Source: a virus
Reading direction: 5' to 3' (one strand)
Length of the DNA: 31,504 bases
Virus record (IMG/VR): IMGVR_UViG_3300042429_000192
Coordinates: 1-31,504 of that record
Shown here: positions 1 through 31,504 of the stretch, piece by piece
How the letters are laid out: every line of letters starts with the position of its first letter
Numbering within the stretch: position 1 is the first letter of the stretch
The notes under the pieces: model-generated
Database searches by the model: none
What the model saw: only the letters and a program-made list of their open reading frames with translations
What the model was told of the DNA's origin: nothing
Translations under genes and position numbers: made by a program

Positions 1-166
1 GACTTTTTCACCCTGCGACATTGCCTCATATTTGGCCGTGATTCCCTTAGACAATGCAAATGCTTTTACATTGGCCTCAGTCATTACAATACCCAAACGT
101 TTTAACGATTCTGTTTCACCTGTAAACACTCCATTAAGGGCCGTTGTGACCTCCTCAATATTCATG
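1..166. repeat. Terminal direct repeat, left copy (contig overlap)
   Basis: Bases 1-166 match 31339-31504 at every position except 127 (C here, A at 31465). The repeat lies inside the tape measure gene, and joining the ends at 1/31338 restores one uninterrupted reading frame. The mismatch changes a GTG valine codon to GTT, so it is silent. The simplest reading is assembly overlap of a circular or circularly permuted genome. A true terminal repeat of the virion DNA is possible but less likely, because it would interrupt the gene on linear DNA. Confidence 0.93.
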
Positions 167-585
167 TTTTTAAATGATGCCATGTCACCAGCTAAACCGA
201 CTAATGATTTTGACATTACCGCAGCTTCTTTTGTAGATAAGCCCATTGATGTGGCCATGTCACCAAATAGCGCAGCCATATCTAAGGCTGTACCCTCAGC
301 AATACCAAATGATGTTAGTGTGGTTTTTGCAAATGCTTTTACATCATTTGATGAACCCTTAAATGCAACCGATACTTTATTTAATGATTCTTCATAATCG
401 GATGCCATTTTAATTGCCGCTCCACCTGCAATTGCCAATGGTGCTGTCAACGATACAGATAAACTTTTACCAATTTCTTTGGCCCTATCGCCAAATTCTT
501 TTAGTTTTTTATCTGCTCTCGACAATGCGGCATCCAATTCCTTTGAATCACCGCTTAAAAGTACCTTTAATGTATTATCTGCCAT
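1..585 (-). CDS. Tail tape measure protein, N-terminal part (continues at 31338)
   Basis: This is the first 195 codons of the tape measure protein, which sets tail length and is threaded through the tail tube. The start is ATG at 585, giving MADNTLKVLLSGDSKELDAA, a typical tape measure opening with an amphipathic helical repeat. The frame stays open to base 1 and continues at 31338 on the circle, ending at 29779. The whole protein is 714 residues. It lies directly downstream of the frameshifted tail chaperone gene, the canonical position. A TAACTTTG box sits 5 bases before the ATG. At roughly 1.5 angstrom per residue (family rule), a tail near 100 nm is inferred. The split is a product of contig linearisation, not a broken gene. 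Confidence 0.93.
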   Translation of the reverse strand, partial: MADNTLKVLLSGDSKELDAALSRADKKLKEFGDRAKEIGKSLSVSLTAPLAIAGGAAIKMASDYEESLNKVSVAFKGSSNDVKAFAKTTLTSFGIAEGTALDMAALFGDMATSMGLSTKEAAVMSKSLVGLAGDMASFKNMNIEEVTTALNGVFTGETESLKRLGIVMTEANVKAFALSKGITAKYEAMSQGEKV

Positions 586-611
586 GGTCCAAAGTTAGCA
601 AAAAAGCCAAC

Positions 612-1324
612 CTATTTTTTAGATTGACTTTTTTCGATTTGATTTAAAAAATCCGCGTATTGCGCAGGTGTGCTTTTCGGTTTGCCCTTTTCTGCAAATG
701 CATCCTGTGGCAATGGGAATAGTTTATCAGGGGTAATCATTTGGCTCCGCTTTGTAGCCTTAGTATTTACCACCATTGTTGACACAAACCTGTGCATTTC
801 CCAATGCAAATTTAAATTTATTGTATATGATTCCCCTAACAACGCATTTTCGCGCCACGTATTAATCCAAAACTGATCAGGTGGGATTCCTGCTTGACCA
901 ATGTAAAAATCAAGCATTCGCGCCCATGTTAGGGTTTCCTCAGCTTTGGGTTTTTTGTGGATTTTTCAACGTTCCTGCGCATCCCTGCATTTAGATCATT
1001 TCCTAATACACGGCTTTCAAGCAATGTGCTAATTAACGTTTCTAAAATATTTGAATCTACATCATCCATCCATGCACCTACCTGATAAATATTGTAATCA
1101 ATTTCATTGCCATTTTCCTGATCATACGCAACTAATCCTGAATACACTAATGATCTAATATTTGATAATGAAATGCCATTGCCAAATACTTTATCAATTT
1201 CCGAAATTGAGAATCCTGATGTTTCCTCAAATACGGCCCAAAAATTCATGCTGAAATGTAATGTGCGAATTTTGCCACCAATATTGATTGAACAATATCC
1301 GCGCTGCCTAATAGGTGCTGTCAT
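612..1324 (-). CDS. Tail assembly chaperone, -1 frameshift fusion product (gpG-T-like)
   Basis: Predicted extended chaperone made by a -1 frameshift. The first 125 codons (1324 to 950) are shared with the shorter protein. After the slip, translation continues from base 950 in the -1 frame through PKAEETLTWARMLDFYIGQ and on to a stop at 612, giving about 237 residues. The downstream frame has no good independent start: its first ATG (917) lies 11 codons inside clearly protein-like sequence that resembles phage tail chaperone domains. Position between tail tube and tape measure genes is exactly that of lambda G/GT-type chaperones, which bind the tape measure protein during tail assembly. The frameshift itself is inferred from the slippery heptamer and frame geometry. 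Confidence 0.82.
929..1324 (-). CDS. Tail assembly chaperone, short form (gpG-like)
   Basis: A 131-residue protein starting MTAPIRQRGYCSINIGGK, encoded between the major tail tube protein and the tape measure protein. Length, position and the conserved-looking segment around NFWAVFEETSG fit the first tail assembly chaperone of siphophages. Such proteins coat the tape measure protein before tube polymerisation and are not in the virion. The last codons run over a slippery A AAA AAC at 950-956; without slippage translation ends at 929 after NPKLRKP. A terminator-like hairpin lies upstream at 1356-1384, so this gene may be expressed less than the tube gene. The leader carries an AACAATAAATAAAATG sequence similar to other leaders in this genome. 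Confidence 0.82.
   Translation of the reverse strand: MTAPIRQRGYCSINIGGKIRTLHFSMNFWAVFEETSGFSISEIDKVFGNGISLSNIRSLVYSGLVAYDQENGNEIDYNIYQVGAWMDDVDSNILETLISTLLESRVLGNDLNAGMRRNVEKSTKNPKLRKP
950..956 (-). promoter_or_regulatory. Programmed -1 frameshift slippery site A AAA AAC
   Basis: On the minus strand the frame-0 codons are ACA AAA AAC CCA, which is the X XXY YYZ heptamer A AAA AAC in the correct register. Slipping back one base leads into the frame that encodes the rest of the tail chaperone (612-950). The frame-0 stop lies only six codons further on. No obvious downstream stem-loop was identified by eye. Confidence 0.82.
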
Positions 1325-1355
1325 TTTATTTATTGTTAAGGTTTTAAAACTTGTA

Positions 1356-1384
1356 AACCCGACACCTTTTTATGATGTCGGGTT
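1356..1384 (-). terminator. Hairpin after the major tail tube gene
   Basis: A perfect 9-bp inverted repeat, AACCCGACA and TGTCGGGTT, encloses an 11-base loop in the gap between the tail tube gene (ends 1403) and the tail chaperone (starts 1324). On the minus strand the stem is followed by TTTACAAGTTTT, a weak U-tract. It is likely a partial terminator or mRNA-stabilising stem that lets the tube protein be made in excess over downstream gene products. Confidence 0.55.
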
Positions 1385-1402
1385 AGGTATTTTATTCTCA
1401 AA

Positions 1403-1810
1403 TTACAACGTAGATCCTACGATTGCGCCTGTCAATGTAATTGATCCGCTGAATGTTACAGCAGCCTCCATTTCACCTGATTGCTCGATTGATGCAATGA
1501 ATCCTTGCGCTGTGTAGATTGTATCGCCTGTTGCAGCTGTTCCAAATACACAAGTAACTTTTGCACGTGTAGAAACTAAATCGATCAAATCGATTACAGA
1601 ATTTGCATCTGCGTAATCAACTAAACCATCAAATGAAATTTCACCTGATCTAAGACCTGAAATTCCCTCTGACCAACCAGCTGAATCCTTTGTCGTTGCA
1701 TCTGCAATGTCGTGGCTGATTGATAATGTACATGATGTTGTGTGACCGATTACCGTTCCCCCAACTTTAACCAATAGGTTTGTACCGTTAAATACTCCTG
1801 ATGTTGCCAT
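1403..1810 (-). CDS. Major tail tube protein
   Basis: A 135-residue protein resembling the TP901-1-type phage major tail protein family, which polymerises into the tail tube around the tape measure protein. Recognisable elements are FNGTNLLV near the start, GHTTSCTLS, the DATTKDSAGW motif around residues 37-46, GLRSGE and GLVDYAD. It lies just before the tail chaperones. It has a promoter-like pair upstream (1844-1877) and a hairpin downstream (1356-1384), which fits high expression. The next gene upstream (1862-2311) is a divergent paralogue. Family assignment is by motif and context; which of the two forms the main tube is inferred from its position next to the chaperones. Confidence 0.85.
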   Translation of the reverse strand: MATSGVFNGTNLLVKVGGTVIGHTTSCTLSISHDIADATTKDSAGWSEGISGLRSGEISFDGLVDYADANSVIDLIDLVSTRAKVTCVFGTAATGDTIYTAQGFIASIEQSGEMEAAVTFSGSITLTGAIVGSTL

Positions 1811-1843
1811 ATTTTTTGTTAATTATTATGCTCTTTATTTCGA

Positions 1844-1877
1844 CAAATATAGAAAAAAACATCACACATTTTCCCAA
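1844..1877 (-). promoter_or_regulatory. Bacteroidota-type promoter before the tail tube gene
   Basis: Minus strand shows TTG (1877-1875), a 23-base spacer and TATATTTG (1851-1844), matching the TTG-N17-23-TAnnTTTG pattern described for Flavobacterium. The tube gene ATG at 1810 follows about 33 bases later. The upstream box lies inside the end of the preceding tail tube paralogue. Confidence 0.5.
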
Positions 1878-2311
1878 TTGATATTTACATTTTCCCAATT
1901 CGTGAAAACCAAATTCCAAGGCAACCGTGGCTCAAAATATAATGGTCCTGAAATGATAATATCTACTGAATATTTTGCCCCCGATTCTTGATCTGCAATC
2001 TGCTCTACCGAATTAATATACCCACCACCGAAAAAGAATTGTGTCGCATCCTGAAATACAAATTTTGCGTATTTACGCGTGATGATCCGCTGTACAAATT
2101 GATTGTAATTCATTTGATCTGAATAATCGATCAATCCTTCACACGTAATTTTGCAGGTCCTTAATCCAGCAATAACCTCTACCCATCCGCCTGAATCTTT
2201 TGATGTTGCATCAGGTAAATCCACGGTCAAACTCATTGATGCTGTGGTGGTGTGGCCCAATGCCACATCACCTTCATAGATCACGATATTTGTACCGTTG
2301 TAAATTGCCAT
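1862..2311 (-). CDS. Second tail tube-like protein (paralogue)
   Basis: A 149-residue protein that aligns by eye along most of its length with the product of 1403-1810. Shared elements in the same order are NGTN, GHTT, DAT-KDS-GW, GLR, GL-DY-D and SVEQ/SIEQ. It is therefore a tandem paralogue of the major tail protein, probably a tail terminator, a tube-end protein or a minor tube subunit; the sequence does not say which. The C-terminus carries a duplicated segment (NWENVNINWENV) coded by a 21-base tandem repeat. Its ATG overlaps the upstream stop by one base (TAATG), indicating coupled translation. Confidence 0.8.
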   Translation of the reverse strand: MAIYNGTNIVIYEGDVALGHTTTASMSLTVDLPDATSKDSGGWVEVIAGLRTCKITCEGLIDYSDQMNYNQFVQRIITRKYAKFVFQDATQFFFGGGYINSVEQIADQESGAKYSVDIIISGPLYFEPRLPWNLVFTNWENVNINWENV

Positions 2312-2691
2312 TAAATATTAACTAACGGCTCAGCTGCTTCCTCAGGCTGCACCCAAGGTAATGGTAAAACAATGATTGGTGGATTTACTAAATCCTCAAT
2401 TGACTGCGCCAAACCTGCTTGCATCTGTGGCAAATCCAATGATGATTCCAACCAACCTATTACAACATCCTCAGTCAAATCAGCATAAGGAATAAAATCA
2501 GGTCCAGCAACTTCGCTGTAACTCTGTGCGCCATAAATGTCTGTGAAATATGTTTCAAACGATGCTGTGTACCGCCAATGTACGGTGACAACATAATCCT
2601 GCATACCTTCGTAAGATGGTGCGCAATCAAGCTGGCTAATTACCCAAGCAAATGTGATTTCCTCAGGTGTAACGTTTCTATAATTCGACAT
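2311..2691 (-). CDS. Small phage protein, DUF7936-like
   Basis: A 126-residue protein. The segment HWRYTASFETYF followed by FIPYADLTEDVVIGWLESSL strongly recalls a small family found near structural genes of many tailed phages (DUF7936 as I recall it). Function is unknown; position between fibres and tail tube suggests a virion or fibre accessory role. I chose ATG at 2691 (MSNYRNVT) over a TTG two codons upstream. The gene overlaps the end of the upstream gene by 14 bases. The C-terminus is proline-rich (PPIIVLPLPWVQPEE). Family recall is from memory and not checked. Confidence 0.72.
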   Translation of the reverse strand: MSNYRNVTPEEITFAWVISQLDCAPSYEGMQDYVVTVHWRYTASFETYFTDIYGAQSYSEVAGPDFIPYADLTEDVVIGWLESSLDLPQMQAGLAQSIEDLVNPPIIVLPLPWVQPEEAAEPLVNI

Positions 2692-3079
2692 CGTCAATTT
2701 TATCTATTTTTATGAATTTAACACCTTCAATCCATCCATCTAAAAATGGATAAATATCTAATCCCTCAGGATTGTTTACCTGAATTACCGTGTAATCAAA
2801 ATTAGATAAATTCAATTCCTTTGATGATGCATTTAATTTTTTCAATCCATCTTTTGAAAATGAATAATTTCCCTTTTCATTTAGGATTAAATTGCCATCT
2901 TTATCAACCGATGCATTATCCAATCTCAAATCCTCAGCTTTCTCATTATAAGCATCCAAATACGGCTTTACTTTCTCCGCAATCTTTACTAATTTCTTTT
3001 GTCCTTTGGTCTTGCCATCTTTTACATTTGCATTTAAAGATGCTACTAATACGAACAATTCTGCATACGTTTTTTTCAT
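2678..3079 (-). CDS. Unknown phage protein, 133 residues
   Basis: I do not recognise a family. The ATG at 3079 gives MKKTYAELFVLVASLN, a lysine-rich N-terminal half likely to be helical, and a more mixed C-terminal half with NYSFSKDGLKKLN and LDIYPFLDGWIEG. There is no signal peptide or membrane segment. It lies between the short fibre and the DUF7936-like gene and overlaps the latter by 14 bases, so a structural or fibre-assembly role is plausible only from context. A CTAACTTTGG sequence resembling a -7 promoter box sits about 25 bases upstream (3104-3111). Confidence 0.7.
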   Translation of the reverse strand: MKKTYAELFVLVASLNANVKDGKTKGQKKLVKIAEKVKPYLDAYNEKAEDLRLDNASVDKDGNLILNEKGNYSFSKDGLKKLNASSKELNLSNFDYTVIQVNNPEGLDIYPFLDGWIEGVKFIKIDKIDDVEL

Positions 3080-3133
3080 TTTTTTATTGATTAAGTTAAT
3101 ACCCAAAGTTAGGCAATATTTGATTTTAATTTA

Positions 3134-4396
3134 TCATGGAACAATTCTTAAATATCCTGAACCATCTTGCCATAAATATCCTGAACTTAAACCAGCTGAT
3201 GATGTTGGCAAGCCACTAATTGAAATTCCAAATGCATTCATGGTAATGGTATCATTACTTGATTGATTGTAAAAAGTCAACAAATTCCCATCCATGTAAA
3301 TATTATTTGAACTACCTGATCTGTATATTTCAATTGTTCCTGTACCTGTGGCTGAATCAGCATTAGCACGGAATCCATTTGCAACGTGTAATTTGACATA
3401 CGAATATGGTGATGTGGTATTTATGCCCACTCGGCCATCTGCAAGTATTCGCATACGTTCGGTATTAGCAGTCTGTAATTGAAATGAATGGTTTGATTGA
3501 GTACCTATCCATCCTCCTGAACTTGCTGCAAGCATATCAACGTTAACAGAATTTGTTGTATCACTTGCTCTTATATAAGCAGTTCCTGCTGCTGAAACAT
3601 CTAATAATCTTGTTGGTGATGTAGTTCCTATCCCTACATTTCCATTTGTTAAAATGCGCATCCTGCTTGAACCACCTACATCAAAATTTAAGGGATTAGA
3701 TGCCTCGGCAACGATATCCATTCTACCAGCATAAGCCTGAATAAATCCAAACCGTGTCACATTGGTAGCATCATAAAATGAAATAAATGGTGTACTTGCA
3801 TACATCCTAATCATCTCAGGTCCACCATATAAAATTGCTTTACCTGCTGATAATGTTCCATTTACATAGGTTTCTGAATTAATTGAAACTAATATACCTG
3901 TATCCTGAATATTGCCTATTCCAATTGAACTTGTGCCTGTCCATTTAGTCACATAATTATTAATACCTGATCCTGTTATTACACCGCTACCTGATACGGT
4001 CCAGCTACGGTCCGCACTTAAATCATAAGTAACACCATTAATTGTTAATGTTCTTGATGGTGGCACAGGTGTATACCCTAATGCAGATGTCACCATTCCA
4101 CTATTAATTCCACTAATAAAACCACTTGGATTTGTTGCATTGTATGGTGTAAAACCTAATGCACCTGTTACATCAGAACTGCTTAATGTAACCGCACCTG
4201 TACGTGTATTAAATGATGTGACACCTCCACCAGCTGCTGATGTTGTAATAATATTACCACTTGAATCAAATCCAAGTAATCCTGCCAAAGTACCTGTGAA
4301 TGATGTTGCCGATGTATAGGCAGGTGCATTCAGCTGATTAGTACCTAATGATTTTATTCCATTAATTAATTCGCCTAAATCTTGATTCTTTGACAT
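3134..4396 (-). CDS. Short tail fibre protein, paralogue of the large fibre
   Basis: A 420-residue fibre-like protein. Residues about 55-140 contain SFNTRTGAVTLSSSDV, TSALGYTP and RTLTINGVTYDLSADRSWTV, all nearly identical to a stretch of the 1574-residue fibre. Further on are GNVGIGTTSP and GRVGINTTSP repeats, typical of Bacteroidota phage fibres. Unlike the large fibre it ends at SGYLWQDGSGYLRIVP and has no S74 chaperone domain. It starts one base after the large fibre stop, so the two are co-translated. It probably forms a second trimeric fibre or a distal adaptor; host-range function is inferred. Confidence 0.8.
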   Translation of the reverse strand: MSKNQDLGELINGIKSLGTNQLNAPAYTSATSFTGTLAGLLGFDSSGNIITTSAAGGGVTSFNTRTGAVTLSSSDVTGALGFTPYNATNPSGFISGINSGMVTSALGYTPVPPSRTLTINGVTYDLSADRSWTVSGSGVITGSGINNYVTKWTGTSSIGIGNIQDTGILVSINSETYVNGTLSAGKAILYGGPEMIRMYASTPFISFYDATNVTRFGFIQAYAGRMDIVAEASNPLNFDVGGSSRMRILTNGNVGIGTTSPTRLLDVSAAGTAYIRASDTTNSVNVDMLAASSGGWIGTQSNHSFQLQTANTERMRILADGRVGINTTSPYSYVKLHVANGFRANADSATGTGTIEIYRSGSSNNIYMDGNLLTFYNQSSNDTITMNAFGISISGLPTSSAGLSSGYLWQDGSGYLRIVP

Positions 4397-4397
4397 A

Positions 4398-7300
4398 TTA
4401 TTTAGCTTCTAATTGTTGTACTCGTGTTTCTAAACGTGCAATCTTTTCAGCTTGCGTTTCAAATTTGTAATCTAATTCCTGAATTGCTTTTACTGATGTT
4501 GCTGTGATAGCTTGATAATTTAAACCAATAAAATCATCTGTTTCAATATATGCTTGTGGAATGATATTTTTAATTTCCTGTGCAATAAAACCTAAATCCT
4601 TTTTATCACCTTCATTATCAATTTTTAAATTATATAATTGAGGATTTAACAATAAAATTTCAGCTAAACCATATTTAGATTTCTCAAAATTCTTTTTCTT
4701 ATTAACATCTGATAATGCAGTATATGCGCCATTACTTGGATTTATACTTGCAATATTACCAACTGCGCCATTAAATAAATATGGATTATTTCCTGCTGCG
4801 TACCATCCAAAAAAATTGCTTGAACTTCTATCACCGAAAAAGAATCCTGAACCACTTCCTGTTGTTCTTACACCTCCATTTATTGATAATTTATCTAAAA
4901 CAGATGTCGTGTTAATCATTACATTACCGTTTGCATCAATCCTCATTTTTTCCGATGGATTTACTGCGCCTGTACTAGTACCAAATGCTAAATAGGTGTT
5001 TCCACCTCCCGTGTGTTCTGCTGTAATAGATGAATAGTGATTATTATCACCGCCAATTAACAATACAGATGTACCCCCAGCTGAACCAGCTGTACCGTTT
5101 AACAATGCTAATTTTACATTTGCAATAGTTCCTCCAAATCCAGCACTTGGCTGAACGGTTCCAATTCCTACAATACCAGAATTTAAAATACAAAATATAT
5201 CAACATTGTCATTGTTATTAGTAATATGTAATGCATTACTTGAAGGACCTAATTTAATGTAAGAATTAGGTGCAAAACTTGCATATCTACCAATTTCCAA
5301 TTTTGCGTTATTATCATTTAAAATACTTATTCCGCCTGCGACAGATAATTTTCCGTATGTTCCCGTAGGCGTTGTCGTTCCAATGCCTACGTTGCCTGTG
5401 GGCGTAATTCGCATACGTTCGGATTGGCTACCTATTACTGTTGTTCCTGATGTAAATGCTATGCCATCATAACCGCCTAAATTTAAGGTATTTCCACTTG
5501 ATAATGAAGATGGTTGACCTCTCCAAATACCAACATTAATACTTGTGCTAAGACCATCCCCTAATGCTAAAGTTCCACTTGCTTGGTCAACAGAACTAAT
5601 TTTTAAAATAGTTGTTTGGCTTGCACCTGATATATGTAAAATATGTTGTGGAGAACTTGTTCCAATACCTACATTGCCTGATGTATTAATAACCATCCTA
5701 GCAGTATTATTTGTACCTAAAAATAATGGATGATTAGAAAATGTAAATAATGATGATGAACCAGCTGATTCATTTGATGATAAAAATGCCTTTACGGTAT
5801 TTGTATTAAAATGATAAAAAGAATATGAGGAACCACCAAATAATTCAATATGTTTACCAGCTAATGAATAAGTTTCAGGTGATGAAACCCCAATTCCTAT
5901 ATTTCCAGCGGATGTAATTCGCATACGTTCGGTTACAGATGTACCACTATTGCTTGCATTGGTAGAAAATATTAAATTAGATCCATCTAATCCATCTATT
6001 GATGCCCTTCTAATAGTAGTATTACCAAAGTTTATTCCTGAACCACTTGTGGAATCTGATATTACCTGAATTAATGAAAATCCACCTGAACCTGATTGTA
6101 ATGTTAAATACCTACCGCTTGAACCAAAACCGTATAAATCTGGTGTTATTGTTCCAATGCCAATAGATGAATTAGTTTCATAAATCAATGAATTTGAAAC
6201 GACTGATGTCCCTGTCCATTTAGGTAAATATCCCGATGTACCTGAACCTGTAACACCTAACGTTGCTGCATTTAAATAATTAACTACATCAATAATGTCA
6301 TTAACCCTTACACCCTCAGTTAAAACAATCGTTGTGCCATTTGTAGCTGTAAAATCAACACCTGTTAATCTTACACCATTTAGGAATACATCAACCAAAT
6401 TAGGTGTGTAACCACCTGTAATTGTAAATGTGGTTTGCCCTGCTGTTGCTGTAAATGTTGACACATTACGTGCCGAACTACCTGCTGAAACGGTCCAAGC
6501 ACGGTCCGCACTTAAATCGTATGTTGTCCCATTAATTGTTAATGTACGCGCCTGTGTTACAGGTGTGTAACCCAATGCTGTGGTAACATCTGTGCTTGTT
6601 AACGTAACAGCCCCTGTTCTTGTATTGAATGAACTAACACCAGCTGTGACCGTTCCCCATGATAATGATGAACCATCTGTGGTTAAATATTTACCTGCGT
6701 TACCTGTTTGCGTTGGGAATCCTGCCACAAACGTGTATGCATCATCCCAATTAGATTGCTTAACATTTGTTGGCAACGAATACCCTGATGCAAATGTAAT
6801 TCCTAATGTCCCCGATGTTGTTATCGGTGATCCTGAAATGGCAAAACCTGTTGGAACCGTTGCACTTACTGATGAAACAGATCCACCACCTTTATTATTG
6901 AATGTTGTCCAATCGCTTGCAGATAGCCATCCATTGTTTAAATCGCTGGCCTGCGACATTGAAATCGTATTAGTAAATTGATCCCAAATTAATGGATTTG
7001 TTGCAAAGAAAGTCCCCGGCGCTATGAATCCATCAGGATTTGTGGAATTATAAGGTACAAACCCTAATCCTGCAATAATTTGTCCACTTGTTGCTTTTGC
7101 CAAATACCCAAAATCATCAGCATAAACAATGCCATTTGTGATTTTAAATTGCTGTATGTCTTGGTTTTTATGCAGTCTTAAAACATTGTTAAAAGTCGAA
7201 CTATTGATCACAGAATGTGTGACATATCCACTAACTAAATTTGGTGTTATTCTGCCCGTTCCAAATACATATAATTCATCAGCTGAAAATGTTCCATTAA

Positions 7301-9122
7301 CTTGCAATTTGTAGGCAGATGTTGTTCCATTAATTACTAAATTAGTTCCATCCTGATATATTATTGAATCTGTTATTGAATCAACATCTGTTGCAATTGG
7401 GATATAATTTTCGGTCAATGAACCACTTATTGCAGGTGCGCCCAAAATTGTTTCAATATCTGCTTTTGTTCCTGCTCTTAAAACACCTGTGCTTGTTGTG
7501 CCAATTAATGTATTAGTAACTATTAATTGTTTTATGGTTCCATCATTAAACAAACGTAAACTTTGAATCCAATCTGTTCCATCATAAACGTTAAATGATA
7601 ATGAATCATCAAAAGTTTCAGCAATTATTTTTGAAAATGTATTTACATATAAATTGTCGGCTTTTAATTCACCAATTACGGTAAAATCATAAAATCCTGT
7701 TTCGCCATTTACTATAACTTTCCCATCCTCATCAACAAAAATTGGTGAATCAATATAAAAATCTGTGTCATCGTAAAATGGCAAATAACCCTGTGTGCCA
7801 ACATCTAATGCATCGACTGAATTGTCAACGTTGATCCGTATGCCTCTTGGCTTTGTCGTTACAGGTACGGTGTCCTCAGCATTTAAAATTGCAAGCAATG
7901 ATTTACCAACATCTGTCGCATTGATTGCTGAATAAATATTCTTATTTATCCACAGGCTTTCAACCTCATCATAAAACAAAACATCCTCATCTGTTTCATC
8001 TGTGATTTGAACATCGTGTAATTCATTTAATTCATCTACACCCTCAGATAAATAAACATAAATTTTACCATTATTTTGATGTGCATATAAAACGTATCCA
8101 ATTTGAACAGGATGCGTTTCAGGCTCAATGTTTGTTAATTGTCCTGCAACCGTTTCACTCAGCCAAAGGGCATCACCATCTGCCCAAGTTTCATCTTGCA
8201 AATCACCTGTTGTGTCTATATTTCTGACCTCACCAAATGATGTAACAAATCCCTCTTGATTATTAGTTATGTTTTCTGTAACAATACCTAATATTCCTGT
8301 ATGATTTACTTTTGAATCTGCTTGCGCTAATAATACAGCCAATCTTTGGCCCTGTGAACCACCTTCTGATTCGTTTCTAACTCTAACAACTTTGTATGCC
8401 GCCTCAGTTAAATTAGCACCTGTTTTATTTACAACCCTAACAACCTGCTCCTGTCCTAATTGTAAAGTAACATTACCACCTTTCAATTTTAAATCGACCG
8501 TACCATCAATATTATTCCATGACATTGTTCCAGCCGTTGTTGGAATTGATGTTGGTGCTAAATTGAATTGAATGAAATCAGAAATTAGGCCAAATGTGCC
8601 TAAATTTAAATTCTGTGTTGCACCTGTATACGGCACATAGCCTCCGCCTCCGCCTCCACCATTAATAATATTCCACCAAATCTTTTCAATTGATGTCAAT
8701 ACCGTATCAGCAGCTGTAACCGTTCCTGTAATTGGAACAAATCCTGTTAATGTTGTTGCAAGTACGCGGCCCGTTGTAAAATATAGCCTTGAACCTTCGG
8801 CAATTGCTGATGTTGTTGATCCAATTGCCAAATACAAACCATCTGCCTCTGTACGCGTTAAATATAATGCACTTGCGGCCGCAGCTGTCAAATATGAATT
8901 TGAATCTAGCGATCCATCGGCTTTTAAAAATTGGCTTGAACTGCCACCTGTAACTTTAAATATTGATGCGCGAATAAATCCATTATCATCTATGAAAATA
9001 CCTGTACCCTGACCAAAACCATCCGAAATTTGCTTTTCGCTTTCAGTTAGGATGTCATTGTCGATCATTTTCAACAATGCTTTGTAGGTTTCCGATACTA
9101 ATTTGCCCGTTAATGTTGCCAT
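4398..9122 (-). CDS. Large tail fibre with C-terminal S74 intramolecular chaperone
   Basis: A 1574-residue receptor-binding fibre candidate, the largest gene here. The N-terminal 200 residues include EADGLYLAIGS and a seven-glycine hinge before YVPYTGATQNLNLG, common in Bacteroidota phage fibres. The central part has phage-fibre repeats such as SFNTRTGAVTLTSTDV. From about residue 970 on there are repeated GN(V/I)GIG(T/V)(S/T)(S/T)P units. The last 106 residues form an S74 (endosialidase-type) chaperone: ALSDVNKKKN keeps the Ser and Lys expected for self-cleavage, followed by DLGFIAQEI and a terminal coiled coil. The chaperone would drive trimer folding and cleave itself off. Residue positions are approximate. 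Confidence 0.92.
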   Translation of the reverse strand: MATLTGKLVSETYKALLKMIDNDILTESEKQISDGFGQGTGIFIDDNGFIRASIFKVTGGSSSQFLKADGSLDSNSYLTAAAASALYLTRTEADGLYLAIGSTTSAIAEGSRLYFTTGRVLATTLTGFVPITGTVTAADTVLTSIEKIWWNIINGGGGGGGYVPYTGATQNLNLGTFGLISDFIQFNLAPTSIPTTAGTMSWNNIDGTVDLKLKGGNVTLQLGQEQVVRVVNKTGANLTEAAYKVVRVRNESEGGSQGQRLAVLLAQADSKVNHTGILGIVTENITNNQEGFVTSFGEVRNIDTTGDLQDETWADGDALWLSETVAGQLTNIEPETHPVQIGYVLYAHQNNGKIYVYLSEGVDELNELHDVQITDETDEDVLFYDEVESLWINKNIYSAINATDVGKSLLAILNAEDTVPVTTKPRGIRINVDNSVDALDVGTQGYLPFYDDTDFYIDSPIFVDEDGKVIVNGETGFYDFTVIGELKADNLYVNTFSKIIAETFDDSLSFNVYDGTDWIQSLRLFNDGTIKQLIVTNTLIGTTSTGVLRAGTKADIETILGAPAISGSLTENYIPIATDVDSITDSIIYQDGTNLVINGTTSAYKLQVNGTFSADELYVFGTGRITPNLVSGYVTHSVINSSTFNNVLRLHKNQDIQQFKITNGIVYADDFGYLAKATSGQIIAGLGFVPYNSTNPDGFIAPGTFFATNPLIWDQFTNTISMSQASDLNNGWLSASDWTTFNNKGGGSVSSVSATVPTGFAISGSPITTSGTLGITFASGYSLPTNVKQSNWDDAYTFVAGFPTQTGNAGKYLTTDGSSLSWGTVTAGVSSFNTRTGAVTLTSTDVTTALGYTPVTQARTLTINGTTYDLSADRAWTVSAGSSARNVSTFTATAGQTTFTITGGYTPNLVDVFLNGVRLTGVDFTATNGTTIVLTEGVRVNDIIDVVNYLNAATLGVTGSGTSGYLPKWTGTSVVSNSLIYETNSSIGIGTITPDLYGFGSSGRYLTLQSGSGGFSLIQVISDSTSGSGINFGNTTIRRASIDGLDGSNLIFSTNASNSGTSVTERMRITSAGNIGIGVSSPETYSLAGKHIELFGGSSYSFYHFNTNTVKAFLSSNESAGSSSLFTFSNHPLFLGTNNTARMVINTSGNVGIGTSSPQHILHISGASQTTILKISSVDQASGTLALGDGLSTSINVGIWRGQPSSLSSGNTLNLGGYDGIAFTSGTTVIGSQSERMRITPTGNVGIGTTTPTGTYGKLSVAGGISILNDNNAKLEIGRYASFAPNSYIKLGPSSNALHITNNNDNVDIFCILNSGIVGIGTVQPSAGFGGTIANVKLALLNGTAGSAGGTSVLLIGGDNNHYSSITAEHTGGGNTYLAFGTSTGAVNPSEKMRIDANGNVMINTTSVLDKLSINGGVRTTGSGSGFFFGDRSSSNFFGWYAAGNNPYLFNGAVGNIASINPSNGAYTALSDVNKKKNFEKSKYGLAEILLLNPQLYNLKIDNEGDKKDLGFIAQEIKNIIPQAYIETDDFIGLNYQAITATSVKAIQELDYKFETQAEKIARLETRVQQLEAK

Positions 9123-9147
9123 TTAAATCGCTTTAATTTTATGCAAT

Positions 9148-9576
9148 TTAGAAAAATTTTGGCCTCAAATTTATCAAAATGTAAACCAATGCGATCCCAA
9201 CCAAAATAACCCATGGTGTCCAATCAAATTGCTTTTTAATTTCTGTTTTGTAAACCGTCCTAGTAATAATTTTATAATCCACCCGATAATTATCAGATTG
9301 CACAAATGGATAGTAATGAACAATGGCCCGTAGCTTGCCGTTCTTTGCCTCAATCGACACATTACCTTGCTGCGCTTTAATTCGTTCTCTGAATGGCAAC
9401 AATATGCCATTTGAATCACATGGATTATCAATCATGATTGTGTCAATTACCTTATCATATTTGGTGATAATCTTTTGCACAAAAATTGAATCATGCTTGA
9501 TTTCTTGTTGCTGGATTTGCGTGGATTTACAGGATCCTAAAATTAGGATCATTGCAATGATGATTAGATTTTTCAT
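9148..9576 (-). CDS. Putative unimolecular spanin (lipoprotein with C-terminal membrane helix)
   Basis: A 142-residue protein. It begins MKNLIIIAMILILGSCKS, a lipoprotein signal with lipobox LGSC, so the mature protein should be acylated at Cys16. The C-terminus carries a single hydrophobic helix, WVILVGIALVYILI, followed by the basic tail NLRPKFF. An outer-membrane lipid anchor plus an inner-membrane helix on one chain is the plan of u-spanins such as phage T1 gp11, which fuse inner and outer membranes at lysis. It follows the endolysin by 7 bases. No embedded second lipoprotein frame is seen. The assignment rests on topology and position, not sequence identity. Confidence 0.72.
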   Translation of the reverse strand: MKNLIIIAMILILGSCKSTQIQQQEIKHDSIFVQKIITKYDKVIDTIMIDNPCDSNGILLPFRERIKAQQGNVSIEAKNGKLRAIVHYYPFVQSDNYRVDYKIITRTVYKTEIKKQFDWTPWVILVGIALVYILINLRPKFF

Positions 9577-9583
9577 TTATAAG

Positions 9584-10072
9584 TTAGATTGAAACGTATC
9601 CTGTTGCATCCACTAATTTTCGCGAATGCAATTCTTTTAATTTTGCAATTGAATATCCAAATGATTTTTGGAAATGTGGCGCATCAACAAATTTCCACTC
9701 ACCGCCCCAATCCCAACCGTATTTTTTAAAAATTGCAACGCATTCCATCCAATCTGATTTGCCATCACCATCAAAATCTGATTTGGTATCCCATAGTGCT
9801 ACCTTACCATCCTTAATTAAAACAATGTCAATAGCTAAACCATAATTGTGGTATGAATCACCACCTTTTGCGTTAGTAACCTTGGCCCCAGCTTTGGTGC
9901 GACCTTGCGCATACAGATCATCCTGCTCTTTAAAGGTCCGCAAAGTATGCGTGAAACGACAAATCGCACGGCCTGTTAATGCCAATGCGATTTCAGTATA
10001 AATTTTATCTGCCTCCGCTCTTAACTTTGGATGCATCAATTTAATCCTGTCTAATGTCTTTGGATCCTTCAC
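9584..10072 (-). CDS. Endolysin, M15-type L-Ala-D-Glu (or DD/LD) peptidase
   Basis: A 162-residue cytoplasmic murein peptidase. Zinc-site motifs of the M15 (VanY/CwlK/T5 Lys) family are visible: SYHNYGLAIDI near residues 73-83, giving the His and Asp ligands, and DAPHFQ near residue 130, giving the second His. Between them DFDGDGKSDW looks like a calcium-binding loop similar to the regulatory loop described in T5 endolysin. The GWDWGGEW segment is also usual for the family. No signal peptide is present, so it needs a holin for release. It lies between a coiled-coil membrane protein and the spanin-like gene. Bond specificity is not determined here. Confidence 0.9.
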   Translation of the reverse strand: MKDPKTLDRIKLMHPKLRAEADKIYTEIALALTGRAICRFTHTLRTFKEQDDLYAQGRTKAGAKVTNAKGGDSYHNYGLAIDIVLIKDGKVALWDTKSDFDGDGKSDWMECVAIFKKYGWDWGGEWKFVDAPHFQKSFGYSIAKLKELHSRKLVDATGYVSI

Positions 10073-10342
10073 CTATTTAGGCTGTTTACCTGACTTTAAT
10101 TTGCTGTTTTCTGTACGCAAATGGATTACCTCCTCAGTTAACTCATCCACCTTTTTGCTTAGATCATTTACTTTTGCCTCCAATCGGTCATTCATTGCGG
10201 TGATCATATCAATCACTTTTTGCGATGCCTCCAATTGGACATTTGAAATGTCCGCATTTTCCTTTTTTCTTCCGAATATCCAAGTAACAACAGATGCAAT
10301 ACCTGCTGATGCGCTTGGAACCACTATTTCGTTAATCTCCAT
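10073..10342 (-). CDS. Small membrane coiled-coil protein, possible holin
   Basis: An 89-residue protein with a short hydrophobic N-terminal stretch (residues about 7-23, VVPSASAGIASVVTWIFG), basic residues RKK, and then a long heptad-patterned coiled coil (residues 40-82). Proteins of this plan are common next to endolysins in Bacteroidota phages. It starts inside the end of the tail completion gene (11-base overlap) and ends directly before the endolysin. Position suggests a lysis role, either as holin or as a lysis regulator, but the single weak membrane segment makes this uncertain. Confidence 0.65.
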   Translation of the reverse strand: MEINEIVVPSASAGIASVVTWIFGRKKENADISNVQLEASQKVIDMITAMNDRLEAKVNDLSKKVDELTEEVIHLRTENSKLKSGKQPK

Positions 10343-10778
10343 TTAGCTGTTGAATCTTATTTGATACCTCTAAAATACCACGAAAATATGTAAAATCTTC
10401 ATCCTCATCTGTCAAATATGAAATGCCCTCATTTATGCAGGTAAAAACTTGAAATCCATCGGCAGAAAGGTCAAAGTAACCCGCTGACCTTGTGCGAATT
10501 AAATTCAAAACCTGTGACATTGCCGTGTTAACATCCAACTCCCCACCTGAATCACCTTGGAATCGTGTAATTATTTCAATTCGTGTCAATGTTTCACTTA
10601 TAAATGATGTTTGATTAAAATCTGCCTCATTTGTGCTGACCGAATACACGTGAATGTATGGAAATGTGCTGGATGATGGCACACGATTGAACACAGGCAA
10701 TGCAGATCCGTGCAGGATCACCGTACCTGTTAATCGCGTTATGATCGCTTTGCGAATAAATTGAATTGCCTCTAACAT
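10332..10778 (-). CDS. Tail completion protein, gp17/DUF3168-like
   Basis: A 148-residue protein in the position of the SPP1 gp17/lambda gpU-type tail terminator or completion proteins. It follows an HK97 gp10-like protein. Family-like features are the N-terminal helix MLEAIQFIRKAIITRL, VPSSSTFPYIHVYS and RIEIITRFQGD followed by a helical AMSQVLNLIRTR. Such proteins cap the tail tube or join tail to connector. The start overlaps the previous stop by one base. Assignment is by order and pattern; sequence similarity in this family is weak. Confidence 0.75.
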   Translation of the reverse strand: MLEAIQFIRKAIITRLTGTVILHGSALPVFNRVPSSSTFPYIHVYSVSTNEADFNQTSFISETLTRIEIITRFQGDSGGELDVNTAMSQVLNLIRTRSAGYFDLSADGFQVFTCINEGISYLTDEDEDFTYFRGILEVSNKIQQLNGD

Positions 10779-11218
10779 TATTTTGTTATGTTCTTGATTT
10801 TGCGATCTACTCGCTTGATTAATTGATCAAATTCAACACGTAATGCAGGAAAAAAGAATGGCCTTGCATAAACGAAACCACGGCCCTTACCTTTGCCTTT
10901 AAATTGTGCAGCATACGTTTCAGGAAAACCCACATCTCTTAAAAATTTTAATGTGACACCACGGCCCGTTCCAAATTCTATGTATGGTGCATATTTTGCA
11001 CCTGCTCTAATCTCAATATTAGTTTGATTCACACGTTCGGCTCTAATGGATTGCATCAAATTGCCTGTATCATGTGGTGCCGTTAGCTTCATTCGCTGTG
11101 TGGCTTTGAATGCTGTCGTGGCCAACTCATTAGACAATTCCTGTTTGGACAGATCCTGCAATTGCTTGATCTTATTGCGTAACATCGCCAAATCTGTTTT
11201 GTCTACACTTATGTTCAT
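10778..11218 (-). CDS. HK97 gp10-like head-tail/tail component
   Basis: A 146-residue protein matching the HK97 gp10 family pattern. The helical N-terminus is followed by TAPHDTGNLMQSI around residues 48-60, a hallmark, then AKYAPYIEFGTG around residues 73-84, and a C-terminal RPFFFPALRVEFDQLIKRV. These proteins act at the connector-tail interface of siphophages. It overlaps the upstream adaptor gene by four bases (ATGA), so translation is coupled. Confidence 0.88.
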   Translation of the reverse strand: MNISVDKTDLAMLRNKIKQLQDLSKQELSNELATTAFKATQRMKLTAPHDTGNLMQSIRAERVNQTNIEIRAGAKYAPYIEFGTGRGVTLKFLRDVGFPETYAAQFKGKGKGRGFVYARPFFFPALRVEFDQLIKRVDRKIKNITK

Positions 11219-11547
11219 TGTCCTATTTTAGTCAATGTGGATTTTACCCAAAAGTTTTCAAACGTTTGGAACGTGCTGTTTAATCTGTATTCTGCATTGT
11301 TGCCTTCAACCTGCAATACATCCTCATTTTGAATTAAATCAGCTGTTGGCTTGCGCATAATAATCTCGATTTTTACCTCATGTAAACGGATGCCATTTTT
11401 TGCATCAATATCACCTGATGTTTCCTGCACTCTTGCCCAATATGTTCCAACCGTTGATTTGGTAGATGTCCACCCACCAAACCCATCGGCTGTTTTTGTC
11501 AATCGCTTAACGATCACACGTTGTTTTAAAATGCTTGAATTATCCAT
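11215..11547 (-). CDS. Head-tail adaptor/stopper, SPP1 gp16-like
   Basis: A 110-residue beta-rich protein of the head closure family. The pattern VIVKRLTKTADGFGGW followed by YWARVQETSG and later NSTFQTFENFW is typical of the SPP1 gp16/HK97-type stopper, which closes the connector and prevents DNA leakage until the tail attaches. It starts on the upstream stop (TAATG) and overlaps the gp10-like gene by four bases. Its place between gp6-like and gp10-like genes supports the call. Confidence 0.85.
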   Translation of the reverse strand: MDNSSILKQRVIVKRLTKTADGFGGWTSTKSTVGTYWARVQETSGDIDAKNGIRLHEVKIEIIMRKPTADLIQNEDVLQVEGNNAEYRLNSTFQTFENFWVKSTLTKIGQ

Positions 11548-12056
11548 TAAATAAATACGGATTTATAGCCATCCAAAATCCTCCGATAATTGCTCGGTAA
11601 ATCTGCTTGAATAGTTCCTGTGATAAAATCTGTTCTATTGTCGTAATACGTAGAAACCATTTGTAATAAAACCTGTTTCAACAGGCCATCACTCATGCCC
11701 TCAGTAATGTAATTAATTTTGATGTCGCGACCATTACCATCTAATTCGATCATGGTATCACCCAAACCGTATTCTGTAAATGTCACAATTTCTCCACGAA
11801 CCGTGACTTCCTCAATGGATTCAATTGGTCCAAATGGAACATCGATCAACCCATCATGTGAATAATCAAGGTAATATGTACGATCCTTTGACACGATGTC
11901 ACGGCTCATATAGTTTTCCGCAACGATCCGTGCCTCCACGATCATATCATCCAGCAATCCATCATCGGCAGCTGTATCAATACGAATGAACAATTTTGCA
12001 TCAGCAACTGAAATGATTTCAGATCCTAATGTTTCATTTATTTTAATTTGTCGCAT
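11547..12056 (-). CDS. Head-tail connector protein, gp6/gp15-like
   Basis: A 169-residue helical adaptor, similar in pattern to HK97 gp6/SPP1 gp15 connector proteins that form a ring beneath the portal. SVADAKLFIRIDTAADDGLLD and MIVEARIVAENYM near the N-terminus are the usual signature; the C-terminal part has LLKQVLLQMVSTYYDNR. I chose ATG at 12056 (MRQIKINETLG), one base after the preceding stop. A longer frame with an earlier ATG at 12113 would be lysine-rich and overlap the upstream gene. Confidence 0.87.
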   Translation of the reverse strand: MRQIKINETLGSEIISVADAKLFIRIDTAADDGLLDDMIVEARIVAENYMSRDIVSKDRTYYLDYSHDGLIDVPFGPIESIEEVTVRGEIVTFTEYGLGDTMIELDGNGRDIKINYITEGMSDGLLKQVLLQMVSTYYDNRTDFITGTIQADLPSNYRRILDGYKSVFI

Positions 12057-12057
12057 T

Positions 12058-12291
12058 TTATTTGCGTTTACGGTAAACCTTTTTTTCCTCTTTTGTTTCA
12101 ATCTCAGATTCAATTTCCTCAGATTCTGATTCGATTTCCTCTAATTCTTTTACGATTTTAGTATCAAGTTTTGCTGCGTAATCTTTTTCCAAATACCACT
12201 TTGCAACATCGTTTGAAACCTCTACTAATTCACCAGCTTTGTGGTAAATCTTACCATCATAAACCGTTTTTTTCATTAATAATTTCTCCAT
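12058..12291 (-). CDS. Small acidic/basic head-region protein
   Basis: A 77-residue protein. The N-terminal part (MKKTVYDGKIYHKAGELVEV, then AKWYLEKDYA) resembles a small domain often encoded next to capsid genes in tailed phages, with a strand-turn-strand and a helix. The C-terminal third is an extended run of glutamates followed by KKVYRKRK, likely disordered. The start could be ATG at 12291 or the internal ATG at 12276. It lies right after the capsid terminator and just before the connector gene. Function is unknown; a head decoration or connector assembly role is only suggested by position. Confidence 0.7.
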   Translation of the reverse strand: MEKLLMKKTVYDGKIYHKAGELVEVSNDVAKWYLEKDYAAKLDTKIVKELEEIESESEEIESEIETKEEKKVYRKRK

Positions 12292-12311
12292 GATTGTTTA
12301 TTTATTGAGCA

Positions 12312-12350
12312 AATATAAAAAGAAAAGCCACCCAATTTCTTAGGTGGCCT
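12312..12350 (-). terminator. Intrinsic terminator after the capsid gene, with overlapping -7 box
   Basis: Minus strand reads GCCACC, a 10-base loop, GGTGGC and then TTTTCTTTTT, a good intrinsic terminator just downstream of the major capsid stop (12373). A TATATTTG box (12319-12312) overlaps the end of the U-tract and sits about 20 bases before the next ATG. Transcription may therefore end and restart here, which would let the capsid protein be made in excess. Confidence 0.78.
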
Positions 12351-12372
12351 CCTTCATTTTCAACCTTAAAAA

Positions 12373-13569
12373 TTACGGTGTTTCTAATGCAGCCATATCA
12401 GTAGCAAAATCACCTGTAACAAATGCCAATGGAGCATAGTTTGTTAAAGCAATTCTTTCTACTAAACGAACCGTCACGAAACCATCGCGTACGTTTGTTC
12501 CATCCTCACGGAAGAACTCCAAGCTGATGTTCTCACGAACCCATAATTGAGTACCCATAGCAAAATTACCTACTAAGTAATCACCTGCTGGGATAGCTGT
12601 GTTAACAACAACAGGTACACCCATAAAGTTAGGCTGTAATCCCATGTACACTTGATCTTTCAAGTATTCGTTTGTTGTAGCTTTCAATAATAAGATTTTG
12701 TGGAAATCTGTTGGATTCAACATGATGTAATCAGGTGTGTAGTTAACCAATGCTAATTGATTGATTGCTACTACCAAAACATCAAATTGATTTGCTGCGT
12801 TTACAGCATCAGTAAATGCACCTGCTGCGAAAGCTGTTGCATCTGTGATGATACCTGACAAGTTTGGTGCAGTTCCGTTACCTGACAACAATTGAGTATC
12901 CTCAACGGTTAATAATTTCTCAGGTGCGCGAGCTGCAAGGTAAGATGTCAATTGAGGCGTATCAGCTAACATTTCCTCAGAAATACGGAAAAATGTACCG
13001 ATTTTACGAACGTTAGCATCGTATGCAGTTAAATCAAAATCTGATTGTCCTAATGTAGATCCTTGCGCTCTTGTCGCTGCTGCGTTGTCAAATGCTGATT
13101 CCTTAACAAAACGAACAACCTCAGATGATGTTGTACCTGTTGGCAACAATTGACGAACGTGTACAGGACGCGTTGGATCATACTTGATACCTGAAACGTA
13201 TTGTGCTGGGATAACTTCACCTGTAAAGCTATTTGCTACGGTCATGTCACCTGCCTTGATTTCAAATGATGCTGAACGTGATGTTCCGTTGATCATTCCC
13301 TCTAATGCACCTTTTTTGATTCCTTCAATCAATCCTGATTTGAAATCATGTCCTGATGCACCTGATGCCGTTTTCTTTGCTGCAACTTCTTGCGCATCGA
13401 TACGTGAATGAATATCGTTGAATTTAGCTTCTAAATTCTTGATTTCACCTTTTAATAACTCATCAGCTTTTCCGAAAGCTGATTCAACTGCTTGACCTTG
13501 CGCCTTCTCGATACGTGCATCGATCTGTGCTGAAATTTGGTCTAATTGGTTTTTAACTTCTAATTCCAT
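12373..13569 (-). CDS. Major capsid protein, HK97 fold
   Basis: A 398-residue HK97-type coat protein. Residues 1 to about 100 form a coiled-coil, scaffold-like delta domain (repeated charged helices), expected to be removed by the protease encoded just upstream. The mature part begins near the SASFEIKAGDMTVANSFTG region. It continues with IPAQYVSGI, RKIGTFFRISEEMLAD (E-loop/spine region), DYIMLNPTDFHKILLLK, GVPVVVNTAIPAGDYLVGNF and a terminal LVERIALTNYAPLAFV, all familiar family elements. It is followed by a strong terminator. Codon use looks tuned, with repeated preferred codons and fewer AT-rich runs than neighbours. Confidence 0.95.
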   Translation of the reverse strand: MELEVKNQLDQISAQIDARIEKAQGQAVESAFGKADELLKGEIKNLEAKFNDIHSRIDAQEVAAKKTASGASGHDFKSGLIEGIKKGALEGMINGTSRSASFEIKAGDMTVANSFTGEVIPAQYVSGIKYDPTRPVHVRQLLPTGTTSSEVVRFVKESAFDNAAATRAQGSTLGQSDFDLTAYDANVRKIGTFFRISEEMLADTPQLTSYLAARAPEKLLTVEDTQLLSGNGTAPNLSGIITDATAFAAGAFTDAVNAANQFDVLVVAINQLALVNYTPDYIMLNPTDFHKILLLKATTNEYLKDQVYMGLQPNFMGVPVVVNTAIPAGDYLVGNFAMGTQLWVRENISLEFFREDGTNVRDGFVTVRLVERIALTNYAPLAFVTGDFATDMAALETP

Positions 13570-13575
13570 TTTAGA

Positions 13576-14262
13576 TTATTTTAAATTTTTTAGTAAATAA
13601 TTAAATATTTCGGATGCCTCAGCCTTGTGATCTACTTGCGGCACGGTGACTTCCTCTGTCGGCCGTGTGCTTAATTCAACCAATAATGACTTCAACTTCA
13701 TCAACTCACCTTCAATTGCGTATCCAAGTTCATCAGATACGTTTTCTTTTTTAATCATTTTGGCCAAAACATCAAAACGTTTTGCCAATAGTTCTTGATC
13801 AATTTCTCCTTTAGCATCAGTAATTACCGCCATTGGATTTGCTGCCAAAGTAACACAGCTGATTTCATACAACTTTACTTCCTTCAACTCACGCACACCA
13901 TCCTGTCTGTAATTCTTTTGAATCGGCATAATGCCCACAGAATTTTCCGTGATCACACCGTTTTTCATTAACAACAAAATATCCTCACCCATACGTGTCA
14001 TTGGAATCTGTGCCACAAATGCCAAACCTTTTTGGTCCTCATACAATTCGTTGAACTTACCTAATGGCTGATCAATACGGTGCTGGTTTACATATCTTAC
14101 GCGTGACTTGTTTTCCAACAAAGTTTTCGTGTATGCACCCTGCATAATAATGTCATTGTCTGAATCGATATTGCCGAAATATGAACCGTATCCTTTTACG
14201 ATACCGTTAACCTCATCAATATCCTCTAAACTGCCGATGGATGCCTGCTTGTATAAAATCAT
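13576..14262 (-). CDS. Prohead protease, HK97/U35 (S78) type
   Basis: A 228-residue head maturation protease. Catalytic motifs are visible: RVRYVNQHRIDQPLGKF (nucleophile-activating His about residue 61), ITENSVGIMP (catalytic Ser) and LYEISCVTLAANPMA, the typical strand after it. The opening GIVKGYGSYFGNIDSDND is also family-like. It would cleave the delta domain of the capsid protein encoded immediately downstream, with a 6-base gap. The C-terminal 60 residues are helical and probably act in self-assembly. A promoter-like pair precedes it (14279-14312), separating it from the toxin-like module upstream. Confidence 0.92.
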   Translation of the reverse strand: MILYKQASIGSLEDIDEVNGIVKGYGSYFGNIDSDNDIIMQGAYTKTLLENKSRVRYVNQHRIDQPLGKFNELYEDQKGLAFVAQIPMTRMGEDILLLMKNGVITENSVGIMPIQKNYRQDGVRELKEVKLYEISCVTLAANPMAVITDAKGEIDQELLAKRFDVLAKMIKKENVSDELGYAIEGELMKLKSLLVELSTRPTEEVTVPQVDHKAEASEIFNYLLKNLK

Positions 14263-14278
14263 ATCTTTTACTTTTGCT

Positions 14279-14312
14279 CAAAATTAATCAAATCACTAAT
14301 CAGAATACCAAA
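14279..14312 (-). promoter_or_regulatory. Promoter before protease and capsid genes
   Basis: Minus strand shows TTTG (14312-14309, itself the end of a TATATTTG), a 22-base spacer and TAATTTTG (14286-14279), about 17 bases before the protease ATG. This fits the TTG-N17-23-TAnnTTTG pattern of Flavobacterium. It lies in the only gap of the head operon other than the terminase-portal gap and directly follows the putative immunity gene. Confidence 0.45.
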
Positions 14313-14326
14313 TATAAAAATTAATT

Positions 14327-14527
14327 TTATTCATATTTAATCAATCCACCATCATCAACAGAATCATCATCATAAACATAAATGATTTTCCTGCCATTGG
14401 CATTTTTTAACATTTCAATCATTATTTCCATATCAACATTAAATAAATATTGTGTTGGATTTTTTGAATTTGGATGCAATGCCATATATTCAACAATTAA
14501 TCGATTAAATTCATCAATGATTTCCAT
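14327..14527 (-). CDS. Small acidic protein, candidate immunity partner of the MuF toxin
   Basis: A 66-residue orphan of no family I recognise, starting MEIIDEFNRLIVEYMALHPN with ATG one base after the MuF-metallopeptidase stop. It looks like two or three helices and a strand (RKIIYVYDDDS) with an acidic C-terminus (about 13 Asp/Glu overall). There is no signal peptide. Like the 3' part of the upstream gene it is very AT-rich (about 27% G+C by hand count over 14341-14520). It sits where head operons of related phages usually go straight from MuF to protease. A role as immunity protein binding the HExxH domain is inference from position, size and composition. Confidence 0.68.
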   Translation of the reverse strand: MEIIDEFNRLIVEYMALHPNSKNPTQYLFNVDMEIMIEMLKNANGRKIIYVYDDDSVDDGGLIKYE

Positions 14528-14528
14528 A

Positions 14529-16247
14529 TTATTTTATTATTGATTTAGCTATTAATTCATCTAACATTTTAATCATATTTTTATTCAAATCAGGAAATAA
14601 TGTTTCCATAAATGTATTTCCAACATATTTATTTTCAAATGAATGTGCCGTGTATTCCATAAAATTGGAATTTTGCCTAACTGAATAATATTCCTTGCCA
14701 TGGCCAAAACCATAAGTTCCATTTGTTAATGATTCAATTGTATCGGCTGTTGATGCTAATTGCTTTGTGTATTGCTTATCAGTTAAATTTGGAAATCTGT
14801 TTCTGTATTTTAACCAAAGTTTATTGTACAAATCTTGCTGATATGAAAATTCTGATGCAATTGATTCGTTTGCCCAAATAATATTTCTGCTTTCTACAAA
14901 TGATTTAGCAATTATCTCATTAACATTTGTTCTAGTAATCCAACCCTGTTGATAATGTATTGCATGTCCAAATTCGTGTGCCAATGTTTCTTTAATTGCT
15001 TCCCCATTGTAATACTTAACATTAACATGCACCTCATCTGATGTATGTATGTATTTTGATCCTTTTGTTTTTGCCGTTTGCTTTATTAATGTTGGCTTTT
15101 GCTTTAATAAACCCAAATAATCATCATTTATTTCTTCACCTTTTGGCACAATTTTATTCCAATTGTTTGGCCTCATTGATTCTTTATATGTATTGTCAAT
15201 TACCTGCTGTGCAACCTCGGCAACAATTGCCACATCAGTTATGATCGGTGCTTGTATTGCTGATTGTGCTGTCGCATCTGCCAATCCAAATCCAATATCG
15301 GTAATCTGATCCCCAATTGTTTGGGCCGATGGTTTAGGAAATGGCGCAACTGAACAACGGCAATTAATAACATTCCCTGCGGATCCTGCTGGATCACCTG
15401 CATGGTTTAATGATTCACCACCGACTAAAAACTTTTTATTAAATGGTACAATTTGACCTTGTGCAGCTTGATGTGCTGGCCTTACCCTTGCATCCCGACC
15501 TGCAATCCATTGTTTCATCATTTCGGATCCTGCAAATATATCAGATGCCGATGTCAATGTCGCATAGTTAGCCGCATTTGTTGATTCCGTGCGCACTAAT
15601 CTTTCGGATTGATAACGTGAATATCCTGCAAATTGGCCTTTTAATATTCTGCCTTTTGATTGTGATCCCTCCTTTTGAAAATCAGGATCTTTCATCAGCC
15701 GTGTAGTCACCGCAATTAATGTATTTTTAGCCGTGCCACTCACACTTGAAACGCGTTGACCTGCCACCTGATTACCTACAAATGAAAAACTTGCGGCCCA
15801 AATGGCCTGTTGATTAGGCAAATTCAATGCCTTTTTAATAAACTTATCAAAGTTTTTGGCATACCAATTGGCAAAATAAACTCCGATTTGCTCATACAGA
15901 TTCTCATACAGCTTTGTTAATTCTGATTCCTTAAAAAATACCTGTACATCTGCGCTGGATAATGCCCCCTGCCTGATAAACATAGCCACAGCCTCATCAT
16001 ATTGGCTGTTATAATACCGCTTAAATTTAGCTATTTGATTTCGTTCTGCACGTGTCAACTGCTTTTCAAACTCAACGGCCCACGTTTCTTTTACTGATTT
16101 TACCTGCACTTCCTGCTCCCATAGTGTATTGCACACAGCAACACGTTGATCAATGGTATTGAAATCCGCTTGAATATTTGGATCAATAACGCAACGACCA
16201 ATAAAATCTGTTCTATCCTCGGCAGGATTAGGTGCAGGTAATGGCAT
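14529..16247 (-). CDS. MuF head morphogenesis protein fused to HExxH metallopeptidase domain (polymorphic toxin-like)
   Basis: A 572-residue two-part protein. Residues 1-45 carry a phage head module with paired cysteines (DFIGRC, RVAVCNTLWEQE). Residues about 215-303 are a Phage_Mu_F domain: RLVRTESTNAANYATLTSAS, KQWIAGRDARVRPAHQ and AGNVINCRCSVAPF. After a linker, residues about 355-572 form a different domain with TLAHEFGHAIHYQQG, giving the zinc motif H424-E-F-G-H428, and a later NFMEYTAHSFE (E531) as a plausible third ligand. MuF proteins are minor capsid components delivered with or near DNA, and MuF-linked C-terminal toxins are known in phages. The 3' part is far more AT-rich than the MuF core. 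Toxin activity and target are inferred. Confidence 0.88.
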   Translation of the reverse strand: MPLPAPNPAEDRTDFIGRCVIDPNIQADFNTIDQRVAVCNTLWEQEVQVKSVKETWAVEFEKQLTRAERNQIAKFKRYYNSQYDEAVAMFIRQGALSSADVQVFFKESELTKLYENLYEQIGVYFANWYAKNFDKFIKKALNLPNQQAIWAASFSFVGNQVAGQRVSSVSGTAKNTLIAVTTRLMKDPDFQKEGSQSKGRILKGQFAGYSRYQSERLVRTESTNAANYATLTSASDIFAGSEMMKQWIAGRDARVRPAHQAAQGQIVPFNKKFLVGGESLNHAGDPAGSAGNVINCRCSVAPFPKPSAQTIGDQITDIGFGLADATAQSAIQAPIITDVAIVAEVAQQVIDNTYKESMRPNNWNKIVPKGEEINDDYLGLLKQKPTLIKQTAKTKGSKYIHTSDEVHVNVKYYNGEAIKETLAHEFGHAIHYQQGWITRTNVNEIIAKSFVESRNIIWANESIASEFSYQQDLYNKLWLKYRNRFPNLTDKQYTKQLASTADTIESLTNGTYGFGHGKEYYSVRQNSNFMEYTAHSFENKYVGNTFMETLFPDLNKNMIKMLDELIAKSIIK

Positions 16248-16249
16248 AT

Positions 16250-17638
16250 TTATTTGGTTTCAAACCCAAAATCAATATCAAATGATTTAGGATTCTCTAA
16301 TGAATCAATTGACACGTTTGCTGGTGCTAAATTAGCTGGTATGAAATATTCATCCATAAACAAATTTTGATCATCACGGCCATAATTCATTGCATCACGT
16401 TTTTCGTTTGGTGTAACCCACCATGCGGCAGCCATCTGTCCAACTATTTTATCCACTTCCTCTTGCAACTCCGATACAGCTGTAAAATCAAAATCCAAAT
16501 ATAAATCATCGCCATAAGCAGGAACCAACCAACGATTTAACTCATCACGAATTTTAATCAACTCAGGAATTACAGCATTTTGATACAATGCTTTTTTAGC
16601 CTCCTTCATGTTGTTGTACGATGATGAATCTGTATTGTTAAGCAATTGTACAGGAATGTTGTAAATGTTGCAAAGGTCCTTAATTGATGCGTTGTATTGC
16701 TCGATCAATGCCAAATCCGCAGCTGGCAAACCAAAGTTTACCCACTCTAATTCCTTTGGTGTGATGATAATATCACCAGCATTATTGGCCCCTTGGTATT
16801 GCTTTCTGAATTTGTCTTTCATTGCCTGCGCTTGCACCTCAGATAATGTTCCATCCTTAGAAACCAACATACCACGTGATGTTTGGTTTTGTAGGTATTT
16901 AACACCTGTGATCGTGGCCTCATTGTTGGCTGTCAATACTCGCAATCCTGCGCGCAAAGGTGATTGGCCATATAGGTTTGCACCTGCTGAATTAAACTCA
17001 GGATTAAAATCTTTGATGTGGCATACACGTTCAGGATCCATTGTTGCCAAACTATTGTATTGCAATCTGTACCCAGCAACAGGTTTCATATATCCATTTG
17101 ATAGGATTTCAACAACCTGTGATGGCAACACATACAATTCAGTAAATTTTTTGACATTTGGTCCCGTTTCAGGTGACAAACCTAAGATAAATCGATCCCC
17201 TGTTAGCTTACCAAATGCTATTAAATCAGTCATGAATGTTGCATACGACTGCTCAGGATTTGGCCTGTTCAATAGTTTTACCAATGGATTAGTATCATCA
17301 ACTGCCTCGAATGCCTGTTTGCGTACAATGTTTGCTTTTAATATTGCAGATCCATCCAAATGTGTGGATGTCATGCCCTTGTATTGCTTTGCAGCTGTTG
17401 CAGATTTAATCTGATAAACCTGAAATGGAACCGTGCTGGCTGCCTTAGCAATTAGGTTCACAATTGAGTAAACCGTAGCATTTCGCTGGTATCCATCACG
17501 AATAAATGTTTCATTATTATCAGGATTGAAAATAATTCCCTGTCCTAACCATTGGAACATTAATTTGTTGTAATCTGCCGTTGTGCCTGATAATGCTTTG
17601 ATGATGCCCGATCGCACCTGATCTATTATTGATGCCAT
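16250..17638 (-). CDS. Portal protein, HK97 type
   Basis: A 462-residue portal that forms the dodecameric DNA entry ring and docks the terminase. Family-like segments include VYSIVNLIAKAASTVPFQVY, NPLVKLLNRPNPEQSYATFM, FGKLTGDRFIL, the central SPLRAGLRVLTANNEAT and NQTSRGMLVS, and PVQLLNNTDSSSYNNMKEAK (a typical wing/stem segment). I use ATG at 17638 (MASIIDQVRSG); a TTG at 17662 would add eight residues but lies in the leader next to a hairpin. The next gene, the MuF protein, starts 3 bases after the stop, as in other phages where portal and MuF are paired. Confidence 0.93.
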   Translation of the reverse strand: MASIIDQVRSGIIKALSGTTADYNKLMFQWLGQGIIFNPDNNETFIRDGYQRNATVYSIVNLIAKAASTVPFQVYQIKSATAAKQYKGMTSTHLDGSAILKANIVRKQAFEAVDDTNPLVKLLNRPNPEQSYATFMTDLIAFGKLTGDRFILGLSPETGPNVKKFTELYVLPSQVVEILSNGYMKPVAGYRLQYNSLATMDPERVCHIKDFNPEFNSAGANLYGQSPLRAGLRVLTANNEATITGVKYLQNQTSRGMLVSKDGTLSEVQAQAMKDKFRKQYQGANNAGDIIITPKELEWVNFGLPAADLALIEQYNASIKDLCNIYNIPVQLLNNTDSSSYNNMKEAKKALYQNAVIPELIKIRDELNRWLVPAYGDDLYLDFDFTAVSELQEEVDKIVGQMAAAWWVTPNEKRDAMNYGRDDQNLFMDEYFIPANLAPANVSIDSLENPKSFDIDFGFETK

Positions 17639-17660
17639 TATTTGCCTATAATTTTTTTCC

Positions 17661-17686
17661 AAAAATAACCATTAATTTGATGGTTA
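17661..17686 (-). terminator. Hairpin between large terminase and portal
   Basis: A 7-bp inverted repeat, TAACCAT and ATGGTTA, with a 7-base loop, followed on the minus strand by TTTTTGG. The short AT-rich stem would be a weak terminator. It lies in the 75-base gap after the terminase gene and could reduce read-through into structural genes or mark a new transcription unit. Confidence 0.4.
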
Positions 17687-17713
17687 ATATTAAACACGTT
17701 TTTAAATTTGAAT

Positions 17714-19069
17714 TTACACAATAAAGAATGATTTTAACAAATTCCGTTCGATGGCATAGGATGTTATATCCACGTGTTCATCGTGTTTTGCATTTGGAAA
17801 TGTGCTGACCTGTTGCAAAAATGCTTCATTCCAATTATCGCGGACCAAAAATACACGGCCACCTTCAACAAATGGTGATGATGCGCGCGCCCGTTCGATC
17901 TTTGAATACCTAACAAAATCTGTTTTTATTTCTGATACGTTCAATGTCGTTTCCCTTCTTAACAGCTGGACCAACGATTTACCTGATGCCTTTGGCTCGA
18001 CTAATATTTGCGTTATATCTAAACCTGTGCTTTCAATAAATTGCGCAATAAAGTTTTTCAATTCAGGCATTTCCAAATACTTATCAATCGATTTGTAAAT
18101 GTACAAATTTCCATTGTGTGATCCCGAAATCTGAATACCTGTCGGATCGTTTCTTGTGTCCTTAGTGTATGCACCATCAATAAACATTTCCCAATTTATT
18201 TCGCCTGATAATTCGGCTTTGTCAACAATTCCAAACCAATCTTTGCGCCATTCTCCACCTTCCTGTGGTGATGGTTCCTGCATATATTGCCCCGAAAATG
18301 TGTAACGATCTGCCTGTCTGATCTGCTCCAACTCATCAAACGAATGTTTTGTCGGCCACAATGCATTGTTTTCCTCATCCAATGCGGACAATTTTAGGTG
18401 ATGCCAATCCTCACCACTACCGCCATCCAACAAATAGCCTGTCAAATCATCCTCATGTAATCGCTGCATGATCACAATGATCGGTGTGTCCCGATCGTTT
18501 ACACGTGATCTGATTGTCGTATTGTATCTGTTATTAATGAATTTACGTTTGACATCTGAAACCGCATCATCGGGTTTCAATGGATCATCAATAATTATCG
18601 CTCCACCGGATCCTGCACCGAAACCTGTAATGGCCCCACCTGATGCCGTGGCATACACACCGCCTCCGCTGGTCGTATACCATTTCTTTTGGCTTTGGCT
18701 ATCCTTTTTTAAATCAGTTCCCCATACATCCTGAAATGCTTGGCTTTGAATGTAGTCACGTGTCAACGATGAATTGTCCAATGCCAATGAATCTGAATAT
18801 GACAGGTGAATAAATTTGGCATGTGGGTTTTTAGCAATGGACCACGCGATAAACATTTTTACGGCAATTTCGGTTTTGCCATACCGTGGTGGAATGTTAA
18901 TGATCAGCCGTTTAATTTCTCCACGGTTCACCGCCTCCAAGGTTTCTGCCAGCTGAATATGAAATGGCGCAACCTCAAATTTATTTCCTGTATTTTCTTT
19001 AAATATGTAACGCGTAAAAAACAACAGGGATGATTCACATTTTTCTTTAATGATGTGATTAATACTCAT
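17714..19069 (-). CDS. Terminase large subunit
   Basis: A 451-residue packaging motor. The N-terminal ATPase shows Walker A IIINIPPRYGKTEIAVK-type sequence (PPRYGKTE about residues 63-70), Walker B GGAIIIDDPLKP, and the coupling segment PIIVIMQRLHEDDLTGYLL. The C-terminal RNase H-like nuclease has DGAYTKD, ILVEPKASGKS and KHDEHVDITSYAI, which supply the acidic metal ligands. The start is ATG at 19069 (MSINHIIKEKC), overlapping the small subunit by 11 bases. Combined with the terminal redundancy within a gene, headful packaging is possible but not shown by the sequence. Confidence 0.95.
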   Translation of the reverse strand: MSINHIIKEKCESSLLFFTRYIFKENTGNKFEVAPFHIQLAETLEAVNRGEIKRLIINIPPRYGKTEIAVKMFIAWSIAKNPHAKFIHLSYSDSLALDNSSLTRDYIQSQAFQDVWGTDLKKDSQSQKKWYTTSGGGVYATASGGAITGFGAGSGGAIIIDDPLKPDDAVSDVKRKFINNRYNTTIRSRVNDRDTPIIVIMQRLHEDDLTGYLLDGGSGEDWHHLKLSALDEENNALWPTKHSFDELEQIRQADRYTFSGQYMQEPSPQEGGEWRKDWFGIVDKAELSGEINWEMFIDGAYTKDTRNDPTGIQISGSHNGNLYIYKSIDKYLEMPELKNFIAQFIESTGLDITQILVEPKASGKSLVQLLRRETTLNVSEIKTDFVRYSKIERARASSPFVEGGRVFLVRDNWNEAFLQQVSTFPNAKHDEHVDITSYAIERNLLKSFFIV

Positions 19070-19442
19070 TTTCAAGTATTTGCGTAATCTTATTTTTAGA
19101 TTCCTCAGACATTTTACCAGCTATTTCCAAACCTCCATCGTGTTTGATCTCAGTCCGCTCAATATAATCGCGCTTTTTACCTTTGGTTTTTAGGTAAAAT
19201 ATGGTGGCTGTCGTGTTGCCTTCTTTGATTTGCTTATGCAATTGTGATTCTGCAAAGTCCAAAACCATGTCAGAAAGTTCATCAATCTGCTTTTTGTATT
19301 CAGGATCCGTGGTCATCCAAAGGTAATGCAAGCTGCGCGGTATGTCCACGATCTTACACGCAGATGTAACTATACCCAACGTTTTTTCCATCGCATCAAT
19401 CATGCGTTTCTTTTGCAGCTTTGTATTGTCCTTTGTTCTCAT
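19059..19442 (-). CDS. Terminase small subunit
   Basis: A 127-residue DNA-binding packaging subunit. The N-terminal half has the helix-turn-helix pattern KKRMIDAMEKTLGIVTSACK with VDIPRSLHYLWMTTDPEYKK, a frequent terS signature. The middle helices (ELSDMVLDFAESQLHKQI, then TATIFYLKTKGKKRDYIERT) are equally typical, and the C-terminus would contact the large subunit. It overlaps the ParB-like gene upstream by four bases (ATGA) and the large terminase downstream by 11 bases, so the three are translated as a unit. Confidence 0.9.
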   Translation of the reverse strand: MRTKDNTKLQKKRMIDAMEKTLGIVTSACKIVDIPRSLHYLWMTTDPEYKKQIDELSDMVLDFAESQLHKQIKEGNTTATIFYLKTKGKKRDYIERTEIKHDGGLEIAGKMSEESKNKITQILENEY

Positions 19443-19942
19443 TTCTTACAATAGCAGTTCAATCCCTGCTCAATTAATAAATTATATTGCTTTTCGCGAT
19501 CATCAGCATCGGCACATTTTACTTCAATAATAAACGATTCCTTTGGATCTGTTGGCTCCTTTTCATCCTCTAATGGCGCAAATACAGGAATGTCCACACC
19601 CCAATCAATTAAATCATTTTCATCAAAACAATTGGCCAAAATATCATAATCCCACTCACCGAATCCAACATTATCTTTTATGATAAACTCAGTCTGTTGA
19701 TGTGCTGTCAAATGTCCAGCTTTAATCACAGGCACACGTTCGATTCCAGCTTCTTTGCAGGCTCTCAATCTCATGTTACCGCCCAATACCACACAATTGT
19801 CATCAACAATTATTGGTCTAAGCTGTAACATTTCAGGAAATTCCTTAATTGATTTGACTAATTTCTTGAATTTATCATCCCTAATAAACCGTGGATTGTT
19901 CGGATGTGGTATTAACAATTTGATGTTTATTTCCTCAATCAT
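19439..19942 (-). CDS. ParB/sulfiredoxin-domain protein without methylase
   Basis: A 167-residue protein. Residues 1 to about 75 form a ParB-type domain: IKLLIPHPNNPRFIRDDK, LRPIIVDDNCVVLGGNMRLR (the GG-MR core) and GIERVPVIKA. Residues 85-115 (FIIKDNVGFGEWDYDILANC, then LIDWGVDIP) match the linker that in many phage proteins precedes a DNA methyltransferase, but that domain is missing. The protein ends with a short domain (ESFIIEVKCADADDREKQYN). ParB-like phage proteins act as nucleases, CTP-binding clamps or modification partners. Here it is coupled to the small terminase, so a packaging-related role is plausible but unproven. Confidence 0.8.
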   Translation of the reverse strand: MIEEINIKLLIPHPNNPRFIRDDKFKKLVKSIKEFPEMLQLRPIIVDDNCVVLGGNMRLRACKEAGIERVPVIKAGHLTAHQQTEFIIKDNVGFGEWDYDILANCFDENDLIDWGVDIPVFAPLEDEKEPTDPKESFIIEVKCADADDREKQYNLLIEQGLNCYCKK

Positions 19943-19971
19943 TGTTGATCATATTTTGTCATTTTTAAAGG

Positions 19972-19985
19972 ACAAAACGTTTTGT
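19972..19985. promoter_or_regulatory. 14-bp perfect palindrome before the packaging operon
   Basis: ACAAAACGTTTTGT reads the same on both strands and lies in the 54-base gap between the last small early gene and the ParB-terminase unit, 30 bases before the ParB ATG. With no loop it is a poor hairpin, so a dimeric protein binding site is more likely. I see no clear promoter boxes beside it. Confidence 0.5.
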
Positions 19986-19996
19986 AGCTAATAAGA

Positions 19997-20191
19997 TTAT
20001 GACAACGAATCAAGCGTTTCGTTAAACGTAATAATTGAAATAACTGAACCGTTAACGAATGCGCAAGTTCCTTCATTGTCACCTTGCTGTTGAATAGTCT
20101 GTGATAATTCTGCAATTTTTTCTTGATCAACCCAGCTTCTTAAAATGCTACCATCTTCGTTTCTCGTTGTAATCTTTACAAATTTTTTCAT
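19997..20191 (-). CDS. Small unknown protein, 64 residues
   Basis: Starts MKKFVKITTRNEDGSILRSW with an A/T-rich leader and ends near LDSLS. It appears to be a small mixed alpha/beta protein with no membrane segment or signal peptide. I do not recognise a family. It is the last gene of the early cluster, separated by 18 bases from the upstream small membrane gene and followed by the palindrome at 19972-19985. A 63-residue frame overlapping it (19939-20130) looks like a shadow: it is rich in Leu, Arg and Lys and lacks a plausible leader. Confidence 0.68.
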   Translation of the reverse strand: MKKFVKITTRNEDGSILRSWVDQEKIAELSQTIQQQGDNEGTCAFVNGSVISIITFNETLDSLS

Positions 20192-20209
20192 GATTTTTTT
20201 ATTTAAATG

Positions 20210-20326
20210 TTATTTATATTTTCTTTTTACCTCTTTACGTGCTTTGAATATTTTGTACATCATAAATGCAATAAAACACACCTCTAAGATGCCAACGATT
20301 ATTCCCTCAATGACTAAATCATCCAT
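20210..20326 (-). CDS. Small membrane protein, 38 residues
   Basis: An ATG at 20326, four bases after the preceding stop, opens a 38-codon frame: MDDLVIEGIIVGILEVCFIA and then a tail rich in Lys and Arg (KARKEVKRKYK). One membrane helix (residues about 5-25) with an acidic outside and a strongly basic cytoplasmic C-terminus is predicted. Too short for family recognition. Its place in a chain of tightly spaced genes supports its being real. Function unknown. Confidence 0.62.
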   Translation of the reverse strand: MDDLVIEGIIVGILEVCFIAFMMYKIFKARKEVKRKYK

Positions 20327-20330
20327 AATA

Positions 20331-20474
20331 TTAGCTGTCTATGCCGAAAACAATTTCAATATTAAACCATCCAATGACTACAACATCATTCCTGTTTCTT
20401 GATGGCAGGTTTATGCTGATACGTGGCAACAACTCAACCGTGTGCCGTGTCTTTTTAATTCCAAAGTAAATCAT
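20331..20474 (-). CDS. Small unknown protein, 47 residues
   Basis: The frame starts MIYFGIKKTRHTVELLPRIS and ends WFNIEIVFGIDS. The ATG overlaps the DUF3310 stop in an ATGA, so translation is coupled. It looks like a small beta-rich protein with alternating hydrophobic residues (VVVIGWFNIEIVFGI). No family known to me with confidence. Function unknown. Confidence 0.65.
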   Translation of the reverse strand: MIYFGIKKTRHTVELLPRISINLPSRNRNDVVVIGWFNIEIVFGIDS

Positions 20475-20689
20475 AATAAATTGTTTTTGTAACGCGTTAA
20501 ATACCAAATGGCTTTCTCAATGTCCTCACGTTCATTGTGTTTCTTACCACTTCGCAATATATATTTTATTGCGTTACCCTTGTGAAACCCTAATTCAAAA
20601 CTTTCAATCACATCAATTGACTCAATGCCACCTTTGGATTTGTAGTGCGGAGGCTGATTTACCATATCCACATCTGTTGAATAATTCAT
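20471..20689 (-). CDS. DUF3310 protein
   Basis: A 72-residue protein with the DUF3310 signature: VNQPPHYKSKGGIESIDVIE near residues 10-29, HKGNAIKYILRSGKK and EDIEKAIWYLTRY. DUF3310 proteins are widespread in tailed phages; some relate to T7 gp1.7-type nucleotide kinases, but most have no proven function. It follows the 117-residue unknown gene after a 29-base gap containing a TACATTTG box (20717-20710) that may be a promoter element. Confidence 0.88.
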   Translation of the reverse strand: MNYSTDVDMVNQPPHYKSKGGIESIDVIESFELGFHKGNAIKYILRSGKKHNEREDIEKAIWYLTRYKNNLL

Positions 20690-20718
20690 ATTTATTTATT
20701 TAGGTTTTGCAAATGTAC

Positions 20719-21072
20719 TTATAAATCTGTTTCAATTCCGTAGGACACCAACAATGAATCCAGCTGGGCATCAAACCCAACGGCCCTGATGTCATCCATT
20801 TCGCTGATCTGTAATCCAACCCGATATAATTTAAGCATGATTGTGCCTGCGTCCCTGTATTGCTTAAATACCGATTCTGAATGATCATTATTACGTGTGA
20901 AAACTAATTTTTCTTTTTTAACCAATTCGTTTTGAATATCCTTCAATTTGTAATTCAAATAATTGTCTTTGAACTTTGATCTGTACAGGTCAAATTCAAT
21001 CTGATCTATTAGGGCAGATATTAAACCCATATAAATCATAATATTTTCAGTTTCACTTTGTGGTTTGCTCAT
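20719..21072 (-). CDS. Unknown helical protein, 117 residues
   Basis: Starts MSKPQSETENIMIYMGLISA. Predicted to be largely helical, with charged stretches such as NYKLKDIQNELVKKEKLVF and a C-terminal hydrophobic/acidic part (GFDAQLDSLLVSYGIETDL). No membrane segment, nuclease or kinase motif is visible. It overlaps the upstream 74-residue gene by 20 bases, so they are co-translated. I do not recognise a family; context places it among early accessory genes beside a nuclease and DUF3310. Confidence 0.72.
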   Translation of the reverse strand: MSKPQSETENIMIYMGLISALIDQIEFDLYRSKFKDNYLNYKLKDIQNELVKKEKLVFTRNNDHSESVFKQYRDAGTIMLKLYRVGLQISEMDDIRAVGFDAQLDSLLVSYGIETDL

Positions 21073-21277
21073 TCAATTTTTGTTTTAAATTCCTAATCCT
21101 TTGGTAAACTGCGCGCTGTTCACGTTCTGATCCATGCTGTAAACGTGCTATGCTGGTTTGTAGGAATAGCAATGGATTGTCAATCGTTTCCCACGCATTT
21201 ACTTTAATCGGACTAATTAACGTTTGGTTTTCAATTTGTTCTGTGGCCCACATGATGGCCTGCTCCCTGTGTTTCAT
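21053..21277 (-). CDS. Unknown small protein, 74 residues
   Basis: Starts MKHREQAIMWATEQIENQTL and contains a short conserved-looking middle (VNAWETIDNPLLFLQTSIAR). The C-terminal part is a basic amphipathic helix (AVYQRIRNLKQKLNEQTTK). It overlaps the VRR-NUC gene upstream by four bases (ATGA) and the next gene by 20 bases. No family recognised. The coupling suggests it works with, or is dosed like, the VRR-NUC nuclease. Confidence 0.7.
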   Translation of the reverse strand: MKHREQAIMWATEQIENQTLISPIKVNAWETIDNPLLFLQTSIARLQHGSEREQRAVYQRIRNLKQKLNEQTTK

Positions 21278-21681
21278 ATTTTAGTCATTTGTGCATTTAA
21301 CATACCATCTTTGTAGCCATCTGCATAGGTCCTTTCCTGCCTTTGTTGGATCCTGTATTCTCGAATCACAGCAATCATGTCATCAATGGACCGCACCAAT
21401 TTGTATTGGTATCCATTTTCCAAAACCTTTTGTTCAAATATTTTTTGATTTGGCTGCTGTTTATTTTTACCTACTTTAACTTCAATAAACAGGCCATGGT
21501 ATTTGCCATTTGATAGCGCGACAAATAGATCAGCAACTCCAGCTTTGACACCTTCCTGTTTTAATTTTGCCGCCACTTTGATGTTTCTAAGGCCACCGTT
21601 TGGAATAGCAAAAAACTCATAACCACACAGATCTAAATAGTTACAGATCGCAACCTGCAATTTATGTTCGTCTTGATTCAT
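21274..21681 (-). CDS. VRR-NUC domain nuclease
   Basis: A 135-residue PD-(D/E)XK-type nuclease of the VRR-NUC family. Visible motifs are HKLQVAICNYLDLCGY (N-terminal helix), FFAIPNGGLRN, GVKAGVADLFVAL (catalytic Asp), GLFIEVKVGKNKQQPNQ (catalytic Glu-x-Lys plus Gln) and a C-terminal YKLVRSIDDMIAVI. Stand-alone phage VRR-NUC proteins act on branched DNA as Holliday junction resolvase-like enzymes, which would suit recombination with the ERF protein and clearing of junctions before packaging. A short glutamine/arginine-rich tail follows the domain. Confidence 0.92.
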   Translation of the reverse strand: MNQDEHKLQVAICNYLDLCGYEFFAIPNGGLRNIKVAAKLKQEGVKAGVADLFVALSNGKYHGLFIEVKVGKNKQQPNQKIFEQKVLENGYQYKLVRSIDDMIAVIREYRIQQRQERTYADGYKDGMLNAQMTKI

Positions 21682-21694
21682 TTTATTATGTCCA

Positions 21695-21781
21695 TTATTG
21701 AATAAATATATTTATCAGCGCGAATCCAATAACCGCCAATCCAATCAGTATGACAATAAAAATTGGCTCAATTTTTCTCAT
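21695..21781 (-). CDS. Very small membrane protein, 28 residues
   Basis: The ATG at 21781 lies inside the last codons of the preceding gene and opens a frame starting MRKIEPIFIVILIGLAVIGF and ending INIFIQ. It is almost wholly one membrane helix with two basic N-terminal residues. Overlapping placement between two accepted genes and clean helix composition support it; small size keeps confidence moderate. It could partner with the secreted peptide encoded just upstream. Confidence 0.5.
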   Translation of the reverse strand: MRKIEPIFIVILIGLAVIGFALINIFIQ

Positions 21782-21971
21782 TGCACAGGTGTTTAGATTT
21801 AAATGTAAATGCTTTACAACCGTTGTAAACATAGCTGGAATCAAAATCATCATGGAAATCATCTGATTTATCAACAGGTTTTGATGAATTTTGTACAGGA
21901 ATCTGTACATCATTTGGATAAATTAACATTGAACTGATGCCAATAAATGCAAAAAATAGTAATGTTTTCAT
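21768..21971 (-). CDS. Small secreted or membrane-anchored protein, 67 residues
   Basis: Starts MKTLLFFAFIGISSMLIYPN, a clear hydrophobic signal sequence after a single Lys. The rest is polar and acidic (DKSDDFHDDFDSSY) with two cysteines (NGCKAF and KHLCNEK) that could form a disulfide after export. This plan fits an exported periplasmic effector, for example a superinfection or envelope-modifying factor, but no family is recognised. The leader contains the shared AACCTAACAATAAT motif and a TACATTTG box (22002-21995). Confidence 0.68.
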   Translation of the reverse strand: MKTLLFFAFIGISSMLIYPNDVQIPVQNSSKPVDKSDDFHDDFDSSYVYNGCKAFTFKSKHLCNEKN

Positions 21972-21972
21972 A

Positions 21973-21991
21973 TTATTGTTAGGTTAATGAT
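21973..21991 (-). promoter_or_regulatory. Shared leader motif, copy 2 (one base shorter)
   Basis: Minus strand ATCATTAACCTAACAATAA lies directly before the ATG at 21971. It matches the 20-base motif at 25779-25798 except for one missing T. It could be an operator or a translation initiation element. Confidence 0.5.
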
Positions 21992-22008
21992 TTACAAATG
22001 TAATTAAT

Positions 22009-22758
22009 TTAAATAAATTCACCATTATCACCAATCTTTACATCCATCTCAGCCATCATTGCAATCAATGTTAGGTAGCATTGCTTTTTACATTCAGCAA
22101 TAAGTTCGATTTCGTTGGTGTGCCGTGGTTTTAATTTTGTGTAGATCTCACGTTTTTTCTCAATTGGACAGGTCCAAATGTTGTATTTGATCAGATCATC
22201 GTACAGGAATGATAAACCATATTCAGCCCATTGCATTTTTCCTTTTGTTTCAGCTGCTTTTTTAAATGATTCTGCATGATCATTGGCATTTTTAATGGCC
22301 ATTAATCTCAGCTGATCATCAGATGGTATTGGCTTTGGCTCCTCAATCTGCTTTGGTATGTTTTTGGTTTCCTGCCTTGCATATTCAATGTATGCATTCA
22401 TGATTCTGCCAAAGTATTCACAGCTAAAATTCTCATAACATTTAACATCCACCGTAAACTTTCCTGCAACTGCCATTTCAAATGCCAATTTAATCTCGGC
22501 TAACGTCTGATTTGCGTAGCTGGATCGAATGAAACTGATCAACACGTACTTTTCCTCATCCGTTGGTAAATTGTTTCCCCTTAGGCCAACTATGATCATG
22601 ACATACCTAAGTATTTTTTTTAGGTCCTCATCATCCAGCTGTCGGATCACAGGCTGATTCTGTGCTTGAACAATTACAGCTGCTTGTCCCTTACCAATTT
22701 CGTAAGGCTTCCATACGGTCAATGCTTGTGCCTCTTGGTTTGTCTGTTGGTTTGTCAT
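22009..22758 (-). CDS. Replication-associated protein, possible helicase loader
   Basis: A 249-residue protein encoded directly after the replication initiator, overlapping it by 68 bases. After a polar start (MTNQQTNQEAQALTVW) it contains a helical region with DEEKYVLISFIRSSYANQTL, EIKLAFEMAVAGKF and YENFSCEYFGRIMNAYIEY. This pattern resembles the alpha-helical fold of phage helicase loaders/inhibitors of the G39P kind. No Walker motif is present, so it is not a DnaC-type ATPase. The C-terminal half is charged and helical. The loader role is inference from neighbourhood and fold-like pattern; it may instead be another initiator accessory. Confidence 0.62.
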   Translation of the reverse strand: MTNQQTNQEAQALTVWKPYEIGKGQAAVIVQAQNQPVIRQLDDEDLKKILRYVMIIVGLRGNNLPTDEEKYVLISFIRSSYANQTLAEIKLAFEMAVAGKFTVDVKCYENFSCEYFGRIMNAYIEYARQETKNIPKQIEEPKPIPSDDQLRLMAIKNANDHAESFKKAAETKGKMQWAEYGLSFLYDDLIKYNIWTCPIEKKREIYTKLKPRHTNEIELIAECKKQCYLTLIAMMAEMDVKIGDNGEFI

Positions 22759-23332
22759 ATTTGGTTTTGTTATTCATCCACGTTTTAATGCGTCTGCTAA
22801 TGTCAAAATATTTTTCGTTTTCCCATCGCTGTTTCCCTTTTTTATCAGGTTCGGTCCAATAGCTTTTAAAGTTTTCAATTTCATCACCTAATTGATCAAG
22901 GTGTGGTGTGATTAAATCAGAAAAATCCACCTTTACTTCTATTGTTTTATTAATATCTTTCTTTGTTAAATATTGCTTTGTATTGTTTGATGGTTTTCCT
23001 GTATCAGGGATTTCCTGTAACGGGTTTCCTAACGTTAGGTTTTCCGCGACAGGGATTTCGCATAGTAGGTAATTTATCATCCAATGTCCGTACTCATTTT
23101 GATACCTTTCGCGCCTTAAAAATCCATTTGATTCCAATTCCTTTAATGCCGAATTGATTGTTGGTAAACCTTCTTTTAGCTGGTTTGATATGCGTTCCGC
23201 ACTAAACTCCCACCCATCAGGTTTTGATTGAATGTAGGCAAATAATCCTTTGGCTTTTAGGGATATTTCCGTGCTATTTACCAAATCATTTGGGATTGTG
23301 GCATAGCGATTTTTGATAATCAGTTTTTTCAT
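22691..23332 (-). CDS. Replication initiator, winged-helix (lambda O/RepO-like organisation)
   Basis: A 213-residue protein; start ATG 23332 (MKKLIIKNRYATIPND), preferred over a TTG six codons upstream. Residues 14-75 form a winged helix (STEISLKAKGLFAYIQS, FSAERISNQLKEG, INSALKELESNGFLRRER), typical of phage replisome organisers. Residues about 92-113 are a linker encoded by iteron-like repeats. The C-terminal part has FKSYWTEPDKKGKQRWENEK and FDISRRIKTWMNNK, a common ending for such proteins. By analogy with lambda O it would bind repeats inside its own gene and recruit the host helicase via a loader. Iteron binding is inferred. Confidence 0.82.
   Translation of the reverse strand: MKKLIIKNRYATIPNDLVNSTEISLKAKGLFAYIQSKPDGWEFSAERISNQLKEGLPTINSALKELESNGFLRRERYQNEYGHWMINYLLCEIPVAENLTLGNPLQEIPDTGKPSNNTKQYLTKKDINKTIEVKVDFSDLITPHLDQLGDEIENFKSYWTEPDKKGKQRWENEKYFDISRRIKTWMNNKTKYDKPTDKPRGTSIDRMEALRNW
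22995..23060. repeat. Iteron-like repeats, candidate replication origin
   Basis: Five short repeats with the core GGAAA(A/T)CC(C) on the minus strand occur with tttcc/tttcg starting at plus positions 22995, 23011, 23025, 23041 and 23056, that is at 14-16 base spacing. CAGGGATTTC occurs exactly at 23005-23014 and 23050-23059. A 12-bp palindrome, CCTAACGTTAGG, lies at 23028-23039. Directly beside them 22921-22980 is very AT-rich (about 22% G+C by hand count), as expected of an unwinding element. The array sits in the middle of the initiator gene, as in lambda. Confidence 0.62.
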
Positions 23333-23394
23333 AATGTAAAAAGCCACCAAAAAAATCCACCGCTCCTTACTTCGGTTTCATTTAATGATGGCAT
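23329..23394 (-). CDS. Possible 21-residue leader peptide before the initiator gene
   Basis: ATG at 23394 opens a 21-codon frame (MPSLNETEVRSGGFFWWLFT, then L) that ends in an ATGA overlap with the initiator start. The aromatic run FFWWLF is unusual. Because neighbouring early genes use the same ATGA coupling, this may be a translated leader controlling initiator synthesis or a tiny membrane peptide. It could also be chance. Confidence 0.35.
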   Translation of the reverse strand: MPSLNETEVRSGGFFWWLFTL

Positions 23395-23426
23395 TTTAAG
23401 ATCGTGCGTTGCTATAATGTAAGGAG
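23363..23426 (-). promoter_or_regulatory. Inverted repeat in the initiator leader
   Basis: CTCCTTAC (minus strand 23426-23419) and GTAAGGAG (23370-23363) are exact reverse complements separated by 48 bases. They lie in the only sizeable gap within the replication genes (23333-23447). The downstream arm contains AGGAG, which would be hidden when paired. The 21-codon frame starts in the loop. An RNA switch or protein-binding site is possible. Confidence 0.4.
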
Positions 23427-23447
23427 GCAACCGTGTTGTAAAAATAA

Positions 23448-23717
23448 CTAATTTTTTGGATTACGCAATGGCTTAAAATTAAACAGCCCAGCATATTGTG
23501 GAAATTCATTGGCAAACTTACGGGCATAATAGGCCGTATAATTATTACCAATTTTGTACGGCTCATTGGTTTTGACCTTGTGATGCCAGCGAATTTCCTC
23601 GCAGATCCTTTTGGATCCTATTTTTTTGTGACCGCTTTTAACTAGATCAACGGCAATCATTTTGTAAAGTTCGTACAGGTGTGGATTATCCTGATCGTAC
23701 TGCTGGAATGTTTTCAT
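23448..23717 (-). CDS. Conserved-type phage protein of unknown function, 89 residues
   Basis: Starts MKTFQQYDQDNPHLYELYKM. It contains KKIGSKRICEEIRWHHKVKT and YKIGNNYTAYYARKFANEFP, then QYAGLFNFKPLR. I recall very similar proteins in many phages (pattern: helical domain, IRW, N-Y-A-YYAR-F), always without a proven function. The ordered Arg/Lys pattern and compact helices suggest nucleic acid binding. It overlaps the upstream membrane gene by four bases (ATGA). It is followed by the 98-base initiator leader. Confidence 0.78.
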   Translation of the reverse strand: MKTFQQYDQDNPHLYELYKMIAVDLVKSGHKKIGSKRICEEIRWHHKVKTNEPYKIGNNYTAYYARKFANEFPQYAGLFNFKPLRNPKN

Positions 23718-23869
23718 AAGTTTAGAAATTTAATGAACCAAGCAAGTGATTTTAAAATTGGCTCAATGATTAAAATATAAATGATTGATAAAATGGTCCA
23801 AATGACCATAAAAACCCATACAAAAAATTGTACAATTATGTACTTTAAAATGTCTTTTAGCTTTTTCAT
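23714..23869 (-). CDS. Small membrane protein, 51 residues
   Basis: ATG at 23869 overlaps the preceding stop (ATGA) and the stop at 23714 overlaps the next ATG. The protein starts MKKLKDILKYIIVQFFVWVF and continues hydrophobic to near its end (IIYILIIEPILKSLAWFIK). One long or two short membrane helices are predicted. The double ATGA coupling is strong support that it is translated. Function unknown. Confidence 0.68.
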   Translation of the reverse strand: MKKLKDILKYIIVQFFVWVFMVIWTILSIIYILIIEPILKSLAWFIKFLNL

Positions 23870-24063
23870 ATTCCAATGTTATCGTTTAATTCCTTTGCTG
23901 TAACCGTGTAACGTTCCGATAAATACTCAATCAAATCAAAATCTGATTGATGATCCCAATCCAATGGCATTCGGCCATCAACGATGGCGCATTTGAGCAT
24001 TACCACAATCGAGGCGATACGCATCCGATTTTGGCTTTCTTCTTTTATTCTGTTCTGATCCAT
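23866..24063 (-). CDS. Small unknown protein, 65 residues
   Basis: Starts MDQNRIKEESQNRMRIASIV and contains an acidic middle (DWDHQSDFDLIEYLSERY) and a C-terminal VTAKELNDNIGI. It looks like a soluble helical protein with normal composition. It ends in an ATGA overlap with the next membrane gene. Its 5' part overlaps by 86 bases the 3' part of another short frame (23978-24148). No family recognised. Confidence 0.65.
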   Translation of the reverse strand: MDQNRIKEESQNRMRIASIVVMLKCAIVDGRMPLDWDHQSDFDLIEYLSERYTVTAKELNDNIGI

Positions 24064-24148
24064 GTAACTTTTTATAATTAATTTGCAGATTCATTTCAAT
24101 GGCTTGCATAACTTCGTTATACGTAAAGCCTAATTCGTTTTTTGTCAT
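23978..24148 (-). CDS. Possible 56-residue protein overlapping the next gene
   Basis: ATG at 24148 overlaps the stop of the 89-residue upstream gene in an ATGA. The first 30 residues (MTKNELGFTYNEVMQAIEMN...) look like real protein; the remainder, which overlaps the next gene in another frame, is basic and low in hydrophobic residues. Without it there would be an 81-base gap in an otherwise gapless cluster. It may be real with a dispensable tail. Confidence 0.45.
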   Translation of the reverse strand: MTKNELGFTYNEVMQAIEMNLQINYKKLHGSEQNKRRKPKSDAYRLDCGNAQMRHR

Positions 24149-24414
24149 TTTTTAACGTATTTAATAACATTCATTATTGGAATCCCAATCAATCCACGTG
24201 ATGGATCAGGATGTTTAAAAAACAGGGTGCGATTGTCATCAGTCACCTGTACTAATATGGATTTTAAATATCCCTCGTATCGGCCTAGCTTGTATGCTAA
24301 TTCATACGTGGCCCCGATTTCCACATCACGGTGTTTCATTGCCGAATCCTTAACGGAATAAATGGCCCTTAATTCACCATTTCTTGTTGTGTATTGACCT
24401 ACTATTTTGCGCAT
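24145..24414 (-). CDS. Unknown small protein, 89 residues
   Basis: Starts at ATG 24414 (MRKIVGQYTTRNGELRAIYS). A frame extended to a TTG at 24450 would run through a strong hairpin and is rejected. The protein seems beta-rich, with VEIGATYELAYKLGRYEGYL, QVTDDNRTLFFKHPDPSRGL and the end VIKYVKK. No family recognised. It lies directly after a terminator-like hairpin (24415-24448) following the SSB-like gene and overlaps the next frame by four bases. Confidence 0.7.
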   Translation of the reverse strand: MRKIVGQYTTRNGELRAIYSVKDSAMKHRDVEIGATYELAYKLGRYEGYLKSILVQVTDDNRTLFFKHPDPSRGLIGIPIMNVIKYVKK

Positions 24415-24448
24415 GGTTAAAAAGTTAAGGCCGACATCTCTGCCGGCC
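24415..24448 (-). terminator. Strong hairpin with GAGA tetraloop after the SSB-like gene
   Basis: Minus strand GGCCGGCA-GAGA-TGTCGGCC forms an 8-bp stem (one G-U pair) closed by a GNRA-type tetraloop, at 24448-24429, followed by TTAACTTTTTAACC. This G+C-rich stem is unlike its surroundings. It starts 6 bases after the SSB stop and ends close to the next start, so it may act as terminator, attenuator or mRNA-processing stem inside the replication operon. Confidence 0.68.
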
Positions 24449-24453
24449 AAAGT

Positions 24454-24762
24454 TTAAAATGGTAAATCATCTGTTAATGGCATTGGTGCCTGTGGTTTGT
24501 TTGCCATCTGTGGCACGTTTACCTGTGGTGCTGGCTGATTCTTTGTCGGCAGTCTGAAATTGCCTAAGATTGTCATTTTCACCTTTGCATCACGTTCCTC
24601 TTTGGTAGGTGACTGCGTTACGAATCCGTAATTTCCATACTGATCCATTTCATCATTTAAAAATCCTGAAATGTTAATCCATTGATTGCCATTTTTATCT
24701 GTAACGTAACGTGACTGATCTAATTTGTTGGCATTGATTGATAATGTTATAAGCTGTCCCAT
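24454..24762 (-). CDS. SSB-like protein with acidic C-terminal tip
   Basis: A 102-residue protein. The N-terminal two thirds (LITLSINANKLDQSRYVTDK, NGNQWINISGFLN, then VKMTILGNFR) look like an OB-fold strand pattern. A proline/glutamine-rich linker follows (PAPQVNVPQMANKPQAPMP), ending in TDDLPF. An acidic tip ending in hydrophobic residues after a flexible linker is the hallmark of bacterial SSBs, used to bind partner proteins. Shorter than host SSB. Its place directly after the ERF annealing protein genes fits single-strand DNA protection in recombination and replication. Fold is inferred by pattern. Confidence 0.78.
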   Translation of the reverse strand: MGQLITLSINANKLDQSRYVTDKNGNQWINISGFLNDEMDQYGNYGFVTQSPTKEERDAKVKMTILGNFRLPTKNQPAPQVNVPQMANKPQAPMPLTDDLPF

Positions 24763-24764
24763 AA

Positions 24765-25232
24765 TTATTTGATTATTTTTTTAATTGTTGTTGTACTTGA
24801 TTTAGATGGCGGATAAAAATCTGCCAATTCACCTGTTTCCTCATCCAAAATTGTGGCCTTGGTTTTTAATGCTTTGCAGAATGCCTCCACCTCTTTTTGC
24901 TTTTCTTTAAGGTGATCAATTTGATCCTGCAATTTTATCCAGCTTTCTGTGTCTGAGTAATCGTATTTTACACCTGCCTCCATTTCGCTGAACTCAATTC
25001 CAAATGCAGTCAATTTGCTGTCCTTATTTTGGCGCAGATCAACAAACAATGGTTCTTTGATATGTTTGTCCATCTCAGCTGCTAATAATTGAAATTTGGC
25101 CAATTGTGCAGCCAATTTAACAATATTAATTGAATCTGCATTTGCCACAAATGATTCGGCCATGTTGGCAATCTCTTTTTTGCTCATGTCGATGATCTGA
25201 CCATCAACAGAAATTAGCTGGTTATTATCCAT
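24765..25232 (-). CDS. Coiled-coil companion of ERF protein
   Basis: A 155-residue helical protein starting MDNNQLISVDGQIIDMSKKE. The central part is a coiled coil (WIKLQDQIDHLKEKQKEVEA) with a short strand-like TKATILDEETGELADFYPPS and a basic tail TTTIKKIIK. Proteins of this size beside phage recombinases are often Gam-like or Gp157-like accessory proteins, but the sequence does not settle which. It overlaps the ERF gene by 8 bases and precedes the SSB-like gene by 2. A role in recombination or host nuclease control is inferred from context. Confidence 0.65.
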   Translation of the reverse strand: MDNNQLISVDGQIIDMSKKEIANMAESFVANADSINIVKLAAQLAKFQLLAAEMDKHIKEPLFVDLRQNKDSKLTAFGIEFSEMEAGVKYDYSDTESWIKLQDQIDHLKEKQKEVEAFCKALKTKATILDEETGELADFYPPSKSSTTTIKKIIK

Positions 25233-25779
25233 TTGTTAATTCTGATTTACGTTTGGTGAACATCGATTGTAATTCTGTGAATTTTTTGATGGTTTCCATA
25301 TTTTCGGAATGCAGATTGCGCAAATATTCAATTGACTCGCAATCATTGATCAGCATTTGCCACTCATTCAACGTGTCTTTGTCTAGCACGTTGGTGTTTT
25401 TATTGGTCGCATCTGAATCCTTTGTATCATCCAGCGCAAATAATCCATTGAGCGCATATTTGCGAGCATAGCTTGATGATGTCCCCGAAACCTGCGCTGA
25501 ATCCATTCCCTTTTTACTTTCATCCTCACGGGCAACCGCGGAGGCAGAATATGATTGATCACCATTGGATAATGTGACCGTGGCACGAATGTAGTTACGA
25601 TCGCCAACGATGATTGGCTCATCAGTTAAAATGATGTGAAATCCCATTGGATTGATTACAGGCTTGACCGATTCCAATATATCCTCAGCGGACCTGTACT
25701 TGTATTTGCCAAAGGAATTGAATTGACCTTTGGGTGCTTTGACCATTGATTGGATCTCGGCTAGTGTGTGATTTTTCAT
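25225..25779 (-). CDS. ERF-family single-strand annealing protein
   Basis: A 184-residue recombinase. ERF hallmarks are present: FGKYKYRSAEDILESVKPVI (the Y-Y-A/S-ED pattern), GFHIILTDEP, YIRATVTLSNGDQSYSASAV and the strong GTSSSYARKYALNGLFALDD motif. It would anneal homologous single strands during replication and genome repair. The C-terminal 55 residues (from NKNTNVLDKDTLNEWQML) are a separate helical part that may bind the SSB-like or coiled-coil partners encoded next. The ATG directly follows the AACCTAACAATA leader motif. Confidence 0.92.
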   Translation of the reverse strand: MKNHTLAEIQSMVKAPKGQFNSFGKYKYRSAEDILESVKPVINPMGFHIILTDEPIIVGDRNYIRATVTLSNGDQSYSASAVAREDESKKGMDSAQVSGTSSSYARKYALNGLFALDDTKDSDATNKNTNVLDKDTLNEWQMLINDCESIEYLRNLHSENMETIKKFTELQSMFTKRKSELTNG

Positions 25780-25798
25780 TATTGTTAGGTTAAATGAT
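25779..25798 (-). promoter_or_regulatory. Shared 20-base leader motif, copy 1
   Basis: Minus strand ATCATTTAACCTAACAATAA ends on the A of the ERF start codon. The identical 20 bases occur on the plus strand at 27786-27805, and a copy lacking one T precedes the gene at 21971. It may be an operator for an early-gene regulator or a translation initiation element. Confidence 0.55.
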
Positions 25799-25986
25799 TA
25801 TTGATTTAATGTCTGCTTGGTAACGTTGGCAAACTCCTCAAATACGGCAGGCTCGTTTAATTTGTGGCGCAATATGCGCTGAACATTTCCCGATGTCCAT
25901 TCCCGTGCGGAAAATGGCAGAATCCCTTTCTTATTTAAATTGTCGGCCACCTGTTGATACATATTCATTTTTTTTAATCGTTCCAT
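25798..25986 (-). CDS. Small putative nucleic-acid-binding protein, 62 residues
   Basis: Starts MERLKKMNMYQQVADNLNKK; the start might instead be the later ATG in MNMYQQ. The segment GILPFSAREWTSGNVQRILR followed by HKLNEPAVFEEF looks like a short helix-turn-helix, similar in style to small Bacteroidota phage proteins and to the DNA-reading part of some recombinases. The 5' end overlaps the upstream gene by 56 bases. Function unknown; a DNA-binding regulator is one possibility. Confidence 0.66.
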   Translation of the reverse strand: MERLKKMNMYQQVADNLNKKGILPFSAREWTSGNVQRILRHKLNEPAVFEEFANVTKQTLNQ

Positions 25987-26164
25987 TATTTTTTGATTTT
26001 AATTCCTGTAAATAATCGGCATAATCTACCATGCCCATACAACGGCCCTTGTAAAGCCTGTATTCTTTGTCCAAATATGATTTCACCTCATTGGTGGTTT
26101 CGAATGAATTGATCGCGTAATACACACCATCATTATCTTTAAATGTAAATCTTAGTGTAAACAT
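25931..26164 (-). CDS. Unknown small protein, 77 residues
   Basis: Starts MFTLRFTFKDNDGVYYAINS, an alternating beta pattern, then helical TTNEVKSYLDKEYRLYKGRC and a lysine-rich end. No membrane segment. The ATG shares its A with the stop of the upstream 41-residue membrane gene (TAATG). The last 18 codons overlap the next gene. No family recognised. Confidence 0.67.
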   Translation of the reverse strand: MFTLRFTFKDNDGVYYAINSFETTNEVKSYLDKEYRLYKGRCMGMVDYADYLQELKSKNNGTIKKNEYVSTGGRQFK

Positions 26165-26289
26165 TATTGTATGATGGCTAAAATGTGAAAATAAAACACG
26201 TAAAATGCAGCTGCAACTAGCAACGATGCTGGGATCACATAGGGATCTGATTTGTGGTTTTCGATGATGTACTCGATTGCTTTTTTCAT
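26164..26289 (-). CDS. Small membrane protein, 41 residues
   Basis: ATG at 26289 preceded by AACCAAACAATA, a relative of the shared leader motif. The protein starts MKKAIEYIIENHKSDPYVIP and continues with a single membrane helix (SLLVAAAFYVFYFHILAII). The stop overlaps the next ATG by one base. A soluble amphipathic N-terminus plus one helix is predicted. Function unknown. Confidence 0.62.
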   Translation of the reverse strand: MKKAIEYIIENHKSDPYVIPASLLVAAAFYVFYFHILAIIQ

Positions 26290-26308
26290 TATTGTTTGGT
26301 TTTAAATG

Positions 26309-26524
26309 TTAAAATTGACATTTACTTAAAATTATTAATCTGTAATTATTCCAAAACTTTCTTAATTCAGTAATTGACACCCATTCAGATGAAATCCAAT
26401 TATTTGGCTCATAATCTGTTTTGGTAGCAATTATTTCATTTGTCCAGCCTCTTTTAATGTGAAATTGATTAACGGTCAAAAAATATCCGTGTTTGCCTCT
26501 GGTAATTTTAATTGAACTTTTCAT
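26309..26524 (-). CDS. First early gene, unknown 71-residue protein
   Basis: Start chosen at ATG 26524 (MKSSIKITRGKHGYFLTVNQ). An apparent upstream extension to 26578 would read through the promoter and is rejected. The protein is compact and basic, with FHIKRGWTNEIIATKTDYEP, WVSITELRKFWNNYRL and a C-terminal KCQF. No known domain. As the first gene behind the best consensus promoter in the genome it is likely the earliest expressed phage protein, which makes a host-takeover or anti-defence role possible; that is inference. Confidence 0.72.
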   Translation of the reverse strand: MKSSIKITRGKHGYFLTVNQFHIKRGWTNEIIATKTDYEPNNWISSEWVSITELRKFWNNYRLIILSKCQF

Positions 26525-26556
26525 GTTGTTGTCGTTTTTTATTGTTAGTAATGCAC

Positions 26557-26587
26557 CAAAATTAACATAATAAACCATAACACCAAA
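26557..26587 (-). promoter_or_regulatory. Consensus Bacteroidota promoter of the early operon
   Basis: Minus strand shows TTTG (26587-26584), a 19-base spacer and TAATTTTG (26564-26557), matching the Bacteroides TTTG-N19-21-TAnnTTTG consensus. Transcription should begin near 26550, giving a leader of about 25 bases before the ATG at 26524. A terminator for the upstream gene lies just before it. Confidence 0.72.
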
Positions 26588-26618
26588 ATAAATTTAAATA
26601 AATTTTATTTAGGGCATG

Positions 26619-26643
26619 AAAAAAGGCAGATAATATATCTGCC
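26619..26643 (-). terminator. Intrinsic terminator after the metallophosphoesterase
   Basis: A perfect 7-bp stem, GGCAGAT and ATCTGCC, with a 5-base loop is followed on the minus strand by TTTTTT. The plus strand also has a T-rich stretch beyond the stem, so it could stop transcription in both directions. It isolates the metallophosphoesterase gene from the early operon. Confidence 0.85.
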
Positions 26644-26683
26644 GATTTCTTTTTTATCACAAACCAAACTAATGAAAACAAAT

Positions 26684-27688
26684 TTAAACGATTTTTCCGT
26701 CTTTTATTTGATAATTTGTCACCTTACTTTTGCCATTTTCTATTTCAACCATGGCAAACCCGTGATTGTGTTGGCTGAATGGCATATACTTTGGCGATAA
26801 TGCTGTCAAACATCCTGTTGAATAGGTATTAATAAACTCCTTAAAACCTGTTTTTCTTTGCGTTGTTGATGTTCTGTGAACATGGCCAATTAATGTGTTA
26901 CACAGGACCTTATTAAATAGGTTTTGGCTTGGATTTGCACCGCCTCCACCGTACAATTCATGACCGTGTAGGACCAACAGATCACCCATTTCCATACCTT
27001 GCCATGTGTCAACCATAATAAACCCTAATTTGTCCAAATGAAAAAACACTTCAAATTGTAGATCATGTATCTGTGCAAATTCCTCAGCTTGAACAGCCAG
27101 CGATCTCGCATACCTATCCTCATGGTTTCCCATTTTGTAGTAAATCGGAATGCTTGGAAATATATCACGCAGCTTGCGCACAAAATCACGGCACAATTCC
27201 ACCTCACGTGGAAAATCCCTCAGATCTTTGTCTTTTTCATGGCGCGAAATTGAATAAAAATCGAATATGTCGCCATTTAGATACAGGCAATCGATTCGCT
27301 GATCACGTAAATGCTTAATTGCGCAGATCAATGCCTCCATGGAATGAAACGGAAAATGAATGTCCGACATGATCCCAACCTTTTTTATTTTCTCAGGCAA
27401 TTTGTGCGATAAATAATCCTTGCCAATTGATGGCTGTATTCCAAAATCAGTTATTTCCGAAATATTAAATTCCTTTATTTCTATTTTTTGAGGTGCATCA
27501 TTTTTGATTAGAAATTCCGTTCGCGCTTTCATCGTAATTCCGTTTTTAATCATTACATCGCGCAATCCTTTGGGCAATGTGTAGCCATAAATTAAATGAA
27601 ATTCAGCATAAAAAGCCTTTAATGGCAGCTGTGATGAATAATAATGATTGCGAATTGATTCAATTTTTTGTTCGTATTCAGCAGTCAT
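26684..27688 (-). CDS. Calcineurin-like metallophosphoesterase
   Basis: A 334-residue protein. The metallophosphatase core shows all metal-site motifs: GIMSDIHFPFH (D-x-H), YLNGDIFDFYS (GD-D), YKMGNHEDRYA (GNHE), VLHGHEL and LIGHVHRTS (GH-H). About 100 residues precede the core; the first 60 (IRNHYYSSQLPLKAFYAEFH, then LPKGLRDVMIKNG) look like a small helix-turn-helix domain. Phage enzymes of this class may act on DNA ends, nucleotides or cyclic nucleotide signals; the substrate cannot be read here. It is transcribed alone, between a promoter (27707-27734) and a terminator (26619-26643). Confidence 0.9.
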   Translation of the reverse strand: MTAEYEQKIESIRNHYYSSQLPLKAFYAEFHLIYGYTLPKGLRDVMIKNGITMKARTEFLIKNDAPQKIEIKEFNISEITDFGIQPSIGKDYLSHKLPEKIKKVGIMSDIHFPFHSMEALICAIKHLRDQRIDCLYLNGDIFDFYSISRHEKDKDLRDFPREVELCRDFVRKLRDIFPSIPIYYKMGNHEDRYARSLAVQAEEFAQIHDLQFEVFFHLDKLGFIMVDTWQGMEMGDLLVLHGHELYGGGGANPSQNLFNKVLCNTLIGHVHRTSTTQRKTGFKEFINTYSTGCLTALSPKYMPFSQHNHGFAMVEIENGKSKVTNYQIKDGKIV

Positions 27689-27706
27689 GTGCGTGATTTA
27701 GTTTAC

Positions 27707-27734
27707 CAAAGTTAGCCATTAACATAATTGCAAA
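27707..27734 (-). promoter_or_regulatory. Promoter of the metallophosphoesterase gene
   Basis: Minus strand TTTG (27734-27731), a 16-base spacer and TAACTTTG (27714-27707), about 18 bases before the ATG at 27688. The spacer is a little short of the usual 17-21. The 10-base string CTAACTTTGG recurs before two other genes (590-597 and 3104-3111 boxes). Confidence 0.55.
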
Positions 27735-27750
27735 ACCATTACTAAAAACA

Positions 27751-27783
27751 AAAAAGGCCACAAACACTATCTGTGACCTTTTT
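27751..27783 (-). terminator. Strong terminator closing the tail operon
   Basis: Minus strand AAAAAGGTCACA and TGTGGCCTTTTT pair over 12 bp with one G-U, enclosing a 9-base loop, with TTTTTTGTTTTT following. It lies about 75 bases after the distal tail gene stop. A weaker 5-bp hairpin at 27814-27830 precedes it. Confidence 0.87.
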
Positions 27784-27785
27784 GC

Positions 27786-27805
27786 ATCATTTAACCTAAC
27801 AATAA
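27786..27805 (+). promoter_or_regulatory. Shared 20-base motif, inverted copy 3
   Basis: Plus strand ATCATTTAACCTAACAATAA is identical to the ERF leader motif (minus strand 25798-25779) but in the opposite orientation. It lies in the 105-base gap between the distal tail gene and the metallophosphoesterase promoter region, and no plus-strand gene follows. The orientation argues for a protein binding site rather than a ribosome entry element. Confidence 0.5.
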
Positions 27806-27856
27806 ATAAACGAGCCGACCAATGATCGGCCCATTTACGCAATCACTCTCTTAAAC

Positions 27857-29779
27857 CTATTCTTGATAACTTAAACGATACGTTGATGCAACATCTGTGT
27901 AATTATTAGGCACGTGGCAATTAATAGAATAAACATCTGATTTTACCATAAATTTCATATTATCCATGATTGCTGAATCTGTTTCGGCAAATGTATTAAA
28001 TTTAAAATACACCTTATTCATCATGCTCAAAACCAAATACTGACTTGCTGATGATAGATCACCCTCGTATGTTTTGCAATACTCACGGAAATCATTTAAC
28101 CTTTGCTGTGTGACAATTTCCTCAAGAAACCTTCCTGTGTTATCCTGTGCGCGCCTAAATGCTGGTAAACCAATAAATGCACCCCAAAAAACTATCTCGC
28201 CAACATTAGCAACATAAATATTATCATGCTCCAATATATCAGATGCAATAAATGTTCCTAATTGTTCACGAATAGCATAGATTTCATTGTACCTGTTTAT
28301 TTCACTATTAATATTTCGAATTGCAAAATTATCAATAAATGTTGCCGTGTAGTTAAATGGATCAAATAAATAAGGTGCGCCAATTGCTATTTCAAGTTGA
28401 CCATTATTGGGTGCCGCTTTTGTTGTTACTCTAAATGATTCAAATGTACCATCCCCAATTACCTTAAATTCATTCCAAACTATAACAGGTGAATTTGCCC
28501 AATTTCCATCAGAACCAACATAATAATATAAGCCATCCAAAAATATACGTATGTAATAAGGTATTCTGTTATCTGATCCCCCTTTGCTTATATTAACTGA
28601 AACTAATAATTGATATTGGTCCCCTTGAACTGCGTTTGATGCATCAATTGAAAATACCTTAGTATCATAAACAGGTGTTCCACCTGTTACATAATCCGTA
28701 AATCGTAATGCCTTACGACCTGCAAATGATTGATCAGAAATAGTATATCCACCAACTATTCCCATATTCTCCAAATCAAATTCAAATGATGCATTTAAAT
28801 TGCTGTCAATTCGTTTTTGTTTAATATTTAGGATTTCTTGGTACCTGCGCAATGGCCGTTTAATCAATCGCGTTAAATTGTTATTGATTGCTTTAAAAAA
28901 TTGTGGCACAATTCTGATGTAATTATCAGTGATTCCACCTGTGTTGGCCCCAGCTGCATTGTAAATTTCAAATTTAATATCCTCAGATCCGCTGTTCAAA
29001 TAACCTTGCTTTGCTGCTAGTATTCCAGCACCCGATAATGCACCTGACTGAATGCCTGAAATTACTCGCTGATCACCATAGCTGGATGCATTGGCAATTA
29101 TCCACCTGCCGTAAGCCTGATAAATTTTGCAATTAAATGCAATTAAAATTGATCTTAAAACTTTCTTTGCATTCTGAATAATATAATTATCCTGAAAAAC
29201 ACCTTCTTTGTAAATACTTACATCATCAAAAACGTTATTCCAAATTGATTCAGTTGATATTCTAATGTCATTGCTAATCCATATATCAAATCCTAATCCA
29301 ATTTTCTCTAAATTTTTATAGATAAATTTCCACAATTTTGGATCAGCTTCACCAACTGCTGGAAACCATGAATCAAATGCCTCTAATGATCCTAAACCAT
29401 CATTGGCATTTACCGTTAATTTATATGGTGTTGATGTTATCGCCTCGGAATAAATGTCATTTGCAATCCAGCCATTCCAATATAATGTGTAAACATCAGG
29501 TGCAGATTCGTAGTAAACTTTTACAGAATATTCTTGCTCATTAAAAAGATAAAATTGATCATACGTGACATCATCTGTTACCCATAAATTTAGCTGGCAT
29601 TGTGATCCAATTAATGGTTCATAAAAATCATCATCTGCCTTCCACTCAATTATTACAGGTTCATCAGTTCCAATCATTGGCAATACCGCACCACCATAAT
29701 CTTTTTTCAATATTTCAACCCTGCGTTTTCGTGATCTAACATCCGAAAAATCCAACCGATATTTTACACCGTATGCCAT
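27857..29779 (-). CDS. Distal tail/baseplate protein
   Basis: A 640-residue structural protein directly after the tape measure gene (TAATG-type junction), the usual position of distal tail or tail-tip hub proteins. The N-terminus (MAYGVKYRLDFSDVRSRKRR, IGTDEPVIIEWKADDDFYEP) and the segment VLRSILIAFNCKIYQAYGRW-type are patterns I associate with Bacteroidota phage tail-tip proteins. Residues about 335-495 (ASFEFDLENMGIVGGY ... FIDNFAIRN) look like an inserted jelly-roll carbohydrate-binding-type domain, with an ADN-like closing strand. It probably initiates tail assembly and contacts receptor-binding fibres. Domain calls are by pattern only. Confidence 0.8.
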   Translation of the reverse strand: MAYGVKYRLDFSDVRSRKRRVEILKKDYGGAVLPMIGTDEPVIIEWKADDDFYEPLIGSQCQLNLWVTDDVTYDQFYLFNEQEYSVKVYYESAPDVYTLYWNGWIANDIYSEAITSTPYKLTVNANDGLGSLEAFDSWFPAVGEADPKLWKFIYKNLEKIGLGFDIWISNDIRISTESIWNNVFDDVSIYKEGVFQDNYIIQNAKKVLRSILIAFNCKIYQAYGRWIIANASSYGDQRVISGIQSGALSGAGILAAKQGYLNSGSEDIKFEIYNAAGANTGGITDNYIRIVPQFFKAINNNLTRLIKRPLRRYQEILNIKQKRIDSNLNASFEFDLENMGIVGGYTISDQSFAGRKALRFTDYVTGGTPVYDTKVFSIDASNAVQGDQYQLLVSVNISKGGSDNRIPYYIRIFLDGLYYYVGSDGNWANSPVIVWNEFKVIGDGTFESFRVTTKAAPNNGQLEIAIGAPYLFDPFNYTATFIDNFAIRNINSEINRYNEIYAIREQLGTFIASDILEHDNIYVANVGEIVFWGAFIGLPAFRRAQDNTGRFLEEIVTQQRLNDFREYCKTYEGDLSSASQYLVLSMMNKVYFKFNTFAETDSAIMDNMKFMVKSDVYSINCHVPNNYTDVASTYRLSYQE

Positions 29780-31504
29780 TATCCTAGTCGTTTATTTTGC
29801 TTTTCTGCTCTTTGTAATACCAACAATAAATCCTGTCCGCTTACCTTTGTTTCCAAGGTAAATGCGCCACCGCCTCCACCTGTGTCTAACATTCCCTGTA
29901 ATTTGTTCAATGGTGCAATTACCTCAGGATTTGATCGTGCGCCTGCGTACTCACCCATGATTCCCATTGTTGGACCGCTAACGATACCACCTGCTGCAAA
30001 CTTTGGAATTGATGCAAATGATGACAATACACCACCAATTGCCATGGCCATAAATGCAGGCTGTGTAAATACAGCTGCCGGTCCTGTTGCTGATGCTGAT
30101 TTTGTTGCATTAGCTGTGGCCGTTGCCATTGCCAATGCTTTTTGCATGATAATTTCTTTGATCACATATTGCGCTAATTGCAATGTTGTTTGAGCCATTC
30201 CTTGTAAAAATCTACCCAAACCTGTTGTTGCTTCACCCATTGAAGACATAATGCTTTGACCTAAAACTCCAAATGCACCTGAAACAGCCTCAGCCATTGT
30301 TTGGCCTTTAACCATTATTAAATCAAATTCCTGTTGTTTCAATGCCAAATCCTCAGCAATTATTCTTGAACTTTCTTGGATGCTTTCATTCATTATTTGA
30401 AAAGGTGTTTTAATCTTTTCAGTAACCTCAGCTACATCATAACCTAATGCCTTTAATGGATCACCTAAAGATGGCCAACGTAATTCTAGAAATTCGTTTT
30501 TTAAAGCTAAAGTTTCTTTTCTTGCGTCAGCAACTTTTTCTGCTAATGATTGAATTGATGCAGCTAATCCATATTGTTCTTTAATGGCATCACCATTTCC
30601 ACCATCACCTTTTGGCATTAAATCAACACCACCTCCTGTTGGATCAATACCTGCTGTTGCAGTTGTAGTTTTTAATAGTTGCCTATTTGCTACAATAAAT
30701 GCCTTTGCTGCTGCAATTTTATCCTCATAAGTTTTGGCAGTATTTCGATCCTGATTTGTTTGTGATTTATAAATTGCATCCTGTTGCGCAGCAGATTTTC
30801 TTAATACTTCATAGGCTGTTATCGATGCATATAACTCTTTATTTTTTGACCTTATTGCATTTGCATTTGTTTTTTCTTCATCACTTAATTTTGCTAATGC
30901 ATCATTTGCCCCACTTAATGCTGATTGTTGTTCTAATGCCGCACCAGCCATTGCCGAAATAAGACCAATAATTCCTGCGGCTTTTATTGTTGTTCCTAAA
31001 TTAGCAAATGCAATACGTAATAATTTTACACCTGTAATTACTTTTGGTATTACCGTTCCAGCTAAATAAAGAAATGGCCCAGCTAAAGCTGCAATTCCTG
31101 CGGCACCTGTTATAAATAATTTTGTGGCTGCTGGTAATTCTTTTAAATAACTTAACATGCCATTTAAAGCATGTATTACTTTTGTGACAGCAGGTAAAAC
31201 AACTTGTCCAAATGTGACTCCAAGTTCCTTCATGGTTTCTTGGAATATGCGCATTTGATTGGCTGCTCCATCGCTTGTACGTGCAAAATCACCTTGTGCA
31301 TTTGTCGTGCTACTCATTACGTATTGATAACGTAACATGACTTTTTCACCCTGCGACATTGCCTCATATTTGGCCGTGATTCCCTTAGACAATGCAAATG
31401 CTTTTACATTGGCCTCAGTCATTACAATACCCAAACGTTTTAACGATTCTGTTTCACCTGTAAAAACTCCATTAAGGGCCGTTGTGACCTCCTCAATATT
31501 CATG
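29779..31504 (-). CDS. Tail tape measure protein, C-terminal part (begins at 585 across the junction)
   Basis: This frame holds most of the 714-residue tape measure protein. On the circle it follows base 1 at position 31338; bases 31339-31504 duplicate the left end. A hydrophobic region (about residues 265-330 of the full protein, ELPAATKLFITGAAGIAALA and following) is usual for tape measure proteins and may help DNA cross the inner membrane. Then come a long helical, alanine/lysine/glutamine-rich part and an alanine-rich stretch (ALAMATATANATKSASATG). The C-terminus has glycine-rich GGIVSGPTMGIMGEY and a terminal helix LLLVLQRAEKQNKRLG. It overlaps the distal tail gene start by one base. Confidence 0.93.
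   Translation of the reverse strand, partial: MNIEEVTTALNGVFTGETESLKRLGIVMTEANVKAFALSKGITAKYEAMSQGEKVMLRYQYVMSSTTNAQGDFARTSDGAANQMRIFQETMKELGVTFGQVVLPAVTKVIHALNGMLSYLKELPAATKLFITGAAGIAALAGPFLYLAGTVIPKVITGVKLLRIAFANLGTTIKAAGIIGLISAMAGAALEQQSALSGANDALAKLSDEEKTNANAIRSKNKELYASITAYEVLRKSAAQQDAIYKSQTNQDRNTAKTYEDKIAAAKAFIVANRQLLKTTTATAGIDPTGGGVDLMPKGDGGNGDAIKEQYGLAASIQSLAEKVADARKETLALKNEFLELRWPSLGDPLKALGYDVAEVTEKIKTPFQIMNESIQESSRIIAEDLALKQQEFDLIMVKGQTMAEAVSGAFGVLGQSIMSSMGEATTGLGRFLQGMAQTTLQLAQYVIKEIIMQKALAMATATANATKSASATGPAAVFTQPAFMAMAIGGVLSSFASIPKFAAGGIVSGPTMGIMGEYAGARSNPEVIAPLNKLQGMLDTGGGGGAFTLETKVSGQDLLLVLQRAEKQNKRLG
31339..31504. repeat. Terminal direct repeat, right copy (contig overlap)
   Basis: Identical to bases 1-166 except A at 31465 instead of C at 127. 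See the left copy; together they allow closure into a circle of about 31,338 bp. The silent difference may be a population variant or sequencing error. Confidence 0.93.

What the first reader, a model, noticed from the sequence alone, without database searches (positions are those of the whole stretch)
14327..16247. MuF head protein with a C-terminal HExxH domain plus a tiny adjacent gene: candidate virion-borne toxin and immunity pair
Seen: a Mu F-type domain (about residues 215-303) followed by an unrelated domain with H424-E-F-G-H428 and a plausible third ligand E531 in NFMEYTAHSFE. A 66-residue acidic orphan starts one base after the stop. Known: MuF proteins with variable C-terminal toxin domains are a recognised class of phage polymorphic toxins, and polymorphic toxins usually carry an immunity gene directly downstream. 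Inferred: the metallopeptidase domain is an effector delivered with virion or released at lysis, and the 66-residue product protects the producing cell. The pairing and this immunity family look undescribed to me.
Basis: partly seen in the sequence, partly recalled or inferred. Interest (0 to 1): 0.85.

Follow-up and report, generated by a model that had tools for sequence, protein, structure and literature searches.

The report
Phage head protease with paired antidote
A virus of bacteria builds a likely zinc protease into its head protein and carries a tiny neighbouring gene, probably its antidote, and related viruses swap the two as one cassette, including two isolated viruses of one host in which the idea can be tested.

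Summary
The 572-aa MuF protein (14529-16247, minus strand) ends in a zinc-peptidase-like domain: AlphaFold2 pLDDT 94.5; nearest solved folds anthrax lethal factor and PPEP peptidases at moderate Z (7-9), no significant Foldseek match. The 66-aa gene is real: dN/dS 0.05-0.46 in 14 chosen pairs of relatives.

Domain and small gene behave as one cassette. In a phage with 97.6% and 96.4% identical flanks, an unrelated block replaces both. Of 60 distinct relatives of the domain, 58 have an intact 3' end; 58 of 58 have an adjacent small gene of one of three families. None of 52 MuF proteins without extension has a gene of the two families sought there. On a MuF tree, 16 of 16 independent contrasts agree. 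In a sister clade that includes prophages the small gene is mostly on the opposite strand (22 of 23). One of 395 sampled genomes carries the small gene without the toxin.

I read it as a virion-borne MuF toxin with antidote: a new variant of a known kind, found in phages without detectable integration genes, though MuF toxins were reported only from temperate phages. Cultured phages lotta8-1 and pippi8-1 differ by a sister cassette. Toxicity, delivery and inhibition are untested.

The parts
14529..16247 (-). MuF head protein with C-terminal zincin, 572 aa
   Evidence: ORF; Pfam Phage_Mu_F over cut-off; PHROG 2468 head morphogenesis E 5.4e-33, PHROG 4728 and 115 align on to residue 566
15348..15623 (-). 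MuF domain, residues 209-300
   Evidence: PF04233 E 7.2e-9
14532..15230 (-). C-terminal zincin-like domain as modelled, residues 340-572
   Evidence: AlphaFold2 pLDDT 94.5, pTM 0.91; fold neighbours LF and PPEP at moderate Z
14964..14978 (-). HEFGH motif, residues 424-428 (two zinc ligands and catalytic Glu, inferred)
   Evidence: H, E, G, H invariant in 45 of 45 rows
14655..14657 (-). E531, likely third zinc ligand
   Evidence: invariant in 45 of 45 rows; lies in predicted helix 188-202 of the model
14688..14690 (-). Y520, candidate for the catalytic Tyr of LF/PPEP-type peptidases (role recalled, not tested)
   Evidence: invariant in 45 of 45 rows
14327..14527 (-). small gene, 66 aa, predicted antidote (immunity) protein
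   Evidence: ORF; 34-row family; dN/dS under 0.5 in 14 of 14 chosen pairs of relatives; model pLDDT 91.8, helices then two strands
14287..15223 (-). exchanged cassette: C-terminal domain plus small gene
   Evidence: no blastn alignment to L003 here; flanks 97.6% (alignment length 3978) and 96.4% (length 4564)
13576..14262 (-). prohead protease (S78), the conserved gene after the cassette
   Evidence: PF04586 E 3.2e-25
16250..17662 (-). portal protein, upstream of MuF
   Evidence: PF04860 E 3.5e-56
12373..13569 (-). major capsid protein
   Evidence: PF05065 E 1.1e-33

Best explanation
This is a MuF polymorphic toxin with its antidote. Shown here: the MuF N-terminus is conserved, the C-terminal zincin-like domain and the small gene are gained, lost and exchanged together as one cassette, the catalytic residues are invariant in the aligned family, and relatives of the small gene are under purifying selection. 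Inferred: the MuF part seats the protein in the head near the portal, a few copies leave with the DNA (or spill at lysis), and the zincin cleaves a protein in the recipient cell. In the producing cell the 66-aa protein, whose start lies one base after the toxin's stop, binds the domain and keeps it inactive until it is packaged. In a sister clade that includes prophages the small gene mostly sits on the opposite strand, which would let a lysogen protect itself when late genes are off.
For: En bloc exchange between close relatives. 58 of 58 domains with an intact 3' end have an adjacent small gene of one of three families: 35 same-strand family A, 15 B2 and 7 B1 on the opposite strand, 1 B1 on the same strand (the family models were built partly from these loci). 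In a set of 111 distinct MuF proteins (clade B loci beyond L054 were left out of it), 104 with intact 3' ends, 36 of 38 with this domain have the family A gene; the other two are L051, which has an opposite-strand B1 gene, and its near copy L052. None of 52 short MuFs has a family A or Cys-rich gene; in 49 of the 52 the S78 gene starts within 87 nt, in 3 its motif was not found. 13 of 14 with other HExxH domains have a different, Cys-rich gene, 12 by pattern and L095 by eye. 16 of 16 independent tree contrasts go the same way. Small-protein distances follow the domain (r 0.79, partial 0.67 given the MuF part) more than the MuF part (partial 0.43), 27 loci. Fold and invariant residues. One gene of the small family without a toxin beside a tRNA-Arg gene in a bacterial genome. 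Precedent: Bxa, a MuF toxin of a Bacteroides prophage, is antibacterial and neutralised by adjacent immunity proteins (PMC11699363, passages).
Against: No toxicity, binding or virion data. L018 carries another HExxH extension (HELGH) with no small gene found on either strand. The Cys-rich partner goes with at least four differently signed zincins, which is less specific than a classic immunity protein. Foldseek found no PDB match at E 0.001 or better; the Z of 7-9 is moderate and the tool warns that Z under 8 may mean only a common arrangement. The three small families are not shown to be related (hhalign probabilities 0.6, 8.4 and 0.75%). The small protein's fold matches nothing solved at E 0.001 or better. 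The small protein also correlates with the MuF part once the domain is allowed for, so shared descent contributes. Only 1 of 395 sampled genomes held the gene without a toxin.
Confidence: 0.7

Rival explanations
1. Injected anti-defence or takeover effector: the zincin cleaves a host defence or regulatory protein early in infection and does not kill by itself. The small protein is an inhibitor that shields the phage's own late proteins. Cassette swapping then tracks different host targets.
For: Zincin domains are the commonest domain in polyvalent proteins delivered by phages and mobile elements (PMC5512222, passages). The window shows no integrase, resolvase or Mu transposase domain, so lysogen competition is an unlikely use there. 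In this clade the small gene lies in the same orientation right behind the head gene.
Against: A sister clade that includes prophages has the small gene on the opposite strand in 22 of 23 domains, which fits protection of a lysogen better than protection of assembly. One toxin-less copy occurs in a bacterial genome.
Confidence: 0.18
2. The small protein is a loading chaperone or folding partner that guides the bulky extension into the head, not an antidote.
For: The small families were found only where an extension is present, the start lies one base after the toxin stop, and the Cys-rich family serves several zincin types.
Against: Opposite-strand placement in 22 of 58 domains is odd for co-translational loading. 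L018 has an extension and no partner. A toxin-less copy exists in a bacterial genome.
Confidence: 0.07
3. The zincin processes phage proteins: head maturation or self-release of the MuF protein.
For: Zincins are proposed to process polyvalent proteins (PMC5512222, abstract passage).
Against: A separate S78 prohead protease follows. 52 of 104 intact MuF proteins of the set have no extension, and in 49 of these S78 follows within 87 nt. Unrelated zincins replace one another.
Confidence: 0.03
4. The small ORF is a spurious reading frame that only happens to follow MuF.
For: It matches no known family over a cut-off.
Against: 34-row family, dN/dS 0.05-0.46 in 14 of 14 chosen pairs, constant position and tree-corrected co-occurrence.
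Confidence: 0.005

Closest known systems
MuF polymorphic toxins (Jamet et al. 2017, PMC5576092; passages seen)
   Same: N-terminal MuF, variable C-terminal domain, small ORF behind 89.4% of 191 toxin genes against 25.5% of 952 short ones; 20% of the toxins had a metallopeptidase domain.
   Different: Theirs were reported only from temperate phages, chiefly of Firmicutes (their own test of that association for toxin genes in phages gave p = 0.055). Here the toxin domain and the antidote families have no Pfam model among the members scanned, phages without detectable integration genes carry them, a sister clade puts the small gene on the opposite strand, and en bloc swaps are shown at DNA level.
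Bxa of a Bacteroides stercoris prophage, and Apk2 (PMC11699363; passages seen)
   Same: MuF toxins with adjacent immunity proteins, shown to be antibacterial; the N-termini of two clade B proteins (L064, L071) match PHROG 16625, named Bxa ADP-ribosyl transferase.
   Different: Their toxin domains are an ADP-ribosyltransferase and an alarmone synthetase; the paper adds glutamine deaminases. A word search of its text found neither zinc nor metalloprotease.
Tox-ALF metallopeptidase of polymorphic toxins (Zhang et al. 2012, PMC3482391; passages seen)
   Same: Lethal-factor-like HExxH toxin domain; the nearest fold here is lethal factor and Pfam ATLF is a sub-threshold match for relative L070.
   Different: That table row lists PVC and T2SS delivery with Imm-SuFu as immunity, not MuF. 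Sequence similarity is weak.
Pro-Pro endopeptidases PPEP-1/Zmp1, PPEP-2, PPEP-3
   Same: Fold of the catalytic domain (Z 6.6-8.0, 137-150 residues).
   Different: Secreted single-domain enzymes (recalled); no MuF, no partner gene (recalled).

Membership tests
MuF polymorphic toxins | N-terminal MuF domain encoded just after the portal gene | tested here: met
   PF04233 over cut-off at 209-300; portal gene 16250-17662 immediately upstream
MuF polymorphic toxins | C-terminal domain varies while the N-terminus is conserved | tested here: met
   98-row tree, at least 30 changes of C-terminal type on the best tree; window versus L003
MuF polymorphic toxins | small downstream ORF present with an extension, absent from short MuF genes | tested here: met
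   exception L018
MuF polymorphic toxins | toxin domain shared with other polymorphic toxin classes | tested here: inconclusive
   only weak lethal-factor-like similarity; the carriers of the domain were not searched systematically outside MuF proteins
MuF polymorphic toxins | association with temperate phages (reported distribution, not a definition) | tested here: inconclusive
   0 of 14 records matched PF00589 or PF00239 and none PF09299 over its cut-off, but five of these are clade B, among them proviruses L070 and L079, so the negative is weak; lotta8-1 and pippi8-1 belong to a genus reported as lytic only (PMC7077304)
MuF polymorphic toxins | toxicity neutralised by the neighbour | not testable with these tools
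   needs expression in cells
Anthrax-lethal-factor-like / M34 metallopeptidases | gluzincin fold with HExxH and downstream Glu ligand | tested here: inconclusive
   motif and Glu invariant; VIA-align Z up to 9.1, 177 residues, rmsd 4.5; Foldseek not significant; coordinates not available to measure the site
Pfam ATLF (PF07737) | profile score over the curated cut-off | tested here: not met
   no ATLF match listed for the window protein; L070 scored 19.4 against 27.4
Pfam Peptidase_M90 | profile score over the curated cut-off | tested here: not met
   not listed for the window domain; met by the replacement domain of L003, 31.2 against 26.2

The most novel reading that the evidence does not exclude
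Phages that only lyse carry swappable protease and antidote cassettes in their heads as weapons against other phages. A virion injects the protease into a cell already taken by a competitor and stops it unless the competitor makes the matching antidote; hosts that pick up the antidote gene alone gain resistance.
Probability: 0.2. Interest if true: 0.88.

Novelty: new variant of a known kind. Interest (0 to 1): 0.66.

Why it matters
Why phages build toxins into their heads is an open question, and published work ties MuF toxins to lysogeny. Here phages with no detectable integration genes exchange protease and antidote cassettes, and two cultured phages of one host, lotta8-1 and pippi8-1, are over 99% identical around a cassette of the sister type. 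That pair lets the question be asked directly: does one phage's small gene protect a cell from the other's virions? The families may also give new protein inhibitors of zinc proteases and a way to annotate MuF extensions now called hypothetical.

Tried and rejected
Spurious small ORF: rejected by dN/dS and the family. Head maturation protease: rejected, a separate S78 gene follows and 52 of 104 intact MuF proteins have no extension. Absence of the small gene in clade B and in L045-L047, L053, L054 (my first reading): wrong. A profile search found it overlapping the toxin end in those loci, and clade B has a different gene, mostly on the opposite strand. Common origin of the three small families: not shown. 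Own promoter of opposite-strand genes: a TAnnTTTG box lies within 250 nt upstream in 6 of 18 (expected 1.6 from letter shuffles), 5 of 6 for B1 and 1 of 12 for B2; suggestive for B1 only. Searches that led nowhere: C-terminal domain in phages and plasmids, small protein in phages, fold of the small protein, PDB by sequence for the small family (for the domain only lethal factor at E 0.009), first genome-contig scan. Weak genome hits: most of the listed matches near E 1e-4 are short hits over positions about 38-86, on the HExxH segment, and I did not count them; L221 looked like chance and was dropped. Rows left out of counts: in the 111-protein set clade B loci beyond L054 and L068/L069 were not taken in, 7 rows lacked an intact 3' end, and L044, L051 and L052 were left out of the tree. 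Complex prediction of toxin with antidote was not possible with the tools, and I did not read through the stop codon to fuse them.

Full report
What is there. The window is an IMG/VR virus record of 31,504 bases. Terminase, portal, MuF, the 66-aa gene, S78 prohead protease and capsid follow each other on the minus strand. The MuF protein has 572 residues. Pfam Phage_Mu_F covers 209-300 over its cut-off, and nothing after it reaches a Pfam cut-off. Two PHROG head families (4728 and 115) align on to residue 566, so extensions of this kind already lie unnamed in known phage families. The 66-aa gene starts one base after the MuF stop. It has no Pfam match over a cut-off, no PHROGs match below E 0.19, and none in NCBIfam or PADLOC.

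The domain. A scan of viral contigs with the domain gave 70 loci. In an alignment of 45 rows, H424, E425, G427, H428, D502, G513, G515, H516, Y520, E531, A534, N544 and P552 are invariant. AlphaFold2 gives residues 340-572 a mean pLDDT of 94.5 and pTM 0.91, with HExxH in helix 76-94 and E531 in helix 188-202 of the model. Foldseek finds no PDB match at E 0.001 or better. VIA-align 2 ranks anthrax lethal factor first (Z 9.1 for residues 27-260, 8.8 for residues 571-776), then Certhrax (8.4) and PPEP-1, -2 and -3 (6.6-8.0); the tool warns that Z under 8 may mean only a common arrangement. A sequence profile finds lethal factor at E 0.009. I take it as a lethal-factor-like or PPEP-like zincin, without claiming membership. 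Zinc-site distances could not be measured.

The small gene. Its family has 34 aligned members of 58-71 residues, with a helical part, an NGREI-like strand and a DGG-strand end. The model has pLDDT 91.8 and no PDB neighbour at E 0.001 or better. dN/dS is 0.05-0.46 in 14 of 14 pairs that I chose among relatives.

They move as one cassette. Against L003, blastn aligns window 19200-15224 at 97.6% (alignment length 3978) and 14286-9726 at 96.4% (length 4564); in between it aligns nothing. That gap runs from about MuF residue 342 to just before the S78 gene, so it holds the domain and the small gene. L003 has there a Peptidase_M90-type domain and an unrelated Cys-rich 64-aa gene. A scan with the MuF N-terminus kept the best 80 loci of more. 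With earlier loci, but without clade B loci beyond L054, this made 111 distinct MuF proteins, 104 with an intact 3' end. Domain with family A gene: 36. Domain without it: 2 (L051, which has an opposite-strand B1 gene, and its near copy L052). Short MuF without a family A or Cys-rich gene: 52 of 52; in 49 of these S78 starts within 87 nt, in 3 its motif was not found. Other HExxH extensions with the Cys-rich gene: 12 by pattern and a thirteenth (L095) by eye. L018 has none. Every extension with an intact 3' end in this set carries an HExxH. On a tree of 98 MuF N-termini (quick method) the C-terminal type changes at least 30 times, and in 16 of 16 independent contrasts on well-supported branches domain and family A gene go the same way (sign test 3e-5). 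L131 and L060 have identical trimmed N-terminal regions in that tree; only L060 has the domain and small gene. Distances of the small protein follow the domain more than the MuF part (partial correlations 0.67 and 0.43, 27 loci); both exceed permutations, so shared descent also plays a part.

Wider distribution. Over the loci up to L173, 60 distinct domains were found at E 1e-10 or better and 58 have an intact 3' end. All 58 have an adjacent small gene: 35 family A on the same strand, 15 B2 and 7 B1 on the opposite strand, 1 B1 on the same strand. The models were built partly from these loci, so the count is not fully independent; but family A had no hit at E under 1e-3 away from a toxin in the loci then held. 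Clade B includes prophages inside longer bacterial contigs: L172 (Barnesiella sp. WM24, 418 kb contig) has the same toxin frame as the 48.5 kb record L079, and L171 (Wenyingzhuangia aestuarii, 125 kb contig) the same as L070. Opposite-strand placement would free the small gene from the late operon. The domain is rare in sampled genomes: beside the centres G002 and G001, which were known to hold it, one clear match each in 395 genomes of the phylum of G002 (G109, partial and with a stop inside) and of the order of G001 (G593). The small-family profile found one genome of 395, G049 (redrew mostly the same genomes). In G049 the 65-aa gene stands without any toxin of this type in the 14 kb held, 2 kb from a tRNA-Arg gene and beside an XRE-M78 gene, and the domain profile found only a short E 2.3e-4 match elsewhere in that genome. 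The contig ends 3.6 kb to one side. In the family of G049 (114 genomes) a second, weak hit looked like chance.

Lifestyle. The tape measure gene is cut by the contig ends (195 aa at 1-585, 574 aa at 29779-31503; 774 aa in relative G745, 693-850 in six others), so the record is probably a circularly permuted, nearly complete genome. Tyrosine integrase and resolvase gave 0 of 14 records, window included; the Mu transposase C domain gave none over its cut-off, with two sub-threshold matches, both in clade B (whose control genomes did not ring). Five of the 14 are clade B, among them proviruses L070 and L079, so the negative is weak evidence. Jamet et al. [quoted passage not shown] their test for toxin genes alone gave p = 0.055 (PMC5576092, passages).

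A ready test system. A tblastn search with a Cys-rich gene found Flavobacterium phages lotta8-1 and lotta8-2. lotta8-1 gp028 is a MuF protein with an HEFGH extension, followed by overlapping Cys-rich gp029. pippi8-1, from the same host, is 99.1% identical over alignment length 2128 before and 99.7% over 1913 after, but in between carries a different HEIGH extension and an unrelated 70-aa gene. I compared only this region of the two genomes. The authors report no lysogeny genes in mumin-, pippi- and tantphages, and lotta8-1 is filed in Pippivirus (PMC7077304, passages; record). This is a sister cassette type, not the window's own domain.

Mechanism. I think the likeliest account is a virion-borne toxin with antidote (0.7). 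MuF delivery, cleavage of a host protein and inhibition by the small protein are inferred, by analogy with Bxa and Apk2 (PMC11699363, passages). The main rival is an injected anti-defence effector whose neighbour protects the producing phage.

Novelty. MuF toxins with metallopeptidase domains and small downstream ORFs are known in general. New, as far as searches show, are this domain family, the antidote families, the opposite-strand arrangement, DNA-level evidence of en bloc exchange, a toxin-less copy in a bacterial genome, and occurrence in phages without detectable integration genes.

Noticed in passing
L215:4250-5151 and L218:3626-4622: Cultured Flavobacterium phages lotta8-1 and pippi8-1 differ by an en bloc swap of MuF C-terminus and small gene inside over 99% identical DNA.
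   Followed up: yes
   Followed up: partly
L003:6817-7008, L105:5564-5743 and eleven more loci: A Cys-rich 53-64 aa small gene family (CxxCKH...CxAFPxGIP) pairs with at least four differently signed zincin extensions.
   Followed up: partly
L018:4983-6827: A further zincin extension (HELGH) with no small gene found on either strand; the one exception among extended MuF genes with intact ends in the set.
   Followed up: partly
L216:1873-3790: Streptococcus phage Javan202 minor capsid protein has a distant HENGH version of the domain (profile E 1.3e-9) with a 71-aa gene starting one base after its stop.
   Followed up: partly
L217:3001-3848: A human faecal phage scaffold has a zincin-bearing head-type ORF with a converging 95-aa gene on the opposite strand.
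   Followed up: no
window:1-585 and 29779-31503: The tape measure gene is split by the contig ends, so the record is probably a circularly permuted genome lacking only a few bases.
   Followed up: yes
window:19439-19942: ParB-like gene beside the terminase genes (PHROG 620 and others).
   Followed up: no
window:26684-27688: Metallo-phosphoesterase gene (PHROG 221, E 1e-38).
   Followed up: no
window:4398-9122: 1574-aa tail fibre with a C-terminal Peptidase_S74 chaperone domain.
   Followed up: no

What the first reader, a model, noticed from the sequence alone, without database searches (positions are those of the whole stretch)
22921..23060. Iteron array and AT-rich flank inside the replication initiator gene
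Five GGAAA(A/T)CC-type repeats at 14-16 base spacing, a 10-base exact repeat (CAGGGATTTC at 23005 and 23050) and a 12-bp palindrome (23028-23039) lie in the linker-coding part of a winged-helix initiator gene. A 22% G+C stretch lies next to them. Lambda and several other phages place their origin in the same part of their initiator gene. The repeat spacing is near 1.5 helical turns, different from lambda.
Basis: partly seen in the sequence, partly recalled or inferred. Interest (0 to 1): 0.7.

Follow-up and report, generated by a model that had tools for sequence, protein, structure and literature searches.

The report
Phage origin inside its initiator gene
A small bacterial virus keeps the DNA switch that starts copying its genome inside the gene for the protein that throws the switch, an arrangement already known from phage lambda and some plasmids, and comparison with more than a hundred relatives shows the DNA repeats themselves, not just the protein they encode, are preserved.

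Summary
On the minus strand, five iterons of the GGAAA(A)YCC type lie on a 15-nt grid at 23060-22985, in the disordered linker of a 213-aa winged-helix (HTH_36) initiator gene (22691-23332), followed by a 21% G+C block (22921-22990). Synonymous change falls about four-fold over the iterons in the window's clade (0.107 vs 0.420, p=9e-6). In 76 diverse relatives the linker's tandem period is almost only 15 (or 30) or 16 nt; 16-nt arrays run through all codon frames, so DNA is selected rather than peptide. One relative has a second, intergenic copy matching its own initiator's iterons. Another, with the same neighbours and C-terminal domain but a different DNA-binding domain, lacks the array. The rep gene of plasmid pPR9, whose rep region reportedly replicates autonomously, has the same layout. 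After the iterons many relatives carry 2-3 copies of AGTAATAAAGA, which I propose is a sequence-specific unwinding element; the window has only a degenerate version. It works like lambda oriO or pSK41/pPR9 rep and is a new member of that known kind. Binding and origin activity were not tested.

The parts
22691..23332 (-). Replication initiator gene, 213 aa: N-terminal winged helix (HTH_36), disordered linker, small helical C-terminal domain
   Evidence: Pfam HTH_36 E 4.5e-7; phrog_428 'replication initiation protein' E 4e-14; AlphaFold model; best PDB match primosomal DnaB 5wtn E 6e-4, also RepA_N structures 4pql, 4pt7, 5kbj weakly
23063..23332 (-). Winged-helix DNA-binding domain (residues 1-90), the inferred iteron-binding part
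   Evidence: pLDDT 72-87 over residues 1-90; iterons are replaced together with this domain in L004
22985..23060 (-). Iteron array: five GGAAA(A)YCC-type repeats on a 15-nt grid, read on the minus strand
   Evidence: Coordinates and units; conserved in relatives; synonymous diversity 0.107 vs 0.420 in the wHTH codons, p 9e-6
23053..23060 (-). Iteron core 1, CGAAATCC
23038..23045 (-). Iteron core 2, GGAAAACC
23022..23029 (-). Iteron core 3, GGAAACCC
23008..23015 (-). Iteron core 4, GGAAATCC
22992..22999 (-). Iteron core 5, GGAAAACC
22922..22981 (-). AT-rich block, proposed DNA unwinding element: four degenerate 15-nt units (ACAAAGCAA, ACAAAGAAA, AATAAAACA, GTAAAG), homologous in position to the AGTAATAAAGA repeats of relatives
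   Evidence: 21% G+C; synonymous diversity 0.127 vs 0.415, p 1e-5; AGTAATAAAGA repeats in relatives. In the window itself the 15-nt periodicity of this block is weak (codon-shuffle p 0.046, synonymous p 0.34)
22691..22924 (-). C-terminal domain and tail (residues 137-213), exchangeable between initiators; presumed helicase or loader contact
   Evidence: Shared with L001, L019-L041 and with L004, which has another N-terminal domain; pLDDT 75-82 over residues ~141-190
22009..22758 (-). Conserved downstream gene of the same module, 249 aa, function unknown
   Evidence: Present in 40 of the compared loci; phrog_26016, unknown function

Best explanation
The segment is the phage's replication origin, embedded in the gene of its own initiator. 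The winged-helix domain binds the five direct repeats, spaced about 1.5 helical turns so that neighbouring bound molecules face opposite sides of the helix. Assembly on this array next to the AT-rich block opens that block, and the flexible linker carries the C-terminal domain to it to recruit the helicase or its loader. The linker peptide itself is largely a passenger: its sequence is dictated by the DNA signals it has to encode. Shown here: the repeats, their conservation at the DNA level, their linkage to the winged-helix domain, and the conserved layout of iterons followed by an AT block. Inferred: binding, melting, helicase loading and origin activity.
For: (1) Synonymous diversity falls over iteron codons in four separate clades: 0.107 vs 0.420 (window clade, p 9e-6), 0.040 vs 0.243, 0.037 vs 0.432, 0.058 vs 0.192. 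(2) In 76 representative initiators, 9-mer repeats in the linker exceed synonymous recodings of the same protein (3.5 vs 2.65 copies; 21% of genes p<0.05) but not in the N- or C-terminal parts (2.6% and 0%). (3) Significant tandem repeats in 64 of 76 genes, with periods 15, 30 and 16 nt only, apart from three of 18 that are the AT block; the 16-nt class changes codon frame at each repeat. (4) The same iteron is read in different frames in L048-L055 (MKTLC/TETHT vs ENP) and in Brevibacillus plasmid L234 (ENPDT and GKPGY), and inverted in L029, L037-L044. (5) L237 has the module in its initiator gene and a second intergenic copy with its own iteron sequence, four at 15 nt, followed by three AT repeats at 16 nt. 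(6) L004, whose neighbours are >=82% identical and whose C-terminal domain is the same, has Lin1244_N instead of HTH_36 and no such array. (7) Blind scan of 2.9 million viral contigs for three GGAAAAYCY: 63 of 75 sites lie in HTH_36-type genes, spacing 15, 16 or 14, never 17. (8) pPR9 rep, reported to support autonomous replication as a mini-replicon with a pfam13730 N-terminal domain (PMC5703833), has the same 15-nt iterons and AT block.
Against: No binding or replication assay and no read depth here. GC skew has no switch at 23 kb. In the window the unit-wise synonymous test is only borderline (p 0.047), and the AT block carries only a degenerate form of the family motif (3 or more mismatches). 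No exact DnaA box lies near the array, which is neutral.
Confidence: 0.9

Rival explanations
1. The repeats are a protein feature: a flexible ENPxx pentapeptide linker that needs its amino-acid sequence, with DNA repetition as a by-product of recent duplication and codon bias.
For: In the window the repeats are in frame and the protein is repetitive; some relatives do not exceed the synonymous null on their own.
Against: Synonymous constraint, out-of-frame and inverted iterons, an intergenic copy, and a disordered linker (pLDDT 30-37).
Confidence: 0.04
2. The array is an operator by which the initiator represses its own operon or controls copy number, and the origin lies elsewhere.
For: Iterons of many replicons also serve in autoregulation (general knowledge); no skew signal marks the origin.
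Against: The array lies mid-gene, promoter-like matches in the region are no more than in shuffles, it is followed by an AT-rich block throughout the family, and pPR9 rep with this layout is a functional replicon (PMC5703833).
Confidence: 0.05
3. The linker is mainly a recombination joint where DNA-binding and C-terminal domains are exchanged, and the repeats are kept as homology for crossover.
For: C-terminal domains are swapped just after the linker (L002, L016 vs L001).
Against: Iterons differ between clades and follow the winged helix, and L004 exchanged the array together with its DNA-binding domain, which fits specificity rather than shared homology.
Confidence: 0.01

Closest known systems
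Phage lambda oriO inside the O gene (and Stx-phage relatives)
   Same: Iterons with a central A-tract and an adjacent AT-rich tract, both in the middle of the initiator gene (PMC7466680)
   Different: In lambdoid phages two extra iterons add 13 residues, about 19.5 nt each (PMC7466680), against 15-16 nt here; the initiator family is HTH_36, not Phage_rep_O
pPR9 / pUSA03-type chimeric Rep of staphylococcal plasmids
   Same: HTH_36-like N-terminal domain, 15-nt GAAAATCCGGATACG iterons in the linker, AAT-rich block after them; mini-replicon replicates (PMC5703833)
   Different: C-terminal domain is Bac_RepA_C; plasmid with a pSK41-type rep control region (PMC5703833); HTH_36 score of pPR9 is below Pfam's cutoff (16.7 vs 25)
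pSK41 RepA_N initiator
   Same: wHTH N-terminal domain binds four Rep boxes in the central, linker-coding part of the gene (PMC5703833); weak fold match of the model to RepA_N structures
   Different: Different sequence family (RepA_N vs HTH_36)
RK2/TrfA-type iteron origins with repeated 13-mers in the unwinding element
   Same: Iterons next to repeated AT-rich elements; Rep binds one strand of these as single strand (PMC4081077)
   Different: Rep proteins with two winged helices; origin not inside the rep gene (general knowledge); the motif differs from AGTAATAAAGA

Membership tests
HTH_36 phage replication initiators (phrog_428/270 etc.) | HTH_36 winged-helix N-terminal domain | tested here: met
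   PF13730 30 bits vs cutoff 25; phrog_428 E 4e-14
HTH_36 phage replication initiators (phrog_428/270 etc.) | Linked replication and recombination genes | tested here: met
   Conserved module with ERF annealing protein and the 89-, 102- and 249-aa genes
Initiator-embedded iteron origin (lambda/pSK41/pPR9 kind) | Direct repeats inside the initiator gene | tested here: met
Initiator-embedded iteron origin (lambda/pSK41/pPR9 kind) | Adjacent AT-rich unwinding region | tested here: met
   21% G+C block directly after the iterons; unwinding itself not testable here
Initiator-embedded iteron origin (lambda/pSK41/pPR9 kind) | Repeats selected as DNA | tested here: met
Initiator-embedded iteron origin (lambda/pSK41/pPR9 kind) | Initiator binds the repeats; segment drives replication | not testable with these tools
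   No assay available; functional precedent within HTH_36-type proteins only for pPR9 (PMC5703833)
Lambda O family (Phage_rep_O) | Sequence membership in the O-protein family | tested here: not met
   No Phage_rep_O match in Pfam; only weak PHROG O-like matches, best E 5e-4
RepA_N family | RepA_N domain | tested here: not met
   No RepA_N match; only a weak fold resemblance
DnaA-trio / BUS chromosome origins | DnaA box next to 3'-GAT-5' trios | tested here: not met
   No exact TTATNCACA near the array, nearest 1-mismatch site 22907; the AT motif is not GAT trios in the required orientation (PMC8287927)

The most novel reading that the evidence does not exclude
HTH_36 initiators across phages of several bacterial phyla and some plasmids share a portable, frame-independent bipartite origin: iterons at 15 or 16 nt (about 1.5 helical turns) followed about 16 nt later by two or three copies of a strand-specific AGTAATAAAGA-type element that the initiator or its loader recognises as single strand. 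The winged helix and its iterons change together as a specificity cassette while the AT element stays nearly constant.
Probability: 0.5. Interest if true: 0.65.

Novelty: new member of a known kind. Interest (0 to 1): 0.47.

Why it matters
It places a replication origin in an otherwise unannotated phage and gives a rule for finding origins in a large group of phages and plasmids: look in the linker of the HTH_36 initiator for 15- or 16-nt iterons followed by AGTAATAAAGA-like repeats. The family is also a clear case of DNA signals dictating a protein sequence, and its natural domain swaps make initiator-iteron specificity directly testable. The conserved AT element poses a concrete question about what reads the unwinding region.

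Tried and rejected
GC skew as an origin marker: one-sided through the window, no extreme at 23 kb. DnaA boxes: fewer than chance, none exact near the array. DnaA-trio reading of the AT block: the TAA/TAG phasing is strong (351 vs 203 expected), but the orientation and letters do not fit 3'-GAT-5' trios running away from the binding sites (PMC8287927, PMC10201434); a resemblance to the 5'-TnnT-3' DnaD element remains only a lead. The 12-bp palindrome: not conserved. Iteron versus recognition-helix covariation: clades look distinct, but it was not tested against phylogeny. No close DNA relative among annotated phages, no PDB sequence match, no NCBIfam match. An alignment of distant members (A3) was too divergent to scan with.

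Full report
WHAT IS THERE. The gene at 22691-23332 on the minus strand encodes a 213-aa protein with an HTH_36 winged helix (PF13730, E 4.5e-7) and matches to phage replication initiation families (phrog_428, E 4e-14). AlphaFold gives a confident domain at residues 1-90, a disordered stretch at 96-134 (pLDDT 30-37) and a helical C-terminal domain around 137-192. The best solved-structure match is the primosomal protein DnaB (5wtn, E 6e-4); RepA_N initiators follow weakly. Read on the minus strand it is five 15-nt units, GAAATCCCTGTCGCG, GAAAACCTAACGTTA, GGAAACCCGTTACAG, GAAATCCCTGATACA, GGAAAACCATCAAAC, then an AT-rich block of 21% G+C. The window is a virus record whose ends overlap by 166 bases at 165 identities, so the genome is probably circular, about 31,338 bp.

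IS IT MORE THAN CHANCE. GGAAAWCC with up to one mismatch occurs 64 times in the window; five of these lie in 70 nt here. Recoding the same protein with synonymous codons gives on average 2.3 repeat copies against 4 observed (0 of 60 reach it), although a stricter unit-by-unit score is only borderline (p 0.047). The decisive evidence is comparative.

DNA-LEVEL CONSERVATION. Relatives were collected from viral contigs, genomes, phages and plasmids, giving 108 non-redundant genes. In the nine-member clade of the window, synonymous differences run mostly above expectation over the wHTH codons and drop to 0-0.56 of expectation across the array; one 9-codon stretch has 0 against 71 expected. Mean synonymous diversity is 0.107 against 0.420 (p 9e-6), and three other clades with their own iterons show the same. 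The AT block is also constrained (0.127 vs 0.415), though AT codon bias may add to that. Even nonsynonymous changes keep the iteron: window GGAAATCCC (Ile) is GGAAAATCC (Asn) in L001 and L002.

FRAME INDEPENDENCE. In 64 of 76 representatives the linker region has a significant tandem repeat. Allowed periods were 11-30; found were 15 (27), 30 (11), 16 (23) and 18 (3, in the AT block). These counts cover iterons and AT block together, since the scanned region spans both. The 16-nt arrays change codon frame at every copy. The window itself scores best at 16 over its last units, because its cores alternate 16 and 14 within a 15-nt grid. In L048-L055 the first two iterons are read as MKTLC and TETHT instead of ENP. 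In a Brevibacillus plasmid one gene reads the same iteron as ENPDT and then GKPGY. Another clade carries an inverted iteron. L237 is the clearest case: its initiator gene holds TTCGAAAATCGAACG iterons and AGTAATAAAGA, and about 7.9 kb away an intergenic region holds four copies of that iteron at 15 nt and three AT elements at 16 nt. The 15-nt spacing is therefore not just a codon effect; it is close to 1.5 helical turns.

LINK TO THE DNA-BINDING DOMAIN. L004 has the neighbours of the window at 82-96% identity and the same C-terminal domain, but its N-terminal domain is Lin1244_N instead of HTH_36, and the GGAAAWCC array is gone; it has different repeats of its own. In L002 the winged helix and iterons are kept while the C-terminal domain differs. 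A scan of 2.9 million viral contigs for three GGAAAAYCY, blind to proteins, put 63 of 75 sites inside HTH_36-type genes, and some of the rest look like truncated members; spacing in them was 15 (182), 16 (63) or 14 (11), with none at the also permitted 17.

THE AT-RICH ELEMENT. Many relatives carry AGTAATAAAGA right after the iterons: exact in 24 of 76 genes against 4.5 in synonymous recodings, in two reading frames (SNKD, and VIK in 6 genes against 0.18 expected), in 2-3 copies mostly 15-19 nt apart, the first often 15-18 nt from the last iteron core, never on the other strand. Serine is AGT in 71% of cases in the block against 19% elsewhere, while TCT and TCA, with the same G+C, do not rise. 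Scanning all viral contigs for two copies of the motif gave 32 loci, of which 29 lie in initiator genes by HMM, one is a truncated member, one is the intergenic origin of L237 and one is another protein; the synonymous control with TCA in place of AGT gave 3, none in an initiator. Rep proteins of iteron plasmids bind repeated 13-mers of their unwinding element as single strand (PMC4081077), so a similar role is plausible. In the window the motif is degenerate (ACAAAGCAA, ACAAAGAAA, AATAAAACA, GTAAAG at 15 nt), so this part is weaker for the window than for the family.

WHAT IS KNOWN. Lambda keeps iterons and an AT-rich tract in the middle of gene O (PMC7466680). The pSK41 initiator binds four boxes in the linker part of its own gene, and pPR9, a chimera with a pfam13730 N-terminal domain, supports autonomous replication as a mini-replicon (PMC5703833). 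The pPR9 gene read here has GAAAATCCGGATACG iterons at 15 nt and an AAT-rich block. The window is therefore a new member of a known kind. I found no paper in the held library that describes the 15/16-nt rule or the AGTAATAAAGA element; subscription papers, including the 2006 review of phage replication modules, could not be read, so prior description is possible.

LIMITS. Representatives are related and not fully independent; the nulls use codon usage of single genes; E-values of my own HMM are approximate. No binding, melting or replication experiment was possible.

Noticed in passing
window 1-166 and 31339-31504: The window's ends repeat each other (165 of 166 identical), so the record is probably a complete circular genome of about 31,338 bp.
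   Followed up: partly
L237 (IMGVR_UViG_3300021963_000003) 3120-3230 and 10743-11438: A 64-kb contig with two origin-like modules of the same iteron type: one inside the initiator gene and one intergenic about 7.9 kb away.
   Followed up: yes
L004 1947-2633: Natural swap: same neighbourhood and C-terminal domain as the window, but a Lin1244_N domain and its own repeats (CGACCGTTGAACGACCGTT) instead of HTH_36 and its iterons.
   Followed up: yes
L259 near 4516 (reverse complement): AGTAATAAAGA pair inside an ORF of another, unrecognised protein of initiator-like layout; may show that the AT element is shared beyond HTH_36.
   Followed up: no
L029, L037-L044 linkers: One iteron is inverted (GGTTTTCC, encoding RGFP) and in some members forms an 18-nt palindrome TTTTCCTCATGAGGAAAA with its neighbour.
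   Followed up: partly
window 22009-22758: Conserved 249-aa gene directly downstream of the initiator in 40 compared loci; unknown function, possible helicase-loading partner by position.
   Followed up: no
window 24454-24762: 102-aa protein ending in DDLPF, resembling the acidic tail of single-strand binding proteins; no family match with known function.
   Followed up: no
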